Assembly: GCA_030745755.1 (NCBI GenBank)
Contig: JASLOA010000027.1
Location: forward strand, 62,001-126,000
DNA from: Kiritimatiellia bacterium
GTDB taxonomy: Bacteria; Verrucomicrobiota; Kiritimatiellia; UBA8416; JABMPJ01
Reading direction: 5' to 3'
DNA length: 64,000 bases
Each line of letters starts with the position of its first letter. Positions within the stretch are counted from its first letter, which is position 1. This document shows positions 1 through 64,000 of this stretch, one piece after another. Made by a program: the position numbers and the translations under genes. A model generated the notes under the pieces. It saw nothing but the letters and a program-made list of their open reading frames with translations. It was not told where the DNA came from and searched no databases.

Positions 1-42
1 GAAGTCAACACAAAAACTGATGAAATGGCAGGTGGAGAGGTT

Positions 43-1683
43 ATGGCAAGGATCTTACTGGTAGACGATGAGCCAAGCATTCGCACTACCCTCGGTGCAT
101 TTCTACGGGAGGCTGGTCATGCCGTCGCGCTGGCCGAAGACGTTGGTCCGGCCAAAGCCCTGATGGAGCGTGAGGTGTTCGACATGCTGATATCCGACAT
201 CCTGCTGCCCGGCGGATCAGGTGTCGACCTGGCGCGTGTCTTCAGAGTTGAGACACCATCCGCGCGTGTCATTATGATGACCGGCAGGCCGACGATCGAG
301 ACGGCCACCGAGGGCGTGCGGGTTGGCATCGCAGACTACCTGACCAAGCCCGTGTCCAAGAAGGCGATCCTTCGGTCGGTCGGCCACTGCCTGACGGTGA
401 AGGCGTTGGATGATGACCGTTTGCGCTTAGAGCAGGAGAACCGTCGACACCGGGACGAGCTGGAGGCCCGCGTCGCCAAACGTACCCGCGAGCTTGAGCA
501 GGCGCTTTCCGATCTGAAAGCGGCACAGGCCCAGATGATCAGACAGGAACGGCTGCGCGCACTGGGGCAGATGGTCAGCGGCATTGCGCACGACTTCAAC
601 AACATCCTCATGCCTATTCTCGGGCTCAGCGACTACCTGCTCAACATGACGGATGATGCCCTTCACGAGGATACCCGCACGGCAGTGGAAACGATAGAGT
701 CCGCCGCCCTCGATGCGCGTCAGATCATCCTGCGTCTGCGCGAGTTCTACCGGCCTGAGGAAGAGCCTAAGCTGGCCCCCGTGCAGCTGGCGGAGGTGGT
801 CCGCGAAGCTATCAAGCTGACGGAGCCGGCCTGGAAAGTACAGGCCGAAGCAGAAGGCCGTCGGAATACGATCGAGGAACACCTGCCGGCGGTGCCCCCC
901 GTTCTTGCCAACGAATCGCAGCTCCGCGAAGTGCTCACCAATCTCATCCTTAACGCGGTCGATGCCATGCCGGATGGCGGCACCCTCAACGTGTCGCTGA
1001 GCGAAACAGACAACGAGGTCAGTGTAGCCGTATGTGACACTGGGGTAGGCATGCCCGAGGACGTGCGGATACGCTGTCTGGACCCGTTCTTCTCTACCAA
1101 GGGGAAGCGGGGAACCGGGCTGGGGCTGTCGATGTGTCATGGGATTGTGCAGCGACACAGAGGTACCATGACCATCAAGTCTGAAATGGGCAAAGGCACA
1201 ACAGTCATTATCGCACTTCCGGTCGCGTGCCACCTCGAACAGCTAGGCAAAGAGCCGCCTCCCGTCGACCTTCCGACGAGCCTGCGCGTGCTTCTGGTAG
1301 ACGATGAGGAATGGGCACGGGACCTGGTCGCGCTCTTCCTTGATACGATGGGTTACGAGGTGAAGATGGCATCCAGCGGGATCGAGGGCATCACGTGTAT
1401 GGAACGGTCCCCGTTTGACCTGATCATCACGGATCGTGCCATGGACGGCCAGTCCGGTGACAAGGTGGCCGAATACGCATCGGTCCACGCGCCCGACACC
1501 GCTGTGGTCATGCTCACCGGGTTCGGGGCACTGATGGAGGACGAGCAAGACTGTCCTGATGGTGTACATGCGCTCCTGGGCAAGCCGATCCTGGCCAAGG
1601 AACTGTTCCGTGCGATCGGCGATGCCCTTGCCGCAAAGGACGCACAGCTTGCCTCGATGGCACCGGAAGCGGTCCCGGTTTAG
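43..1683 (+). CDS. Hybrid histidine kinase with receiver domains at both ends
   Basis: A cytoplasmic two-component protein of 546 residues with no membrane segment. It runs receiver, coiled-coil linker, kinase, receiver. The N-terminal receiver starts ARILLVDDEPS and has its predicted phospho-acceptor at D52 (LISDILLPGG). A charged helical linker (about 120-170) leads into a HisKA-type box with H183 (GIAHDFNN). The HATPase part shows NLILNAVDAMPDGG and the G-box GKRGTGLGLSMC. A second receiver begins near residue 417 and has D464 in IITDRAMDG. The ATG at 43 is preferred over the in-frame ATG at 25 because GGAGAGG lies just before it and nothing similar precedes 25. There is no DNA-binding output domain, so the protein probably integrates or relays phosphate. 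The partner regulator is not adjacent and the signal is unknown. Confidence 0.93.
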   Translation: MARILLVDDEPSIRTTLGAFLREAGHAVALAEDVGPAKALMEREVFDMLISDILLPGGSGVDLARVFRVETPSARVIMMTGRPTIETATEGVRVGIADYLTKPVSKKAILRSVGHCLTVKALDDDRLRLEQENRRHRDELEARVAKRTRELEQALSDLKAAQAQMIRQERLRALGQMVSGIAHDFNNILMPILGLSDYLLNMTDDALHEDTRTAVETIESAALDARQIILRLREFYRPEEEPKLAPVQLAEVVREAIKLTEPAWKVQAEAEGRRNTIEEHLPAVPPVLANESQLREVLTNLILNAVDAMPDGGTLNVSLSETDNEVSVAVCDTGVGMPEDVRIRCLDPFFSTKGKRGTGLGLSMCHGIVQRHRGTMTIKSEMGKGTTVIIALPVACHLEQLGKEPPPVDLPTSLRVLLVDDEEWARDLVALFLDTMGYEVKMASSGIEGITCMERSPFDLIITDRAMDGQSGDKVAEYASVHAPDTAVVMLTGFGALMEDEQDCPDGVHALLGKPILAKELFRAIGDALAAKDAQLASMAPEAVPV

Positions 1684-1942
1684 TCGCTCTCTCCTGCCTT
1701 CCCGCTAACATCTTCTCTGTCCATATCGGTCTTGCTCCGACAGTGCTGGGCAGCCTTTCCCTGCTCCCCGTAGGTGTACGCTCTGTTCGCCGCTGATCAG
1801 GGCGACCACCCTGTACTGCGCCAGAGCATTCGGTGCCTGTGCTGCAATCCCCATTACGAGAACCACTTACGGACATGGCTCCCCCGTTGGCACGCAACCA
1901 GCGTATGAGGTGAGCCGGTAGCGTACAAGTAGGAGGCTCAAG

Positions 1943-2569
1943 ATGAAGAAGCACATTTTCCTGACTCTGGTAGCAACAGGATGGATTGGGGGTTCACTGA
2001 CCGACGCAGCGGCCTGGACGGGCAGACGGGACCGGGAATCATTCAGCAACAACTGGGGGGACACCAGTATGGCCAGAGCTCACTCGAGGCATTGGGGTTC
2101 ATTTGGACGCAACCCTACGTGGGAGGCAAAGACGATGCCGGCGTGGCGTGGCGCGCAGACTTCTACAGCCCATGGTTTGCAGAATCCTCGAAGTGTCTGC
2201 GCGACCGTCAAGCGTCATGTCAGGTATTCGCGTGACACGAGTCCGGAAGAAGAATGGAAGGATGCGGAAGACACTTGGAGCGAGGGCACTGGTGACTGTG
2301 AGGATTTCGCTGTGCTCGTGAAGCAGCGTTGCAGGCAGAGAGGTGTGACGGCAGAGGTCTACTCTTTCTACCCGCCCAAGGGAAGCGGGCATGCTGTTGT
2401 GATCGGAGAGTGGAAGGGACGGTTGTGGATGTCGAGCAACGGGTCCTTTGTAGAGATCTCATCGATCGAGGATGCTTCATGCCGGGTGGCACAGTCACAG
2501 GGATGGGATCCTGATCTGGTGCTGATGAAGGTGGGTGAAAAGTCCCGTCATACCGCTGCGTCCTGGTAG
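1943..2569 (+). CDS. Exported transglutaminase-like cysteine proteinase family protein
   Basis: This 208-residue protein has a Sec-type leader (MKKHIFLTLVATGWIGG, likely cut near DAAA). Its C-terminal half resembles bacterial transglutaminase-like cysteine proteinases. The candidate nucleophile is the Cys in GTGDCEDFAVLV and the candidate His is in GSGHAVVIGEW. The third position falls in MSSNGSF, where Asn stands in place of the usual Asp. A strong AGGAGG lies 6 nt before the ATG. Family members process or crosslink surface proteins in the periplasm, but no LapA-like substrate or LapD-like partner is visible nearby, so the target is unknown. The family assignment is fairly secure from the GDCEDFA motif, while the activity is inferred. 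Confidence 0.75.
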   Translation: MKKHIFLTLVATGWIGGSLTDAAAWTGRRDRESFSNNWGDTSMARAHSRHWGSFGRNPTWEAKTMPAWRGAQTSTAHGLQNPRSVCATVKRHVRYSRDTSPEEEWKDAEDTWSEGTGDCEDFAVLVKQRCRQRGVTAEVYSFYPPKGSGHAVVIGEWKGRLWMSSNGSFVEISSIEDASCRVAQSQGWDPDLVLMKVGEKSRHTAASW

Positions 2570-2732
2570 GAAATGCGGCGGCACATCAAACGGGCATGTT
2601 CCTCGGCTCGCGGGGGACAGCTCGACCTGCCTTGCTGTTGGTGGGGCTTGCGTTTGATCGGGTGGGGTGGGACGTCCCTGCGAGCCACAATGACTTAGTT
2701 GCAGAATCGTTCGGGCGTGGTATGGTGGAGCC

Positions 2733-3743
2733 ATGAAGGCGATGAACGTTATTTGTAGGATGCTCGTGATCATGCTACTGACGGGCTGCGCGTCACTGCG
2801 GGTGAAGGATACCGATCCGAATGCTATTCTCCCCGAGGCCTACCGGGGTTGGAACCGGGCATATCGGTTGGAGAACGATGCGGCAACGGTGATTGTGGTT
2901 CCTGAAACCGGGCGCCTGATGCACTTGGGGTTGCGGGATGGGGTGAACGTGTTGCGCAACGATCCGGCCTTGCTGGGCAAGGCACCACTGGAGGAGTCTA
3001 CCTGGACCAACTACGGTGGCGACTGGCTGTGGCCGGTGGCACAGTCGCGTTGGCCCGGGCTCAACAAGGTCGACTGGCCGCCGCCCGCCGCGCTGTGCGA
3101 TGCGGCCTGGGATGCGTACGCGTGGCACGAGCCGGACGGCCGGCAGTCGTGTCTGCTGATCCGCTATTACGGTACACCCGTGAATGCAGTCGTGATGCGC
3201 CAGTTCACGCTGGATCCCGGGAGGCCGCTTGTGACTGTCCAGCAACGCATGGTGGCTGCCGCGGACGCCACGGTGCCGTTGACGCTCTGGTCCATCACAC
3301 AGATCGACTCACCCCAGCAAGTGCTCTTTCCTGTCCGCGCCAACTCGGCGTTCGATAAGGGCTACAAGGTGATGATGGGGGATGCGCCGCCGGGGCCCAT
3401 GACCGACTGCGATGAGGTGCTGTCCTGCGATCTGATCAAGGCCGATCTCTCCAAGATTGGCATGGATACCCCTGTTCCCTGGATTGCTGCGCGCAAGCAC
3501 GATGTGGTGACGGTGGTCCGCGCCAGCCACCCCTTCAGCGGTGAGTACCCGGATGGTGGTTGCTCGCTTCAGCTTTTCGCGATGGGTAGAGGCAAGTACG
3601 CCGAGATTGAGACGCTCAGTCCGGAGTTTGACCTCCGCGCCGGAGAAAGCCTGGGCAACACACTAACGATCGAGTTGCTGACCTGTCACCCCGGCATGTC
3701 GCCCTGCCGGCTGGCCGACCGGTTGCGCCCCGAGGAGAAGTGA
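2733..3743 (+). CDS. DUF4380-type lipoprotein
   Basis: A 336-residue predicted lipoprotein. After a short basic start comes a hydrophobic stretch ending in the lipobox LLTGC, so the mature protein would begin at Cys19 or so. The body resembles the DUF4380 family: an early ETGRLMHLGLRDGVNVL segment, then NYGGDWLWPVAQSRWPG and repeated aromatic beta-strand segments. These suggest a sugar-mutarotase-like beta-sandwich, which is inference from the family fold. Two in-frame ATGs (2733, 2742) are possible; a GGTGGAG is close to the first. The stop codon lies inside a short tandem repeat. No enzymatic function can be assigned. Confidence 0.7.
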   Translation: MKAMNVICRMLVIMLLTGCASLRVKDTDPNAILPEAYRGWNRAYRLENDAATVIVVPETGRLMHLGLRDGVNVLRNDPALLGKAPLEESTWTNYGGDWLWPVAQSRWPGLNKVDWPPPAALCDAAWDAYAWHEPDGRQSCLLIRYYGTPVNAVVMRQFTLDPGRPLVTVQQRMVAAADATVPLTLWSITQIDSPQQVLFPVRANSAFDKGYKVMMGDAPPGPMTDCDEVLSCDLIKADLSKIGMDTPVPWIAARKHDVVTVVRASHPFSGEYPDGGCSLQLFAMGRGKYAEIETLSPEFDLRAGESLGNTLTIELLTCHPGMSPCRLADRLRPEEK

Positions 3744-3768
3744 TCAGTGATCAGTAATCAGTGATCAG
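3741..3768 (+). repeat. Tandem 7-bp repeat TGATCAG/TAATCAG
   Basis: Four consecutive 7-bp units read TGATCAG, TGATCAG, TAATCAG, TGATCAG. The first TGA is also the stop codon of the lipoprotein gene, and the array ends just before the GGAAAGG ribosome site of the next gene. Similar but degenerate words (GATCACAG, AATCAGTG, GATCAGG) occur at 9668-9713. The role is unknown. Confidence 0.8.
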
Positions 3769-3784
3769 TTGGAAAGGCTTCTTG

Positions 3785-4999
3785 ATGCGAGTCCCCGAGT
3801 TGTTGATGCCCGCCGGAAGTTTGTCCAAGGTGCGTATGGCGCTGGCCTACGGGGCGGATGCGGTCTATGTGGGCGCGCCGGGTCTCTCGATGCGGCCGGA
3901 CGATGTAACGCTCGATCTTGCCGATCTTTCAGAAGCGGTGTCGCTGGCTCACGACGCGGGCCGCAAGCTCTATGCTTGCATCAACATCCTCATGTTTGAG
4001 GACGATCTGCCGCTTCTGGCTGCCTGGCTGGAAGAAACGCGTGACTTGGCGTTCGATGCGCTGCTGGTTGCCGATCCGGGCGCCATGGCATGGGTTCAGA
4101 AACATCGGCCCGACGTGCCGGTGCACGTATCCACCCAGATGAGCACGGCCAACACTGCTGCTGCCACGTTCTGGAAGACGGCTGGCGCCAAGCGCGTGGT
4201 GCTGGCGCGTGAATGCAGCATCGCGGATGCCGCCACAATCGCGAAAGAGAGCGGCATTGAGGTGGAGATGTTCGTCCACGGGGCGATGTGCATGGCCATC
4301 TCGGGGCGCTGTCTGCTCTCGGCCCACCTCTGCGGTAAGAGCGGTTCACGCGGCGAGTGCAAGCACAGTTGCCGCTGGCAATGGCAGCTCGTGGAAGAGA
4401 AGCGGCCCGGTGAGGCCTTGCCGATCTTCGAAGCCGGCGGCAGCACGTTCCTGATGGGATCGACCGATCTCTGCCTGATCCAGCATATCCCGCTCCTGGC
4501 TTCCAGCGGTCTGGCCTCGCTCAAAGTTGAGGGCCGCATGAAGAGCGAGTATTATGTGGCGACTGTGGCGCGCGTCTATCGGGCGGCACTCGATGCCTAT
4601 GCCGCAGACCCGGATGGCTATGAGCTTGACCCGGCTTGGGTCGCCGAACTTGATGCCGTCAGCCATCGCCCCTACGACGAGGGGTTCGCTTTCGGCTATC
4701 CCGTAGACCGACCCCGCAAACTGCAGGCCGAGAATCGGCTGATGACCACACACGAGATGGTTGCCATCCTGGTCGGGCGTGATGCAGATGACTACCGGCT
4801 GAACGTCAAACACCCGTTCGGGGTGGGGGAGTCCTTTGAATGGATCGGCCCTGCGGCGACCGGGGGCAGCGTCACCATCGCCTCAATCGCGCGCGACGGG
4901 TCGCCCACCGAGCGCTCACACTGTGGCACGGAAGTGACGGTTGCTTTTGAGGGCGACGTTCAGTTGCCGGACCTTGCCGTCTTGCGCCGCCAGCGCTAG
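3785..4999 (+). CDS. Peptidase U32 family protein (TrhP/YegQ-like)
   Basis: A 404-residue cytoplasmic protein that begins RVPELLMPAGSLSKVRMALAYGADAVYVG, the usual N-terminus of U32 enzymes. It carries the family signature with a cysteine set in EMFVHGAMCMAISGRCLLS, followed by CKHSC. In characterised relatives these cysteines bind an FeS cluster, and the proteins act in tRNA or rRNA hydroxylation (TrhP, RlhA) rather than as peptidases. The ATG at 3785 is chosen because GGAAAGG lies 9 nt upstream and homology starts there; the upstream in-frame ATG at 3761 lies inside the GATCAGT repeat tail. tRNA U34 hydroxylation is the best guess, but U32 subfamilies cannot be separated by eye. Confidence 0.85.
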   Translation: MRVPELLMPAGSLSKVRMALAYGADAVYVGAPGLSMRPDDVTLDLADLSEAVSLAHDAGRKLYACINILMFEDDLPLLAAWLEETRDLAFDALLVADPGAMAWVQKHRPDVPVHVSTQMSTANTAAATFWKTAGAKRVVLARECSIADAATIAKESGIEVEMFVHGAMCMAISGRCLLSAHLCGKSGSRGECKHSCRWQWQLVEEKRPGEALPIFEAGGSTFLMGSTDLCLIQHIPLLASSGLASLKVEGRMKSEYYVATVARVYRAALDAYAADPDGYELDPAWVAELDAVSHRPYDEGFAFGYPVDRPRKLQAENRLMTTHEMVAILVGRDADDYRLNVKHPFGVGESFEWIGPAATGGSVTIASIARDGSPTERSHCGTEVTVAFEGDVQLPDLAVLRRQR

Positions 5000-5074
5000 A
5001 TCAGGTGAGACCTCCTGGTCGCAATACGTGCGGTTCGTTGGAGGGAAAGAGTAGACGGTTCGGCTGTCCAGAGA

Positions 5075-5173
5075 CCAGGGGTTCCACCCCTGGCTATGAC
5101 GTTCGACCCCGTTGGGGTCGTTTCCCTGCACCCCAAAGGGGTGCTCCATCATAGCCCGGCGAGAATCGCCGGG
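5075..5173. repeat. Cloverleaf-like cluster of four hairpins between convergent genes
   Basis: Four perfect 7-bp hairpins are packed into about 100 bp: CCAGGGG/CCCCTGG (5075-5093), CGACCCC/GGGGTCG (5104-5120), GCACCCC/GGGGTGC (5128-5144) and CCCGGCG/CGCCGGG (5155-5173). An outer 8-bp stem GGCTATGA (5092-5099) with TCATAGCC (5149-5156) encloses the middle two, so a multi-branched fold is possible. The element lies between two converging gene ends (4999 and 5189) and could act as a bidirectional terminator. No T-tract is present. Confidence 0.75.
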
Positions 5174-5188
5174 ATCAAGGCCTCGCCC

Positions 5189-5914
5189 CTAAATCCCCGA
5201 CCCGCCCTGGTAGGAGATGTGGAGGCCGCACTCCTTGTGCTCCGGGCTTTCCCACCACCAGCGGCCGGCGCGCTCATCCATCTCACCCTTGCAGGAGCGG
5301 GTGCAGCATTCGCAGCCGATCGAGAGGTAGCCCTCGTTGTAGAGTTGATGGTAGGGCACATCGTGTTCGTGGATATAGTCCCAGAGCTGTTCCTTGTTCC
5401 AGTTCACCAGCGGGTTGATCTTGATCTTGCCGGGGTGGACCGGGTCGTCTTCGATTACCTTCAGCTCCTTACGCGTTACGAGCTGATCGGTTCGTCGTCC
5501 GGTGATCCACGCATCGTATTCGGTCAGGGCCCGGGTCAACGGTTCTACTTTGCGCATCCCGCAGCACTCCTTGCGGTTCTCGATACTCTCCTTGAAGGAG
5601 TAGAGTCCTTTGCTCCGGACCATCTTCTCGATGGCCTCGTGACGCGGGAATACCCAGTGGATGTCGATCCCGTACTTCCGGGATATGCGATCAGCACAGG
5701 CGTAGGTTTCCTCGGGCAGGCGGCCGGTATCGATCGAGAACACCTGCACGCGCTTCCCGACCCGGTGAATCATGTCGAGCAGCACCACGCCGCCGATCTG
5801 GAAGCTCATGGCCAGGCCGATCCGGTCGCCGTAGTGGTCGATCGCCGTGGCCAGGACATCTTCCGGCGCTTGCCTGTCTGGATGCGAAATCAAGTTGGTG
5901 ATCTCTTCAGTCAT
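5189..5914 (-). CDS. cysH: Assimilatory APS/PAPS reductase, FeS type
   Basis: A 241-residue PAPS-reductase-family enzyme that reduces activated sulfate to sulfite. The N-terminus has the nucleotide-binding part (AMSFQIGGVVLLDMIHR, FSIDTGRLPEETY). Paired cysteines occur in KECCGMRK and again in SIGCECCTR, the CC...CXXC pattern of [4Fe-4S] adenylyl-sulfate reductases. WITGRRTDQ is the conserved substrate loop. The ATG at 5914 overlaps the upstream oxidoreductase stop by 8 nt (ATGACTGA), indicating translational coupling; the frame runs open upstream but that is overlap. The electron donor would be thioredoxin-like. APS is favoured over PAPS because of the cluster cysteines. Confidence 0.9.
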   Translation of the reverse strand: MTEEITNLISHPDRQAPEDVLATAIDHYGDRIGLAMSFQIGGVVLLDMIHRVGKRVQVFSIDTGRLPEETYACADRISRKYGIDIHWVFPRHEAIEKMVRSKGLYSFKESIENRKECCGMRKVEPLTRALTEYDAWITGRRTDQLVTRKELKVIEDDPVHPGKIKINPLVNWNKEQLWDYIHEHDVPYHQLYNEGYLSIGCECCTRSCKGEMDERAGRWWWESPEHKECGLHISYQGGSGI

Positions 5915-8042
5915 GAGCTCTTTCCCGCCGTGCCGGGCCACAGGCCGGTACGGTCTCTCTATCCACTTTCTGTAAGCTGATCGCATCAACCGGACATGCT
6001 CTCAGGCAGGCACCGCAGCGGATACAGTCTTCCTGGTTGATCCAGATCAGGTTGGTGTCGTCCGTGCCCGTGGCTTCCTCCCAATCCACAATACGCCCTT
6101 CGTCGTCGTACTTCAATTCTTTGACCCTGAGGATGCAATCGGGGCGTGGCTTGGCCTTGATACACCAATCGCAGTAGATGCATCTGTCGGAGTCGATCTC
6201 GTACTTGTAGTGACAGCGATAGCAGCGCTGGGTTTCGTCTACCGCCAGCCCGGCGTCATAGCCGGTTTCCACCTCGGCGGTCAGATCGCGCTGCTCCACA
6301 TTGCACAGCGGCATACTCTGAAGCGGCACAGCATCCATCTCGCGGATGCGTCCGGTATCGCCGGCATCAACGATGCGGACCCGATCACGGATGCGTTCTT
6401 CAGTGCTGAGGTACTCATCTACGGTGCGAGCGACCTGCTTGCCGTGGCCGATCGCGTTGATCAGGGAGCTGGCGCCTTCGGCGTAGTCGCCGGCCACAAA
6501 GATATCCTTGAGCGGCGTGCGTCCATCCGCGTCACGCCGCAACCAGCGATCCAGGTCCAACAGGTCGGCTTTCAAATCTCCATCAATCCACTCGCCGTCC
6601 GGGAACTGGCCGGTGGCCAGGAGCACCGTATCGGCCTCCACGACAAACGCGCTGCCTTCCACGGGCACCGGCCGCCTGCGTCCGCTCGCGTCGGGTGCGC
6701 CCAGCTCGTTACGCACAAACTCCACACCCGTCACCGCACCGTTCTCACCGATGTAACGCACCGGGCTGACCAGGAACTCCATGTCGATATGCTCATGGCC
6801 CAGCTCTTTGAGTTCGCCGGGCGTGGTCAACATCTCGTTATGCGTGCGCCGGTACCAGACGGCGACGTGGTCGCGGGGCGGGTAGAGGACCGTTCCGCGC
6901 GGCGCGCCAGGCGCATCGCTCTCGCCAAATGCCAGCGTAACCGCCCCGAGCCGTTTGGCCGTACGGGCGCAGTCCATGGCCGTGAAGCCGCCACCGATCA
7001 CGATCACGTGGCGTCCGATCTCGGCCGAGCCGAAGGCGTTGACCTCCAGCAGGAAATCGAGTCCGTGCCGAATGCCCTTCAGCTCTTTTCCCGGCAGATC
7101 GAGCAGGTTGGGGCGCAACGTGCCGGCCGCCAGAACGACCGCGTCGTTCGCTGCTCGTAACTTGGTCAGCGTAATATCCTTTCCTACCTCGACACCGCAA
7201 GTGATCTCCACGCCGAGCAACTTCACCTGTTCGATCTCACGTTCGATCACCTCGTGCGGCAGGCGGAACTCCGGGATGCCCTGGTTCATCATGCCGCCGG
7301 GCACACTGTGTTTCTCGAGCACGGTCACGGCATGTCCGCAGCGAGCCAGTTCACGCGCGACGGCCAGGCCGGCCACGCCGGCCCCCACTACGGCCACCAT
7401 CTTACCGGAATCGGGATACCACTTGTCGAGTAGCACGGGATCGCTGCCCTTGAGGTCGGCCGCGGCGCGCTTGGAGTGGCAGATCGCAACGCTCTCACCC
7501 AGGCCGTCCCAGCCGTGGCGACAGCGTGCTTCGCAAGGCCGTGCGCAGACACGCCCCAGCACGCCCGGGAAGACGTTGCTCTCCAGGTTAAGCCGGTAGG
7601 CGCGGTCATACTCGCCACTATAGATGGCGGTCAGGTATTCCGGAATGTTCGTGTGGGCCGGACAGGCCTCCTGGCAGGGAATGTTGCGCGCGATCCAATC
7701 GAAATCCTTGGCGGCGCTGCCGCTGCCGTGATGTTCAGAGAGGGCGGCGAAGGGGTAGGCCAGGCTGCGTGGGGCTGTCTTCTTTTCGGCTAAAGGCTGC
7801 GCGTGTTCGGTCCGCAATGTTTCGAGCCAGGCCTCATCGAACCCCGCCATCTGGGCACGGTTGGCGAAGAAGTGGCCCGCATAGAGATCGCCGCGCGCAT
7901 CACCGCGCTGAAAGTAGGCCCGCGCCAGGAGCGCAAACTCCCACGCATCCCGGGCGGCACGGTGACCACACAGCCGGTCTATCGCTTCTTCGTTATGATG
8001 AGCGTCGAGCAGTGTCTCAATGTCTGTGCGCAGGTCAGGGAT
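5907..8042 (-). CDS. FeS-flavin oxidoreductase (GltD-like) with C-terminal ferredoxin domain; start uncertain
   Basis: A pyridine-nucleotide oxidoreductase that probably feeds electrons to the adjacent sulfite reductase. Order from the ATG at 7850: N-terminal cluster domain (CQEACP, CARPCEARC), FAD-binding VVGAGVAGLAVARELA, second dinucleotide fold VIVIGGGFTAMDCART, ATGQFPDGE, then a ferredoxin part (CIYCDWC, CIRCGACLRACP). The frame stays open and protein-like for 64 codons upstream of 7850, with no ATG, GTG or TTG and no ribosome site at 7850. At 8042 an ATC follows GGAGG by 6 nt and overlaps the sulfite reductase stop by exactly 8 nt, the same overlap seen with cysH. I therefore give 8042 as the start; a conservative call is 7850 (647 aa). 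Confidence 0.85.
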   Translation of the reverse strand: MPDLRTDIETLLDAHHNEEAIDRLCGHRAARDAWEFALLARAYFQRGDARGDLYAGHFFANRAQMAGFDEAWLETLRTEHAQPLAEKKTAPRSLAYPFAALSEHHGSGSAAKDFDWIARNIPCQEACPAHTNIPEYLTAIYSGEYDRAYRLNLESNVFPGVLGRVCARPCEARCRHGWDGLGESVAICHSKRAAADLKGSDPVLLDKWYPDSGKMVAVVGAGVAGLAVARELARCGHAVTVLEKHSVPGGMMNQGIPEFRLPHEVIEREIEQVKLLGVEITCGVEVGKDITLTKLRAANDAVVLAAGTLRPNLLDLPGKELKGIRHGLDFLLEVNAFGSAEIGRHVIVIGGGFTAMDCARTAKRLGAVTLAFGESDAPGAPRGTVLYPPRDHVAVWYRRTHNEMLTTPGELKELGHEHIDMEFLVSPVRYIGENGAVTGVEFVRNELGAPDASGRRRPVPVEGSAFVVEADTVLLATGQFPDGEWIDGDLKADLLDLDRWLRRDADGRTPLKDIFVAGDYAEGASSLINAIGHGKQVARTVDEYLSTEERIRDRVRIVDAGDTGRIREMDAVPLQSMPLCNVEQRDLTAEVETGYDAGLAVDETQRCYRCHYKYEIDSDRCIYCDWCIKAKPRPDCILRVKELKYDDEGRIVDWEEATGTDDTNLIWINQEDCIRCGACLRACPVDAISLQKVDRETVPACGPARRERAHD

Positions 8043-9657
8043 GTGTCACCTCCGGTCCGAAAAGCGTGGTTCGGACTGTGTCGAGTGTGACGCGCTCGAT
8101 AAACGCGATGAACATCTCATCGTCGCTCTGTCGGCTGTCGAGGTAGAGGTCAAGGATACGGCGCACGGTGCGGTTCACCTGGTGGCTGTCCACATCGACG
8201 AGGTGTTCGGCAATGTTGCCCGCCCCGCTGAGCTTTCCTCCGACAAAGAGACTGTAGCCCTCGACGTTGCCTGCCTCGCCGCGGCGGCGGCGGCCGCGCA
8301 GCCCGATGTCGGCACTCCACGCGTGGGCGCAGTTGTTGGGACATCCGGTAAAGTGGATGCGCAGCGGACCGATACGGTCCCAGTAGGCCTCGTCGGTCTG
8401 GAGCATGTCTTTCAGTTCCAGGCATGCGTTGCGCGTGTCCGAGACCGCCATCCTGCACTGGGTTGTGCCGACACAGGCAACCACATCCGGTCCGCGCTCG
8501 AACCCTTCGGTCTGCAGGCCTGCCTTGTGCAAGGCCTCCCGGAGCGGGGCCACGTCGGCATCGGGCACATGGCGTATGGCGATGTTCTGCCGACCCGTGA
8601 AAGCAATCTCTCCCCTGCCGTGGTGAGCGGCCAGGCGCGAGATCTCACGACCGGTTGCGGTGGGAATCTCCGAGCGTGGTATGAGCACGCGCACCGTATG
8701 GAGTCCCGCCTCCTTCTGGGGCAGGGCGCCCTGGCCACTCAGGAATGAGGGGCCGATGGATGGGATGGGGTCGGCTGCGGGGATGATGCGCTCCAGGCCT
8801 GCAATGCCCCGCTCATCCAGGATGTCGAGCAGCAGGGATCCGAACGCATCGGCACCCATGCGGTCGACTACGATTTTAAGACGCGCAAAAGCCCGGTTGC
8901 GCCGGTCGCCGTGACGGCGAAACGCTTCGACCGTGGCACGCGCCACATCAAGCGCGAGGTCGCACGGCACCCAGTCGAAGACCACCTTGGCCAGGTAGGG
9001 GCGTGACCCCAAACCGCCACCGGCATGGAATCGCCAGCCGAGCTCCGTGGAGCCGTCCTCGGCTTCGCGAGTGACCGGCACCCAGCCCTGGCAATTAATC
9101 AACGTAGCCGCACAGGCCCTGCCGCAGCCAGCCACGCTGATCTTGTGTTTGCGCGGCAAGTTGCGCTGCTGGTCGCGGATCTCGGGATCGTTGGCAATCG
9201 CTTCGATCAGACGACGCACATCGTCGCCCACCTCGTGCGGGCAGACCCCCTGCATCTCGCAAGTGACCGTGTTGCGGGTGACATCGCCGCAGCCGTTCTT
9301 CGTAGTGATGCCCACTTCCAGCATGCCCTCGATGACTTTGTGGATGTCGTGCAGACGGACCCAGTGGAACTGGAGGGTTTGACGGGTCGTGATGCACAGC
9401 TCGCCCTGGGCATACTGGTCGGCCAATTCGAGTGCGCGAGAAAACTGCTCGGTCGTCATGAGACCACCGGGGCACACGAGACGAATCATGAAGAAGCCTT
9501 TCTGAAGCTGGCTATAGACCCCGGCCCACTTGAACATGGCCATAACATTGAGGGGGATATCATCGAAATCAACCGAGGTATAGTCCCGAAAATCGAAGTT
9601 CGGATCGATATCGAGCTTGTCCTGTTCAACCGCTGTTAGTTCTTCTGCCGCAGGCAT
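8035..9657 (-). CDS. Siroheme-dependent sulfite (or nitrite) reductase, ferredoxin type
   Basis: A 540-residue NirA/Sir-family reductase. It has the duplicated architecture and the siroheme/[4Fe-4S] ligand motifs CVGTTQC (C-x5-C) and TGCPNNC (C-x3-C) near residues 400-445. The conserved TTRQTLQFHWV substrate-side motif is near the N-terminus. The six-electron reduction of sulfite to sulfide is preferred over nitrite because the downstream partner is an APS/PAPS reductase. The ATG at 9657 follows AGAGG by 5 nt; the GTG at 9663 is an alternative. It is the first gene of a three-gene unit whose two junctions both overlap by 8 nt. No CysJ-like flavoprotein is present, so the next gene is the likely electron donor. 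Confidence 0.88.
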   Translation of the reverse strand: MPAAEELTAVEQDKLDIDPNFDFRDYTSVDFDDIPLNVMAMFKWAGVYSQLQKGFFMIRLVCPGGLMTTEQFSRALELADQYAQGELCITTRQTLQFHWVRLHDIHKVIEGMLEVGITTKNGCGDVTRNTVTCEMQGVCPHEVGDDVRRLIEAIANDPEIRDQQRNLPRKHKISVAGCGRACAATLINCQGWVPVTREAEDGSTELGWRFHAGGGLGSRPYLAKVVFDWVPCDLALDVARATVEAFRRHGDRRNRAFARLKIVVDRMGADAFGSLLLDILDERGIAGLERIIPAADPIPSIGPSFLSGQGALPQKEAGLHTVRVLIPRSEIPTATGREISRLAAHHGRGEIAFTGRQNIAIRHVPDADVAPLREALHKAGLQTEGFERGPDVVACVGTTQCRMAVSDTRNACLELKDMLQTDEAYWDRIGPLRIHFTGCPNNCAHAWSADIGLRGRRRRGEAGNVEGYSLFVGGKLSGAGNIAEHLVDVDSHQVNRTVRRILDLYLDSRQSDDEMFIAFIERVTLDTVRTTLFGPEVTHP

Positions 9658-9740
9658 ATACACCTCTCATGATCACAGAAACTCTGTAATCAGTGAAAAC
9701 ATGATCAGGTAACTTATGATTTATAGGGCGCGAATGGCAA

Positions 9741-9788
9741 GTAGAAAAAGGGGAAGCGCCCCCATCCCGCTTGTCGGGGTGGGGGCGC
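9741..9788 (-). terminator. Intrinsic terminator after metF
   Basis: On the minus strand a 14-bp stem (GCGCCCCCAYCCCG arms at 9756-9769 and 9775-9788, one wobble, 5-nt loop) is followed by TTCCCCTTTTTC. It lies 36 bases beyond the metF stop. A second small hairpin (CAGCCC...GGGCTG, about 9796-9818) sits between. Confidence 0.75.
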
Positions 9789-9823
9789 GTCCGCACAGCC
9801 CCCCCGCAAGCAGGGCTGGGGTG

Positions 9824-11458
9824 TCAGTGCCCCGACCCCTTCGCCGGTTTCGGATCCGGCAGCAGCGGCGCCGACTGCTCGCCTTCGCGAGGTGCGTGGT
9901 GGTCACGATCAAGGTAGGTGTTGGCCCAGGCGGATGTGCCTTCGAGGTTGGGGTTGTAGATGACCGTTGGTCCGTCGAGCATGGCTTGAGACTCGCCGTA
10001 GTACTTGGTTCTGTCATAGGCCCGGGCCCAGATGCACTGCTTGTCGTCCAGTTCACACTGTCCGTCATAGGATCCGCCGCAGGGCCCGTTGCGTGTGTTC
10101 TTGGAACAGGCCGAGCGGGGACAGAGATAGGCGCAGTCGGCCAGGGAGCAGTCGCCGCAGTCCTTGCAGCGGAACATCATCTGCTTGGAGACGTGCTCAA
10201 TCCCATGCATGACTTTGCTTGTTGCGGTCTTTGCGGCGCCTTCACCATCAATGGCCCCGTAGAGCTTCTTCATCAGGTTGTAGAGCCCCTTCTCGCGTGT
10301 GAACGCTGCGCTGTGAACCATGCGGCTCATGCGGTAGGACGCGCTCACATTCCGCGTGGACTTGGGGTGCAGTAGCGAGTCCAGGTATTCCCGGTTCATC
10401 CGGCTGTAGTCGCTCAACTTGGTCTCGGGGTCCTGCTCCCAGAGATAGAACTCGTCTTCAACCGGGAACTGGAGTTCCTGGGCAAAGATCTTCCAATCGT
10501 CCACTCCGAATCCCTTGGACTGCTGGATAATACCGGCAAACGTCTCCGGCTTCGCCACGCCGGCGATATAGCCGGCGTCGTAGCCGAGACCTTTGAAGAT
10601 GGCCAACTGTTTGGCCGCCAGCTCGCGGAAGAAGGCGCGTCCCTTGTCGGGGCCCGCGGCATACTTCTCGACCAGTTCGAGCAGCTTGTTGCTGACCACG
10701 CAGCCGGGAATGTCGTTGCGGTTGAACATCTTTGCGACGAACTTCGAGAGCAGGTAGACATTTCCGATCAGGGGCACGTCGAGTCCGGCCCAGCGACAGA
10801 AGAGTTGCAGTTCCTGGAACTTGCGCATGTCGTAGCCCAACTGCGGAACCACCCACTGGGCGCCGCACTGCACCTTCTTGGCCAGCTTGAAGAGCTGCGG
10901 CAGATACTCGCGCTCGTGCTTCTTGAACGGTGACACGGCGCATCCGACAAAGAAGTCGGCGGGCGGCAGTGCCTCCGTGCCGCCGCGGCGGGCCGGGATC
11001 TCCAGCCCGTCGTTCATGGCCTTGAGGAGGGAAATCAGACCGACCGAGTCGAGATCGAACACCGGTGATGCGTTGCCGCCGTAACCTGAAACCGGGTGGT
11101 CGCCGGTCAGGGCCAGGATGTTGTTGAACCCTTCGGACGCGCTGCGCCAGGCGGCTGATTCGAGTCCGTTGCGGTTGAGGTCCTTGCAGCTCAGGTGAAT
11201 GACCACCTCTTTGCCCAGTTCGGTGATCCGGTGTCCGAGCCAGTCCGCCGGCAGCATCGGGTTGCCGCCCGGGTTGTCCGTGACGGAGATCCAGCTGAAG
11301 TGGGGGTTCTGTGCCAGCTCTTCGGCTTCGTGCAGCAGCTTGCCGTCAACGCCATCCGGGCGTGGCAGTCCGCGTGAGCTGACCAGCTCGACACCGTAGT
11401 GGAAGGTCTCGCCTGTCAGCATTTCACGGAAGGTTGTTCTGTTTTCCTGATCAGTCAT
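9824..11458 (-). CDS. metF: Methylenetetrahydrofolate reductase with fused MetV-like Cys-rich domain
   Basis: A 544-residue protein. The N-terminal TIM-barrel (about 1-310) is a MetF, with early HYGVELVSSRGLP, SWISVTDNPGGNP and ALTGDHPVSGYG. It reduces methylene-THF to methyl-THF. The C-terminal part (about 400-510) carries a dense cysteine set, CKDCGDCSLADC, CPRSAC and GPCGGSYDGQC, matching the MTHFR C-terminal/MetV family, which in acetogens is a separate FeS or zinc-binding subunit. The start ATG follows AGGAGT. It stands alone, between an intrinsic terminator and aconitase, next to the sulfur-reduction genes; methionine synthesis is the simplest role. The fusion suggests a non-NADPH electron donor, which is inference. 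Confidence 0.9.
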   Translation of the reverse strand: MTDQENRTTFREMLTGETFHYGVELVSSRGLPRPDGVDGKLLHEAEELAQNPHFSWISVTDNPGGNPMLPADWLGHRITELGKEVVIHLSCKDLNRNGLESAAWRSASEGFNNILALTGDHPVSGYGGNASPVFDLDSVGLISLLKAMNDGLEIPARRGGTEALPPADFFVGCAVSPFKKHEREYLPQLFKLAKKVQCGAQWVVPQLGYDMRKFQELQLFCRWAGLDVPLIGNVYLLSKFVAKMFNRNDIPGCVVSNKLLELVEKYAAGPDKGRAFFRELAAKQLAIFKGLGYDAGYIAGVAKPETFAGIIQQSKGFGVDDWKIFAQELQFPVEDEFYLWEQDPETKLSDYSRMNREYLDSLLHPKSTRNVSASYRMSRMVHSAAFTREKGLYNLMKKLYGAIDGEGAAKTATSKVMHGIEHVSKQMMFRCKDCGDCSLADCAYLCPRSACSKNTRNGPCGGSYDGQCELDDKQCIWARAYDRTKYYGESQAMLDGPTVIYNPNLEGTSAWANTYLDRDHHAPREGEQSAPLLPDPKPAKGSGH

Positions 11459-11595
11459 GACAAAGTACTCCTATCTGAAACCACATAGCATGCTAGCGGG
11501 AATGGTGGCACCGTCTATAGGACGTTGTGGGCACGGATTAGTATTATCTTGCTGATTATGAACAGAGAAGACCGGTCTCGCGAGCCGACCAGCAG

Positions 11596-13533
11596 TCAGC
11601 TCTGCTCCTTCGTGTAGTTCAACAGTCCGCCCGCCAGCAGGATCTGGCGCTGCCGGTCTGTGAAGTCGGTCTGCACGGGAATAGCCAGGCCCTGTGTCTC
11701 GTTGCGCACCACAACCGGGCTGCCGGCGGCAATGGCCTCGCGCAGGTTCGGAATGGCGAGGGCATTGCCCTGCTCAATCTTGTCGCAGTCGGCCGCATCG
11801 GCAAACAGCATCGGCACAATCCCGAAGTTGATCAGGTTGGCCATGTGGATGCGTTCGATCGATTGGGCGATGACCGCCTTGACCCCGAGATACATCGGGC
11901 AGAGGGCGGCGTGCTCGCGGCTGGAGCCCTGGCCGTACGACTGCCCGGCCACGATGACGTTGTGCAGGCCCTGATCGCGCGTGGCGGCGGCGCGCGTGGC
12001 GAACTCGGGATCGGTCATCTCGAAGACGAAGGTCGAATAGGTCGGCACGTTTGAGCGGTACTTCAGACGCGCACCGGCCGGCATGATATGGTCGGTCGTG
12101 ATGTTGTCGCCCACCTTGATCGTGGCTACCCCCCCCAGCGTTTCCGTGAGCGGATCAGCAATCGGGGGCGCCCCGATGTTGGGTCCGCGCTCGATTTCGG
12201 GCGCGGTCTCTACGCTGTCGGGGAAGACGAACATGGAGTCATCGATATCATAGTGTTCCGGCACCGCAATCCCGGCGGGGCTGTCGCCCAGCGTGCGCGG
12301 ATCAACCACTTCGCCGGCCAGAGCGGCCGCGGCCGCCACTTCGGGGCTGACCAGGTAGACCTGGGCATCGATCGTGCCGGAGCGGCCCTCGAAGTTGCGG
12401 TTCGAGGTACGCAGTGAAACGTCGCCGCTACCGGGCGACATCGAGTTGCCGATGCAGAACCCGCAGGCGTTTTCGAGCAAGCGGGCGCCGGCGCCGATGA
12501 TATCGGCCAGGTCGCCGTCCTTCGCCAGCATGCGCATGACCTGGCGCGAGCCGTGTGCCACACCGAGCGTCACGTTCGGGTTCACTGTCTTGCCGCGCAG
12601 GATCGCGGCCACGGTCTTGAGATCGCGCAGAGAGGAGTTTGTGCAGGATCCAATCATAACCTGGTTGACCTTAAGGCCTTCCACGTCCGCGATCCGCTTG
12701 ATGTTGCCTGGTGAATGCGGGGCGGCGGTCAGGGGTTCCAGCGTGGCGAGGTCAATCGTGAAGACCTCGTCATATTCCGCATCATCATCCGCCTTGAGCT
12801 CGACCCAATCGGCACCGCGGTTCTGGGCTTCCATAAACTGCTTCGTTCGGTCGTCACTCGGGAAGAGCGAGGTGGTGACCCCGCACTCGGCGCCCATGTT
12901 CGTGATCGTCGCGCGTTCGGGTACGTCCAGCGAGGCCACGCCGGGTCCGCCATACTCGAAGATGCAGCCGACGTTGCCCTTGGTCGAGTAGCGCTCGAGG
13001 ACCTTGAGAACCACGTCCTTCGCGGCCACCCAGGGGGGGAGGGCGCCTTTGAGGTGGATCTTGATGACCTTTGGCGCGGTCAGGTAGAAGGGACCGCCGC
13101 CCATGGCTACGGCCACATCGATGCCGCCGGCGCCCATCGCCAGTGCACCGATCCCGCCGTCGGTGGGGGTGTGCGAGTCGGAACCGAGCAATGTCTTGCC
13201 GGGAATTCCGAAGCGCTCGACGTGAAGCTGGTGGCAGATGCCGTTGCCCGGTTTGGAGAATACCGCCCCAAAACGCGCGGCAGCCGACTGCAGGTAGCGA
13301 TGGTCGTCGGCATTTTCGAACCCGATCTGGACCGTATTGTGGTCAATGTAGCTGACCGCCAGCTCGTTCTTCACCCGGTCGAGACCCATCGCCTCGAACT
13401 GGAGAAATGCCATGGTACCGGTCGCATCCTGCGTCAGCGTCTGGTCAATCCGGATCCCGATTTCGCTCCCGGCTTCCAGTGTTCCTGAGACGAGGTGTGC
13501 CTCCAGTATCTTGGTGGTGATGTTCTTGCCCAT
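11596..13533 (-). CDS. acn: Aconitate hydratase
   Basis: A 645-residue aconitase of the shorter form. The [4Fe-4S] ligands are the Cys in MIGSCTNSS and the pair in CGFCIGN. Other landmarks are GSDSHTPTDGG, the active-site AGQSYGQGSSREHAA and GSPVVVRNE near the end. It converts citrate to isocitrate in the TCA cycle. The start ATG is preceded by GGGAGTGAAGGC. The gene is monocistronic by position, with over 100 bp on each side, and divergent from the coiled-coil gene. The symbol is generic because acnA and acnB subtypes are not distinguished. Confidence 0.95.
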   Translation of the reverse strand: MGKNITTKILEAHLVSGTLEAGSEIGIRIDQTLTQDATGTMAFLQFEAMGLDRVKNELAVSYIDHNTVQIGFENADDHRYLQSAAARFGAVFSKPGNGICHQLHVERFGIPGKTLLGSDSHTPTDGGIGALAMGAGGIDVAVAMGGGPFYLTAPKVIKIHLKGALPPWVAAKDVVLKVLERYSTKGNVGCIFEYGGPGVASLDVPERATITNMGAECGVTTSLFPSDDRTKQFMEAQNRGADWVELKADDDAEYDEVFTIDLATLEPLTAAPHSPGNIKRIADVEGLKVNQVMIGSCTNSSLRDLKTVAAILRGKTVNPNVTLGVAHGSRQVMRMLAKDGDLADIIGAGARLLENACGFCIGNSMSPGSGDVSLRTSNRNFEGRSGTIDAQVYLVSPEVAAAAALAGEVVDPRTLGDSPAGIAVPEHYDIDDSMFVFPDSVETAPEIERGPNIGAPPIADPLTETLGGVATIKVGDNITTDHIMPAGARLKYRSNVPTYSTFVFEMTDPEFATRAAATRDQGLHNVIVAGQSYGQGSSREHAALCPMYLGVKAVIAQSIERIHMANLINFGIVPMLFADAADCDKIEQGNALAIPNLREAIAAGSPVVVRNETQGLAIPVQTDFTDRQRQILLAGGLLNYTKEQS

Positions 13534-13646
13534 GCCTTCACTCCCATTTCACGCGCAACGGCGTTTTCTATCTGTAGTCGGCCAAACGAGGCAGGCTATC
13601 CGGTAGACGCCATCGGGTCAACTCGGGAGTACGGCACCAAATCCAC

Positions 13647-13675
13647 TTGACCTGCTAGGATGGGGTTTCAATACT
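13647..13675 (+). promoter_or_regulatory. Sigma70-like promoter for the coiled-coil gene
   Basis: TTGACC at 13647-13652, a 17-nt spacer and AATACT at 13670-13675. Transcription would start near 13682, about 55 nt before the ATG at 13737. Matches are 5/6 and 4/6. Confidence 0.5.
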
Positions 13676-13736
13676 GGACTTTGTGTGCCGCAGGGAAGGG
13701 CACAAGGAGAGATCCTGGGAAGCCAGGGAGCACTGT

Positions 13737-16700
13737 ATGTCCAAGATTCTTGATCGGCTGAAGAGTGTGGGTGAGAACAGCGGGCGCTGCCATGTGCGGG
13801 TCAGTGACAATATGACCTATGGTCCTGTCGCTCTCACGACGGTTAGCCAGTGGGCTGAACAGGGCCGTATTACCGCTGAAAGCGAGATCTCCTTCGATCG
13901 TAAGGAATGGGTACGCGCCGACGCCATTCCCGAGCTGGGCCTCGACTGGATCGCCGCCGAAAATGGCGACAAGTATGGTCCTTTCAACCTGCAGGCCCTC
14001 GCCCAGTTGGTTCGGCGTGGCATTGTCACGCCCGACGCCAAGGTTACCCACCGCGAGACCGGCGAGTCGCTTGACGTGCCACAGGCTCTGGAGCGAGCCG
14101 GCGCAGCGCGCCCTCTCGATGCCGCCGCTGCACGCCTCCTCGATAGCGACCAGGCGCCTGCCGCACCCCAGTCCCTTGTCAGCAGCGCCGCCACCATGGC
14201 GCCCGAGCTACCCTCGGAGCAGGAGAGCACGGGGTGCGACGAGCCGCAGCCGGAAGCGGCGGCGGATGATGATGCGGAGGAACAGAACGAGAAAAGTGCG
14301 CGCGTCACCGAACTGGAATCCGCGTGCAGCACGTTGCGCGGCGAGAACACCGAGTTTGCGTCAAAGCTCGAGGTGGCGGTCACGAAGCAGTCGGAAGCCG
14401 AGATTGCCCTGGAGAAGAGCGAGGAGGAGTCGCAGCGGCTATCCGAGCGGATCGCCGGTCTCGAGTCAGAGCTGAACGAACTGCGCACCACACTCGGGGA
14501 GCGCCAGGAAGAGGTCGAACTTCTGAACCAGACCCGCGAAGTCGAGCAGGGCAGTGCGGGCAGCGAGATCCAGGGGCTCAAGGATGGGCTGGCGGCAGCG
14601 ACGCGCCGACTGGACGAACGGGAAACCGAGCTCGGGGGCGAGATCAGCGGACTCCAGGCAGAGCTGGCCGAGACGCGCGAAAAGGCGGCCGCACGTGAAG
14701 CAGAGAACGGGCTCAAGGTCGATCAACTCAGCGGTGAGATTTCGCAACTGTCCGAACGCCTTGCCTCCACGGACGCAAGCCTGAAGGAGGAGCGGCGCGA
14801 CACCGGAACGTTGAAGTCTGAACTTGAGATTGCAAGACAGGAAGTTACGGCGCAGGAAAAGCAACTCATCAAGCTCACCGAGGAACTCAAGGCCCGGGAC
14901 GAGAAGGTCGCCACGCTGGAGCAGGACCACGAAACTCTGAGCGAGAAGGCAAGCGCGGTCGAAGAAGTGGTTACGGAGAAGGCGTCCGAGATCTCGATCG
15001 TGCAAGCCGCCATGCAGGAGCGAGCGCGTGAGGCGGAGGCGCTGAAGACTGCCCTGGCCGAGGCCGAGAAGGCGCATCAGGCCAGGGAGGAAGAGCTGGC
15101 TGGTGCCCGTGCGGCGGTCATGGAACATGCTGAGGTGTCGTCCAAAGCGGATGGCGAGAGGCAGCAGCTCAGGGCACAGGTTGCCTCGCTCGAGAAGTCA
15201 CTGGTTGCCCGGGATGACGCGCTCAAGGCGAAGTCCGGCGCGCTTGCCAAGCGCGAAGAGGATCTGGCGTCCAGGGATGCGGAGCTTAAGGAAGTTCGCA
15301 AGGCACTGGCGGCGGTCGAGGCGTCTGTGAGCCAGAAGCAGGCTGTCTCCAGGGCGGACCAGACGGCGGCTGATTCCCTGAAGGACGACAATGTTGCCCT
15401 GGGGGACACGCTGAACGGGCTCAAGGCCGATGCCGAGGCGCTGCGCTCCAAGTTGGAAGAGAAGCATGCGCACGTGACCGAGCTGACCCTCGAGATGGAA
15501 CGCACCAGGGGCGCCATGGAGGAAACCAATGCTGATCGCGATCGCTTGCAGCTCGATATCACAGAGCTGCAGGCCGAATTGAACGAGCGCGTATCCGAAC
15601 TTACCGAGACCCGCACCGCACTCGAACAGGCTACGGCCGAGGCCGACGGGGAGGTCAACGCCGAGGTCGAAGCGCTAAAGGCCAAACTGGCGGAGCAGAT
15701 TGCAGCGCACGAAGCAACGTCTTCCCAGCAGGCAGACCAGTCTTCCTCACTGGTGCGGGAAAGACGGCAGCTTGAAGAGCGTGTGGCCAAGTTGGAACAG
15801 GCTTTGGCGGCCAAGGACGAGGCGATCACCGTTCGTGAATCCGCGCTCAAGGGGCGGGATGCCGCACTCGCTGAGAAGGACGAGGTGATTGCCCACCGGG
15901 ACGAAGCTCTGGCAGAGCGCAAGGCGAAGCTGGCTGAAGTCGAGGCCGCACTGGTCGAAGCCGCGCAGCGGGCCGCTGCCGAACAGGCGGCCGCAGAAGC
16001 AATGACAGCGGAGTGCGATGCCCGCGGATCAGGTCTGGAGGCATTGCAGTCCGAACTGGCCGCACAGAAGGCGGCCGTCGAATCGCTGGAAGCCCAACGC
16101 GGCGAATTGCACAACAGATGGGAATCCGAGCAGTCCCGGGCCACCGCCATCTCCGAGGAACTCGAACAGGCCCGCAGCGCGGTTACCGAAGCGAAGGGCG
16201 AACAGGACAGCGCCCAACAGAGCCTGTCGCAGCTACGCGCCGATCTGGACGAAAGTGTGTCGCGTTTGACCACGCTGCAGACCGACGTCGAATCTGCAAC
16301 GCAGCGTGAGGAAACGGCTCTGTCCGAGCTGCAGGCTGTGAAGGCGGAGAAAGATGAGATCATGCAGGAACTGGAGACGGTGCGACCTCTCCAGGAGGCG
16401 GCTCGTGCCGAGCTGGAACAGCTCAGGGAAGAGAAGCAGGAGGTGCTCGAGAAGCTGGAAGTGGCCGAATCCGCGCGTGCCGAGGCAGGGACCGAACTGC
16501 AACAGTTGCAGGAGGAACAAGATCGGTCCCGTTCCGAATTTGAGGAAACAGACGCCGCGCGGGTCGCAGAGACCGAGAAGCTCAAGACGGAACTCAGTGA
16601 ACAGTCTTCCATGCACGCATCTGCCATAGCCGAACAGGTTGCCCTTGTATCAAGCGCCACAGAGGCCAGGCAGCAGCTTGAGGTCCGAACGGCTGAGTTG

Positions 16701-17792
16701 GAGAAGACCGCAGCGGGGCAAGAGGAGGCGATGAGAGCCAAGGACGAACTCCTGGCCGAGCGTGATGCCGCGCTTGCCGAGACCAACAGTGCTTTGGCAG
16801 GTCGGGACAAGGAACTTGCCGCGAAGGATGAGTCCATTGCGGAACGTGACCAGGCTTTGGCCGAGAAGGACCAAGCCGTGGCCGAGAAGGGCCGTGCCCT
16901 TGCCGCAAAGGAAGAAGAGCTGTCGGCTGCCCAGGCAGCCCTGTCCGCCGCGGAGGCGGCCACGGCGGAGGGCGTCGTTAAGTTGAAGGCGGACCTCGAG
17001 TCGGCCGCTAAGCTGAAAGACGATCACGACGGACTGCAGACCAAGTTGGAAGCCGAAGAGGCGCGGGTGAGGGAGCTTACCACAGAACTCGAGGAGGTCA
17101 TGGCTGGACGTGATCATGATCTCAAGACCAGGGATGAAGAGCTTGTGGCCGCGAAGGCAGCGCACGAGGCAGCAGAAGCCGCCAAGTCAGAGCATGAAGC
17201 GAAAGCGGGAGAGCATCTGGAAGTTGCCGGAAAGCTGAAAGGTGATCACGACGAACTGCAAGGCAGACTGGAAGCTGAGCAGGCGCGGGTGGAGACGCTC
17301 ACTGCGGAACTGGAGGCCGTCAAGGCTGACGCAGCAGACGTGCAGGCCACGTTCGCGGAAGTCTGCAAGAAGCAGGCGGCATCGGAACGTGCTCTGAAAG
17401 AGGCCAAGGCCAGGCTGGCCAAACCGGCCCCCGAACCCGAACCCGAGCCGGAACCGAAACCCGCAGAGCCTGCGGAGTGGTACCTGCGCTACGATGCAGA
17501 GAACATGTTGGGGCCGGTTTCATTCGACGACCTCCTGGCATGGGCCAAGGACTGTCGTGTGGCGCCCGATCACGACGTATCATCCGACAAGCTCTTCTGG
17601 GCCAAGGCCAGCGATGTGCCGGGCCTCGAGATGGAGTGGATGGTTACGCTGGCTGACGGAACGGACTACGGTCCCATCAACAAGCATGCGATCGACGACC
17701 TCATTGCCGATGAAGTCGCAGCGGAAGACGCTGAGCTGGTGCACTGCAAGACCGGCGAGAAACTCTCTGCCAGGGACATCAAGCCGGAGTAG
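13737..17792 (+). CDS. Giant coiled-coil protein with paired GYF-like modules at both ends
   Basis: A 1351-residue acidic protein without signal peptide or membrane segment. Residues about 19-118 hold two GYF_2/DUF4339-like repeats (DNMTYGPVALTTVSQW..., then NGDKYGPFNLQALAQLV...TGESL). Residues about 1246-1351 hold a matching pair (NMLGPVSFDDLLAW..., then GTDYGPINKHAIDDLI...TGEKL). Between them lie an Ala/Pro/acidic linker, roughly 1040 residues of heptad-rich Glu/Ala/Leu/Lys coiled coil with repeated segments such as ALAEKD and ERDQAL, and a short EPEPEPEP hinge. ATG 13737 is chosen because AGGGAG precedes it by 6 nt; a GTG at 13683 would add 18 residues. A structural or scaffolding role is likely, but the partner is unknown. 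Confidence 0.85.
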   Translation: MSKILDRLKSVGENSGRCHVRVSDNMTYGPVALTTVSQWAEQGRITAESEISFDRKEWVRADAIPELGLDWIAAENGDKYGPFNLQALAQLVRRGIVTPDAKVTHRETGESLDVPQALERAGAARPLDAAAARLLDSDQAPAAPQSLVSSAATMAPELPSEQESTGCDEPQPEAAADDDAEEQNEKSARVTELESACSTLRGENTEFASKLEVAVTKQSEAEIALEKSEEESQRLSERIAGLESELNELRTTLGERQEEVELLNQTREVEQGSAGSEIQGLKDGLAAATRRLDERETELGGEISGLQAELAETREKAAAREAENGLKVDQLSGEISQLSERLASTDASLKEERRDTGTLKSELEIARQEVTAQEKQLIKLTEELKARDEKVATLEQDHETLSEKASAVEEVVTEKASEISIVQAAMQERAREAEALKTALAEAEKAHQAREEELAGARAAVMEHAEVSSKADGERQQLRAQVASLEKSLVARDDALKAKSGALAKREEDLASRDAELKEVRKALAAVEASVSQKQAVSRADQTAADSLKDDNVALGDTLNGLKADAEALRSKLEEKHAHVTELTLEMERTRGAMEETNADRDRLQLDITELQAELNERVSELTETRTALEQATAEADGEVNAEVEALKAKLAEQIAAHEATSSQQADQSSSLVRERRQLEERVAKLEQALAAKDEAITVRESALKGRDAALAEKDEVIAHRDEALAERKAKLAEVEAALVEAAQRAAAEQAAAEAMTAECDARGSGLEALQSELAAQKAAVESLEAQRGELHNRWESEQSRATAISEELEQARSAVTEAKGEQDSAQQSLSQLRADLDESVSRLTTLQTDVESATQREETALSELQAVKAEKDEIMQELETVRPLQEAARAELEQLREEKQEVLEKLEVAESARAEAGTELQQLQEEQDRSRSEFEETDAARVAETEKLKTELSEQSSMHASAIAEQVALVSSATEARQQLEVRTAELEKTAAGQEEAMRAKDELLAERDAALAETNSALAGRDKELAAKDESIAERDQALAEKDQAVAEKGRALAAKEEELSAAQAALSAAEAATAEGVVKLKADLESAAKLKDDHDGLQTKLEAEEARVRELTTELEEVMAGRDHDLKTRDEELVAAKAAHEAAEAAKSEHEAKAGEHLEVAGKLKGDHDELQGRLEAEQARVETLTAELEAVKADAADVQATFAEVCKKQAASERALKEAKARLAKPAPEPEPEPEPKPAEPAEWYLRYDAENMLGPVSFDDLLAWAKDCRVAPDHDVSSDKLFWAKASDVPGLEMEWMVTLADGTDYGPINKHAIDDLIADEVAAEDAELVHCKTGEKLSARDIKPE

Positions 17793-17816
17793 CCTTTCCG
17801 GATTCATCAACGGCAA

Positions 17817-17842
17817 GGTAGGGCCCGCTCTCCGAGCGGGCC
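17817..17842. repeat. GGTAGGGC-type hairpin with TCC loop
   Basis: A GGTA head is followed by GGCCCGCTC (17822-17830), loop TCC and GAGCGGGCC (17834-17842). It sits between two converging gene ends and may help termination, although no T-tract follows. It belongs to a family also seen at 35522, 48573 and 59339. Confidence 0.75.
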
Positions 17843-17861
17843 GCAGCGCAACCAGCTCGCG

Positions 17862-18668
17862 CTACCTGCGTGCCGCCTTCTCTTCGTCCTTCACCGCATT
17901 CCAATGTGCGTCGAGCACTTTAAGCCCACACTCGTGCAGCACCTGTCCGTTGTCCTTGACCCGTTGCTCAACGCCCTGAAAGCGCCGGATGAATTTGTCG
18001 CAGGTCTTGCGCAGTGCCTCTTCGGCATTGATGCCGGAGAACCGCGCCAGGTTGACTACCGCGAAGAGGAGATCGCCCAGCTCTTCGGTTAAGTGTTCGG
18101 TGTCGTCCGCCTGCATGGCTTCACGCGTTTCAGCTAATTCCTCATCAATCTTGGCAGCAACATCGCGGATCTCGTCCCAGTCGAACCCCACACGCGCCGC
18201 ACGACTCTGCAGGCGTTGGGCTTTCTGAAGGGCGGGAAGATGACGCGGGATGCCGGCCAGGGTTGAGCGGCCCCCTTTCTCTTTCGCTTTGAGCTGCTCC
18301 CAGTTCGCGAGCACCTCGTCGCTGTCGGCCACGTCGACATCGCCGAACACGTGTGGGTGCCGGTAGATGAGCTTGTCGGCAATGCGGTGCGCCACGTCGT
18401 CAAACGTGAACGCGCCTTCCTCGCCGCGAATGCGGGCATGCAGTGCGATCTGCAACAACACGTCGCCCAACTCTTCGGCATGATCCTCGGGGGTGCCATC
18501 ATCGAGGGCATCGAGTACCTCGTAGCACTCCTCGACCAGGTAGGGCTTCAGAGTTTCCAGGGTCTGTTCGCGGTCCCACGGGCAGCCGCCTTCGCCGCGC
18601 AAGCGGTCGACGACAGTCAGGAGGCGGTCAATGCCGCGCTCCGGGAGCGGGGCGGTGCTTGGGCTCAT
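17862..18668 (-). CDS. mazG: Nucleoside triphosphate pyrophosphohydrolase MazG
   Basis: A 268-residue MazG that hydrolyses (d)NTPs to monophosphates and PPi. It contains two MazG folds, with GGCPWDREQTLETLKPYLVEE early and metal-binding EELGD in both halves (HAEELGDVLLQ, TEELGDLLFA). The ATG at 18668 overlaps the thiC stop by 4 nt (ATGA), so it is translationally coupled. An upstream in-frame start at 18722 would lie within thiC and is rejected. Third gene of a HAD-like, thiC, mazG unit; the functional link to thiamine synthesis is unclear. Confidence 0.92.
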   Translation of the reverse strand: MSPSTAPLPERGIDRLLTVVDRLRGEGGCPWDREQTLETLKPYLVEECYEVLDALDDGTPEDHAEELGDVLLQIALHARIRGEEGAFTFDDVAHRIADKLIYRHPHVFGDVDVADSDEVLANWEQLKAKEKGGRSTLAGIPRHLPALQKAQRLQSRAARVGFDWDEIRDVAAKIDEELAETREAMQADDTEHLTEELGDLLFAVVNLARFSGINAEEALRKTCDKFIRRFQGVEQRVKDNGQVLHECGLKVLDAHWNAVKDEEKAARR

Positions 18669-19954
18669 TGTTCGTCCAGAATCTGCTGGGTGTTGCGCAC
18701 GGCGCAAAAATCCTTGCCGCACATGGAACAGAAATCCGATTCGTCGTCATCGGACTCCACGCGCGCGGCTTCGTAGCGGGCGCGGGCGCCCTCGCCGTCG
18801 AGCGCGAGGTCGAACTGCTGATCCCAATCAAAGGCGCGCCGTGCACGGGACATGGCGTCGTCCCGCTCGCGCGCACCGGGCAGACCGCGTGCCACGTCGG
18901 CGGCATGGGCGGCAATGCGGTAGGCAATCACGCCCTCCTTAACATCCTTGGCGGTCGGCAGTCCGAGATGCTCCGCCGGCGTGACGTAGCAGAGCAGGGA
19001 GGCGCCGTGGAAAGCGGCTGCGGTGGCCCCTATTGCCGACGTGATGTGGTCATAGCCAGGAGCAATGTCGGTCACCACGGGTCCAAGCACATAGAAGGGC
19101 GCTTCATCACAGACGCGTTGCTCGCGCTCCATGTTCATCTGGATCTGGTCGAAGGGCACGTGGCCGGGTCCTTCAACCATAACCTGGACCCCAGCTTCGC
19201 GACTACGCGTGACCAGTTCGCCCAGCACATCCAGCTCAGCAAACTGAGCGTCATCACTGGCGTCGGCCAGGCAGCCGGGGCGCAGGCCGTCACCCAGTGA
19301 GAGGGTGACGTCATGTTCACGGCAGATATCAAGGATGGCATCCCAGTTGGTGTAGAGCGGGTTCTCCTGGTCATGCTTGGCCATCCAGCGCGCCAGGATC
19401 GCGCCGCCGCGGCTGGCAATGCCCATGATGCGCTTGAGCGCCAGGTCCACGTGGCTGCGCAGGAGTCCGGCATGAATCGTCATGAAGTCGACGCCCTGCT
19501 CGGCCTGGTCACGAATCACCGTGAGCATGAGCTCGGAAGAAATGGCATCGGTGTTGCCGTCAATGCGGGAAAGGGCCTCATAGATGGGGACGGTTCCGAA
19601 CGGGGCAGGGCAGATGTCCAGGAGTCCGCGTCGCAGTGCGCCCAGGTCGGGGCCGACACTGAGATCCATGACAAAATCGGCACCCGCTTCGAGTGCCGTG
19701 GTGACTTTCGTCTGTTCCTCTTCGAGGCACGACTTGTCGGCCGAGCGGCCAAGGTTGGCATTAACCTTGGTGCGGAAACGTCGCCCCACTACCTCGGGAC
19801 TGAGCCTGGTATGCGCCGGGTTGGCCGGCAGAACGGCCCGTCCGGAAGCGAGCAGGGCGCGGACCTCATCAACCGGAACGTTCTCTTTTACTGCTACCGC
19901 CTCCATCTGGGCGGTGACAGCGCCATCCCGCGCGCGGAGTAGTTGCGTGCTCAT
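18665..19954 (-). CDS. thiC: Phosphomethylpyrimidine synthase ThiC
   Basis: A 429-residue radical SAM enzyme that converts aminoimidazole ribotide to HMP-phosphate, the pyrimidine branch of thiamine synthesis. The core motifs are VNANLGRSADK, DFMTIHAG and MVEGPGHVPFDQI. The non-canonical C-terminal cluster motif CSMCGKDFC binds the [4Fe-4S]. The start ATG overlaps the upstream HAD-like stop by 4 nt. No TPP-riboswitch sequence was recognised before the operon, which is unusual for thiC. Length fits the short bacterial form that lacks the extended N-terminal domain. Confidence 0.95.
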   Translation of the reverse strand: MSTQLLRARDGAVTAQMEAVAVKENVPVDEVRALLASGRAVLPANPAHTRLSPEVVGRRFRTKVNANLGRSADKSCLEEEQTKVTTALEAGADFVMDLSVGPDLGALRRGLLDICPAPFGTVPIYEALSRIDGNTDAISSELMLTVIRDQAEQGVDFMTIHAGLLRSHVDLALKRIMGIASRGGAILARWMAKHDQENPLYTNWDAILDICREHDVTLSLGDGLRPGCLADASDDAQFAELDVLGELVTRSREAGVQVMVEGPGHVPFDQIQMNMEREQRVCDEAPFYVLGPVVTDIAPGYDHITSAIGATAAAFHGASLLCYVTPAEHLGLPTAKDVKEGVIAYRIAAHAADVARGLPGARERDDAMSRARRAFDWDQQFDLALDGEGARARYEAARVESDDDESDFCSMCGKDFCAVRNTQQILDEQ

Positions 19955-20673
19955 GGATGAACGGCCAGCGTGTCCAGGATCGCCTTGGTGGCGCCGTCAT
20001 CGAGCGCATCAAGAATGGTGTCTGTTCCGCCGAAGTCCTGGAAAGAGGTGTAGTCGTCGGGAATGACAATACAGCGCATCCCCGATGCGACGGCGGCGAG
20101 GGAACTGCTGCTGCTGGTGGTCAGTACCACGCATGAAGGAATCAGCGCCTCCATGGACCGGGCGGCCGACTTCCAGGCTTTGGATTCACTGGTTCCCGCA
20201 TCGCTTTCCAAGGCGACCACGGCGCCTTCTTCAGGCTCTCCGATGTCGAGCTTGGCGTAGAGCTGCAGCGCGGCGTCCTGGTCCAGGTCGCTCACGGCCC
20301 CAATCTTGTAACCTTCAGCCAGGGCTTTCTTCAGGAGACCGGCCAGTGCAGCGGGTGACTTCGGTGTGTTGTCCACCAGCGAGGCGCGGATGCCCTGCAG
20401 GATTTCCGGAACCAATTTCTCGGCCGAGACGCGGGGATGTCCGAGGAGCTCGAGAAGCTTGGGCAGCCCCTTTTCGATGGGTTGGTCTACGCAGCAGCGC
20501 GAGAAGAGAACCGGCGTGAGCTTCATGTCTTTATCGGCCAGCACGCTCTTCAGCACATCGAAAACGACCTTACGGCCCTGGAACCCGATGTTCTCCAGTT
20601 CAAACAGCAACGCAATCGTCGGTGTGTCTTGTTCCTCTTGGATCTCTTCAGGAGCAGTAATCTCGTCAGCCAT
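19951..20673 (-). CDS. HAD-superfamily-like protein lacking catalytic acids
   Basis: A 240-residue protein with the overall order of a beta-phosphoglucomutase-like HAD phosphatase. The family motifs are altered. The motif I position reads ALLFELENIG, with Glu in place of the nucleophile and acid/base Asp. The motif IV position reads VLTTSSSSSLAAVASGM, where active enzymes have an acidic EDS-type pair. A Ser in GAVSDLD and a Lys in ESKAWKSA remain in the motif II and III places. This suggests a binding or regulatory pseudoenzyme. It is first in the operon and overlaps thiC by 4 nt. The HAD assignment is pattern-based and moderate; the function is unknown. Confidence 0.65.
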   Translation of the reverse strand: MADEITAPEEIQEEQDTPTIALLFELENIGFQGRKVVFDVLKSVLADKDMKLTPVLFSRCCVDQPIEKGLPKLLELLGHPRVSAEKLVPEILQGIRASLVDNTPKSPAALAGLLKKALAEGYKIGAVSDLDQDAALQLYAKLDIGEPEEGAVVALESDAGTSESKAWKSAARSMEALIPSCVVLTTSSSSSLAAVASGMRCIVIPDDYTSFQDFGGTDTILDALDDGATKAILDTLAVHP

Positions 20674-20709
20674 GGTTCCCTCATCTCTTAGTATGCACTC
20701 AAACCGGGA

Positions 20710-20738
20710 ACCCTACGGCAGTTGGCAGCAGGAGTCAA
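20710..20738 (-). promoter_or_regulatory. Possible promoter of the HAD-thiC-mazG operon
   Basis: On the minus strand TTGACT (20738-20733), a 17-nt spacer and TAGGGT (20715-20710). The -10 match is weak (3/6), so this is tentative. The transcript start would be about 30-40 nt before the ATG at 20673, leaving no room for a riboswitch. Confidence 0.3.
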
Positions 20739-20893
20739 GCCACCGGCGCAACGTATACACGGCTCCTATCGTCCAATATTCCTGTTTGCGCATCGCGGCG
20801 GGCCGTGAGTAGACTGCCGGGAGCTTGTGACTACCCCGGGCCCGCCCTTCATGGTGTGATTGGACTCAGGAGCAACGAAGAGGAAGCGACGCT

Positions 20894-21556
20894 ATGAGCA
20901 TTGCCGACCAAGCATCATATCTCTCAGAAATCTCCGGGATACTCAGGAGCCACTGGCCCGAGAACCGCACGGTCAACATCGTATGCCATGGGCATAGCGT
21001 GCCCGCCGGGTATTTCGCTACGCCAATGGTGGACACCATGAATGCCTACCCGTACCTGCTTCACCTCGCGCTGAAGCACCGGTTCCCATTTGCGGTTATG
21101 AATGTCATCGTTTCAGCCATCGGGGGCGAGAACTCCGCATCCGGTGCGGAGCGATTCGAACGCGATGTCCTCTGTCACCGGCCGGATGTGGTAATCATTG
21201 ACTATGGTCTGAACGACCGGGGTATGGGGCTTGAGCGCTCGCGCGAGTGTTGGTCAAGAATGATCGAGGCCTCGCTCCGGTCGGGATCCAAGCTGCTGCT
21301 TCTCACGCCCACGCCTGATACGACACAGGCCTCGGCGTATGAGGGCGAAGATAGGGGGCAACTCGGCGAGCATGCCGACCAGATTCGTCAGCTTGCCGCC
21401 GACTATGGCGTGGGACTTGCCGACAGTCTGAGCGCGTGTTTGGACTATAGCGCGACGGCAGATCTCTCAGACATCCTGTCGTGGAGTAACCACCCGAACC
21501 GGACCGGCCACGAGCTCGTCACGAAAGAGCTTTTGCGCTGGTTCCCGGCCGGATAG
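20894..21556 (+). CDS. SGNH/GDSL-family hydrolase
   Basis: A 220-residue cytoplasmic esterase-like protein. Block I is GHSVPAGY, with the GDS Asp replaced by His but the Ser kept. Block III is DYGLNDRG with its Asn, and the C-terminal His is in SNHPNRTGHEL. The substrate is unknown; relatives deacetylate sugars or lipids. A weak AGGAAG lies upstream of the ATG. Its last 38 nt overlap the convergent mtfA end. Confidence 0.8.
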   Translation: MSIADQASYLSEISGILRSHWPENRTVNIVCHGHSVPAGYFATPMVDTMNAYPYLLHLALKHRFPFAVMNVIVSAIGGENSASGAERFERDVLCHRPDVVIIDYGLNDRGMGLERSRECWSRMIEASLRSGSKLLLLTPTPDTTQASAYEGEDRGQLGEHADQIRQLAADYGVGLADSLSACLDYSATADLSDILSWSNHPNRTGHELVTKELLRWFPAG

Positions 21557-22409
21557 GCGCCGCACCGAGTTGCGGGTTCAGATGTTCTGCCTCTTCCCAC
21601 TCCAGTGGGTCTATTCGGTAGTAGTGTCTTAACTCTTCGTATAGGTCGGGGCGCTTGCGATGGAGCTGGACGGGCTTCTCGAAGAAGGCTTCCGTCGCGG
21701 TGGCAAAGAACTCGGCGGAATTGGTGGCCCCGTATTCGTCGATGACGGTGGGTTTGTGTTTGGCTACGCGTTTGAGGAAGGATTTGTACTCGCGGGTCAG
21801 ACAGCGGGCCCATGCGCTATAGCATGACAAGCTATCCAGAACGGGTGTGCCATCTGCCACCCCATCGGCCTGGTCGAGTTGGTGTGCGAACTCGTGGAGC
21901 ACGACGTTGTGACCGTCATCAAAGTTGCGCGCTCCGCCCCGCACGCTATCCCAGGCCAACACCACCGCGCCGGTCTGCCACGACTCACCGAGGCGCACCG
22001 ATCGCTCTTCGTTCTGTGCCCCGAACAGGCCCTTGCCGCCCGCCACATAGGTGTGGGGATACACGAGCACCGACTTCAGCTTCGGGTAACACTTCGAGCC
22101 GCGTCCGAGCAACAGGAGACAGGCCTGGCCGGCAACCGTCACCCGTACCTCGTCCGTAATCTCCTGCCCGCCGCACCCCTCGAACTGCTTCGCGTCCAGA
22201 AACAGATTGATGTATCCGTCCAGCTTGCTCTGCAGGGCCTCGGGAAGTGAAGTGTATGGCGGCAGGTTTCGCACGAGAATCTCCCGCCACTCCGGCGGCA
22301 ATGGCGAGGCCTTCAATCGCCTGCGCCTTGCGATCTGCCTTGCCCGACTGATCAGCCACACCGTCACGGCCAATGCGGCAATGATGAAGACTATGTATCC
22401 CTGCGCCAT
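21519..22409 (-). CDS. mtfA: MtfA-family zinc peptidase (M90)
   Basis: A 296-residue protein starting with a hydrophobic segment (YIVFIIAALAVTVWLIS), which could anchor it in the membrane, followed by basic RARQIARRRRL. The zinc site is HEFAHQLDQADG and a downstream conserved Glu lies in TNSAEFFATATEAFFEKP. The domain begins LPPEWREILVRNLPPYTSLP. In E. coli MtfA is a soluble peptidase that binds Mlc and influences glucose uptake; here there is no PTS gene nearby and the N-terminal anchor differs, so the role is open. The 3' end overlaps the convergent SGNH gene. Confidence 0.88.
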   Translation of the reverse strand: MAQGYIVFIIAALAVTVWLISRARQIARRRRLKASPLPPEWREILVRNLPPYTSLPEALQSKLDGYINLFLDAKQFEGCGGQEITDEVRVTVAGQACLLLLGRGSKCYPKLKSVLVYPHTYVAGGKGLFGAQNEERSVRLGESWQTGAVVLAWDSVRGGARNFDDGHNVVLHEFAHQLDQADGVADGTPVLDSLSCYSAWARCLTREYKSFLKRVAKHKPTVIDEYGATNSAEFFATATEAFFEKPVQLHRKRPDLYEELRHYYRIDPLEWEEAEHLNPQLGAAPIRPGTSAKALS

Positions 22410-22539
22410 GCTGCCCCTGTTTCTCCCTGCGACTATAGGTACACGAGAACAATGTCGTCGAGGGATTCCTTAGACTGTGTACCATGAACGGCAAGAAGAT
22501 GGATCGAGTGAAGGCGATCCGGTGAAGCCGGCGTCTCGG

Positions 22540-23718
22540 TTACGCTCGGGGCGGTATGAGCGAAACCAGCTCTGCATACAGGTCATGCACAATCTGGCGG
22601 TAGGCGGTCAGACTGAAGTCTTTGCGGGCGCGGGCGGCGCCGGCTTCGCCGAGGGAGCGGGCGTGGTCGGGGTTGGACGCCAGCTCCTGCATTCCGGTTG
22701 CGAACGCTGCGGGGGTCGGATCGGCCAGCAGCGCGATATCGGAGGTCATGACCTGGGTGTGCGAGTCGATCGTCGTGGCCAGTACCGGTTTGCCGGAGGC
22801 CAGGTAGGAGTAGACTTTCATCGGCGTGTTACCGCCCTTGATGCGGGGCGAGACGAGAATGTCGGCCTGTTGCAGTAGGAGCGGGAGTTGTGCGACCGGG
22901 CGGGTACCGGTCAGTACGATTCGGTCGGCGCTGTTGAGCTGCGCCACCTTCTGTCGGTAGGCCTCCACATCGCCCGCGGCACCGCCCACGATCAGCAGGG
23001 AGCCTGCGCCACCCTCGGCACAGTGCCGGTCGAACGCCTCGACCATCAGATCAATGCCCTGGTAACGCTCAAGATTACCTACATAAAGGAACACCGGGCC
23101 TTTCAGGGCGGGTAGGTCAAGGGCCGCAGTATCCGAGTCCGCATCATGCTCATCACCCATCGGCACATCGCGCAGAATCGCAACCTTCGCTGCACCGCTT
23201 TCGCGCGCAATGTCGGCCAGGTAGTCGCACACCGGGACCACGGCCGCCGCCCGCCGAATTGCCCGCTCTTCCAATACACACATGAACCGAAGAAGCGGGC
23301 GCATCCACGGAAGCTTCTCCACGATCTGGCGCGGCATGGAGGAATCCATATCAAAGATGTAGGGCAGTCCCGTCCGTTTCTGGATTCGCATGGCCATGAA
23401 GACCGATTCCTCGACCGCGTGAACGATGTCGTACCGGCCTTCACGCGCCATGCGCATCGCGGCGGGTGCCATCCATGCATCGCACAGGAGTTTCTTCAGC
23501 GTGAACCCCGGCTTGATGCCGTGCACACCCGGCGTCGCCGGACTGCGGTGGACGGTTACACTCGGGTGAATCTCGACATCATCGCCTTCATGATAGCAGA
23601 GCAGGTCGATCGTATGCCCGTCCTCCGCCAGTGTTTCCGCCAGCAGGCGCACGGCAATCGGCGTGCCGCGTTCCTGGTAGAACGGGTGCGGAGCCAGTAG
23701 CAGGATTCTCAACAGCAT
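22540..23718 (-). CDS. Glycosyltransferase family 4
   Basis: A 392-residue GT-B glycosyltransferase. The N-terminal donor-independent half starts RILLLAPHPFYQERGTPIAVR. The C-terminal half has FLYVGNLERYQGIDLMVEAF, LLIVGG and the nucleotide-sugar site SPRIKGGNTPMKVYSYLASGKPVLAT (read in two parts, the second from KVYSYL). AGAGGAG sits directly before the ATG at 23718, too close; the TTG at 23712 is better spaced and gives the typical MRILLLAP start. Acceptor and product are unknown. The next gene upstream, an SGNH hydrolase, ends 7 nt away, suggesting cotranscription. Confidence 0.88.
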   Translation of the reverse strand: MLLRILLLAPHPFYQERGTPIAVRLLAETLAEDGHTIDLLCYHEGDDVEIHPSVTVHRSPATPGVHGIKPGFTLKKLLCDAWMAPAAMRMAREGRYDIVHAVEESVFMAMRIQKRTGLPYIFDMDSSMPRQIVEKLPWMRPLLRFMCVLEERAIRRAAAVVPVCDYLADIARESGAAKVAILRDVPMGDEHDADSDTAALDLPALKGPVFLYVGNLERYQGIDLMVEAFDRHCAEGGAGSLLIVGGAAGDVEAYRQKVAQLNSADRIVLTGTRPVAQLPLLLQQADILVSPRIKGGNTPMKVYSYLASGKPVLATTIDSHTQVMTSDIALLADPTPAAFATGMQELASNPDHARSLGEAGAARARKDFSLTAYRQIVHDLYAELVSLIPPRA

Positions 23719-23724
23719 TCTCCT

Positions 23725-24360
23725 CTAGGCAATGGCCTTCACCGCGCGCAGCCACGATTGCGCGATCAGGGCGTGGCCGGCGGGGGTGGGGTGGACGCCG
23801 TCGGGCGCCCAGAACGCCGGGTCGCGCTTTTCTGCCGCGGCATTCATGATGCCATCCATCGGCACCAGGATCGCGTCGAACTCATCGGCAAGGGTGCGGA
23901 CCACCTGGATGCGGGGATCAAGATCGGCTCGCCAGGCCTTGCGGTCCTCCGGAAAGGGCAGGACAAAAGGCTCAATCAGAATGAGATGGGCGCCCAGCTT
24001 CTCACGGGTCTGGTTCAGGATGGTGCGGTAGCTGGCTTCGAAGGCCTCGGTCGAGGTGGGATCGCCGCTATCGAACGCGCGCCATGTGTCGTTGATGCCG
24101 ATCATAACCGACACCCAGTCCGGCTTCAGCTCAAGACAGTCGCGCTCCCATCGCTGCTCCAGGTCGGCCGCCCGGTTGCCGCTGATGCCGCGGTTGAGGA
24201 AGCGAACGTTCAGTTCCGGGCAGGCTGCCGAGAACCAGCTCGCGGCCATCATGGCATAGCCCGAACCCAGGTCTTCCGGATCCATTGCGCCACGTCCGGC
24301 ATCTGTAATGCTGTCACCTTGAAAAAGTACGGTTGAGCCAATTTCGATGAGGGGGTCCAT
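23725..24360 (-). CDS. SGNH/GDSL-family lipase/esterase
   Basis: A 211-residue enzyme with complete SGNH blocks: I is LFQGDSITDAGR, II is NRGISGNRAADL, III is VMIGINDTW and V is APDGVHPTPAGH. It is cytoplasmic by sequence. AAAGGAC precedes the ATG. It ends 7 nt before the GT4 gene on the same strand, so it may remove acyl groups from a glycan made by that enzyme; this is inference. Confidence 0.88.
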   Translation of the reverse strand: MDPLIEIGSTVLFQGDSITDAGRGAMDPEDLGSGYAMMAASWFSAACPELNVRFLNRGISGNRAADLEQRWERDCLELKPDWVSVMIGINDTWRAFDSGDPTSTEAFEASYRTILNQTREKLGAHLILIEPFVLPFPEDRKAWRADLDPRIQVVRTLADEFDAILVPMDGIMNAAAEKRDPAFWAPDGVHPTPAGHALIAQSWLRAVKAIA

Positions 24361-24468
24361 GAGATGTCCTTTCGATTTGCGCTAACGGTGCCGAATGCGC
24401 ATCGCGGCGTCAAGAAATGTCGAATCCCCATTTACACCGTCAGTGCTTCGCGGCATACTGCGAGCGTT

Positions 24469-25239
24469 ATGCCTATTGTGGTTGATACACATGTGCACAT
24501 CTATCCGGAGTATGATTCCGAGCGTCTGCTGAATGACGCGGCGGCCCGTCTTCAGGACCTGGCCCCGGGGGCGACGCCTGCGATATGTTTGACGGAGCGG
24601 GCGGGGCAGCATGTCTATGCGGACTGGGCGATGCTTCCGACTGTGCCCGGGACCGACCTTCCTATCGAGAGGATTGAAGGACGTGGTGGTGTGGCGTTGC
24701 GCGTCGGCACCGCCTCAGGGGACCTTTTTGTTCTGCCGGGGCGACAGATCGCAACGGCTGAGCGGCTGGAAGTGCTGATTCTGGGCCGGGATCTCGAGGT
24801 GGCCGACGGCACGCCGGCGGCTGATGCTATCTGTGCCGGACTGGATGCGGGAGCGATTCCTGTGCTGACCTGGGCGTTCGGCAAGTGGTGGTTCAAGCGT
24901 TCCCGGGTGGTGCGATCGCTGGTCAGGCACTTCATCCCGGAGCGTCTCTGGCTGGGCGACACGACCATGCGTCCACGCGAATGGCCAAGCGGCAGGATCA
25001 TGCGGCGCGCGGTAGCGAATGGTGCGCGTGTGTTGGCCGGGAGCGATCCGTTGCCGGGCAAGAGTGAAGCTCACCACGCCGGCCGCTATGCGACGCTCAT
25101 TGCGACCTCTCTCGAGCCCAGGGACCCGGCCGGCTCCATCCTGCGCGGCCTCCGTGTGCTTCCCCCCGGCGGCCACACCCTCGGCCGCCGCTGCGGCCTC
25201 CCGACCATCCTCATGCGCATGTCGCGGCGGAAAGGGTAG
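24469..25239 (+). CDS. Predicted metal-dependent hydrolase, PHP/amidohydrolase-like
   Basis: A 256-residue protein beginning MPIVVDTHVHIYPEYD, where the HxH pair is typical of metal-dependent hydrolases. A later GSDPLPGKSEAHHAG could supply further ligands and resembles the GSDAH end of PHP domains. Residues 120-150 include ILGRDLEVADG. The upstream frame (from 24364) is poorly conserved-looking and overlaps the divergent promoter region, so ATG 24469 is preferred, though its ribosome site is weak. It is an unrecognised protein whose substrate is unknown. Confidence 0.6.
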   Translation: MPIVVDTHVHIYPEYDSERLLNDAAARLQDLAPGATPAICLTERAGQHVYADWAMLPTVPGTDLPIERIEGRGGVALRVGTASGDLFVLPGRQIATAERLEVLILGRDLEVADGTPAADAICAGLDAGAIPVLTWAFGKWWFKRSRVVRSLVRHFIPERLWLGDTTMRPREWPSGRIMRRAVANGARVLAGSDPLPGKSEAHHAGRYATLIATSLEPRDPAGSILRGLRVLPPGGHTLGRRCGLPTILMRMSRRKG

Positions 25240-25352
25240 CTCTGACTGATAGCGATTGCGGCTCGCCGAGCGAGCCGTGGTTCACTTTGTTCTGTAGTCC
25301 GCAAGGGGGCTGTGTTAAGAGATTGCGCAGACTTATATGCAGGGAGAATGTG

Positions 25353-26324
25353 ATGGATCTATCGGTTGTTGTTCCGGTTTATAATGAAGAAGAGAGCGTG
25401 GCGCTGCTGTGTGAGAAGATCCATGCTGCGGTGTCGGGATTGGGGCTGTCCTATGAGATCGTTCTGGTCGATGACGGCAGCTCTGATCGGACGTGGGAGT
25501 TGCTCAATGAAGAAGCGCGCAAACTCCCCTGTCTGCGCCTGATCCAGTTTCGGCGCAACTTCGGTCAGACGGCGGCCATGAGTGCGGGGTTCCGCGAGTC
25601 GAAGGGCGAGATCGTGGTGACGCTTGACGCCGACCTGCAGAACGATCCGGCCGATATTCCGCTTCTGCTCAAGCGCATGGACGAAGGCTACGACGTGGTC
25701 AGCGGCTGGCGCAAGGACCGCAAGGACCCCTTCATCAACCGCAAGCTCCCCTCCATGCTGGCCAATGGTCTGATCAGCAAGATCACGGGTGTTCACCTGC
25801 ACGACTACGGCTGCACGCTCAAGGCCTACCGCCGCGAGGTGATGGAGAACGTTCATCTTTACGGAGAGATGCATCGCTTCATCCCGGCCCTGGCCGATTG
25901 GGTGGGCGGGAAAGTGACGGAGGTGCCGGTCAACCACCAGGCGCGCCAGTTCGGCACATCGAAGTACGGGATTTCGCGGACGTTCAAAGTGGTCCTGGAC
26001 CTGTTCACCGTGAAGTTCCTGCTCCACTACAGCAAAGGCCCGATGCAGATCTTCGGCAAGATCGGGATGTGGTTCGGCGTTCCCGGAGCGCTCATGTTCG
26101 TCTTCATGGTGCTGGGCCACCTTTCCTATCACCTGTTCGGAACCGAGCTGGGCGCCGAGCTGGTGAAGCGTCCGTTCTGGCTGATCACGTCCTTTATGAT
26201 GGTCTTCTGTGGCATCCAGTTTGTCTGCATGGGGCTGCTGGCCGAACTGCAGATACGCACCTGGCACGAATCGCAGGATAAGCCGGTCTACGTGATCAAG
26301 GAAACCGTTGAACCCCACGCGTGA
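25353..26324 (+). CDS. Glycosyltransferase family 2, polyprenyl-phosphate glycosyltransferase type
   Basis: A 323-residue GT-A enzyme of the DPM1/GtrB/ArnC type. The N-terminal catalytic part has LSVVVPVYNEEESV, IVLVDDGSSDRT and TLDADLQNDPAD. QARQFGTSKYG is the typical loop before two C-terminal membrane segments (about 230-255 and 265-295). It likely transfers a hexose to undecaprenyl phosphate on the cytoplasmic face. AGGGAG lies 6 nt before ATG 25353. Its stop overlaps the next gene's GTG by 4 nt, so the division cluster may begin with it. Confidence 0.92.
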   Translation: MDLSVVVPVYNEEESVALLCEKIHAAVSGLGLSYEIVLVDDGSSDRTWELLNEEARKLPCLRLIQFRRNFGQTAAMSAGFRESKGEIVVTLDADLQNDPADIPLLLKRMDEGYDVVSGWRKDRKDPFINRKLPSMLANGLISKITGVHLHDYGCTLKAYRREVMENVHLYGEMHRFIPALADWVGGKVTEVPVNHQARQFGTSKYGISRTFKVVLDLFTVKFLLHYSKGPMQIFGKIGMWFGVPGALMFVFMVLGHLSYHLFGTELGAELVKRPFWLITSFMMVFCGIQFVCMGLLAELQIRTWHESQDKPVYVIKETVEPHA

Positions 26325-28582
26325 GGCCTGACGTGACCGAAGATGGCGGCCGGAAAGAGAACGTGGTGGCCAGTCAGATTGACGCCTGCCTGGCGCAGGC
26401 GGGCAGTTCTGTTCACCTGGTGGGCGTTGGTGGGGTTGGCATGGCCGGCCTCGCCATTCTGTTGAAAGAGTTCGGACACGACGTCTCTGGCTGCGACCTT
26501 CATCCCGGCCCCCTGGCCAAGGATCTGGCGCGTCGCGGACTGAATATCTGCCACGGCCACGACCCCGAGCATCTCGAAGCAGGGATCGACTGGATCGTGG
26601 TCAGCACCGCGGTCCCATCGGATCATCCCGAGCTGGAAGCTGCCCGCCAGGCCGGCATCCCGGTCTTCCGGCGCGGCCATGTGCTGGCCCGGCTTACGGG
26701 TAACTACCGCACCATCGCCGTGTGCGGCACACACGGCAAGACCACCACGGCCACGTTTATCGTGCAGATGCTGCGCGCCGCCGGTCGCAAGGTGGGCTGG
26801 TGTATCGGCGGTGAATCATCACAGTTGGGCGCTGTGGCATCCACCGGCGCAGACGGTGAGCCACTCATGGTGGTGGAGGCCGATGAGAGCGATGGCACCC
26901 TCGCGGCCTACCATCCGACCCTGACGGTCGTTACCGGGATAGAGTTCGATCACGCGGAGTACTACACGGACGAAGCGATGCTGCTCGACTGCTTCCGTAA
27001 GGTGACCGACCAGACCACCGGACAGATCATCTACTGCAACGAGGATGCACTCGCGACGACACTGCTGAAAGACCGGTCCAATGCCACCGGCTATAGTGCG
27101 GCGGACGGTCCACGGCTCGAAGTTGTCCCGCTGGGCGCCGCAGCCGGCGCGCATAACTATCTCAATGCCATTGCCGCAGTGCGGGTCGGTCAGTGGGCGG
27201 GACTGATGCATGAAGAGACCCTTAATGGACTCAGCCAACGTCGCTTGCCGGCGCGTCGCATGGAGTGTGTGAGCAAGGCCGGGGGCGTGCGGGTGATCTC
27301 CGACTATGCCCATCATCCCACCGAGATTCGTGCCGTGGTGGAAACGGTTCGCCCCAGCACCAAGGGTCGGCTCCTCGCCGTCTTTCAGCCGCACCGCTAT
27401 AGCCGCACCGCCCGCCTGGGCGCAGACTTCCCTCCCGCCTTTAAGGGCGTAGACGAACTCGTGCTGGTGCCTGTCTATGCCGCCTCGGAGCCGCCGTGTC
27501 CGGATGGGCGCGTCTGGTCGCTCTATCGTCATTTCCGTGAAGCCGAAGATGCACCCGTGCCCTTGCTGGCCGACACACTTGAACGGGCCTGGTATTACCT
27601 CCAGCGCGCCGCGCGGCCGGGTGATACGGTCCTGGTGCTGGGAGCGGGCGATGTCGAACGTGTGGCCGACTGGGCCGCCGCGTGTGGGGGCTGCTGGGGT
27701 ATTGACGTGCTCGATACGCCGTCTGACCGTCCTGCCATCCTCGAGCCGGCCACGCCGCTGGCGTCGCGTACCACCTTTGGAATTGGCGGATGCGCCGAAT
27801 ATTGGGGGCTGGTTCGCAACCCGGATGACCTGCGCAAGGTGCTGGAGTGGTGCAATCGCTACGACATGGCGTTTCGGACGCTGGGCCGCGGTAGCAATGT
27901 GCTGATAGGCGATTGCGGGGTGCCCGGCGTGGTGGTGCGGCTTGATGGCGTAGCGTTCAACATGATCACAAAGGTTGAGGGCGGAGTGGAAGCCGGGGCG
28001 GCTGTGCCTCTCGCGCGGCTCGTGGCGAAAGCTGAGAAATGTCAGTTCGGCGATTATTCCTTCCTGGAGGGCATCCCCGGCAACGTGGGTGGCGCACTTG
28101 GAATGAACGCCGGAGCGCACGGCGAGAGTATTTCCGAGCGCATCAAGTTGATTCACTGTCTGGATCGCGATGGCACGCCCTGCATCGTTCGCGGCCATGA
28201 GCTGGATACCAGTTATCGCAGCGGCGGTATGGAGGGGCGTATCGCCATCAAGGCCGTCCTGCGGCCAGGCGGCCGATCACCCGAGGAGAGCGCCCGGAAA
28301 CGGGCCGAGTTCGCCGAGCGACGCGTCTGGATGAAAGGGCTCCAGTGTGCGGGCTCCATCTTCAAGAATCCGCCGGACGACCATACAGGGAGGTTGGTTG
28401 AAGAGGCCGGATTGAAGGGACTCACCATTGGGGGCGCGTCGGTTTCGCAGCGGCATGGCAACTTGATTACGGCAACGCGTGATGCCACGGCGTCGGACGT
28501 GCGGGCATTGCTCGAGATTGTGCGGGATGCGGTAGAGGAGCGCTTCGGCGTGCGGTTGGAGACGGAAGTGCAGCTATGGTAA
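26321..28582 (+). CDS. murC-murB: MurC-MurB fusion: UDP-MurNAc-L-Ala ligase and UDP-MurNAc dehydrogenase
   Basis: A 753-residue fusion of two consecutive peptidoglycan-precursor enzymes. MurC (about 25-455) has VHLVGVGGVGMAGLA, the ATP loop CGTHGKTTT near residue 134, VVEADESDGT and DYAHHPTEI. MurB (about 475-753) has the FAD-binding TTFGIGG and TLGRGSNVLI, then GALGMNAGAHG, the catalytic-Ser segment CAGSIFKNP and the C-terminal ETEVQLW Glu. MurB normally acts before MurC, so the order in the polypeptide is reversed relative to the pathway. The start is GTG 26321, overlapping the GT2 stop; GTG 26333 is possible, and no clear ribosome site is seen. Confidence 0.95.
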   Translation: MRPDVTEDGGRKENVVASQIDACLAQAGSSVHLVGVGGVGMAGLAILLKEFGHDVSGCDLHPGPLAKDLARRGLNICHGHDPEHLEAGIDWIVVSTAVPSDHPELEAARQAGIPVFRRGHVLARLTGNYRTIAVCGTHGKTTTATFIVQMLRAAGRKVGWCIGGESSQLGAVASTGADGEPLMVVEADESDGTLAAYHPTLTVVTGIEFDHAEYYTDEAMLLDCFRKVTDQTTGQIIYCNEDALATTLLKDRSNATGYSAADGPRLEVVPLGAAAGAHNYLNAIAAVRVGQWAGLMHEETLNGLSQRRLPARRMECVSKAGGVRVISDYAHHPTEIRAVVETVRPSTKGRLLAVFQPHRYSRTARLGADFPPAFKGVDELVLVPVYAASEPPCPDGRVWSLYRHFREAEDAPVPLLADTLERAWYYLQRAARPGDTVLVLGAGDVERVADWAAACGGCWGIDVLDTPSDRPAILEPATPLASRTTFGIGGCAEYWGLVRNPDDLRKVLEWCNRYDMAFRTLGRGSNVLIGDCGVPGVVVRLDGVAFNMITKVEGGVEAGAAVPLARLVAKAEKCQFGDYSFLEGIPGNVGGALGMNAGAHGESISERIKLIHCLDRDGTPCIVRGHELDTSYRSGGMEGRIAIKAVLRPGGRSPEESARKRAEFAERRVWMKGLQCAGSIFKNPPDDHTGRLVEEAGLKGLTIGGASVSQRHGNLITATRDATASDVRALLEIVRDAVEERFGVRLETEVQLW

Positions 28583-28585
28583 GAG

Positions 28586-28820
28586 GCGCTCCGGCCAGGG
28601 CAAAGGCGCTCCGGCCAGGGCAAAGGCACTCCGGCCAGGGCAAAGGGGTTCTTGGCTGGAGAGCGTGGAATACCACGCTCAAAGGCCTTCGAACCCCTTT
28701 GCCCTGGCCTCCGCTTGGGTTATGGGGAGAGGACGGTCTGAGAGGTCCTTCCCCTGGCCTCCGCTGGGGTTATGGGGGCGGCTTGAGGGGTTTTCTTTGG
28801 CCTCCGCTTGGGTTATGGGG
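28586..28820. repeat. Repeat cluster with 19-bp stem and nested AATA-loop hairpin
   Basis: Three 20-bp tandem units (GCGCTCCGGCCAGGGCAAAG, 28586-28645, one change in the third) merge into a perfect 19-bp stem: 28633-28651 pairs with 28691-28709. The loop holds a second hairpin, GAGCGTGG-AATA-CCACGCTC (28661-28680). Downstream, the word TGGCCTCCGC followed by T/G-rich GGGTTATGGGG recurs three times (about 28705-28727, 28755-28777, 28798-28820). It fills the 267-bp gap between murC-murB and ddl. Related in design to 42084-42159. Confidence 0.85.
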
Positions 28821-28849
28821 CTGTTGTGGTGGGAGCTGATTGGGTGGAG

Positions 28850-29755
28850 ATGGTGGTGAAACACGTTGCAGTTCTGAAAGGCGGGGTGTCGGCGGAGCGT
28901 GATGTTTCGTTGCGTTCTGGTGAGGCCATTGCGGAGGGGTTGTGCGAGGCGGGGTATGCGGTTACGGAAGTGGATGTTACGAGCACCGATGTTGTTCTTC
29001 CCGAGGGGACGGATGTTGTCTTTATTGCCCTGCATGGGGACTTTGGGGAAGACGGAGAGATACAGGAGATCCTTGATGGTATAGGGCTTCCTTATACGGG
29101 GTCCGGGGCCGATGCCAGTCGGGCTTCATATGATAAGATTACCACGAAGGAGCGGCTTGTGGCCGCCGGTATTCCGACTCCTGGCTACCGTGTGGTGGGT
29201 GATGACACTGTTTCGCCGCTGCCGCTTCCTGTGGTGGTCAAACCGGCCTGCCAGGGCTCGACCATCGGGATTCACTGCGTGCGTGAGCCCGAACAGTGGG
29301 CGGCCGCCTGCCGTGATGCCAAGACGCATGGCCGCTCACTGGTGGAGACCTACGTGCCCGGGCGCGAGTTGACGGTGGGTGTTGTGAAAGAGATGGCCCT
29401 GCCGGTTGGTGAGATCATCGCGCCTGATCAGTGGTACGACTACGATGCCAAGTATACGAGCGGAACCACGCAGTACATCTTTCCGGCCGAACTTGATGAC
29501 GACGTGGCCCAGCGTTGCCGGGAGCTGGCGCTTGATACCTTTCATGTGATGGGGTGTTGTGGCTTTGCGCGCGTTGATTTCCGGTTGCCGCCGGATGGAG
29601 AGCCCACGGTACTGGAAATCAACACGATTCCAGGGTTCACGGCGACCAGTCTGCTGCCTAAAGGTGCGGCGGCGGCAGGAATCGGGTTTGCCGAACTGTG
29701 CGCAATGATTGTAGAGTCGGCCGTAACGAATAAGGATCAGCATGGCGTGGTTTGA
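28850..29755 (+). CDS. ddl: D-alanine--D-alanine ligase
   Basis: A 301-residue ATP-grasp ligase that makes D-Ala-D-Ala for peptidoglycan. It starts VAVLKGGVSAERDVSLRSG (substrate Glu in SAER). It also has ALHGDFGEDGEIQ, YTGSGADASRASYDK, the ATP lid region VVKPACQGSTIGI and the metal-binding end VLEINTIPGFT. The start is uncertain between ATG 28850, GTG 28853 and GTG 28856, all just after GGGTGGAG. It overlaps ftsQ by 14 nt. Confidence 0.94.
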   Translation: MVVKHVAVLKGGVSAERDVSLRSGEAIAEGLCEAGYAVTEVDVTSTDVVLPEGTDVVFIALHGDFGEDGEIQEILDGIGLPYTGSGADASRASYDKITTKERLVAAGIPTPGYRVVGDDTVSPLPLPVVVKPACQGSTIGIHCVREPEQWAAACRDAKTHGRSLVETYVPGRELTVGVVKEMALPVGEIIAPDQWYDYDAKYTSGTTQYIFPAELDDDVAQRCRELALDTFHVMGCCGFARVDFRLPPDGEPTVLEINTIPGFTATSLLPKGAAAAGIGFAELCAMIVESAVTNKDQHGVV

Positions 29756-30599
29756 AAAGAAGAAGAAACGGCGGTCTCGGAAGCGCAGTCCCGTACTGCG
29801 GGTCAGCGCCCGCAAGACCCGCAAGCAGAAGGCGCGTTATGCACACATCGCGGGCCTGGCCGCCATACCGGTGTCGGTCCTGGTGGGTGTGTTCCTGCTC
29901 TGGCTGGGTATGCGCGAGGTGGGCGCCTTCCTCTATGCACGCAGTGACGCCTTCATCATTCGTGATCTCCAGGTTCTGGCCACGAGTCCGCGCACCAAGG
30001 CGCTGATCAAGGACTACACCCAGATCAAGGAAGGCCAGAACATCTTTGGATTCGATATCGGGGCCGTGCGCGAGTACGTGATGGCCAACTCACCCAACTT
30101 CCAGTCTATGACGATCACGCGCTACTTGCCGGACAAGGTGGTCATCAACGTGATCGATCGCACGCCGCTGGCCCGCATCGGGCATCGTGGCGGCATGGTG
30201 GCCGATAGTGAGGGGTGTATCTTCATCTCGCGCAGCGGCACGCGTGGTCTGCCGACGATCAGTGGCTATGACAGCCGCGACCTCGAGCCCGGCATGCGTC
30301 TCGCAGGCAATGCGCTGGCCGCCCTGCAGGTGATCGAAGGGTGTGACAGTCTGCAGATTGACATGCGCCCGCTTGATGTTGACGTGAAAGATCCCGAGCG
30401 ACTCGTGCTCAAAATGGAGTATCTCGATCGCAAGCGCGAGGTCCCCCTGACCTGGAACGGGATGGGGCAGCAGACCTCAGCGGCACGCCGCAATTTGTTC
30501 GACACGCTGGCATACATCAAGCAGGCCTTCGACACGCCCAAGGGCGCCCGCCTCGCCTACCTGGATGCCACAGTTGATGGACGTCTATACGGACGATAG
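29742..30599 (+). CDS. ftsQ: Cell division protein FtsQ
   Basis: A 285-residue bitopic membrane protein. A very basic cytoplasmic N-terminus (EKKKKRRSRKR) is followed by one membrane helix (about 36-58, IAGLAAIPVSVLVGVFLLWL). A POTRA domain then starts with FIIRDLQVLATSP, followed by the FtsQ beta domain with VVINVIDRTPLARI and a conserved VADSEG...LPTISGY. It links early and late divisome proteins. The start ATG follows AAGGATCAGC and overlaps the ddl end by 14 nt. Sequence similarity in this family is low, but size, topology and position support it well. Confidence 0.88.
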   Translation: MAWFEKKKKRRSRKRSPVLRVSARKTRKQKARYAHIAGLAAIPVSVLVGVFLLWLGMREVGAFLYARSDAFIIRDLQVLATSPRTKALIKDYTQIKEGQNIFGFDIGAVREYVMANSPNFQSMTITRYLPDKVVINVIDRTPLARIGHRGGMVADSEGCIFISRSGTRGLPTISGYDSRDLEPGMRLAGNALAALQVIEGCDSLQIDMRPLDVDVKDPERLVLKMEYLDRKREVPLTWNGMGQQTSAARRNLFDTLAYIKQAFDTPKGARLAYLDATVDGRLYGR

Positions 30600-30602
30600 A
30601 CG

Positions 30603-30735
30603 CCTCCGGCTGCGCCGGAGGGGTTCACGGTTCCTGGTTCAGGGTTCACGGTTGTTACACGCCATATGTCGGTATGATTGTTGTCCCTAAACCCTAAACC
30701 TTGAACCTCTGAACCTTTGAACCTTGAACCTAACC
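30603..30735. repeat. Hairpin plus GGTTC/GAACC phrase-repeat palindrome
   Basis: An 8-bp hairpin, CCTCCGGC-TGC-GCCGGAGG (30603-30621), directly follows the ftsQ stop and could attenuate transcription. Then GGTTCACGGTTC-type words (30622-30653) face a block of AACCTTGAACCTCTGAACC-type words (about 30687-30735), making a long imperfect inverted repeat about 35 bp apart. It separates ftsQ from ftsA. Confidence 0.75.
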
Positions 30736-30807
30736 CCTCGCTATCACACAATACCCCGACGGCACTGCTGCGCTCATCTGCTCAAACGATACACGATTAG
30801 GAATCTG

Positions 30808-32007
30808 ATGCCTGCATCACCGGTTATTGTTGCGCTGGAACTGGGCACCTCGAAGGTGATTGCCCTTGTGGGCGAGATGCGCGAAGACCAGCACATCATG
30901 ATCACCGGGATGGGGGAACAGCCCTCACGCGGTATCAGTAAAGGGGTGGTGGTTGACATCGATGCCGCGGCGGACGCCGTGAAGGCTGCCCTGGCCATGG
31001 CCGAGGAGAGTGCTGAGGTCACCATTCGCCAGGTGGTGTTGGCCGTATCGGGTGGCCATGTCCGCAGCGATGTCCATCGCGGCGTGGTGCCCGTGCGCGA
31101 TCGCAGCGAAATCACGCGACACGACATGCGCTCCGTTATGGATGTTGCCAAGGCCGTGAACCTGCCGACCGATCGCGAGGTGCTCCACACGATTTGCCAG
31201 CACTATTGCATCGATGGTCAGCAGCGCGTCGTGACACCCGAAGGCATGGAGGGCGCCCGCCTTGAGCTCGACATGCTGGTGGTGCACGGACTGCGCTCAC
31301 CAATGCGCAACACGATCAAGGCCGTCGAGGACCTGATGATCGACGTTGAAGACGTTATCTATGCGGGCCTGGCTTCAGGATTGTCCGTTCTGAGTCCTGA
31401 ACAGAAGAAGGGCGGGTCCCTGGTGATTGATCTCGGTGCCGGTACCACCGAGTACGTGGCCTATGCCGGCAATGTGATCGCCGCTACCGGTGCGTTGGGG
31501 GTGGGGGGCGATCATGTGACCAACGATATTGCGCTGGCCTTCAATATCCCCGAGCGCCAGGCGGAACGCTGCAAGATTGAACATGGCGGTGCCTTGATAG
31601 CGGAGGATGCCGAGGGGAAGGTCTCCGTGGCACCGGGTGTCGGGTTCGGGGGGCGCAAGATCTCACGCCAGGCGCTGCAGACCGTGATCAATGCGCGTGT
31701 GGACGAGACGCTGCAGATGGTGCGCAAGCGATTGGAAGAGGATAAGGTCCCGCCGCACCTGGCTGCGGGCGTTGTCCTTGTCGGCGGTGGGGCACACATG
31801 CCGGGCATAACCGACCTGGCGGCCGGCATCTTCGGGATGCCCTGTTCGGTGGGGCGCCCACGCGATGTGAGTGGTTTGGCGACGGCAACGGAAGGTCCGG
31901 AGTATGCCACCTGCACCGGCCTGATCCAGTACGCCTGCCGCAAGTGGCAGAGTGGCCGCCAGGGCAAGTCACTGGGCGGTCTGTTCAGAGGCATTTTGAA
32001 ACGATGA
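30808..32007 (+). CDS. ftsA: Cell division protein FtsA
   Basis: A 399-residue actin-like ATPase that tethers FtsZ to the membrane. It has phosphate-1 VALELGTSKVIALVG, an FtsA-specific 1C domain (about 85-165), phosphate-2 LVIDLGAGTTEYVAY and adenosine motif VLVGGGAHMPG. A C-terminal basic amphipathic tail (GKSLGGLFRGILKR) serves as the membrane-targeting sequence. AGGA precedes the ATG at 30808; the in-frame ATG at 30724 lies in the phrase repeat and is rejected. Confidence 0.94.
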   Translation: MPASPVIVALELGTSKVIALVGEMREDQHIMITGMGEQPSRGISKGVVVDIDAAADAVKAALAMAEESAEVTIRQVVLAVSGGHVRSDVHRGVVPVRDRSEITRHDMRSVMDVAKAVNLPTDREVLHTICQHYCIDGQQRVVTPEGMEGARLELDMLVVHGLRSPMRNTIKAVEDLMIDVEDVIYAGLASGLSVLSPEQKKGGSLVIDLGAGTTEYVAYAGNVIAATGALGVGGDHVTNDIALAFNIPERQAERCKIEHGGALIAEDAEGKVSVAPGVGFGGRKISRQALQTVINARVDETLQMVRKRLEEDKVPPHLAAGVVLVGGGAHMPGITDLAAGIFGMPCSVGRPRDVSGLATATEGPEYATCTGLIQYACRKWQSGRQGKSLGGLFRGILKR

Positions 32008-32021
32008 TGGGCTTGGAAATG

Positions 32022-32092
32022 CAACCACGAAGGCACGAAGACACCAAGGGGAACGAAGAGAAGCGCTTCGTGTCTTGGTGTCTTAGTGGTTG
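32022..32092. repeat. Inverted ACCACGAAG/CTTCGTGTC phrase repeat
   Basis: CAACCACGAAGGCACGAAGACACCAAGG (written here as positions 32022-32049) faces an inverted partner at 32066-32092 ending TTAGTGGTTG. The arms pair imperfectly over about 27 nt with a 16-nt loop. It lies in the ftsA-ftsZ gap and ends 8 nt before the ftsZ ATG. Confidence 0.75.
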
Positions 32093-32099
32093 CCTTTGA

Positions 32100-33266
32100 A
32101 TGCAGTTGGCTATGGACAGTAACGACATACTGATCGTGGGAGTGGGTGGCGCCGGGGGGCGTCTCGTAGCGGGCCTGGCCGGATTGGTTCCGGATCCGCT
32201 GCACACCGCCGTGATTGATACGGATGCAGGCGCGCTGGCGGCTTCCGGCGCCACAAGTAAGTTGCAGATCGGCTCACACTTGACCAACGGCAAGGGCGCT
32301 GGTGGCGATGCCGGGCTGGGCCGTCGTGTGGCCACGGAAGACGTCGAGATGCTGCGCGGATTGGTGGCGGATGCCGGCCTGGTTTTGGTCCTCGCAGGCT
32401 TGGGCGGCGGCACAGGTTCAGTCGTCACGGTTGAGCTGCTCAAAGCGGCCGGATTGGCCGGTACCCCTTCGCTCTGTTTTGCGACCCTGCCGTTCGGGTT
32501 TGAGGGCAAGGGGCGTTCCGACCTGGCGCGCGGCGTGGTGCCGGAGATTCGCGAGGCGACTGACGGCCTGATCCTGCTGCCCAACGACAAGCTCTTCAAG
32601 AGTACCGGCAAGGAGACCGTCAGCGAGGCCTTTCCCAAGGCGGAGCAGGAACTGGGGATGTGTGTGCTGGCACTGTGGCAGCTGCTCACCAAGCCCGGCT
32701 ACCTGAACGCCAGTGCCTCCGACCTGGCGCAGGTTGCCAAACCCGAGCGCGGTATCGCCAGCCTGGCCTGGGCGGAAGGACGCGGTCGCCGACGCGGTCA
32801 GAGCGCGGTGAAACACCTCCTGGCGCATCCCATGATCGATGGGGGCGCGGCGCTGGCCGAGTGCCGCTCCGTCTTGGTTAGCATCGTGGCTGGTGAGGAT
32901 CTCACCTTGAAAGACCTGTCCGACATCATGGCGCCCATCAAGGCCGCCTGTGGCGATGAGACGGACGTGACAGTTGGTACCTCGATCGATCCCGAATGGA
33001 AGTCCCGCCTGCTCCTGACCCTGATCGCTGCCCGGCCCGGAGGATGGAGCGGCGTCGCAGCATCACGCTCCGTCGCTGAGACAGCGGAGACAGACGAGCC
33101 GCCCCCCCTGGTTGAGAACCCCAATGCAACCGTCCGCTCCGGCGTACAGACAACCCTCCAGCTCGATCCCGTGGGACGGGGCCGCTTCGAGAACAGCGAC
33201 CCCACCATCCTCGACGGCGAAGATCTGGACATCCCCGCCTACCAGCGCCGTGGCATCAAGCTCTAG
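32100..33266 (+). CDS. ftsZ: Divergent cell division GTPase FtsZ
   Basis: A 388-residue tubulin-like protein. It has the N-terminal GTP site ILIVGVGGAGGR, IDTDAGAL, KLQIG and the tubulin signature GLGGGTGS (G102-S107). In the T7 loop, where typical FtsZ reads NxDxxD, this protein has N203-A-S-A-S-D208: the first Asp is Ser and the second is kept. The end LDIPAYQRRGIKL matches the conserved C-terminal peptide that binds FtsA. It is truncated in the middle C-terminal region relative to common FtsZ proteins. ATG 32100 or 32112 could start it; neither has a clear ribosome site. Position after ftsA supports identity. Confidence 0.9.
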   Translation: MQLAMDSNDILIVGVGGAGGRLVAGLAGLVPDPLHTAVIDTDAGALAASGATSKLQIGSHLTNGKGAGGDAGLGRRVATEDVEMLRGLVADAGLVLVLAGLGGGTGSVVTVELLKAAGLAGTPSLCFATLPFGFEGKGRSDLARGVVPEIREATDGLILLPNDKLFKSTGKETVSEAFPKAEQELGMCVLALWQLLTKPGYLNASASDLAQVAKPERGIASLAWAEGRGRRRGQSAVKHLLAHPMIDGGAALAECRSVLVSIVAGEDLTLKDLSDIMAPIKAACGDETDVTVGTSIDPEWKSRLLLTLIAARPGGWSGVAASRSVAETAETDEPPPLVENPNATVRSGVQTTLQLDPVGRGRFENSDPTILDGEDLDIPAYQRRGIKL

Positions 33267-33282
33267 CCAGCTCCGCTGAAAG

Positions 33283-33368
33283 GGTTCAGAGGTTCAAGGT
33301 TCGCGGTTCGCGGTTGCCGGACAAGACCGGCGTGTTCCCAACCTTTGAACCTTTGAACCTCGAACCGC
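33283..33368. repeat. GGTTCA phrase-repeat palindrome
   Basis: GGGTTCAGAGGTTCAAGG-type words (33283-33316) are followed by a central hairpin, GCCGGACAAGACCGGC, and then AACCTTTGAACCTTTGAACC (33340-33359) and TCGAACC. The arms are imperfectly self-complementary. It lies between the converging ends of ftsZ and the AraC-type gene. Confidence 0.75.
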
Positions 33369-33400
33369 TCCTTGCGTTTCAGTGGTGGCTTGTAGAGCAC

Positions 33401-34324
33401 TCAGTCATCCCGCAGGCGGACGAACTCGCGGGGAGGGATGCCGTGAACGCGTTTGAATACGCGTGAGAAGTGATAGGGATCACAGCAGTCCATCTCTGCT
33501 GCGACTTGCTTCACCATGGCGCCGGGCTGTTGCAGCAGCTCAGCTGCTCGTGTCATTCGGAGCCTCGTGAGCAGTTGGTAGGGGCGTTGATGATCGAAGC
33601 GCCGGAACAGGCGACACAGGTAAGCGCGGTCGATGTGGCAACGGCTCGCGATGTCTTTCAACGAACCGAGTTCCATGAAGTGCTCCTCGATGTACAGCCG
33701 GCACCGCCGGTATGTCTGGAATGCAGGGGTGCCGGCTGATCTTGGTGAAACAGCTGTCTCGGCAAGCTTCAGAAGCAGTTCTTCAAGGATAACGGCACAC
33801 AGCCGGGCGCTCAAGGGGGAGTCGTTCTGCCCGTTGCGAATGAGATTTTCGAATATCGCGCTTACTTGTGCCGGTGTGGATGTCTGCATGACTGAGCCCG
33901 GGTCGAGATGAGCAACGGTCAACAGCTCTCGCGCGTCATCGCCGACAAAATCAACAAAGTACTTGAGGAGCGGGTTGTCGGGGTCGGTTTGGATTTCCTG
34001 GGCGATACGCGGGCCGTAGGCAAAAACCGTTCCGGCGGTTAGCAGGTAGGGTCTTCCTTTAAGCGTTAGCGAGCCGCGTCCTGCAGCGACATACTCGATC
34101 GAGAGATAACGGAAGCCTCGACGCTTGATTTCGTAGCCCGGCTCACAGTGTTCACACCCCCCGGACACGACGACGGGCCTGACACTGCGCGGCGGCTGCA
34201 GATTGAGGTAGAACCGGCGGGCGCCTGATACCTGTCTTGAGAAGAAGTCGGGGAGTGTGGGTTTCGTGAACATCTGGTAATAGGTATCAGGCTTGGGGGG
34301 TTTAGAAAAGTCAATAATCGTCAT
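33401..34324 (-). CDS. AraC-family transcriptional regulator
   Basis: A 307-residue two-domain regulator. The N-terminal half (about 30-150) is a cupin-like sensor, with YEIKRRGFRYLSIEYVAAGRG, LTLKGRPYLLTAGTVFAYGP and HLDPG. The C-terminal 100 residues are two helix-turn-helix motifs, including LKDIASRCHIDRAYLCRLFRR and the signature VAAEMDCCDPYHFSRVFKRVHG (two parts). It probably binds a sugar and controls the divergent operon at 34476. ATG 34324 is chosen since the longer frame to 34549 crosses the divergent promoter and the GME ribosome site; no good ribosome site is visible. Confidence 0.9.
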   Translation of the reverse strand: MTIIDFSKPPKPDTYYQMFTKPTLPDFFSRQVSGARRFYLNLQPPRSVRPVVVSGGCEHCEPGYEIKRRGFRYLSIEYVAAGRGSLTLKGRPYLLTAGTVFAYGPRIAQEIQTDPDNPLLKYFVDFVGDDARELLTVAHLDPGSVMQTSTPAQVSAIFENLIRNGQNDSPLSARLCAVILEELLLKLAETAVSPRSAGTPAFQTYRRCRLYIEEHFMELGSLKDIASRCHIDRAYLCRLFRRFDHQRPYQLLTRLRMTRAAELLQQPGAMVKQVAAEMDCCDPYHFSRVFKRVHGIPPREFVRLRDD

Positions 34325-34344
34325 GCAGCGGACAAGATGGGCTA

Positions 34345-34374
34345 TTGTCCAGATAGGCATCCTTGGGGTATAAG
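34345..34374 (+). promoter_or_regulatory. Promoter of the epimerase operon
   Basis: TTGTCC (34345-34350), an 18-nt spacer and TATAAG (34369-34374, 5/6). It lies just upstream of the AraC-type gene's start on the other strand, consistent with local autoregulation. A second -10-like TACAAT is at 34413-34418. Confidence 0.5.
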
Positions 34375-34475
34375 TACTCGCGTCCCACGGGGGAGTGTCA
34401 GTTTCTGATGGGTACAATTGAGGCGAACAACGAAACAGCCGGCAGGATGCAGGCAGAAAGCTAGGAGTAGGACAG

Positions 34476-35510
34476 ATGGCTAATAAGAAAGCAATCGACA
34501 TGCGCAACAAGGATGACCTGATTGTCATTGGCGGGGCAGGCGGATTCATCGCCGGCGCATTGACGCGCTACTTCAAAGAGCAGGGCTTCACACGTATTCG
34601 TGCCATTGATAAGAAGCCGCTCTACGAGTGGTACCAGGTCACCCCGGGGGTCGAGAGCCTTTGCATGGATCTGAGCGAGAAGGAGAACGCTATCCGTGCC
34701 TGTGAAGGTGCGATCGAGGTCTACAACCTTGCTGCAGATATGGGCGGTATGGGCTTCATTGAGCGCTTTCGCGTTGAGTGCCTGCGCAGTATCCTGGTGA
34801 ACACGCATATGATTGAGGCCGCCTATAACGCTGGTGCCGATCGCTACTTCTTCTCCTCATCGGCCTGTGCCTACAACACCGACTTGCAGAAAGACCCCAA
34901 TGTACGCGCCCTCAAAGAGAGCGATGCCTATCCGGCCATGAGCGAGCGCGGCTATGGCTGGGAGAAGCTGTTGTCTGAGATGTTCTGTCAGGAGTATTGG
35001 GCCGAGCGCGGCATGAAGACCGCCATCGCCCGCTTCCACAATGTCTACGGTCCGTGCGGCACCTGGGATGGCGGACGCGAGAAGGCGCCTGCCGCGCTGT
35101 GCCGCAAGGTGATCGAAGCCAAGGACACGGGCGACCTCACGATCGATATCTGGGGCGATGGTCTCCAGACCCGTAGCTTCATGTATATCGACGAGTGCGT
35201 CGAGGGTATCGACATGATCATGCACTGCAAAGACCTGATCGCTACGCCGATCAACCTCGGTTCGAGCGAGCTGATCGCGATCAACGATCTCGTCACGCTG
35301 GCCGAAGAGATCGGTGGAGTGAAGCTGGAACGCACGCATGACATGGATGCCCCACGTGGGGTGGCCGGACGCAACAGCGACAACACGTTCATCAAGGAGG
35401 TCCTGGACTGGGAGCCCTGTCTGCCGTTCCGCGAAGGCCTTGAGCGCACCTATAAGTGGATTGAACAGCAGTACAACGATCGCAAGGCCGGCAAGCGGAC
35501 GGTGAGCTGA
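34476..35510 (+). CDS. NAD-dependent sugar-nucleotide epimerase, GDP-mannose 3,5-epimerase-like
   Basis: A 344-residue SDR epimerase. The NAD site is VIGGAGGFIAGALTRYF. VYNLAADMGGMGFIE is a near-signature of GDP-mannose 3,5-epimerases. SSSACAY and YGWEK supply the Ser/Thr and YxxxK catalytic residues, followed by RFHNVYGPCGTWDGGREKAP (20 residues). TRSFMYIDECVEGI lies in the substrate half. AGGAG precedes ATG 34476. It leads an operon with a GHMP kinase and a cytidylyltransferase. GDP-sugar specificity is inferred from the motif; the product is not known. Confidence 0.88.
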   Translation: MANKKAIDMRNKDDLIVIGGAGGFIAGALTRYFKEQGFTRIRAIDKKPLYEWYQVTPGVESLCMDLSEKENAIRACEGAIEVYNLAADMGGMGFIERFRVECLRSILVNTHMIEAAYNAGADRYFFSSSACAYNTDLQKDPNVRALKESDAYPAMSERGYGWEKLLSEMFCQEYWAERGMKTAIARFHNVYGPCGTWDGGREKAPAALCRKVIEAKDTGDLTIDIWGDGLQTRSFMYIDECVEGIDMIMHCKDLIATPINLGSSELIAINDLVTLAEEIGGVKLERTHDMDAPRGVAGRNSDNTFIKEVLDWEPCLPFREGLERTYKWIEQQYNDRKAGKRTVS

Positions 35511-35521
35511 TTCCTGAAACC

Positions 35522-35554
35522 AGGTAGGGCCCGCGCTCCGCGCGGGCCCTACCT
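35522..35554. repeat. GGTAGGGC hairpin with TCC loop (perfect 15-bp stem)
   Basis: AGGTAGGGCCCGCGC (35522-35536), loop TCC, GCGCGGGCCCTACCT (35540-35554). It is the most perfect member of the family, located in an intra-operon gap 15 nt before the kinase ATG. The ribosome site GAGGATG lies just after it, so it might affect translation or mRNA stability. Confidence 0.85.
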
Positions 35555-35569
35555 AACCGAGGATGAAGC

Positions 35570-36364
35570 ATGACGACTGACCTCATCGACGTGGTCGGGA
35601 ATATCCCCTACCGCATGGCGTTTGCGGGTGGCTGGATCGACCAGCCGTTCATGTCGCGCCTGAATCCGGAGCCGCCGGGCTCCATGGTGACGGTGCGCAT
35701 CGAGCCGGACAACTTTTTCATGGAGCGCTCGGGTATGGCCACCGGTACGCGCCGCGTCGTGAAACGGCTCTGGGGTGACGGCATTCCCGACGGCGATCCC
35801 GCCGCGCTGGTGCGTGAGCTCTACGCCGAAGAGAACAAGGATCAACCCGAGCCATCCGGTTCGCAGGATATGATCGGCTTGATCTACGACGGCGTCTGCC
35901 AGCTCGACTACGACGCCTCGCACGAGGATGGCTATTTCCCCGTGCATATCGAGCAGTGCAACGACCGTGATGTGGCCGACTGGCTCGAGCGTGTTGTCTA
36001 CATGCTGCCGGTAGCGCCGCGCCCGGCGGGGTACAACCCGCTCACCCGCAAGAACCTGGACCCCGAATGGGTGCAGCGTTTGGGGCAGACCGGTAAGGAC
36101 TGCTACGATGCCATCGTTGCCAGGGATGCTGCTGCGCTTGGCGCTTCCATGAACGACTGCATGCTCTGCTGGGAAACGCTGCTACCCGATATCGTACAGC
36201 ACGATGCTCTGATGGTTGATCTGAAGGCCGTGATGGAGCACTACCAGGCACGCTACCCGGGCGCCATGTTCTCCGGCTGCGGCGGCGGGTACCTGTACAT
36301 CGTTTCCGAGGAGCCCGTGCCGGGCGCGTTTACGGTAAGCGTACGGACAGGAAAGGACGCTTAG
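35570..36364 (+). CDS. GHMP-superfamily sugar kinase-like protein
   Basis: A 264-residue protein. The N-terminal NIPYRMAFAGGWIDQPFM resembles the substrate-binding start of galactokinase/heptokinase-type GHMP enzymes (R-x-x-F-A-G-G-x-x-D). EPSGSQDMIGL around residue 100 stands in the ATP-loop position but is atypical for GHMP kinases. The C-terminal GAMFSGCGGGYLYIVSE matches GHMP motif 3. It likely phosphorylates a sugar at C1, but the altered loop leaves activity uncertain. It lies between the epimerase and the cytidylyltransferase; the next gene begins 3 nt after its stop. Confidence 0.75.
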   Translation: MTTDLIDVVGNIPYRMAFAGGWIDQPFMSRLNPEPPGSMVTVRIEPDNFFMERSGMATGTRRVVKRLWGDGIPDGDPAALVRELYAEENKDQPEPSGSQDMIGLIYDGVCQLDYDASHEDGYFPVHIEQCNDRDVADWLERVVYMLPVAPRPAGYNPLTRKNLDPEWVQRLGQTGKDCYDAIVARDAAALGASMNDCMLCWETLLPDIVQHDALMVDLKAVMEHYQARYPGAMFSGCGGGYLYIVSEEPVPGAFTVSVRTGKDA

Positions 36365-36367
36365 CCC

Positions 36368-37180
36368 ATGAGCAGAGTCATCGTTTCCGGATCGTTCAGC
36401 GAGATCAATTCGCGCCTCTTCCGTTTCCTGGATGAGGCGTCAAGGCTGGGGGCTGTCGAGGCCTTACTGTGGAGCGATGCCCTGGTTGAGAAGCTCGAAG
36501 GTGAGCCGCCCAGATTCTCGGTTGCGGAGCGCGAGTATGTCCTCGACGCACTTCGCTACGTAGATACGATCCGTGTCGTCGACGAGCTTGAGTCCGGCGA
36601 TGCCCTGCCGGCGGATCTGGATGGTGCGGCCGTGTGGGCTGTGGACGCGAGGTCTCACAGTGACGTGCGGCGGCAGCATGCCTCCGAGCGGGGGATCGAA
36701 TACCGCGTTATCACCGACGAGGCGCTCGCCGGATACCCCGAGCGTGAAGCCGACCCGCTGACGCCGGGAAGAAAGAGCGTCATCGTAACGGGATGCTATG
36801 ACTGGTTTCACTCCGGTCACGTCCGTTTTTTCGAAGAAGTCTCCGAGCATGGCGATCTGTATGTCGTTGTGGGGAACGATGCGAACCTGCGTCTACTGAA
36901 AGGCGAAGGACACCCCATGTTTCCCGAGGACGAGCGTCGCTACATGGCCCAGTCGATCCGCTTTGTCAACCGGGCTCTCATCTCGAGCGGCAGTGGATGG
37001 ATGGATGCGGAGCCGGAAATCGAGCACCTCAAACCCACGGCCTACGCGGTCAACGAAGACGGCGACAAGCCCGAGAAGCGTGAGTTCTGCGAGAAGCACG
37101 AGTTGGAGTACATTGTGTTGAAGCGCGAACCGAGGCCCGGGCTCACACGTCGGAGCAGCACGGACCTGCGAGGATTCTAG
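36368..37180 (+). CDS. Cytidylyltransferase-family nucleotidyltransferase with N-terminal domain
   Basis: A 270-residue protein. Residues 140-270 form a nucleotidyltransferase of the cytidylyltransferase/HldE-C type: VTGCYDWFHSGHVRFFEE carries the HxGH motif (H148, H151), VVVGNDANL follows, and ERRYMAQSIRFV is the usual helix. The ISSTD-type end reads RRSSTDL. Residues 1-135 are an uncharacterised domain without clear motifs. It would activate a sugar phosphate with a nucleotide, completing the kinase-epimerase set. Close spacing (3 nt) to the kinase indicates one operon. Nucleotide and sugar are unknown. Confidence 0.8.
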   Translation: MSRVIVSGSFSEINSRLFRFLDEASRLGAVEALLWSDALVEKLEGEPPRFSVAEREYVLDALRYVDTIRVVDELESGDALPADLDGAAVWAVDARSHSDVRRQHASERGIEYRVITDEALAGYPEREADPLTPGRKSVIVTGCYDWFHSGHVRFFEEVSEHGDLYVVVGNDANLRLLKGEGHPMFPEDERRYMAQSIRFVNRALISSGSGWMDAEPEIEHLKPTAYAVNEDGDKPEKREFCEKHELEYIVLKREPRPGLTRRSSTDLRGF

Positions 37181-37223
37181 AAAAGGAACAGGCCATGTCG
37201 CAGACATCCAGAGGGTCGCGTTA

Positions 37224-37277
37224 GGTGTTGGACAGGACAACACCATTCGGCATAGACTGATTGGACGATGCCGAATG
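37224..37277 (+). promoter_or_regulatory. Two tandem hairpins over the gspE start
   Basis: GGTGTTG-(7)-CAACACC (37224-37244) is followed by CATTCGGCAT (37244-37253) pairing perfectly with ATGCCGAATG (37268-37277). The second arm contains the gspE ATG, and the 14-nt loop holds the only ribosome-site-like TTGGA. If transcribed, this could hide the start codon. A -35-like TTGGAC at 37228 and a -10-like TAGACT at 37253 overlap it, so a DNA operator is equally possible. Confidence 0.5.
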
Positions 37278-39010
37278 CTAATACAGAATATCTTGCGGGG
37301 TTGCTGGCGCGGATGGATCTCTTCACGCCTGCCCAGGTGGTGGAGCTGATCGAGGCGGCGCGTGAGTCTGACCTGAGTGTCACGGAGATTGTGGCGGGCG
37401 AGGGGTATGCGCCCGAGGAGGCCTTTCTCGAGAAGCTGGCCGACGTGATGCGTCTGCCCTACCTGCGTCTTGCCACGCGTGAGATCGATCAGGATGTACT
37501 CGATCGGCTGCCCACCAAGGCGGTGTTTCAGTACAGCGTCATCCCGGTCGAATTTGAGAACGGCGCCCTGCTGGTCGCATCGAACGATCCTCTCAATGCC
37601 GGGCTGGTGGATAGTCTGCGGCTCGCAGCCGGGGGGCGGGTTAAGCTGGCCCTGAGCCCATCCGTCGATATCGCCAAGGCGTCAAAACGTTTCTATGGCG
37701 TCGGTGCCGAAACGGTCGACCGCATGATGCAGGACGACCGCTTCGAGGTGGGCGACGATGAATCACTGGCCAAAGTGGATGTCACCGAGCTGGACCAGGA
37801 GGCTTCCATTGTCAAGTTCGTCAACCAGATCATCTGGGAAGCGGTGCAGCAGGGCTCGACGGATATCCACCTCGAGCCGATGGAAGAGCAGCTCCGGATC
37901 CGCTACCGGGTCGACGGCGTCCTGCACCAGGCACCGGTTCCGGCCCGCCTGATTCGATTTCAAGCCGCCATCATCTCGCGTATCAAGGTCATGGCCAACC
38001 TGGATATCGCGGAGAAACGCATGCCCATGGACGGTCGCATCGGACTGCGTGTGCAGGGCGAGGATATCGATATTCGTGTGTCGACCATGCCGACCGTCTA
38101 CGGTGAGAGCGTCAGTCTGCGTCTCCTGCAGCGCAAAGGTGAGTTCATCGGTCTCGAAGATCTTGGGTTTATGCCGCGCGATAAGGAGCTCGTTGAGCGC
38201 TGCATTCACCGCCCCAACGGCATTGTGTTGGTCACGGGTCCCACCGGCTCGGGTAAATCGACCTCGCTCTACGCGTTTCTGCACGAGATCAACAAGATCG
38301 ACCGGCGTATTCTGACGGCCGAGGAACCGATTGAGTACGAGATGGGGGGCATCAACCAGGTGCTGGTACGCCCTGAGATCGGTCTGACCTTCGCCCGCAC
38401 ACTGCGCTCCTTCCTGCGCCAGGACCCCGACATCATTATGGTGGGCGAAATTCGAGATGCCGAAACCGCCGAAATCGCGATCCAGGCGTCCCTGACCGGT
38501 CACCTGGTGTTCAGTACGCTGCATACGAACGATGCCTCCGGCTCGTTCACACGTCTGTTGGATATGAGTGTGGAGCCCTTCCTTGTGGCCTCGGCCGTGG
38601 CGGGTGTGGTGGCGCAGCGCCTGGTGCGTCGGCTGTGTCCCGCTTGCCGCAAAGTGCAGACGCCCGATATATCCCGGCTGCAACGGATCGGCTTTCCGAT
38701 GGATCAGTTGGTCGGCAGTACGGTCTATGAACCGAGCACGTGCGAGGCGTGTCGCATGACCGGGTTCCATGGACGCGGCGGCATCTTCGAGGTGTTGCAG
38801 GTCAGTGAGGCCATTGAGTCGCTGGTGGTGGCGCGCAGCTCGGCGCACGAGATCAGGGAGCAGGCCATGAAGGAGGGCATGCAGACCTTGCGCGACGATG
38901 GATGGCAGAAGGTGTTGAGCGGCTTCACGACGATCGAAGAGGTTCTCCGGGTAACGGAAGAGAACCTCGTCGAAGAACCGAGTGAAGAAGTGGCGACAGG
39001 TGTTCTCTAA
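37268..39010 (+). CDS. gspE: Type II secretion ATPase GspE
   Basis: A 580-residue cytoplasmic assembly ATPase. The N-terminal N1E-like domain (about 1-150) is followed by IIWEAVQQGSTDIHLEP and the RecA-like core. Walker A is GPTGSGKST (from G324), the Asp box and Walker B region follow (RQDPDIIMVGEIRDAETA), and the His box is GHLVFSTLHTND. A four-Cys zinc motif is present (LCPACRK and CEACRMTGFHGR), typical of GspE/PilB. It powers pseudopilus assembly. It is the first gene of the secretion operon, preceded by an inverted repeat that covers its ATG. Confidence 0.95.
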   Translation: MPNANTEYLAGLLARMDLFTPAQVVELIEAARESDLSVTEIVAGEGYAPEEAFLEKLADVMRLPYLRLATREIDQDVLDRLPTKAVFQYSVIPVEFENGALLVASNDPLNAGLVDSLRLAAGGRVKLALSPSVDIAKASKRFYGVGAETVDRMMQDDRFEVGDDESLAKVDVTELDQEASIVKFVNQIIWEAVQQGSTDIHLEPMEEQLRIRYRVDGVLHQAPVPARLIRFQAAIISRIKVMANLDIAEKRMPMDGRIGLRVQGEDIDIRVSTMPTVYGESVSLRLLQRKGEFIGLEDLGFMPRDKELVERCIHRPNGIVLVTGPTGSGKSTSLYAFLHEINKIDRRILTAEEPIEYEMGGINQVLVRPEIGLTFARTLRSFLRQDPDIIMVGEIRDAETAEIAIQASLTGHLVFSTLHTNDASGSFTRLLDMSVEPFLVASAVAGVVAQRLVRRLCPACRKVQTPDISRLQRIGFPMDQLVGSTVYEPSTCEACRMTGFHGRGGIFEVLQVSEAIESLVVARSSAHEIREQAMKEGMQTLRDDGWQKVLSGFTTIEEVLRVTEENLVEEPSEEVATGVL

Positions 39011-39013
39011 ACC

Positions 39014-40252
39014 ATGCCTACGTTTTCATACAGAGCCCGCACGCGCAGCGGAGAGGCGGTGGACGGGTCCGTAGATGCGAGTGACCGCCGTGCCGCGATG
39101 CAGGCGATCGAGCGCCGGGGACTGGTGCCGGTCTCCGTGCGTGAAGGCGCGAGCGCCGCACCCCGTGGAAAGGCCAAGGGCAAGACGAAGGCTGTTCCGG
39201 TCGTACGCGGTGAGCCGCGCATGCGACGGCGCGAGGTGCTGACGTTTACGACCGAGCTGAGTGACCTGCTCGCCTCCGGCATGACCCTGGGCAATGCATT
39301 GAACTGTCTGGCCGGTCGTGATTCATCGCACCAGGAAGCCTTGATCATCAAAGCCTTGCGCGATGACATCGTGCGCGGCACCAGCATGTCGGATGCGCTG
39401 GCCAAGCACCCCAAGACCTTTGGCACACTCTACTCCAGCATGATTCGCGCCGGTGAGGCCAGTGGCGCCCTGCACGAGGTGTTGCGGCGGTTGGTGCAGC
39501 ATTATGAGCGGATGCAGGATCTGAAGGACAAGGTGATCATGGCGCTGGTATACCCGGTGATCGTTCTGGTCATGGGGGTAGGGGTGTTGATCTTCTCGAT
39601 GGTGGCCGTAGTGCCGAAGTTCAGCAAGATCTTCGATACGCTCGGTCAGCAGCTTCCGCTGCCGACCAAGATTCTGATGAGTTTGAGCGAAATTACGATC
39701 AAGTACGGTTGGATTATCGCTATTGTGACCACGCTAATCGTGGTGTTTCTTTTCCGTGCAACGCGCTCGGGACGGGGTCAGTTTGTGTGGCATCGCATTC
39801 TGCTCAAGGCGCCGCTGATCAAGGGCGTCGTGGCGTCATCGGTGTTCGCCAACATGGCGCGGACACTCGGAACACTGCTGAAGAACGGGGTGCCGGCGCT
39901 GCAGGCGCTGGGAATCGTGGAGCGCACCATGACCAACGTGGTGTTGCGCGCGGAGCTGAAGAATGCGCGTGATCGTGTCACGGACGGTACGACGATCTCA
40001 GGGCCGCTGGCGGCCGGCAAGGTGTTTCCGCGCATGATGACCGATATGCTTTCGATCGGCGAACAGACCGGCGACATGCCCAGTGCCCTGGGCCACATCG
40101 CGCAGCGCTATGAGAACGAGCTGGACCGGAACGTGAAGATCTTTACGACCGCGTTGGAACCGATCCTGATCGTACTTGTCGCGGGCTTGGTCGGATTCAT
40201 TGCGATTGCGATCGTGATGGCGGTGTTCAGTATGACGCAGGGGCTTGGTTAG
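39014..40252 (+). CDS. gspF: Type II secretion inner-membrane platform protein GspF
   Basis: A 412-residue platform protein with two GspF domains (about 75-195 and 275-400). The start MPTFSYRARTRSGEAVDGSV is typical. Three membrane segments lie near residues 175-200, 225-248 and 378-405. The conserved GEASGALHEVL and GEQTGDMPSALGHI motifs end each domain's helical bundle. It begins 3 nt after gspE, so the two are cotranslated. Confidence 0.95.
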   Translation: MPTFSYRARTRSGEAVDGSVDASDRRAAMQAIERRGLVPVSVREGASAAPRGKAKGKTKAVPVVRGEPRMRRREVLTFTTELSDLLASGMTLGNALNCLAGRDSSHQEALIIKALRDDIVRGTSMSDALAKHPKTFGTLYSSMIRAGEASGALHEVLRRLVQHYERMQDLKDKVIMALVYPVIVLVMGVGVLIFSMVAVVPKFSKIFDTLGQQLPLPTKILMSLSEITIKYGWIIAIVTTLIVVFLFRATRSGRGQFVWHRILLKAPLIKGVVASSVFANMARTLGTLLKNGVPALQALGIVERTMTNVVLRAELKNARDRVTDGTTISGPLAAGKVFPRMMTDMLSIGEQTGDMPSALGHIAQRYENELDRNVKIFTTALEPILIVLVAGLVGFIAIAIVMAVFSMTQGLG

Positions 40253-40260
40253 GGGAGCAA

Positions 40261-40296
40261 TTAGCCGCGAAAGAACGCAAAGAACGCAAAGAAAGA
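40261..40296. repeat. ACGCAAAGA phrase repeat (copy 1)
   Basis: TTAGCCGCGAAAGAACGCAA, then AGAACGCAAAGAAAG, filling the gspF-gspG gap. The tail runs into the GGGGGAGG ribosome site of gspG. A near-identical copy starts at 41360. Confidence 0.85.
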
Positions 40297-40310
40297 GGGG
40301 GAGGATGGAT

Positions 40311-40703
40311 ATGAGGAAAGAAGAAAACAGACGTAGCGTTGGAGATGCTGGTTTCACCCTGATTGAGGTGTTGCTGGTGGTGGCGATTCTGGGGATTTTG
40401 GCGACGATTGCGGTGGTGGGTGTTGGCGGTCACATGGAGAAGGCCAGCATTACGGCGACGCGCGGGAATATTGATGTGATCGGGAAGGCCGTTGAGCTGT
40501 ATCGGATCAACTTCAACAAGATGCCCGGTTCGCTGCAGGATCTCACCAAGGAGACCGAGGATATCGAGGCGCCGCTGCGCGATATTCCGGTGGATGCCTG
40601 GGGCAATGCCTTTCAGTTCAAGCGTGACGGTAAGTTTCGCTACACGATCACGTCCGCCGGCCCTGATGGTGGCATGGGAACGAGCGACGATCTGACGAAC
40701 TGA
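40311..40703 (+). CDS. gspG: Major pseudopilin GspG
   Basis: A 130-residue pseudopilin. The prepilin leader ends DAG before FTLIEVLLVVAILGILA, cut between G and F, with Glu5 of the mature protein present. The C-terminal part has the GspG pattern (IGKAVELYRINFNKMPGSL, DAWGNAFQ, TSAGPDGGMGTSDDL), a calcium-site-like end. ATG 40311 is chosen because GGGGGAGG precedes it by 6 nt and gives a 14-residue leader; ATG 40305 is too close to the ribosome site. Confidence 0.95.
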   Translation: MRKEENRRSVGDAGFTLIEVLLVVAILGILATIAVVGVGGHMEKASITATRGNIDVIGKAVELYRINFNKMPGSLQDLTKETEDIEAPLRDIPVDAWGNAFQFKRDGKFRYTITSAGPDGGMGTSDDLTN

Positions 40704-40710
40704 GTGACAC

Positions 40711-41352
40711 TTGAACGCTTCCTGTCATCGCCCACAGCACAAGCACGCCTTCACCCTCATCGAGGTGTTGCTGGTCCTGGTGATTCTTGGGGTGATGGTT
40801 ACGGTGATGTTGCCGCAGGTGATGAGCTCGTTGCGTGAGCACGAGCTGCGTAGCGCGACACGGGTTGTGATGTCGTCCGGTCGTCATGCCATGAGCCTGG
40901 CCGTGCTCTCGCAGCGCCAGATGTCGGTGGTCTACGATCTCGAGAATACCACGCTAACGATCAAGGCCGCCACAAGGCTGAAGCGCCCTGATGAGGTGAG
41001 CGAGGAAGCGGAAGATGTCTCGCCCGACCCCGTCGACCCCCTCGCGGCGTTCGCCGAAGAGGCGTGGCAGACAGACGATGGTGGCGGCGAGACCCGCGCC
41101 TCGGACGGTGCCTACGATGGTGCGGTAGCCATCGTGGACGAAGAGGTGGTTCACGAATTCAACGGCATCACGTTCAGCTTTATAGAGGTGGAAGGTGAGG
41201 ATGGGTACCGCAGTCAAGACGGGACCCACACGATCATCTACTACACCAACGGCCGCTGCACCCCGCACACGATAGGCATTGAAGATGGCGACGGCGCCAC
41301 CGCCACGATCGAAATCGACGCGCTCTCTTCGGGGCGGGTGTTGAAGGATTAG
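40711..41352 (+). CDS. gspH: Minor pseudopilin GspH
   Basis: A 213-residue minor pseudopilin. The leader MNASCHRPQHKHA is followed by FTLIEVLLVLVILGVMVTVMLP. The residue before the cut is Ala rather than the usual Gly. The start appears to be TTG 40711, 7 nt after the gspG stop, with only a weak GAGTG. An insertion rich in Glu/Asp/Pro (about 85-130) is unusual for GspH. The late GFT/GTD-type end (GTHTIIYYTNGRCTPHTI) supports GspH rather than GspI. Confidence 0.85.
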   Translation: MNASCHRPQHKHAFTLIEVLLVLVILGVMVTVMLPQVMSSLREHELRSATRVVMSSGRHAMSLAVLSQRQMSVVYDLENTTLTIKAATRLKRPDEVSEEAEDVSPDPVDPLAAFAEEAWQTDDGGGETRASDGAYDGAVAIVDEEVVHEFNGITFSFIEVEGEDGYRSQDGTHTIIYYTNGRCTPHTIGIEDGDGATATIEIDALSSGRVLKD

Positions 41353-41359
41353 GGAAGGA

Positions 41360-41688
41360 TTAGCCGCGAAGGAACGCAAAGAACGCAAAGAAAGAATACT
41401 GAACCACGGAGACACAGAGACACGGAGGAGATGAGAGAGAAGAGGAAGACGAGAAGATGTTGCAGAAATCGCCTGGCTCGGAATACCGAGCCAAACGATT
41501 TCTGCAACGTTGCTCCAAAGGAGAAAGAGGAGCGCGCAGAGGGGCATATGTCCGGTGCTGAAATGCCACTCCGAGGACTCCTCCCTCTCCCTGAGGACAA
41601 CGTCGCGAGAATCGAGGTGCGCCGTATCCGGCGCGCCCGATTCTCGCGACATTCCCTTCTCCTCCGTGCCTTCGTGCCTCCGTGGTTT
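41360..41688. repeat. Composite palindromic repeat unit before gspI
   Basis: This is the only stretch over 300 bp in the secretion operon without a gene. It holds, in order, a second TTAGCCGCGAA...ACGCAAAGA copy (41360-41394), an ACCACGGAGACACAGAGACA word (from 41403), nested hairpin C (13-bp stem 41459-41471 with 41496-41508; inner GGCTCGG-AATA-CCGAGCC), and nested hairpin D in the opposite sense (13-bp stem 41602-41614 with 41638-41650; inner loop TATC, i.e. GATA reversed). It ends with the inverted CTCCGTGCCTTCGTGCCTCC word (41661-41680, then GTGGTTT). Confidence 0.85.
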
Positions 41689-42078
41689 CTCCCATCTCCA
41701 TCTCGCTCCGGCTTCACGCTTATCGAGGTGATGATTGCGGCGGCGATACTCGGGGTGTCGTTGGGGGTATTGTTGACGGCGGCGAGTCGGTGTCTGTTGG
41801 TGCTGTCGGTGGCCACGCATTACCAGGATGCGCAGTTGGCACGCAGCATGGCAGAGGTCGAGTATCCCCTGATCGTGACCAACGAACTGGATGACATAGC
41901 CGTCCCGCAGATGACACTCGACAATGGGATGACGTTTGAGCGGGTGGTCGATGAGGATGATGAGGACGAGGATAACCTGTACGTAGTCACAACCCGGGTG
42001 GGCTGGAGTGCGCGTGGAGCGGAGCGCGTGGACGAGGTCGTGCAGTATGTTTATCACGACGAGGACGATGATGACTGA
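41674..42078 (+). CDS. gspI: Minor pseudopilin GspI
   Basis: A 134-residue minor pseudopilin with mature start FTLIEVMIAAAILGVSLGVLL. GTG 41674 gives a normal 13-residue leader, PPWFLPSPSRSG before the cut. Longer in-frame starts (ATG 41431, 41548, 41563) would make leaders of 50 to 94 residues translated from palindromic repeat sequence, which is unlikely. No good ribosome site precedes the GTG, which lies in the right arm of the repeat unit. The C-terminal VTTRVGWSARGAERVDEVVQYVY fits GspI. Confidence 0.85.
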   Translation: MPPWFLPSPSRSGFTLIEVMIAAAILGVSLGVLLTAASRCLLVLSVATHYQDAQLARSMAEVEYPLIVTNELDDIAVPQMTLDNGMTFERVVDEDDEDEDNLYVVTTRVGWSARGAERVDEVVQYVYHDEDDDD

Positions 42079-42083
42079 GCTCC

Positions 42084-42159
42084 GGCCAAGGCGAGGGTCT
42101 CTCGCCCGACCGTCCCGGAATACCGGGCCGCTAAGGAGCGAGTGACCCTCGCCTTGGCC
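42084..42159. repeat. Nested hairpin with 16-bp stem and AATA-loop (element B)
   Basis: GGCCAAGGCGAGGGTC (42084-42099) pairs perfectly with GACCCTCGCCTTGGCC (42144-42159). A further 5 bp (CTCGC/GCGAG) extends inward past one mismatch. The loop holds CCCGG-AATA-CCGGG (42114-42127). The flanks CTCC...TCCGC match the 28586-28820 element, but the variable stem differs. It sits in the gspI-gspJ gap. Confidence 0.85.
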
Positions 42160-42218
42160 TCCGCAAGGGGTAGACGTCCGAGGAAGACATTGATGGCAAC
42201 AGGTGCAGAAAGTTGGAA

Positions 42219-43052
42219 ATGACTGGGCAAGCTAAAGGCAGAGTTGGTGGCTTCACGCTGCTTGAGGTGTTGGTGGCGGTGACGATCTTGACGGCGATCA
42301 CCGGCATTACGCTGATGGCGTTCCAGGTGGTGTCTGCCGCCTGGCGTAAGGGCATGTCGCTGAGCGACAGTTTGCATCATGGCGATTTCGTGATGGACCA
42401 GTTGGTGTTGGGCTTGCGGTCGGCCTATTATATGCCGGACAGCGAGGATGAGCAGGACAAGTATGGCTTTGCCATCGAGGATAACGGTGACTCGACCAGG
42501 TCCAGCGACATGGTGACATGGGTCAAACTCGGGTCGGCGCTAGTGGGAAGCGACAGTCGTGACCTGGAAAATCCGAACATGCCTCACCGCGTGGAGTTCT
42601 TTGTGGTCGAGGATGAGCAGGGCGAGTCCGCTGCGGCCGTGCGCGCGTGGAGTCTGGTGAAGCAGCTGGAGGATTTTGAGTCCGACGACGTCGAGCCGCG
42701 CTTTATTGCCCGCCGTATCGTGGGCTTTAACTGCCGTATGCAGGATCCGGAGTCCGATTTGGAGGATGAGATTGAGTGGATTGATGACTGGGAGGATACG
42801 AACCGGCTACCGCACAGCGTAGAAGTGACGCTGTGGATGGATCCGGCAGAGGAGGGCGAGGACCCCATCGAGTTGAAGCGCGTGGTTCAGATCCCATTGG
42901 GTCCGCTGTCGTGGGGGCGCAGTACATCGGCCCAGCCCTCGAAGTCGAAGCCAAAGGACGGTGGCCGCACGCGCAAGACGACAGGTCGTTCTCCCGGTAG
43001 CGGCCGCAGTGGCGGCAGTGGTGCGCCACCAGCAGCGAAGATTTCACCATGA
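42219..43052 (+). CDS. gspJ: Minor pseudopilin GspJ
   Basis: A 277-residue minor pseudopilin. The short leader ends VGG before FTLLEVLVAVTILTAITGITL. TTG 42213 is an alternative start with the same cut site. The globular part shows the GspJ arrangement, with MDQLVLGLRSAYYM, HRVEFFVVEDE, then RRIVGFNCRM and HSVEVTLWMD. A basic Ser/Gly-rich tail (about 240-277) is an extension. It overlaps gspK by 4 nt. Confidence 0.9.
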   Translation: MTGQAKGRVGGFTLLEVLVAVTILTAITGITLMAFQVVSAAWRKGMSLSDSLHHGDFVMDQLVLGLRSAYYMPDSEDEQDKYGFAIEDNGDSTRSSDMVTWVKLGSALVGSDSRDLENPNMPHRVEFFVVEDEQGESAAAVRAWSLVKQLEDFESDDVEPRFIARRIVGFNCRMQDPESDLEDEIEWIDDWEDTNRLPHSVEVTLWMDPAEEGEDPIELKRVVQIPLGPLSWGRSTSAQPSKSKPKDGGRTRKTTGRSPGSGRSGGSGAPPAAKISP

Positions 43053-44086
43053 AGCAGTCTGCGATAGATCGGCCGAGGGGGGGGCGCTCAGGGTCAGCGC
43101 TGATCCTTGTGCTCTGGAGCGTGGCGCTGATGGCTGTCCTGATCGGCGGATTCGCCTTCGATTCCCATGTTGAGGGGCGCATCACCTACTATTACCGCAA
43201 CCGGACCAAGGCCGATTACCTGGCCAAATCCGGTATCGAGGTGGCGCGCATGCTGATGATTAAGCAGGGGGAGGTCAGTGACGAGGAGGAGCCGGAAGAC
43301 GACGATCGCTGGTTCGATGCGGCCAAACGGCTGGGGCAGGGCTTGGCGGTGCAGGGGCTGGTTGAAGAGTTGGGGGAAGGAGAGATTCAGCTCCACATCG
43401 TACCGGAGCCGGCCCGTCGCAATGTCAATCTCCTCAAGGAAGACGATTGGGAGCGTATCCTTGAGGTGTCGAACGTGCCTGAAGATTTCTGGCCCGAGAT
43501 TATAGAGTCGTTCCAGGACTGGGTGGACGCGGACGATGAGCCGCTGAGCGATGGCGCGGAGACGGATGATTACTACTCCACGCTGGAGTCGCCCTACATG
43601 GCCAAGAATGGTCCGCTCGACACGGTCGGTGAACTTCTCCTTGTCAAGGGTTTCAGCCGGGCGATACTATTTGGTGGTCCGCTGGGTGACATCGAGGATG
43701 AAGAGGGCGCTCCGTTGGTGGTGACGGGTATTGATGATTTGCTGACGACCTATGGTGACGGCAAGGTCAATATCAACGCGGCATCGAAGCGGGTGTTGAT
43801 GACCCTGCCGGAAGTCGATGAGCTGGTGGCGGGCGCGATCATAGAAGAGCTAGAGGGTGTGCTGCTCGACGAGGGGTCGGATGAGGACACATCGTTTAAA
43901 GATCCGGGCGACTTGCTGGCGCGAATACCGGAGCTGACATCGGCGATCACAAAGCATATAACTGTGGATTCGAGTATATACCGCATCACGAGTATCGGCC
44001 GTGTAGGCGGGGTTGAGCGCCGTATATGGTGCATCGCCGAACGTGAACGGGAGTCGTTGCGCTTCCTGAGATGGCGAGAGGAATAG
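43049..44086 (+). CDS. gspK: Minor pseudopilin GspK
   Basis: A 345-residue GspK, the large pseudopilin at the pseudopilus tip. The leader and membrane helix read RGGRSGSALILVLWSVALMAVLIGG (two parts), with Gly before the cut and no Glu5, as expected for GspK. ADYLAKSGIEVARML and DWVDADDEP are typical. KVNINAASKRVLMTLP is the conserved helix-hairpin-helix-like region. ATGA overlap with gspJ. Confidence 0.92.
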   Translation: MKQSAIDRPRGGRSGSALILVLWSVALMAVLIGGFAFDSHVEGRITYYYRNRTKADYLAKSGIEVARMLMIKQGEVSDEEEPEDDDRWFDAAKRLGQGLAVQGLVEELGEGEIQLHIVPEPARRNVNLLKEDDWERILEVSNVPEDFWPEIIESFQDWVDADDEPLSDGAETDDYYSTLESPYMAKNGPLDTVGELLLVKGFSRAILFGGPLGDIEDEEGAPLVVTGIDDLLTTYGDGKVNINAASKRVLMTLPEVDELVAGAIIEELEGVLLDEGSDEDTSFKDPGDLLARIPELTSAITKHITVDSSIYRITSIGRVGGVERRIWCIAERERESLRFLRWREE

Positions 44087-44087
44087 A

Positions 44088-45473
44088 GTGGCTAAAGGAC
44101 GGGCAACAGGATTTGTGCTGGACGGCGACCGCCTGGAATGGGCGGCCCTGGTCCATGCCGGCGATCGCCTGCGTCGCGTTGACCAGGGCATGGAAGTGCT
44201 CGCGTCCGCCGAGGAAGGTACTGACGCGGGGGCCGCACTCGAGGCCCAGGCTGAGCAGGTCCGGAAGGCCTGCGCATCGGTCAAGGGCGATACGGTCCTG
44301 GGGCTGCCCTCCACCGAAGTCCTGTTGCGCGTGGTGGACCTGCCCGCGGTGGGAGATGATGAGCTGTCCGAGATGGTTGAGCTCCAGGCCGACAAATTTT
44401 CACCGTTCCCGATCGAGACCATGGCCGTATCGCACGAAGTGCTCGAACGCGGCGATGCGCAGTGCCGCGTGCTTGTGGCCGCGGCACGCGATGAAGCGAT
44501 CGGCGCGCACGCACAGCTCCTGGTGGAGGCCGGGCTGCGCCCGGCGGGGATCGACAGTTGTGCCCTGGGGTGGTGGCGCTTGCTCCAGGATGCCGGTGGG
44601 GTACCGGGCGAGGGTCGGGCTCTGTTGGTTATTGTGGCGGGCCCGGTCGTCGACCTGGTTGCCGTACAGGACGGTCTGCCGCTGCTTTTTCGCTCACTGG
44701 ATCTTGGTGTCGATCTTCCGACGGCAGACGTGGCGGCCGAGATCGGCCAGGAACTGAATCACACCCTCATCAGCCTGGAACTGGAGCAGGGCAGCCAGCC
44801 GTGTAGCGTTGCGCTGTGGGCCTACGAAGACCAGTTGGCTGCGCTTGGAAGCGCGCTACAGGCGCAGGATGTGGATCAGCTCACCACGCATGCGCTGGAC
44901 GGTCTGCCGACGGTGTGCGAGGGCATTGCCCGGCGCATGATCAGCGGTGGCGGCATAGATCTGACCCCACGGGCGTGGCTGGATGCTGACGAGGCGGCGC
45001 GCCATCGGCGGCAGGTACTCGGCGGACTTGCCGGTGTGCTGGGTGTGTGGCTGTTGTGCGTGGTGGTGCTGGTGTCGCTTCTCGGGTGGCGCAAGGGGGC
45101 GGTCAAGCGGCTCCAGGCCCGCCGGCAGACATGGGAGCAGCCGGCCATGGACGTGCGCGAACTACGTAGCCGCGTGCTGATGATAGATCGTTACACCGAC
45201 ATGTCGCGTTCGGCCCTGGAGTGTCTGCTTGAGATCAGCGGGATTCAACCGAAAGGCGTCGATCTCGTTTCGTATACCTACACCAAGGGAGACACCATTC
45301 GCATCAAGGGCCAGGCTTCCGCGCGTAGCATGATCTATGGCTTTAAGGAGGCCCTTGATACATCCGGCTTCTTCCCGTCGGTCGAGCTGGGCACCCAGAT
45401 CCAGGATCCCCGTCGTCGTCACTGGAACTTCGACATGGTCCTGAATCTACCCGGCGGGGAGGAGACATTATGA
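44088..45473 (+). CDS. gspL: Type II secretion protein GspL (PilM-like cytoplasmic domain plus membrane anchor)
   Basis: A 461-residue assembly protein. The actin-like cytoplasmic part (about 1-290) resembles PilM/GspL, with LGLPSTEVLLRVVDLPAVG and LVEAGLRPAGID. One membrane helix (about 308-326, GGLAGVLGVWLLCVVVLVSL) is followed by a coiled coil and a ferredoxin-like periplasmic domain. It starts at GTG 44088 right after gspK and overlaps gspM by 4 nt. It would couple GspE to the inner membrane platform. Confidence 0.85.
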   Translation: MAKGRATGFVLDGDRLEWAALVHAGDRLRRVDQGMEVLASAEEGTDAGAALEAQAEQVRKACASVKGDTVLGLPSTEVLLRVVDLPAVGDDELSEMVELQADKFSPFPIETMAVSHEVLERGDAQCRVLVAAARDEAIGAHAQLLVEAGLRPAGIDSCALGWWRLLQDAGGVPGEGRALLVIVAGPVVDLVAVQDGLPLLFRSLDLGVDLPTADVAAEIGQELNHTLISLELEQGSQPCSVALWAYEDQLAALGSALQAQDVDQLTTHALDGLPTVCEGIARRMISGGGIDLTPRAWLDADEAARHRRQVLGGLAGVLGVWLLCVVVLVSLLGWRKGAVKRLQARRQTWEQPAMDVRELRSRVLMIDRYTDMSRSALECLLEISGIQPKGVDLVSYTYTKGDTIRIKGQASARSMIYGFKEALDTSGFFPSVELGTQIQDPRRRHWNFDMVLNLPGGEETL

Positions 45474-46021
45474 AGATCACCTCCCGCGAGTTGACGCTTG
45501 GCATCGTTACCCTGACCGTGGGGCTCTTTGGTGTTACGTTCCTGTTGGCCCGCCCGCGCCTGACGGAATGGCAGAGCTTGAAGAAGACCCAAACACGGCT
45601 CGAGGATGAGATCCGGCGCGACAGCGACCTGGTGAGCAAGCGTGCCGAGTGGGAGGGGCGCTTTGACGCTCTGAGTGAGGCCATGCCGCAATACGCCGAA
45701 AAGCAGAAGACCGATGTCCTGTGGCTCTCGACGATTGACAGCGTGGCGAGCAAGCACGGCCTTGAGATCCGGCGCATTGAGGCCGGGGATGAGCGGCAGC
45801 AGGGGGATGTCTACGAGCTGCCCATCGAATGCACCGAATGGGAAGGGAATCTGGATGCGCTACTCCATTTCCTGTTTGATTTGCAGTCTCGCGGTGCTAT
45901 GCTCGATGTGCGCTTTTTGCATATAAAACCGAAGGCCGGAAAAGTGCTGCGGGGCCGTTTTTCCCTCTCTTGTGCCTATACGCGAGGGGATAACACCACG
46001 GATGCGGGCGGGTCGGAGTAA
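45470..46021 (+). CDS. gspM: Type II secretion protein GspM (PilO-like)
   Basis: A 183-residue bitopic protein. One membrane helix (about 9-27, LGIVTLTVGLFGVTFLLA) precedes a coiled coil (SLKKTQTRLEDEIRRDSDL) and a ferredoxin-like C-terminal domain. Size and topology match GspM/PilO. The ATG overlaps the gspL stop. GspC is not seen in the window. Confidence 0.82.
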   Translation: MKITSRELTLGIVTLTVGLFGVTFLLARPRLTEWQSLKKTQTRLEDEIRRDSDLVSKRAEWEGRFDALSEAMPQYAEKQKTDVLWLSTIDSVASKHGLEIRRIEAGDERQQGDVYELPIECTEWEGNLDALLHFLFDLQSRGAMLDVRFLHIKPKAGKVLRGRFSLSCAYTRGDNTTDAGGSE

Positions 46022-46024
46022 TCA

Positions 46025-48523
46025 ATGAGAAGATGTCTTGAAACAAGCAATCGCCGCGGGCTGATGGTGTTCAGCCTGGTGGCCCTTCTGTTGTTGCCCA
46101 GCGCGGTTGTGCGAGGTCAGCGCGACGCAGGCAGCGAAGAGTCCTATCACCTGAAGTTCAATCAGTCCGAGCTGGATATCGTCCTTAGAGATTTTAGCCA
46201 GAAGACCAATCGGACCCTGCTGCAGGGACCCAAAGTGCCCAAGACCAAGATTACCCTGCGCAGCCAGGGGGGGCTAACGAAGGACGAGTACCTGCAGGCC
46301 GTGGAAGCCTTACTGGCCATGCACGGTATCGGCCTGGTGAAGGTCGGCGAGAAGTTTGTCAAGGTGGTGCCGATCGCCGAGGCGCGCAAGGAATCAATGC
46401 GGATCGGGGAGCAGCAGTTCGAGGTCGTGCTGGATGCCGAAGGTAATCCGGTCACCAACCTGACCGGCAAGCTCGTGCAGCGCTTCGTAGGCCTGGATGA
46501 AACGGATGCACTGGTCAGCCAGCTCATCACGCTCAAGCATATTGGCATCGGGGAAGCCAAGACGGCTGTCGATCCGCTTAAGCATTCGTATGGGCAGATC
46601 CATACGTTTGAGAGCATGAACAGTCTGCTCGTAACCGATACATCGTCGAATATCAACCGGATCATGAAGATCCTGCAGTACATCGACCAGCCGATCGAAT
46701 CCCGCGAAGAGCCGCACATCATTGCCATCAAGTACAGCAAGGCCAGCGAGATCAAGAGCAAGCTCGAGGAGCTGATTGCCGACTCGCAGGCGGCAGCCAA
46801 GAAGACCGTCGCGGTTCGCAAGAGTGCCGGCAGTCCGGGCACGGTCAAGCGTGCCACCCCAGCCGGTGTCATCCGTGCCCGCACGGTACCTGTTGCTTCT
46901 CCGGCGGCTCGGGTCACGGAAGAAATCGTGGCTCAGGCAGAACGCGGCATCATACGCGGCAAGGTCAAGATCGTGGCCGACGACCGGACCAATATCCTGA
47001 TCATCATCACGCGCCCGGAGAACATGAAGTACTTCGAGAAGATTGTGCAGGTGCTTGATGTGGAGACCTCGCCGGATGTCGTGGTGCACGTGATACGTCT
47101 GGAGTTCGCCGACGCCAAGGAAATCGCCGGCATGCTGAACGACCTGATTGGTGCGGCAGCCAAGGAAGAGGCGCCCGCCGGCACAAAGGCACCCGTGTCG
47201 AAGGGGGGGAGCACGGCTCTGCGCGAGATCAAGAAACCGGCCGCAACCGTGGGGGTCGCTGGCAAATCAAAGATTGGCGAACTGTCCAAGGACAACATCA
47301 AGATCCTGGCCGACGAACGGACCAATGCGCTGATCATCATGGCCAGCAAGTCCGACCTGGTCACGATCCAGGAGATTGTCGGGGACATGGACATGATGCT
47401 CTCGCAGGTGTTGGTTGAGGCGGTCGTGCTGGAGGTCAACCTGGACGACACCTTTGAGTCCGGATTCGACTGGCTGCAGCGTTCGATCATTGCCTACAAC
47501 GAAGATCAGTTCGGCACACGCTCGCCGATTGCCTCCTTCGCCGGTGGTGGCGGCGGCGGCAGCATGAAACCCAGCGATAGCCTGGCATTCAACGAGATCG
47601 GAAAGTTTCCGAGCGACCCGCTGTCCGGGCTGACCTACTATACGACCTTCTTTGATCTCAACTTGGACATGGTGTTGCGCCTGGTGTCGACCGACTCGCG
47701 CACCAAGATCCTCTCCTCGCCTGTCATCCTGACAACCGACAACAAGGACGCGTCGATTGACGTGTCCACCGAGCGCTACTTCTATAAAGGTAAGAAATAC
47801 GTGGGCGGCGGCGACAACCCCTTCTACGAGGACGATGTGGAGACCAAGAAGGTCGGTATTTCGTTGAACGTGACGCCTCGCATCAATGCCAAAAAATTCG
47901 TGGTGATGGAGATCGCACAGGAGATTGCGAACGTTTCCGGGGTCCAGACTATTAACGAGACCGATTGGCCGATTGTAACGACGCGTAAGCTCGAGGCGGA
48001 CATCGCAGTGGCCAGTGGCGACACGATCGTTCTCGGCGGGTTGGTTCTCAACCAGACGATCAATACCGAGAGCAAGGTGCCGCTGCTGGGTGATATCCCG
48101 ATCCTGGGCCGTCTGTTCAAGTCGCAGCGCGATGAGAAGACGCGCAACGAGGTGATTGTCTTTATTACGCCCTACGTCCTGAATACGCCCGAGGATATGG
48201 AAGCCGACGCGCATCGTCGTTTGGAAGCCGCGAATGTTGAGGGCATGTGGAAGCGTGGTTGGTCAAACAGCCGCCTGGCCGAGCCGAACAAGGAAGATAT
48301 CAAGCAAGCCGCTCTGGACGCCAAGGAGGCCAAGCGGCGGCAGAAAGAAATGGACAAAGAGGCCCGCCGTCGCGCCGCGGAGCAGGCAAAGCAAGAGCCC
48401 GAAGAGAGCCCTGCCGTGATGGAGCCTGAGGTGGACGATTTCATAGCCCGCGAGAGTAGACGGTGGGATAAGATTCTGGACAAGGTGGACAAGGAGATCG
48501 AGGGGGATATCGAGAGTCCGTGA
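46025..48523 (+). CDS. gspD: Type II secretion outer-membrane secretin GspD
   Basis: An 832-residue secretin. A signal peptide (ends near VVRGQ) is followed by N0 (YHLKFNQSELDIVLRDFS), N1-N3 repeats (VTDTSSNINRIMKILQYID; DDRTNILIIITRPENMKYF; DERTNALIIMASKSDL) and the secretin domain with VLVEAVVLEV, KILSSPVILTTDNKDASI and the signature VPLLGDIPILGRLFKS. The C-terminal 110 residues are charged (KEAKRRQKEMDKEARRRAAE), a tail beyond the normal end. Ala/Lys/Ser-rich insertions lie between N-domains. It forms the outer-membrane channel and ends the operon. Confidence 0.95.
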   Translation: MRRCLETSNRRGLMVFSLVALLLLPSAVVRGQRDAGSEESYHLKFNQSELDIVLRDFSQKTNRTLLQGPKVPKTKITLRSQGGLTKDEYLQAVEALLAMHGIGLVKVGEKFVKVVPIAEARKESMRIGEQQFEVVLDAEGNPVTNLTGKLVQRFVGLDETDALVSQLITLKHIGIGEAKTAVDPLKHSYGQIHTFESMNSLLVTDTSSNINRIMKILQYIDQPIESREEPHIIAIKYSKASEIKSKLEELIADSQAAAKKTVAVRKSAGSPGTVKRATPAGVIRARTVPVASPAARVTEEIVAQAERGIIRGKVKIVADDRTNILIIITRPENMKYFEKIVQVLDVETSPDVVVHVIRLEFADAKEIAGMLNDLIGAAAKEEAPAGTKAPVSKGGSTALREIKKPAATVGVAGKSKIGELSKDNIKILADERTNALIIMASKSDLVTIQEIVGDMDMMLSQVLVEAVVLEVNLDDTFESGFDWLQRSIIAYNEDQFGTRSPIASFAGGGGGGSMKPSDSLAFNEIGKFPSDPLSGLTYYTTFFDLNLDMVLRLVSTDSRTKILSSPVILTTDNKDASIDVSTERYFYKGKKYVGGGDNPFYEDDVETKKVGISLNVTPRINAKKFVVMEIAQEIANVSGVQTINETDWPIVTTRKLEADIAVASGDTIVLGGLVLNQTINTESKVPLLGDIPILGRLFKSQRDEKTRNEVIVFITPYVLNTPEDMEADAHRRLEAANVEGMWKRGWSNSRLAEPNKEDIKQAALDAKEAKRRQKEMDKEARRRAAEQAKQEPEESPAVMEPEVDDFIARESRRWDKILDKVDKEIEGDIESP

Positions 48524-48532
48524 TGATGCTTG

Positions 48533-48601
48533 CGGCTCGCCGGGGACGGCTCGCCCTACCTGATCGAGGGCAAGGTAGGGCGAGCCGTCCCCGGCGAGCC
48601 G
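48533..48601. repeat. Perfect 29-bp palindrome between gspD and rplM
   Basis: Arms 48533-48561 and 48573-48601 are perfectly complementary over 29 bp with an 11-nt loop. The right arm begins AGGTAGGGCGAGCCGTCC, tying it to the GGTAGGGC family. It starts 9 nt after the gspD stop and probably folds in the mRNA, protecting the 3' end or terminating; no T-tract follows. Confidence 0.85.
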
Positions 48602-48646
48602 GAATCGTGCAGAAGCAACGCCAGGAAAAAACCATACCCTTGGGAG

Positions 48647-48676
48647 TTGACATCCTGGAGCGGCTTCCTGTATGTT
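48647..48676 (+). promoter_or_regulatory. Promoter of rplM-rpsI
   Basis: TTGACA (48647-48652, 6/6), an 18-nt spacer, TATGTT (48671-48676, 4/6). Transcription would begin near 48683, giving a 24-nt leader that carries the AAGGA ribosome site before ATG 48707. Confidence 0.7.
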
Positions 48677-48706
48677 TGCCGATCTTTTGTTGGGAAGGAT
48701 TTGGAT

Positions 48707-49138
48707 ATGAAGAGTTTTGTGGCGAAAGACCCTGGGCCGAACCGTACGTGGTTACTGGTTGACGTAGCGGACCTGCCTCTTGGCCGGGTTGCCGTTAAGA
48801 TTGCAGATGCACTGCGGGGCAAGGACAAGCCGACCTATACACCGCATGTGGACACGGGCGATTTTGTCGTAGTGATCAATGCAGAGAAGGTTAAGCTTAC
48901 CGGGAACAAGGATGATCAGAAGATCTACAAGCGTTTCTCGGGATGGCGTGGCGGTCTGAAAGAGACCAAGGCATCCGTGGTGCGTGAGCGTCACCCTGAT
49001 CGTATGATTCGGCAAGCCGTTCGCGGCATGATGCCCAAGAACACGCTGAACCGTAAGGCGATTAGCCGCCTCAAAGTCTACGCGGGCGCTGAGCACCCGC
49101 ATGAAGCGCAGAACCCCCAGATGGTGGAGTGGTTCTAA
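48707..49138 (+). CDS. rplM: 50S ribosomal protein L13
   Basis: A 143-residue L13. Characteristic segments are WLLVDVADLPLGRVAVKIAD, LRGKDKPTYTPHVDTGDFVV, YKRFSGWRGGLKE and AVRGMMPKNTLNRK. ATG 48707 is 6 nt after AAGGAT; the upstream open frame runs through the palindrome and promoter and is not coding. It forms the conserved pair with rpsI. Confidence 0.97.
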   Translation: MKSFVAKDPGPNRTWLLVDVADLPLGRVAVKIADALRGKDKPTYTPHVDTGDFVVVINAEKVKLTGNKDDQKIYKRFSGWRGGLKETKASVVRERHPDRMIRQAVRGMMPKNTLNRKAISRLKVYAGAEHPHEAQNPQMVEWF

Positions 49139-49159
49139 GAAAGCACACAGGAGTAGCAC

Positions 49160-49558
49160 GTGGCTGAGCAAGTAAAACAGAGTGCCGCAACCGGTCGCCG
49201 GAAGACGGCGGTTGCACGGGCCGAATTGGTACCCGGCAGTGGATCGTGGAAGGTCAACAAGCGCGATCTTAAAGAGTATTTTCCCAGTGAAGCCATGCGT
49301 ACGTTCATCGAACAGCCGCTTCAGATCACCAACACGGTCGAGAAGTACGACGTTGTTGCCCGCCTCAAGGGCGGCGGCATCAGCGGCCAGGCCGGCGCTC
49401 TGCGCCATGCCGTGGCACGTGCTCTCGCGGCGGACGATCCGTCCCTGCGCGAAGTGCTGAAGAACAGCGGATGCTTGACGCGCGATGCGCGTATGAAAGA
49501 GCGCAAGAAGGCTGGTCAGCCGGGCGCTCGCAAGCGCTTCCAGTTCTCGAAGCGCTAA
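49160..49558 (+). CDS. rpsI: 30S ribosomal protein S9
   Basis: A 132-residue S9. ATGRRKTAVARAELVPGSG, the GGGISGQAGALRHAVARAL core and the C-terminal ARKRFQFSKR, whose basic tail reaches the P-site tRNA, are diagnostic. It starts at GTG 49160 after CAGGAG. Its stop overlaps the helicase ATG by one base (TAATG). Confidence 0.97.
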   Translation: MAEQVKQSAATGRRKTAVARAELVPGSGSWKVNKRDLKEYFPSEAMRTFIEQPLQITNTVEKYDVVARLKGGGISGQAGALRHAVARALAADDPSLREVLKNSGCLTRDARMKERKKAGQPGARKRFQFSKR

Positions 49559-51165
49559 TGCGGTTACTCAAACAACTGGGCCGGAAGCTGCGCGGCAAGC
49601 AGTCAGCAGCTTCCGAGACCCGACCCTCATCTCCCTCCCGGAGTTCATCCGGGAGCGGTGCGTCTTCCCGCCGCAAGCGTTCGCGCCGCCCGGAGGGGCA
49701 TGGCGAAGCATGGACGCCCGGCAAGGAACAGAAGGGCTCCTCCGATCGCTCTGAGCGACAGGAACGCCGCCCGCGCCGTTCATCCGGGTCCTCTCAGCGT
49801 GGCGGACAGCAAAGCCGTGATGACCGCCAGGATCGGCAGGACCGCCAGGGCCGGCCGGGTCGTCAGGATCGCCCGTCGCAGGGCGGTGGTGGTAACCGTC
49901 GTCGCAAGCCGCGTTCAGACAGACGTCCTGACGTTGTACCCCAGCCGGTTGTAGACACTACGCCGTGGGATCCTTCCACCTTCGTTGTGGAGCCGGAAGA
50001 AGGCAAGACTCGTTTCCACGATATCAACTTGCCCGAAGAGCTGATGCACGCGATCAGCGATCTCGGATTCCAATATTGTACCCCAATCCAGTCCGAAGTG
50101 TTCACCAAGGCGCGCAAAGGCGAGAACATCAGTGGCCGTGCCCAGACCGGAACCGGCAAGACCGCGGCCTTCCTGATCACCATCATGGCCGACTTCCTTC
50201 GCAATCCGCTGCCGGGCGAGCGCGCGGTCGGAAGACCCCGCGCCCTGGTTATCGCTCCGACACGGGAACTCGTCATCCAGCTCGCCAAGGATGCCGTCTC
50301 GTTGGGCAAGTACACAGGGTTTCGCTGTGAGGCCGTGTACGGCGGCATGGACTACGAGAAGCAGCGTCGCCAGCTTCAGGGCGGACCGGTCGACATCATC
50401 GCGGCCACCCCGGGGCGCCTCCTTGACTATGCCTCCAAACGGGTCATTGATCTGAGTGGGGTGGAGATGATGGTGATTGACGAAGCCGATCGCATGCTCG
50501 ATATGGGCTTCATTCCTGACGTGCGCCGGATCATTCAGCAGACCCCGCGCAAGGAAGAGCGGCGCACGATGCTCTTCAGCGCCACGCTAACCGACGACGT
50601 CAAGCGGCTCGCATCGCAGTGGATGAGCGATCCGGTGGAAGTCGAAATCGAGCCCGAAAACGTCACCACGGACACCGTTGACCAGATCGTCTACAGTGTA
50701 ACCACGAGCGAGAAGTTCCGCCTGTTGATCAACATGCTGAAAGATCCTGCGTTCAAGCGCGTATTGATCTTCGGGAATCGCCGTGATCGGACCAAGCGGC
50801 TTTGCGACCGCCTGCGCCGGGAGCGTGTCTCCTGTGAGCTGCTTTCGGGAGCCGTCGAGCAGCGCCGCCGGGTGAATATCCTGGAGAACTTTCGGGAGGG
50901 GCGTACACGTGTACTCGTCGCGACGGACGTGGCGGGGCGAGGCATTCACATCGACGACATCACGCATGTCATCAACTACGAATTGCCGTATGAGCCGGAG
51001 GACTATGTCCACCGCATCGGCCGTACCGGTCGTATCGGCACAGAAGGCATCGCAATCTCCTTTGCCTGCGAGGATGAATCCTTCATCATCCCGGACATCG
51101 AGGAGTATATCGGCCGCGAGCTGCCCTGCCGTATGCCCGATGAAGCGCTTCTGCCTTCGCGCTAG
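49558..51165 (+). CDS. DEAD-box RNA helicase
   Basis: A 535-residue RhlE/CsdA-type RNA helicase. A basic, Ser/Arg/Gln-rich low-complexity N-terminus (about 1-125) precedes the core. Core motifs are GFQYCTPIQSEV (Q motif), AQTGTGKTAAF, PTRELVIQ, VIDEADRMLDMGF (DEAD), FSATL, and in the second domain RVLIFGNRRDRTKRL, VLVATDVAGRGI and HRIGRTGRIG. The low-complexity tail is placed at the N-terminus rather than the usual C-terminus. Translational coupling to rpsI suggests a role in ribosome assembly. The subfamily symbol is uncertain. Confidence 0.93.
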   Translation: MRLLKQLGRKLRGKQSAASETRPSSPSRSSSGSGASSRRKRSRRPEGHGEAWTPGKEQKGSSDRSERQERRPRRSSGSSQRGGQQSRDDRQDRQDRQGRPGRQDRPSQGGGGNRRRKPRSDRRPDVVPQPVVDTTPWDPSTFVVEPEEGKTRFHDINLPEELMHAISDLGFQYCTPIQSEVFTKARKGENISGRAQTGTGKTAAFLITIMADFLRNPLPGERAVGRPRALVIAPTRELVIQLAKDAVSLGKYTGFRCEAVYGGMDYEKQRRQLQGGPVDIIAATPGRLLDYASKRVIDLSGVEMMVIDEADRMLDMGFIPDVRRIIQQTPRKEERRTMLFSATLTDDVKRLASQWMSDPVEVEIEPENVTTDTVDQIVYSVTTSEKFRLLINMLKDPAFKRVLIFGNRRDRTKRLCDRLRRERVSCELLSGAVEQRRRVNILENFREGRTRVLVATDVAGRGIHIDDITHVINYELPYEPEDYVHRIGRTGRIGTEGIAISFACEDESFIIPDIEEYIGRELPCRMPDEALLPSR

Positions 51166-51301
51166 CAGCCCATCCCACCTTCGCACCTTCTCGCCTTCAC
51201 ATGCGCTCTGGCGTCCATACTGTTTAAGTCTGATTGACGGTGCTGCCACTAAGTGGTACCGTAAAACTGGAGTGGCGAGCGCTGCTCGGAGGGACGGGAT
51301 C

Positions 51302-51562
51302 ATGGGGTTCAAGCGTTGTCCAGGGAGTTCCGGTTTCACGCAGCCGAAGATTGAGCTGTTGGAGTGTCCGGACTGTCGGCAGGACGTCGAGATCTGGAGC
51401 GACGAGACGACCGGGAAGTGCTCCAGTTGTGGCAAAACCGTGTCACGTACGTCCACTCCGGCCTGTATGGACTGGTGTGCTCACGCGGAGGAGTGCCTCG
51501 GCGAAGAGAAGTACAAGCAGTACTTGAAGATGAAGGCTGAACAGGAAGAGACGTCTTCCTGA
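51302..51562 (+). CDS. Small Cys-rich zinc-ribbon-like protein
   Basis: An 86-residue protein with CPDCRQDVEIW and CSSCGK as a CXXC...CXXC zinc ribbon, and further cysteines in CMDWCAHAEECLG. The second set (CxxxCxxxxxC) is found in small proteins of anaerobes with no settled function. GGAGGGACGGGATC precedes ATG 51302; the longer open frame upstream overlaps the helicase. A weak promoter-like TTGACG lies at 51234. Its 3' end converges with the receiver gene 5 nt away. Unrecognised function. Confidence 0.75.
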   Translation: MGFKRCPGSSGFTQPKIELLECPDCRQDVEIWSDETTGKCSSCGKTVSRTSTPACMDWCAHAEECLGEEKYKQYLKMKAEQEETSS

Positions 51563-51567
51563 CGCCA

Positions 51568-51963
51568 TCACGCCTCGGGTCTGAGGATCTCCTCGATCTT
51601 GCCGAGCAAGACATCGGGGTCGATCGGCTTCTCCACGAAATCCTGAACCGGCATCCAGTCGGGGTCGATGTCCTCGCCCGAGAACCCCATGGGGAATTCC
51701 TGGTTGATGCCCGTCAGCAGGATCACGGGTAGATCGCGGGTCTGAGCTTCCTTCCGGATCTTCCGGGCGAGATCAAAGCCTCCGGCCGGGTTTTCCGGGA
51801 ACATCACGTCGAGGATTACGATATCCGGCATGTCATCAATCAGTTCCTGTATGGCATTCTCTGTTGTAGTCAGAATGCTGGTCGCGTGTCCGGCGCTTTC
51901 CAGGATAGCGGCCGTTACCTGGGCGATATCCACTTCATCGTCGATGATCTTGATTTTTGCCAC
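51568..51963 (-). CDS. Stand-alone response regulator receiver protein
   Basis: A 131-residue single-domain receiver. It has IKIIDDEVDIA (acidic pair), DIVILDVMFPENPAGG (phospho-Asp), VILLTGI and FVEKPIDPD (Lys). GTG 51963 is used as start with GGGGGACA upstream. It lies at the end of the formate dehydrogenase operon, 14 nt after the ferritin-like gene. With no output domain it would act by protein contact; its kinase may be elsewhere, perhaps the hybrid kinase at 43-1683, but this is only proximity. Confidence 0.9.
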   Translation of the reverse strand: MAKIKIIDDEVDIAQVTAAILESAGHATSILTTTENAIQELIDDMPDIVILDVMFPENPAGGFDLARKIRKEAQTRDLPVILLTGINQEFPMGFSGEDIDPDWMPVQDFVEKPIDPDVLLGKIEEILRPEA

Positions 51964-51977
51964 AGTCTTGTCCCCCT

Positions 51978-52433
51978 TTAGAAGTAGTCCATCTGCATCA
52001 TCTTCTTGATCGCAATGAGCGCACGCTCTTCCACGCGAATCAGCGTTTCCAGCACGTTCCGAGCCTTCTCCGGCAGATCTTGCCGGCAGAGCTTTGTGTA
52101 GAAGTCGATCAATTTACGCCCATGCCTCCCGGCGTCCTTGAGGAGTGCTTCTGCCGTGCAGCTCTCGGAACGCGGGTCGAGGAAGCGGAAACTCTTCTCA
52201 AGGTCGAACGGGGCATCGGCTTCCAGCCTGGTCTGGCGGATCTCATCCTGCTCCCCGGCATCCATTTCCGCGAAGCCCTGCTGCTGGTGCTGCCGATGGC
52301 GGGACAGGTGATAGCTCAGCAGCTTGGCCTTGTTGTCCGCCGATTCATCGCGGATTGAGGCATAGTAGCGCGCGATCCGATCCTCGAACGCGGCTATCTG
52401 ATCGAAGATGTCACCTAGTGTCAGGTCTTCCAT
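51978..52433 (-). CDS. Ferritin-like four-helix protein
   Basis: A 151-residue all-helical protein with the size of rubrerythrin/ferritin-like domains. Helix 1 has FEDRIARYYASI, helix 2 has HLSRHRQHQQQGFAEM and the last helix has IRVEERALIAIKKMMQ, providing Glu/His positions that could bind metal, but the classical ExxH repeats are incomplete. It sits 15 nt after fdhA and 14 nt before a receiver gene. A role in oxidative protection or redox sensing of the dehydrogenase is inference. Confidence 0.6.
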   Translation of the reverse strand: MEDLTLGDIFDQIAAFEDRIARYYASIRDESADNKAKLLSYHLSRHRQHQQQGFAEMDAGEQDEIRQTRLEADAPFDLEKSFRFLDPRSESCTAEALLKDAGRHGRKLIDFYTKLCRQDLPEKARNVLETLIRVEERALIAIKKMMQMDYF

Positions 52434-52448
52434 AGTTCTACCTCTGCC

Positions 52449-55154
52449 TTACGCTCTGTCGTTTTCCTGGGGTGCCGGGGCTTTTCCCAGCTTGACCGCG
52501 CAGACCTTGAATTCGGGTATCTTGGCGATGGGATCCACGGCGTCGATGGTCAGCTTGTTGGCGGCGCCTTCGTGGAAGTGGAACGTCATGAACACCGTGC
52601 CCGGTGGGGAACGGTCGGTAACCCAGGCGTCGGCCTCGATGGTGCCGCGCCGCGAGGCGACGGTAACGCGCTGGCCATCTTCAACTCCCAGGCGCGCGGC
52701 ATCCTCCGGATGCACCTCAATCGGCGTTGGCGGACAGATCGCTTCGAGTCCCTTGCTGCGTGAGGTCATGGTGCGGGTGTGCCAGTGATAGAGGTAGCGC
52801 CCCGTGGTCAGGAGGAGCGGGTACTCCTCGTCCGGCTCCTCCGCGGCGACTCGGAACGGGGTGGCGTGGAACTTGCCTTTGCCACGCTTGAACTCGCCTT
52901 CGTGCAGGAACGGGGTGCCGGGATGGTTCTTGTCGGGGCAGGGCCACTGCAGTCCCTCCTCCTCGATGCGGTCAAATGATATGCCGGCATAGATTGGGGA
53001 GACCGACGCGATTTCGTCGAGGATCTCGGAGGGGGAGGTGTAGGACATGGGATACCCGATGCGCGTTGCCACCTCGCACAGAATGGCCCAGTCATCGCGG
53101 GCCACACCGGGCTTTGGCACGGCGGTACGGACGCGCTGTACACGGCGGTCGGTATTGGTGACCGTGCCGTCTTTCTCGGCCGCCGAGGCGGCGGGAAGCA
53201 CAACGTCAGCCAGCTCGGCTGTCTCGGTCATAAAGATGTCCTGTACGCAGAGAAACTCGAGATTCTTCAGCGCGTGTTCAACGTGATTCAGATTCGGGTC
53301 GCTCAGCATGGGGTTCTCACCCATGACGTAGAGGCCCCGCACAGTGCCTGAGCCGGCCGCACCGACGATCTCCGTCACGGTCAGGCCATTATCCGGTGAG
53401 AGGGGGACACCCCATGCCGCTTCAAAGGTCGCGCGGATCTCGGGATCACTGACATCCTGGTAGCCGGGGTACTTGTTGGGCAGTGCGCCGAGGTCGCAGG
53501 CGCCCTGAACGTTGTTCTGGCCTCGCAACGGGTTGACCCCCGTGGAGGCGCGGCCGATATTCCCGGTTACCATGGCCAGGTTGGCCAGGGCGAGCACGTT
53601 GTCGGTGCCGGTAGTGTGTTGGGTAATACCCATGCTGTAGGCGATCGAGCCGCATTCGGCTTTGGCGTAGAGCCGGGCGGCCTCACGGATCTTATCGGCC
53701 GGAATGCCCGTGATGGGTTCCGCCCATTCGGGTGTGCACTCCTCAACGCAGGTGCGCACATCCTCGAACCCTTCCGTGCGTTCCTTTACAAAGGTCTCAT
53801 CGCACAGTCCTTCGCTGATGATGACGTTGATCATGGCGTTAAAGAGCGCGACGTCGGTGCCGGAGCGCTGCCGAATGTGAAGTGTGGCATAGCGTACAAG
53901 GTCGATCCGGCGCGGGTCGGCCACGATCAGGGTGGCGCCATGCTCGACAACGGCCTTGATAATGGAGATGGCGGTAATGGGGTGCGCTTCGGTCGTATTG
54001 GAGCCGGTGACGAAGATACAGTCGGCGTGCTCGAACTCGGCTTGCGGGTTGGTCATGGCACCGGACCCGAAGGCACGGGCCAGGCCGGCAACGGTTGATG
54101 AGTGACACAGCCGGGCACAGTGGTCGACGTTGTTGGTTCGGACGCCGGCGCGGAAGAGTTTCTGAAACACGTAGTTCTCTTCGTTGGTGCACTTGGCTGA
54201 CGAAAATCCGGCCAAAGCGTCGGGCCCGTGCTGCTCCTTAATCGCCGACAGCCTATCAGCCACGAGCGCCAGCGCCTCTTCCCATGTTGCCTCCTCGAAC
54301 ACGCCGTTACGCTTGATCAGCGGAGTAGAGAGGCGGTCGGGGGCGGCAACATAGTCCAGGCCGAAGCGCCCCTTGACGCAGAGACTGCCGTGGTTGGCGG
54401 GGGCGTTGCGGTCGCCGCGGATGCGGACGATCCTGCCGCCACGCGTACCGAGCTCAAGGCCGCATCCGCACCCGCAGTAGGGGCAGGTTGTGCGCACGGT
54501 GTCCATGGGCGGCACCGTTTCGTTCTTGGCCCAGAGGGCGTTGACGGGGCAGCGGTCGACGCATTCGCCGCACGAGACGCAGGTGGATTCTGAGATGGGC
54601 TGGTCGCCGGGCACCGCGATGCGGCTTTCAAAGCCACGGCCGGCGATCTCGATGGCACCGATGCCGCGTAGCTCGTGGCAGGAACGCGTACAGCGGCCGC
54701 AAAGGATGCACTTCGAGAGGTCGCGGGTGTAGAAGGGGTTGCTGTCATCCACGATCGGCTTACGGATCATGCGGCGCAGGCGGCTGCCCTTGATGCCGAG
54801 GAAAGCGGCCACGGTCTGCAGACCGCAGTTCATGTTGGCACTACAGGAGAGACAAACGAGCGGGTGATCCGCGATCAGCATCTCGCAGATGGTCCGGCGC
54901 ACACGGTTGACGCTGTCCACATCACTGCGCACCACCATGCCCTCCTCGGCCAGCGTCGAACACGAGGTCGGCATGCCGCGTCGACCGTCAATCTCGACGA
55001 TACACATGCGACAGGCGCCGTAGGGTTTCAGTCCCTCGCTGAAGCAGAGATGCGGAATGTAGATTCCTGCGGACCTGGCGGCGCTGAGGACGGTCTCTCC
55101 CTTCTGCGCGGTCACGCTCACTCCGTCAATCGTGAATGTAAGTTCGGCAGACAT
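52449..55154 (-). CDS. Formate dehydrogenase alpha subunit, NAD-linked, Cys type
   Basis: A 900-residue molybdo- or tungsto-pterin enzyme. The N-terminal NuoG-like part has 2Fe-2S ligands (LCFSEGLKPYGACRMC), a His/Cys 4Fe-4S site (DHPLVCLSCSANMNC), and two ferredoxin clusters (CILCGRCTRSC, CVSCGECVDRC). The FDH core has its own CPYCGCGCG cluster and HCARLCHSSTVAGL, where Cys350-His351 occupies the place of selenocysteine-His. The C-terminal molybdopterin domain ends near VHPEDAARLGVEDG. It oxidises formate to CO2, passing electrons to the NuoEF-like subunits. ATG 55154 lies 4 nt after the NuoF-like stop. Confidence 0.93.
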   Translation of the reverse strand: MSAELTFTIDGVSVTAQKGETVLSAARSAGIYIPHLCFSEGLKPYGACRMCIVEIDGRRGMPTSCSTLAEEGMVVRSDVDSVNRVRRTICEMLIADHPLVCLSCSANMNCGLQTVAAFLGIKGSRLRRMIRKPIVDDSNPFYTRDLSKCILCGRCTRSCHELRGIGAIEIAGRGFESRIAVPGDQPISESTCVSCGECVDRCPVNALWAKNETVPPMDTVRTTCPYCGCGCGLELGTRGGRIVRIRGDRNAPANHGSLCVKGRFGLDYVAAPDRLSTPLIKRNGVFEEATWEEALALVADRLSAIKEQHGPDALAGFSSAKCTNEENYVFQKLFRAGVRTNNVDHCARLCHSSTVAGLARAFGSGAMTNPQAEFEHADCIFVTGSNTTEAHPITAISIIKAVVEHGATLIVADPRRIDLVRYATLHIRQRSGTDVALFNAMINVIISEGLCDETFVKERTEGFEDVRTCVEECTPEWAEPITGIPADKIREAARLYAKAECGSIAYSMGITQHTTGTDNVLALANLAMVTGNIGRASTGVNPLRGQNNVQGACDLGALPNKYPGYQDVSDPEIRATFEAAWGVPLSPDNGLTVTEIVGAAGSGTVRGLYVMGENPMLSDPNLNHVEHALKNLEFLCVQDIFMTETAELADVVLPAASAAEKDGTVTNTDRRVQRVRTAVPKPGVARDDWAILCEVATRIGYPMSYTSPSEILDEIASVSPIYAGISFDRIEEEGLQWPCPDKNHPGTPFLHEGEFKRGKGKFHATPFRVAAEEPDEEYPLLLTTGRYLYHWHTRTMTSRSKGLEAICPPTPIEVHPEDAARLGVEDGQRVTVASRRGTIEADAWVTDRSPPGTVFMTFHFHEGAANKLTIDAVDPIAKIPEFKVCAVKLGKAPAPQENDRA

Positions 55155-55158
55155 GGGT

Positions 55159-57000
55159 TCAGCTCTTGGTGATGGCGTTGAATTTGCAGACTTGGAAGCA
55201 GGCATCACAACGGATGCACTTCTGGGGGTCGATGATATGCGGTTTCCGCGGCTCACCCGTGATGGCCTCGGCCGGGCAGGCTTTGAAGCAGGCGGTGCAA
55301 CCGGTGCAGGCATCCGCCACAACCGCATAGCGAAGCAGGCCCTCGCACTTGTGGGCTCGGCAGCGGCGCTCTTTCACGTGGCTCTCATACTCGTCGCGGA
55401 AGTACTTCACCGTGGTCAGAATGGGGTTGGGCGCAGTCTGTCCCAGGCCGCAGAGTGAGCCGGCCTTGACGGCGTGGGCGACGTCAAGCACGAGATCGAT
55501 ATCCCCCGGCTTACTGTCTCCGCGGGCCATACTGTTCATGAGCAGGAGGAGCTGGCGGGTCCCCAGTCGGCAGGGCACACACTTGCCGCAGGACTCGGCC
55601 TGCGTGAACTCCAGGAAGTAGCGGGCAACGTCCACCATGCAGGTGTCCTCATCCATCACGACCATCCCACCGGAGCCCATGATGGCGCCTGCCTCGGCGA
55701 GATGCTCGTAGTCGACGGGCAGATCGAGCAGCTCGGCCGGAATGCAGCCGCCCGACGGGCCGCCGGTTTGCACGGCCTTGAAGGTCTTTTCATCCGGTAT
55801 GCCGCCACCGATATCGAAGACGATGTGACGCAGGCTGGTGCCAAGGGGGACCTCAATGAGGCCGGTACGGGCGATCTTCCCGGCCAGGGCAAACGTCTTG
55901 GTGCCGCGACTGCGCTCGGTACCGTTCTCGGCAAAGGCGGCGCCGCCATGCTCCATCAGCACCGGTACGTTCGCCAGCGTCTCCACGTTGTTGATATTGG
56001 TGGGCTTGCCAAACAGACCGCTCTGGGCGGGGAAAGGGGGGCGGGTGCGCGGCATGCCGCGTCTGCCCTCAATCGAGGCCAGCATGGCCGTTTCCTCGCC
56101 ACAGACAAAGGCGCCGGCGCCCTCCTTGATCTTCACGTGAAAGGAAAATCCGGAACCGAGGATGTCGTCACCGAGCAGTCCATACTCGGTCGCCTGCGCA
56201 ATGGCTTTCTCCACGCGTTCGATCGCGAGGGGATACTCGGCGCGCACGTAGATGTAGCCTTCCGAGGCGCCGATGGCATAGGCCCCGATGATCATGCCTT
56301 CGAGCGTGGAGTGCGGATCGCTTTCAAGTACGGAGCGATCCATGAAGGCGCCGGGATCGCCCTCATCGGCATTGCAGATCATGTACTTCTGCCCGGCTTC
56401 CTCGTTGCAGCAGAGCTCCCATTTGATCGCGGCAGGGAAGCCGGCGCCGCCACGGCCGCGCAGTCCGGAAGTCCTGACCTCTTCGATCACCTGCTCCGGG
56501 TCCATGTCAAGGGCGCGCGCGAGACCGGCGTATCCGCTTCGCGCGATGTAATGGTCGATGTTCTCGGGGTCGATTCGTCCGAAGTTGCGGGAGACAACAC
56601 GGATCTGGCCACTCAGCATCGGAAGCTGTCCGAAGGCGGGCGTATCGCCGCAGGGCTGGTCGGTCATTGTGGCCAGTGCTTCGGGTTCCCCGTCACGGTA
56701 GTAGGCGGCGAGGATCTTGCCGAGCGATTCTGTTGTGACGCCATTGAAGAGGAGTGGGGGGCGGTCGGCACCGCGCAGCTCCACGAGGGGCTCGGCATAG
56801 CAGAGACCCAGGCAGCCGACCTGCGTGACCTCGATCGCCAGTCCGAGTTCCTTCAGGTGTGTGGGCAGTGCCGCCAGCAGATCATCCGCCCCGGCCGCCT
56901 TGCCACAGGTGCTGGCTCCCACCAGTATCCGCGGTTGGCTGCTGTCGAGAAACGGCGCTGCTGCGGCTTGGGCTCGTGACTGGATATCGGCAAACGTCAT
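55159..57000 (-). CDS. NuoF/HydB-like diaphorase subunit
   Basis: A 613-residue flavoprotein. It has an N-terminal thioredoxin-like 2Fe-2S domain (STCGKAAG..., VGCLGLCYAEPL), an FMN and NAD domain (LRGRGGAGFPAAIKWEL, CNADEGDPGAFMDRSVLE), SLBB (GGPSGGCIP), a 4Fe-4S motif ESCGKCVPCRLGT, and a C-terminal ferredoxin pair (CTGCTACFKACP, CIRCDACFQVCK). This NuoF with extra domains is found in NAD-reducing and bifurcating formate dehydrogenases and hydrogenases. It overlaps the NuoE-like gene by 4 nt. Confidence 0.93.
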   Translation of the reverse strand: MTFADIQSRAQAAAAPFLDSSQPRILVGASTCGKAAGADDLLAALPTHLKELGLAIEVTQVGCLGLCYAEPLVELRGADRPPLLFNGVTTESLGKILAAYYRDGEPEALATMTDQPCGDTPAFGQLPMLSGQIRVVSRNFGRIDPENIDHYIARSGYAGLARALDMDPEQVIEEVRTSGLRGRGGAGFPAAIKWELCCNEEAGQKYMICNADEGDPGAFMDRSVLESDPHSTLEGMIIGAYAIGASEGYIYVRAEYPLAIERVEKAIAQATEYGLLGDDILGSGFSFHVKIKEGAGAFVCGEETAMLASIEGRRGMPRTRPPFPAQSGLFGKPTNINNVETLANVPVLMEHGGAAFAENGTERSRGTKTFALAGKIARTGLIEVPLGTSLRHIVFDIGGGIPDEKTFKAVQTGGPSGGCIPAELLDLPVDYEHLAEAGAIMGSGGMVVMDEDTCMVDVARYFLEFTQAESCGKCVPCRLGTRQLLLLMNSMARGDSKPGDIDLVLDVAHAVKAGSLCGLGQTAPNPILTTVKYFRDEYESHVKERRCRAHKCEGLLRYAVVADACTGCTACFKACPAEAITGEPRKPHIIDPQKCIRCDACFQVCKFNAITKS

Positions 57001-57476
57001 ACCAGTTCGTCCAGCATTCGAACGGCCATCTCGGGGGTCACGTTGCCGTAGACTTTCTCATCAATCACCACCACCGGCGCGAGGGCGCAGGACCCGAAAC
57101 AGGCTACGCGTTCCACGCTGAATTCGAAATCCTCGGTGGTCTCCCCGGGCTTGATTCCGAGACGGGCGGAGACGGCGCGGATGATCTCGACGGCGCCGCG
57201 CACATGACACGCCGTGCCCTGGCAGACCTTGACTTTGTGCCGGCCCTGTCGGGTGAGGTAGAACTGGCTGTAGAAAGTGACTACGCCGTAGACCGAGCTT
57301 TCGGGGACGTTGAGGTGCCTGGCTGTGACCTGCATGGCTTCAGGGCTGATGTATCCCAGCGTGTCCTGGATCTCCTGGAGAAGCGGGATCAGTTGACTCT
57401 CTTCGCGGGTGTAGCGGGGCAGAACACCGTCGAGTTCAGGCAGATGTACCACAGGGCTTTTAGAGCGACGCTTCAT
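56997..57476 (-). CDS. NuoE-like 2Fe-2S subunit
   Basis: A 159-residue thioredoxin-like ferredoxin. 2Fe-2S ligands lie in VCQGTACHVRG and ERVACFGSCALAP. The N-terminal helix region carries LIPLLQEIQDTLGYIS and VYGVVTFYSQFY, both typical of NuoE. ATG 57476 follows AGAAGGGA; the ORF extension to 57518 is not needed. It is the first gene of a five-gene operon and passes electrons between the NuoF-like protein and other clusters. Confidence 0.93.
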   Translation of the reverse strand: MKRRSKSPVVHLPELDGVLPRYTREESQLIPLLQEIQDTLGYISPEAMQVTARHLNVPESSVYGVVTFYSQFYLTRQGRHKVKVCQGTACHVRGAVEIIRAVSARLGIKPGETTEDFEFSVERVACFGSCALAPVVVIDEKVYGNVTPEMAVRMLDELV

Positions 57477-57574
57477 GCATGTTCCCTTCTGGGGGAGGGA
57501 ACATAGCACGCGTGTCAACCCCGGTCAATCTTGAGCGTCGTGGGACATTCCCCAGTTCTCGCACCTGGAACACG

Positions 57575-57654
57575 TAGGAGATGCCTCGACTTCGCTCGGC
57601 ATGACAGGAAACCTTAGGAAACTGTCATCCCGAGCGAAGCCGAGGGATCTCCTA
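57575..57654. repeat. 33-bp inverted repeat GGAGATNCCTCGRCTTCGCTCGG
   Basis: Arms 57575-57607 and 57622-57654 pair with three mismatches over 33 bp, separated by 14 nt. The word CTCGACTTCGCTCGG...ATGACA belongs to a class seen in many genomes. It occupies the 306-bp divergent region between the NuoE-like and NapH-like genes; the rest shows no gene or clear promoter. Confidence 0.8.
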
Positions 57655-57782
57655 TGCCTCCAACGGCAGAAAACTGTGGTAAGTCGCCGCCGCTCTCACC
57701 ATTGACAGACCTGCAACCGGGGTGGCACTCTAGATGCCATGCGGCTTACGATTACATCAGTGCGTATTTTCAGGAGGGCCGC

Positions 57783-58667
57783 GTGCAGGTTGTGGTCGTG
57801 TTGCTCGTCATCCTGGCAGCCAGGGACGGCGCTTTCCGCCAGGACACGTTGCGCGAGAACCGCCGTCTTCACGATGCGTTTGCTCCCGAGACGTCGGCAT
57901 ACGAGCAAATTCTCGATACGCACCCCCGACTCGACAAAGGACTCGAAAACGTGCGTGGCGGCACGTGGTTCTTTGACCTTGGGATTGTCTCGTTCGCCGA
58001 TGCGCTCGCGGTGGCCGAGAACGTGGCCGTATCGCGCCGTCTCTCGGTTCCACTGCTCCTCGCGAGCCTATGGTTGCTGTTGATCTCGTTGGGCCTGGGG
58101 CGGGTGTTCTGCTCGCACGTCTGCCCGGCCGCCCTGCTCTTCGAGGCGGGAGGATTGATTAGAAAAGGACTGCTGCGGATCGGTCTGCCGCTGCCGAACG
58201 GGCGTGTTCCGCGCTTCACCAAGTACATGGCGCTGGGTATAGGCCTGGCTGCTGCGACCGTGGGAGGAGAGTACATCCTTGCCTGGATCTATCCCCCGCG
58301 GCTGGTCTGCATCGAGCTGGACCAGTGCGTCTTCAATGGTGCGCTCCGCTTTGGGGTCCTTTTTCTCGGGGGCGTCGTGTTGCTGGAAATTCTGGCGTTC
58401 CCCCGCGCGTGGTGTACGCATCTCTGTCCGGGTGGGGCGCTCTATTCACTGCTGGGCAAGAAGCGCCTGCTGCGCATCAGGCTGCATGATGACCGGTGCA
58501 CGAGCTGTGGCGCCTGCCGTCCGGTCTGCCCCTACGATCTCCGGCCGGACCTCTCATCACCCGGCATGGAGTGTGACAACTGCGTGCGTTGCATTGCGGC
58601 GTGCCCGGAGTCGGCGCTGTCATTCAGGAAGCCGGGCGCGCGGGCCGAACGGGAGGATCGACCGTGA
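57783..58667 (+). CDS. NapH-like membrane ferredoxin protein
   Basis: A 294-residue polytopic protein with about four membrane segments. The paired cysteine motifs FCSHVCP and WCTHLCPGGAL at membrane ends, and two C-terminal 4Fe-4S motifs CTSCGACRPVCP and CDNCVRCIAACP, match NapH/NosR-type quinol electron donors. Basic residues follow the last cluster. GTG 57783 is preferred because CAGGAGGG lies just before it; ATG 57654 lies in the inverted repeat. Its stop overlaps the next GTG by 4 nt. Confidence 0.85.
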   Translation: MQVVVVLLVILAARDGAFRQDTLRENRRLHDAFAPETSAYEQILDTHPRLDKGLENVRGGTWFFDLGIVSFADALAVAENVAVSRRLSVPLLLASLWLLLISLGLGRVFCSHVCPAALLFEAGGLIRKGLLRIGLPLPNGRVPRFTKYMALGIGLAAATVGGEYILAWIYPPRLVCIELDQCVFNGALRFGVLFLGGVVLLEILAFPRAWCTHLCPGGALYSLLGKKRLLRIRLHDDRCTSCGACRPVCPYDLRPDLSSPGMECDNCVRCIAACPESALSFRKPGARAEREDRP

Positions 58668-59293
58668 ACACGGAGACACGAAGCCGTCGTGAGTTCCTGA
58701 ACAGCCTGGGTGTGGCATCATTGGCGACGATCGGCATGTTGGGTCTGCCCGCACTGCGGGCGTTGCCGCGGCAGGAAGGCGACATCGGGGTTTATCTCCG
58801 CCCCCCGGGGGCGCTTCCGGAGAACGAGTTCCTCAAGGCCTGCATCCGGTGCGGGGCCTGTGCACAAGCCTGCCCGCCCGACTGCATCCGCTATTTCGAC
58901 CGTGGAATACGCCAAGACACCCCCTATATACTGCCGCGCAAGAAGGCCTGCGAGCTCTGCATGAAATGCGTGGAGGTCTGTCCCACCGGTGCCCTGCAGA
59001 ACATCCCGGTCGAGGACGTCAAGATGGGCAAGGCGGTCCTCGACAAAGACCTCTGCCTCTCCCACAGAGGGCGGGGTGTCTGCGAAGTCTGCTACCAGTG
59101 CTGTCCCCGCAAAGGCAAGGCCATCACGCAGGAACTCCTTCGCCTCAAACCGATCTTCCACGAAGAATACTGCACCGGCTGCGGCATGTGCGAAGAGGGC
59201 TGCCCCGTACGCAAAAAGGCAGTCGAAGTCATCCCCACCGATGCCACCATCCACAAGGCCGGCCTCAAAGGGCTCGAGCTGGAGAACGCGTAG
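58664..59293 (+). CDS. NapG-like exported ferredoxin with Tat-type leader
   Basis: A 209-residue FeS protein. The start NTETRSRREFLNSLGVASLA has a twin-arginine motif (SRREFL) and hydrophobic stretch, so it may be exported folded. Four 4Fe-4S motifs follow: CIRCGACAQACPPDC, CELCMKCVEVCP, CEVCYQCCP (irregular) and CTGCGMCEEGCP. GTG 58664 overlaps the NapH-like stop, with GGGAGGATC upstream. It likely carries electrons from the NapH-like protein to an unknown periplasmic reductase; no NapA-like gene is present. Confidence 0.85.
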   Translation: MNTETRSRREFLNSLGVASLATIGMLGLPALRALPRQEGDIGVYLRPPGALPENEFLKACIRCGACAQACPPDCIRYFDRGIRQDTPYILPRKKACELCMKCVEVCPTGALQNIPVEDVKMGKAVLDKDLCLSHRGRGVCEVCYQCCPRKGKAITQELLRLKPIFHEEYCTGCGMCEEGCPVRKKAVEVIPTDATIHKAGLKGLELENA

Positions 59294-59338
59294 CAACACC
59301 AGATGCTGCCATCACGGTCTGTGGATCGCATCCCGTAT

Positions 59339-59364
59339 GGTAGGGCGGGGCGTCCCGCCCCGCC
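59339..59364. repeat. GGTAGGGC hairpin with TCC loop
   Basis: GGTA, then GGCGGGGCG (59344-59352), loop TCC, CGCCCCGCC (59356-59364). Located between the NapG-like stop and the HicB-like start; fourth member of the family. Confidence 0.75.
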
Positions 59365-59440
59365 GAGAGCGCATGATGCAGCCCGTCTCTCGGTTTCAGG
59401 CTTGAAAGATAGCGCGGCTTCGTCGGATAATAGCAATGTT

Positions 59441-59653
59441 ATGAGAATCATGGTCAAAGAAGACGGGGAAGGGTATCTGGCCCGTGTGCGTGGCTCACAG
59501 AATCTGTATGCCTATGGCCTGACCCAAGAGCAGGCCCTCGACGAGCTGTCCAGCGTCATTGACATGACGATGGATTACCACCTCGAGCAGGTGGATATCG
59601 AACGACGCGCGCGGCAGGAACTGCTGACCAGGCGTGCTGCCTATGCCGTATAG
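59441..59653 (+). CDS. HicB-like antitoxin
   Basis: A 71-residue HicB-fold protein. MRIMVKEDGEGYLARVRGSQN and YGLTQEQALDELSSVIDMTM show the partially degraded RNase H-like core of HicB. The usual C-terminal DNA-binding helices are absent, though a basic tail is present. ATG 59441 is chosen as the family start; the longer frame runs through the GGTAGGGC hairpin. It overlaps the HicA-like start by 11 nt and lies first, the reverse of most hicAB pairs. Confidence 0.75.
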   Translation: MRIMVKEDGEGYLARVRGSQNLYAYGLTQEQALDELSSVIDMTMDYHLEQVDIERRARQELLTRRAAYAV

Positions 59654-59852
59654 CTTCAGAGCTATTGAGAAACGGTTGCGCAAGTTGGGCTACAAGGCTG
59701 TTCGCCAGAAGGGCTCGCATGTGCTGTTTTCCAATGGTGCAAATACGTTCCCCGTACCTCACCATGCCGGAAGGGACATCTCTCCGGGCGTCGAACGGCA
59801 GATCGTCAAGCTACTGCAGATGAGCAAGGATGAGTTCCGTCGACTGGTCTGA
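59643..59852 (+). CDS. HicA-like toxin (mRNA interferase)
   Basis: A 69-residue double-stranded-RNA-binding-like toxin. YSFRAIEKRLRKLGYKAVRQKGSHVLFSN contains the catalytic His in GSH (H26), and FPVPHHAGRDISPG is the family's second signature. ATG 59643 gives a typical length; GTG 59634 is an alternative. It is expected to cut mRNA and be neutralised by the HicB-like protein. Both genes are short but show intact motifs. Confidence 0.85.
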   Translation: MPYSFRAIEKRLRKLGYKAVRQKGSHVLFSNGANTFPVPHHAGRDISPGVERQIVKLLQMSKDEFRRLV

Positions 59853-59924
59853 TACAGCTCGTCGACTCATGTCAGATGGAATTGCTGACTCCTGCAACAT
59901 ATCTGTTGGCAACAGGTGTTCGGG

Positions 59925-60392
59925 CTAAGCCGTCACCCAGTCTTCGCTGCGGACCTCGCCATCCAAGCCGACCACAATGGCCTTGAGCGGCACCTTCCGG
60001 CTCGATGCCGCCAGGGCTTGCTTGGCCAGGTGAAGCAGTCCGCCACAGCATGGGACCTCCATGATCAGCACGGTCAGGGTGTTGATCTTGGCGTCTTCAA
60101 ACCAGGATTGGATCTTGGTTGCGTAGATCGTCTGCTCCGCATCCAGTTTCGGACACGCAATGGCGATAGACTTGCCTTTCAGGTACTCACTGTGATAGCC
60201 GCCCATGGCATACGCCACACAGTCCGCCGTCAGCAGAACGTCGGCGCCGGCATAGTAGGGTGCCTCGGGTGAAATCAAGTGCAACTGAATCGGCCATTGC
60301 CGGAGCTGCGACTTGACGGCCACGGTCGGGTCATCGCCACTGTCTTCATCTCTACGGTCCATCATTTTTGATCCCGGACATCCACATTCCAT
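59925..60392 (-). CDS. FeS-associated protein of anaerobes (ferredoxin C-terminal domain family)
   Basis: A 155-residue protein resembling the C-terminal domain that follows a ferredoxin in conserved anaerobe proteins: LRQWPIQLHLISPEAPYYAGA, LLTADCVAYAMGGYHSEYL, SIAIACPKLD and MEVPCCGGLLHLA. The N-terminal CGCPGSK is all that remains of a cluster motif. The paired Cys in CPKLD and PCCGG may bind a metal. It starts after GGGAGGT, 20 nt after the hemerythrin stop. Function unknown; redox sensing is a guess. Confidence 0.7.
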   Translation of the reverse strand: MECGCPGSKMMDRRDEDSGDDPTVAVKSQLRQWPIQLHLISPEAPYYAGADVLLTADCVAYAMGGYHSEYLKGKSIAIACPKLDAEQTIYATKIQSWFEDAKINTLTVLIMEVPCCGGLLHLAKQALAASSRKVPLKAIVVGLDGEVRSEDWVTA

Positions 60393-60412
60393 CTCATACC
60401 TCCCTGTGTTTC

Positions 60413-61192
60413 CTACGAACTTGCGGCTTCCAGCGTCTCTATGAACGCAATGTGCTTTGCCGGGCCATCTCCAAATGCAACATCGACGTCGGCAAATGCG
60501 GAGAACATCTGGCCGATCTGTGAGTCAGACAGTTCCTTATCCATCCACGGGTACAGGATCTCGTCCTCTTTCTTGATGTGCTCGGTCAGCAGCTCACGAT
60601 AGGCCGTCAGATGCTCGCAGACGACGGCCCGGTCCTGCGTCTCAACCGCCTCGGCAATCGCCCTGACATGTGCCCGCCCGCTTTCGTGGTCCGTGAACAT
60701 GACCTGGAGAATATCCAGGTTCTCATCAAAGTACTTGAAGAGGATATCTTCCTCTTTGGCGTGGTGAAACCTGTCGGCGTAATTGCGAATGAAGTCGAGC
60801 ATATCGCGAACAAGCCGGCGGTCGGATTCGGATGACAGATCCAGCTTCTCGATTACGGCGGGTATCTGCGCCAGGAGCCGCTTGATCCAGGCATGCTCAT
60901 CCACGAGCTTCTTGATCGGGGGTGAGTAGGTCAGTTCGCCCCCCTGGGCAGGGGCTGTGTCTTCCCTGAGCGGAATAACGATGTCGCGATCGGGGTAGAC
61001 CTCCTTCGCGATCTTCGTCATCAGCTCCTGTTCCTGGACTGCGGTCAGCCCGTGGATGTCCACGATATCCTTCAGCAGACAGGTCCCGACACTGCAAGGC
61101 ACACAACCAATACCATAGGCTTCGAGGATGGGCCCCACCTCCGCATGCTCGTCGATGATCTGCTTGATCCCGCGGTTCAGCAACGCTTCCAT
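60413..61192 (-). CDS. Hemerythrin-domain protein with N-terminal Cys motif
   Basis: A 259-residue protein. Residues 1-65 form a DUF1858/ScdA_N-like helical domain with CVPCSVGTC. The rest is a hemerythrin-like four-helix bundle, with ligand candidates in DEHAWIKRL, FHHAKEEDILF, DHESGRAHVR and HIKKEDEILYPW, matching the His/Glu pattern for a diiron site. It probably handles oxygen or nitric oxide or repairs FeS centres. AAGGGG lies 6 nt before ATG 61192. It heads a pair with the FeS-associated gene. Confidence 0.88.
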   Translation of the reverse strand: MEALLNRGIKQIIDEHAEVGPILEAYGIGCVPCSVGTCLLKDIVDIHGLTAVQEQELMTKIAKEVYPDRDIVIPLREDTAPAQGGELTYSPPIKKLVDEHAWIKRLLAQIPAVIEKLDLSSESDRRLVRDMLDFIRNYADRFHHAKEEDILFKYFDENLDILQVMFTDHESGRAHVRAIAEAVETQDRAVVCEHLTAYRELLTEHIKKEDEILYPWMDKELSDSQIGQMFSAFADVDVAFGDGPAKHIAFIETLEAASS

Positions 61193-61257
61193 CAGAAGCC
61201 CCTTCCCTGGCGACTCTTCCACGCACATAAGACCAGAACAGTGGCCGTGTCGCAAGC

Positions 61258-61674
61258 TCAGAGGGTGCCATCCAACCATTTGACCGCATAGCGGGTGAGC
61301 TGAGCTGTGCCGTGGACGTCCAGCTTCTGCTGCACCCGTCCTTTGTACCCCTCCACGGTCTTGACGCTCAGTCCTAGCTGGGCGGCGATCTCCTTCGTGC
61401 TCATGCCCTCGGCAACGGCTTGAAACACCTGGAGTTCACGGTCACTCAAGCTCTCGACAGGAGAGGAGTCTGACGGCGTCGAACCTGGTGTAAATCTGTT
61501 CAGCATACGTTTTCGCATGTCGGCACTCAGGTAGACCGATCCATCTCTGACGGTGCGTATGGCTTCCAGGAGCTTTGCGGTGGCCTCGTGCTTCATGAGA
61601 TACCCGTGTGCGCCTGCGCGCAGAACGCGTGACGCGTAAAGGCGTTCGTCATGGAGTGACAGGACGTGGATTCT
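61258..61674 (-). pseudogene. Truncated LuxR-type response regulator
   Basis: The C-terminal LuxR helix-turn-helix is intact (LSDRELQVFQAVAEGMSTKE, IAAQLGLSVKTVEGYKGRV). Upstream, 26 codons before the ATG at 61596 still read as receiver sequence (RIHVLSLHDERLYASRVLRAG, then AHGYLMKHEA), but the frame ends at a TGA (61675-61677) that is also the stop of the upstream ATPase gene. The receiver's first half, with the phospho-Asp, is missing. A short protein could still start at ATG 61596 and bind DNA without phosphorylation. It lies 65 nt before the hemerythrin gene, its likely former target. Confidence 0.75.
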
Positions 61675-62787
61675 TCAAATGTTGCTGTGCTTCAACCATG
61701 TTCTGAAAAAGGGGGAATTGAATATGTATTCTTTCTTGTAGAAATACAGGATCTTAAGATCGACCAGCCTGCCGATCGCCTTCTTCACGGATGAAGCATG
61801 GAGAATCCCTGTGAATTTGAGAAAGCCACCAGACTGTACTCCCTTCCCTCCCAAATGCGCCACTCCTACCAGGCAACGCAACTGATTGGAAGTCAAGCCG
61901 GATACACTGTGCTCATACAACGCCTTTTCACGTGAAAACACTACCTGAAGTGCATCTGCTACATCTGCTTGATTCAGAGAGGTATCGTTTTCGGTGATGC
62001 TCCACAGGGCATTGCACAGTTCCTGGACATCTCCGGGTCTTTCCCCGGATTCACAATAGATGCTCTCAACAGCCTCATTCTCCAGTGTCCTGCGTCCTGT
62101 CATGAAACTGCCGATGATGTGCCGGCTGAATGCTTCTCTCGACAAGGGTCCCACTTCAATCTTTATGGCTGATTTGAAGAAAGGACTGTCGGGATCATAG
62201 AAGATCCTGTCCATATCATTCCTGACACTGCCGGAGAACACATAGGCCATGTCGGAATGAAACTGAATCCGACTTCTCATCATGGCAACCACCTGATCAG
62301 AGTTGCCAAGGTTGAGGATATCCTGGAATTCGTCGATAACGACTATGCTCTTCCGGTTCTTGTGTTCCCCGTATATGAAGTCCAGAAGGCTCTCGACATT
62401 TTCAGGAGGCAAGATCTCGTTGGTATGAAAGGAGATACAGGGATCTCCCGAGAAGGAGTCTACGGACAGAGAGGGCCGCAAATGTGACACCATCTTTACC
62501 ACTTTCTCAAAAACCCCGGCCTGCTTGTCGAGCGATATCAGTGCATTTACGATTCTGGCAATCAGATCGTTTGTCGTCTTGATCTGATTGATGTCAATAT
62601 AGACCATGCGATATCCCTTCATTCTCGCGGCTGTATGCACGATGAGGGAACTCTTCCCTACTCTTCGCTCCCCTTCGACTAAGATATTCTGCCCTGAGAC
62701 GATATGTCCCTTGATGGTCTTTTCCAATTTCAGGCGGGGGCAATAGTGTGCGTCGCCTACAATCTGACCATACTTGAACGGGTTCAT
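61675..62787 (-). CDS. Archaeal-type P-loop ATPase, apparently inserted
   Basis: A 370-residue protein of the ATPase family common in archaea (PF01637-like). Walker A is GERRVGKSS, Walker B is SIVVIDEFQDI, sensor 1 is YVFSGSVRND, and the C-terminal part looks like a winged helix (LTSNQLRCLVGVAHLGGKG). It starts at ATG 62787 after AGAGGAAG. Base composition is visibly more AT-rich than neighbours, and its stop abuts the broken response regulator, both signs of transfer. Function is unknown; relatives occur as variable accessory genes. Confidence 0.85.
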   Translation of the reverse strand: MNPFKYGQIVGDAHYCPRLKLEKTIKGHIVSGQNILVEGERRVGKSSLIVHTAARMKGYRMVYIDINQIKTTNDLIARIVNALISLDKQAGVFEKVVKMVSHLRPSLSVDSFSGDPCISFHTNEILPPENVESLLDFIYGEHKNRKSIVVIDEFQDILNLGNSDQVVAMMRSRIQFHSDMAYVFSGSVRNDMDRIFYDPDSPFFKSAIKIEVGPLSREAFSRHIIGSFMTGRRTLENEAVESIYCESGERPGDVQELCNALWSITENDTSLNQADVADALQVVFSREKALYEHSVSGLTSNQLRCLVGVAHLGGKGVQSGGFLKFTGILHASSVKKAIGRLVDLKILYFYKKEYIFNSPFFRTWLKHSNI

Positions 62788-63218
62788 GATGCTTCCTCTC
62801 TTTAGAACATATTAGCGTGACGCCGAATAGTGTCACACAAGATGGGGTGACAGACAAGGGGAGATTCCCTGCTTCACCCAGGCCCACCCTCAATGGCACT
62901 GCGCATGCTGGCCCGCGAAGATGGATTTGGTTGTTTTCGAGTGCAGATGAGAGGTGGACAGCAAGGCGTGAAGCTCCTCTGACTCCTGGCTCCTGCGGCG
63001 ATTCTTCGCCGCTGCCCCCAGCATAAGATGCCTGAAGAATATGCACGGCTGTATTATGTTGTGAAGTTAACGGAGGGGGGCGGCGCTGTCGAGTCCGTGG
63101 TGGCAGCTGAGCTTCTTCACCTGCCAGGCGAGCTGGCAGGGGTCGGGAGATAGGCGGGATCTGTCAAGACAGGCGCACTGGACCGAAGCGGTCGCTATAG
63201 GTGGCGAGGCGTTCGTCT
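62788..63218. other. Non-coding stretch upstream of the ATPase gene
   Basis: About 430 bp without a supported gene. Near the ATPase start is a small inverted repeat, GTGAC-(10)-GTCAC (62817-62821 with 62832-62836), flanked by TAATAT on the ATPase side, which may be its promoter/operator. Farther on there are only short hairpins such as CCTGCCAGGCGAGCTGGCAGG (61-bp region near 63121-63141). I looked for the missing response-regulator N-terminus here and did not see it. Confidence 0.5.
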
Positions 63219-63869
63219 TCAATCGCCAGACGTCCAATGTTCATGGTGAATCAACGACTTCAGTTCTTCTCGTGCTAACCATCCTGCCTTCTCGAGCTCA
63301 GGTTTCTCGTGGAAGAACGATACGTATCCCATGCAGAGGTAGGCGATTGGAACGATGTGCTCGGGGATCTCCAGCAGGTCTCGCAGGGCCTCGTTATGAA
63401 TGATGCTGACCCACCCGAGGCCCAGGTTCTCTGCCCGGGCAGCAAGCCACAAGTTCTGCACGGCGCAGACAGAACTGAATAGGTCCATCTCGGGGATCGC
63501 GGTGCGACCAATGACAACCGGTCCATGTCGGCTTCTGTCGCACGTGACGCAGATTCCAACCGGTGACTCGACAATACCTTCAAGTTTGAACGACTGGTAC
63601 TGTTCCCGCCTGTCTTCATCGAACATGTCAGCGGCTTCGGCGTGCGCGACCTCAAATGCCCGGCGGATGCTCTGTTTTGTCTTTGCGTTCTTGACCACGA
63701 TGAAATCCCAGGGCTGCATGAATCCCACGCTGGGCGCATGGTGTGCTGCGGCCAGGACTCTCATGAGTACTTCATCGGGAACTGGGTCGGGGCGGAATTC
63801 CCCCCGTACGTCGCGACGTGAGAGAATGACTTTGTAGACGGCGTCCCGTTCGGCCTGTGTTATGTCCAT
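63219..63869 (-). CDS. bluB: 5,6-dimethylbenzimidazole synthase BluB
   Basis: A 216-residue flavin-destroying nitroreductase-fold enzyme that makes the lower ligand of cobalamin from FMNH2 and O2. Features matching BluB are SRRDVRGEFRPDPVPDEVLM, AAHHAPSVGFMQPWDFIVV, SFKLEGIVESPVGICVTCDR and AENLGLGWVSIIHN. Length fits. The ribosome site is weak (GAAAGAC). The gene stands alone and no cobalamin riboswitch was recognised upstream, although only 131 bp are available. The O2 need hints at occasional oxygen exposure. Confidence 0.92.
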   Translation of the reverse strand: MDITQAERDAVYKVILSRRDVRGEFRPDPVPDEVLMRVLAAAHHAPSVGFMQPWDFIVVKNAKTKQSIRRAFEVAHAEAADMFDEDRREQYQSFKLEGIVESPVGICVTCDRSRHGPVVIGRTAIPEMDLFSSVCAVQNLWLAARAENLGLGWVSIIHNEALRDLLEIPEHIVPIAYLCMGYVSFFHEKPELEKAGWLAREELKSLIHHEHWTSGD

Positions 63870-64000
63870 GTGTGGTCTTTCGTGTTGATGCGAACAGAGT
63901 ACAACTGTTTTGCAGCAGTGTCCCGCGCATGTTCATGTTGAGGTGCATGATCCAGAGCGAGAAGCAGGAGAAGGGAATCACTGCTGCCAGAGGGTCTGAA

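Follow-up and report, generated by a model that had tools for sequence, protein, structure and literature searches.

Rickettsia palindromic elements (RPE) and intragenic REPs are dispersed palindromes that lie in frame within functional genes and are tolerated in unrelated proteins (PMC10969869; PMC3733652). REPs of the REPIN/GTAG and CGTC types are dispersed as inverted hairpin doublets, mostly beside the 3' ends of genes (PMC3116915; PMC3733652), and there is precedent for such doublets nested in longer palindromes (PMC3733652). Bacterial MITEs are short and non-coding and carry terminal inverted repeats, a form consistent with origin by deletion from a coding element (PMC10969869). For the GxxExxY protein family (TIGR04256/PF13366, PDDEXK_3), no earlier description of mobile or array-bounded genes was found in the searchable literature, which leaves out most subscription papers; no stated role for genes of this type was found either, and a paper recovered by the literature search mentions GxxExxY merely as a neighbouring domain.

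The window analyzed here is a stretch of 64,000 nucleotides from a Kiritimatiellia bacterium (GCA_030745755.1, contig JASLOA010000027.1, positions 62,001 to 126,000), and it was compared with four congeners (G001–G004; Kiritimatiellae/Lentisphaerae/Verrucomicrobia metagenome bins), all five assemblies being fragmented. Between a gspH-like and a gspI-like gene lies a unit (41402–41687) composed of two hairpins in opposite orientation inside inverted outer arms (Table 1). This unit probably belongs, as a non-autonomous and MITE-like form, to a family of mobile palindromic elements in which a GxxExxY gene is present in the coding members, here supplying the start of gspI. It is MITE-like in being multicopy and dispersed, short, bounded by terminal inverted repeats and without an intact gene of its own. 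In contrast to bacterial MITEs, it has terminal repeats made of short-period arrays that vary in flavour, no target duplication was seen, and the gene of its coding partner is of the nuclease-like GxxExxY type and not a known transposase. It differs from RPE and intragenic REPs, to which it is likened without a comparison of RPE sequences, in its array arms, its pair of hairpins, its GxxExxY-carrying relative and its action at a prepilin start and leader, and from REPIN/GTAG and CGTC REPs in its longer stem (13 + 8 bp), its outer ~8-bp arrays and the lack of a GTAG tag or neighbouring RAYT.

Table 1. Features of the gspH–gspI junction, in window coordinates.
Feature	Position	Strand	Details
gspH-like pseudopilin gene	40711..41352	+	stop codon TAG 41350–41352
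Left accessory array TTAGCCGCGAAGGAACGCAAAGAACGCAAAG	41360..41391	+	GCAAAG type, period 9
Left outer arm AACCACGGAGACACAGAGACACGGAGGAG...	41402..41436	+	35 nt
Hairpin 1	41459..41508	+	13-bp stem GTTGCAGAAATCG/CGATTTCTGCAAC, inner 8-bp stem, AATA loop
Spacer between hairpins	41509..41598	+	counterpart of the sequences that adjoin GxxExxY in the coding element
Hairpin 2	41602..41650	-	same family, opposite orientation; 13-bp stem GTCGCGAGAATCG/CGATTCTCGCGAC, loop TATC
Right outer arm (reverse complement AACCACGGAGGCACGAAGGCACGGAGGAG...)	41653..41687	-	35 nt
gspI-like minor pseudopilin	41674..42078	+	from GTG 41674; leader VPPWFLPSPSRSG, then FTLIEV; probable start inside right arm

The two opposed hairpins with 13-bp stems proposed in the first-pass annotation were recovered at the same coordinates, and since the TATC loop of hairpin 2 reads GATA on the other strand, both have an RATA-type loop on the inner stem. 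The outer arms, which the same annotation took for inverted words at both ends, are inverted arrays of ~8 bp (AACCACGGAG/ACACAGAG...) and are 83% complementary over 35 nt, although the second word on the right is GGCACGGAG and not GACACGGAG. Compared with shuffled DNA, the unit folds with z = -11.4 and the hairpins with z = -10.9 and -9.3, and because the unit also has 44 DNA matches in its own genome (63 contigs, 3.07 Mb) it cannot be ascribed to chance. A GCAAAG-type array like the one to its left also adjoins the copy in locus L002, where the same two modules (GCAAAG array and unit) follow in the same order, and a degraded version is found in G002. The last 10 nt of gspH (GAAGGATTAG, stop included) are repeated one base downstream of the gene (41343–41363); these repeats stand side by side and do not flank the unit, and no clear target-site duplication was seen at the compared sites.

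Most copies in the genome, as counted from the searches, are near-full and 70–75% identical to the unit, the best other copy matching at E = 7e-62. A covariance model built from 21 hairpins found 33 distinct hairpin places in this genome (one weak), among them 13 pairs, and by our own count the inverted arrangement is identical in 13 of 13, as in the inverted doublets of REPs and REPINs. The hairpins covary: 60 cells are doubly changed, compared with 19.2 in shuffles, and only five show one-sided standard changes. The scarcity of G-U steps in the pairs suggests, without proving it, maintenance of the palindrome at the DNA level. All five genomes of the genus (the window's own included) have the hairpins, which are almost absent elsewhere, with two weak cases in the order and none in the other 50 genomes searched, whereas the outer array word ACCACRGAGRCACRGAG spreads more widely, occurring in 35 of 289 genomes across the phylum (the reversed control gave one hit). 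Many units lie ~20 nt or less from a stop codon, as judged from simple ORF calls without a gene finder. A plasmid search with the unit DNA gave no match, Rfam returned only weak, chance matches of miRNA or sRNA type far below gathering, and the literature held a single unrelated match for the array words and nothing relevant on Kiritimatiellia repeats. The array word ACCACGGAGRCACRGAGRCACGGAG was also seen in 33 stretches of viral contigs from IMG/VR (L166–L198), some as inverted pairs, which could be host flanks.

The unit might instead serve chiefly as intercistronic mRNA structure, affecting transcript stability, attenuation or processing in the gspH–gspI interval, with its effect on the gspI start incidental. 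Its predicted fold is very stable, and REPs lie mostly downstream of genes, many of them plausibly transcribed (PMC3733652). This role is nevertheless unlikely, given that the two-sided pair changes and few G-U steps are those of DNA-level palindromes; moreover, congeners carry unrelated elements or none at the junction and therefore speak against a conserved RNA function. It is far less credible still that the unit at this junction is an assembly artefact: the assembly is in 63 contigs and repeats can misassemble, but this copy differs by ~25% from the relative closest to it, the neighbouring gspH and gspI are both intact, and the two left arrays are retained at this junction in G002.

The dispersed inverted doublets, found chiefly beside gene 3' ends, are also what an ordinary REP/REPIN-type doublet moved by a RAYT and nested in an unrelated long palindrome would look like, and the genome encodes five Y1_Tnp proteins, for three of which the REP transposase model is the best match. 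This origin is quite unlikely, however, since all Y1_Tnp scores fall below the REP_Tyr_transpos cut-off, the Y1_Tnp loci lack these hairpins within about 1.5 kb, and the GTAG/GTGG tag is absent, with GTTG/CAAC on the inner flank of the hairpins and AT outside (alignment A2); in addition, two of the hairpins precisely enclose the one GxxExxY gene of the genome. Membership of the RAYT/REPIN system was thus rejected on tag and transposase, the hairpin having been sought around all Y1_Tnp genes and found at none. The CGTC REP super-family (8–9 bp stem, 4–5 nt loop, CGTC tag, CCA tail) was also set aside, as the unit has a 13-bp plus an 8-bp stem and no such tail. The idea that the outer arrays are a mere insertion site of a REP doublet was abandoned once the coding element was found.

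That coding element, which we prefer as the relative of the unit, contains the sole PF13366 gene of the genome (C45:96796–97146), located between hairpins at 96703 and 97285 that are in turn enclosed by inverted CACAGAG/CACGGAG arrays. Its protein is a clear member of the GxxExxY family (TIGR04256, 149.6 bits; cut-off 35) and had no match by sequence in PADLOC or PDB. The element has the same ends as the unit (83% identical on the left, 89% on the right), and the alignment reaches to about the edges of the gene, so the interior of the unit corresponds to sequence abutting the GxxExxY gene. In other genera the same arms enclose different contents, among which one ORF looked like GxxExxY.

Array borders recur at other GxxExxY genes. 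With the best inverted match between 400-nt flanks as the measure and 16 as the pass score, 22 of 30 PDDEXK_3 loci from relatives of the class passed, compared with 1 of 57 mock positions taken within those loci and 1 of 30 loci of other genes. The threshold was set after this first set had been viewed, which makes a second set from the phylum the cleaner test; there, 20 of 24 loci had array flanks (mock, 1 of 48), although a few of the high scores reflect ordinary hairpins and not arrays (L259, L263). Pooled over both sets, 42 of 54 loci have array flanks but only 2 of 105 mock positions do (Fisher P = 5e-25), and the other 12 loci failed the test. By inspection, array arms are present at 9 of 9 further loci of the genus, in the flavours CACGGAT, GCAAAG, CACGGAA, ACAGGAT, CGCAGAT, CGCAGAG and CACGGAG. 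GxxExxY genes with array arms also occur on plasmids of Bacteroides finegoldii, Bernardetia, Sphingomonas and Gemmatirosa, while the Persicobacter and Treponema plasmid loci did not pass the array test. In the Sphingomonas parapaucimobilis plasmid (L241), the gene has inverted CGCGAAG-type arms and sits between fabD and fabG. A GxxExxY element with CACGGAA arms at the apparent mnmE–mnmG junction of two congeners (L232, G001 C24; L236, G002 C8) is probably a shared insertion. Genes of the GxxExxY type are present in about half of the sampled genomes of the phylum (95 of 195) and also in other phyla.

The gspH–gspI gap was compared with that of relatives, as the first-pass annotation had advised. 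From the gspH stop to the cleavage motif it measures ~360 nt in the window and 22, 109, 219 and 145 nt in G001, G002, G003 and G004, respectively. The junction of G001 is empty, and gspI there has its own start, ATG AGG CCC CAA TCC GGA (MRPQSG/FSLIEV); the other four genomes, the window's own among them, have array elements at this place. G002 has only the left arrays, with the gspI leader MNHGGTETQRSAG encoded by a CACGGAG array, and in G003 the right arm of a GCAAAG-type element encodes most of the leader MTLLSRLLRSFAVNPSPAPPGRRQG, so that two congener leaders are array-encoded. A ACAGGATT-type element reaches almost to the motif in G004, where the pre-motif sequence is array-encoded and no canonical start is present near the motif, the nearest being far upstream. 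None of the four congeners has an orthologous longer leader, the finding that the first-pass annotation had named as refuting its reading of the gspI start. Other gsp junctions too have elements specific to a species, with a tight spacing in one or more congeners, and in more distant relatives short-period arrays were found in 12 of 45 junctions (shuffle p <= 0.02 each; about one expected). A GCAAAG array (40264–40295) stands in the gspF–gspG gap directly upstream of gspG, in G002 and G003 as well. The gspI–gspJ gap is filled by a distinct hairpin element, CTCCGGCCAAGG...GGAATACC...CCTTGGCC (42085–42165), whose type recurs in the same gap of G004 and in the gspF–gspG gap of G001 and G004 and is not found in the gspI–gspJ gap of G002 or G003.

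The name gspI rests on the gene order E-F-G-H-I-J-K and on the prepilin motif (TIGR02532, 23.9 bits, cut-off 16.3; PF07963 matched), as the NCBIfam gspI model TIGR01707 scores only 14.3 bits, below its cut-off of 44.35. Mature GspI is 68–87% identical among the genomes, with pairwise dN/dS of about 0.05–0.13, and is under purifying selection. The gspI frame is open from 41353, the base following the gspH stop, across the entire unit, and all five of its canonical in-frame starts (ATG/GTG/TTG) in the window fall inside the unit, at 41431, 41548, 41563, 41617 and 41674, those at 41548 and 41563 being ATG codons in the spacer. The absence of a canonical start outside the unit, together with the empty junction and own start of G001, supports the earlier proposal that the insertion replaced the original start of gspI.

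Which codon is used is an inference. The first-pass annotation had chosen GTG 41674, and this codon is indeed in frame with gspI and part of the right word; the leader that it gives is of normal length, 13 aa, within the range of the congeners (6–25 aa where the start is clear). Its use remains unproven, as the codon has an unpaired probability of 0.00 in the mRNA prediction and no ribosome site is evident upstream. Translation could begin instead at ATG 41548, leaving GTG 41674 unused and producing a leader of 55 aa encoded in part by hairpin 2 and the right arm. The predicted accessibility of this ATG is 0.85, AGAGGGGCAT immediately precedes it, the frame is open throughout, and copies of the unit are open in 32 of 72 frames compared with a shuffle expectation of 9.8 (no more than 17 in any of 200), with in-frame read-through in two other genes. 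We still find this start improbable beside the short congener leaders, though prepilin leaders generally vary in length; even so, the unit would supply the gspI start. Prepilin leaders are also hydrophilic, have Gly or Ala as their last residue and are cleaved off at the cytoplasmic face (PMC10191384), and an array-encoded leader could therefore be tolerated.

Relatives of the unit are also found within other genes. A truncated unit lies in frame within the ATPase domain of a histidine kinase (L023:1459–1560; G000 C13), a site that is without an insert in G003 and holds a one-hairpin unit in G002. Another truncated unit is in frame within rlmD (L137; G000 C13, about 9759–9878); this site is empty in G003 and in G004, the latter having one array insert elsewhere in the gene, and other array inserts occupy the same loop in G001 and G002. 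RlmD with its insert still scores above the curated cut-off of TIGR00479. In lying in frame within functional genes, these relatives resemble both Rickettsia palindromic elements and intragenic REPs, and in its way of working the unit is comparable to a MITE tolerated inside coding genes.

Coding and gene-less members share outer inverted arms of ~8-bp arrays, and some elements of this genus have a pair of opposed hairpins as well, which in the window's own genome stand on either side of the gene of the coding member. In the mechanism proposed for the unit, it would most likely have arisen through loss of the GxxExxY gene and then entered the gspH–gspI junction, displacing the original start of gspI. 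Translation would now begin within the unit, most likely at GTG 41674 in the right arm, and prepilin peptidase would cut off the 13-aa leader; with the leader cleaved off, the mature pseudopilin would be unchanged. No movement or excision of the unit was seen, and the copies are old, which counts against the proposal. The association with GxxExxY does not prove that its product mobilizes the arms, since insertion could simply favour the arrays, or the gene could be carried only as cargo, and the history might be the reverse, the coding copy having gained its gene. The GxxExxY element family is still the best home for the unit, with movement by GxxExxY inferred. The tie to a dispersed repeat and to GxxExxY genes could not be seen from the window sequence alone.

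The array borders of GxxExxY genes and the gene-less short copies make the idea of a mobile element directly testable, and such arrays also produce spurious or altered protein ends in annotation. The junction in five congeners is a natural series that shows how an insertion can take over the translation initiation of a conserved operon gene, the change that it brings being absorbed by a disposable prepilin leader. More broadly, and with the case for and against about evenly balanced, GxxExxY genes may define a widespread, undescribed class of selfish elements whose palindromic ends are built of short arrays and whose enzyme is a PD-(D/E)XK-type nuclease in place of a transposase. These elements and their gene-less derivatives would insert at the ends of genes, in many cases inside operons, and time and again alter the start codons and leaders of downstream genes such as pseudopilins.
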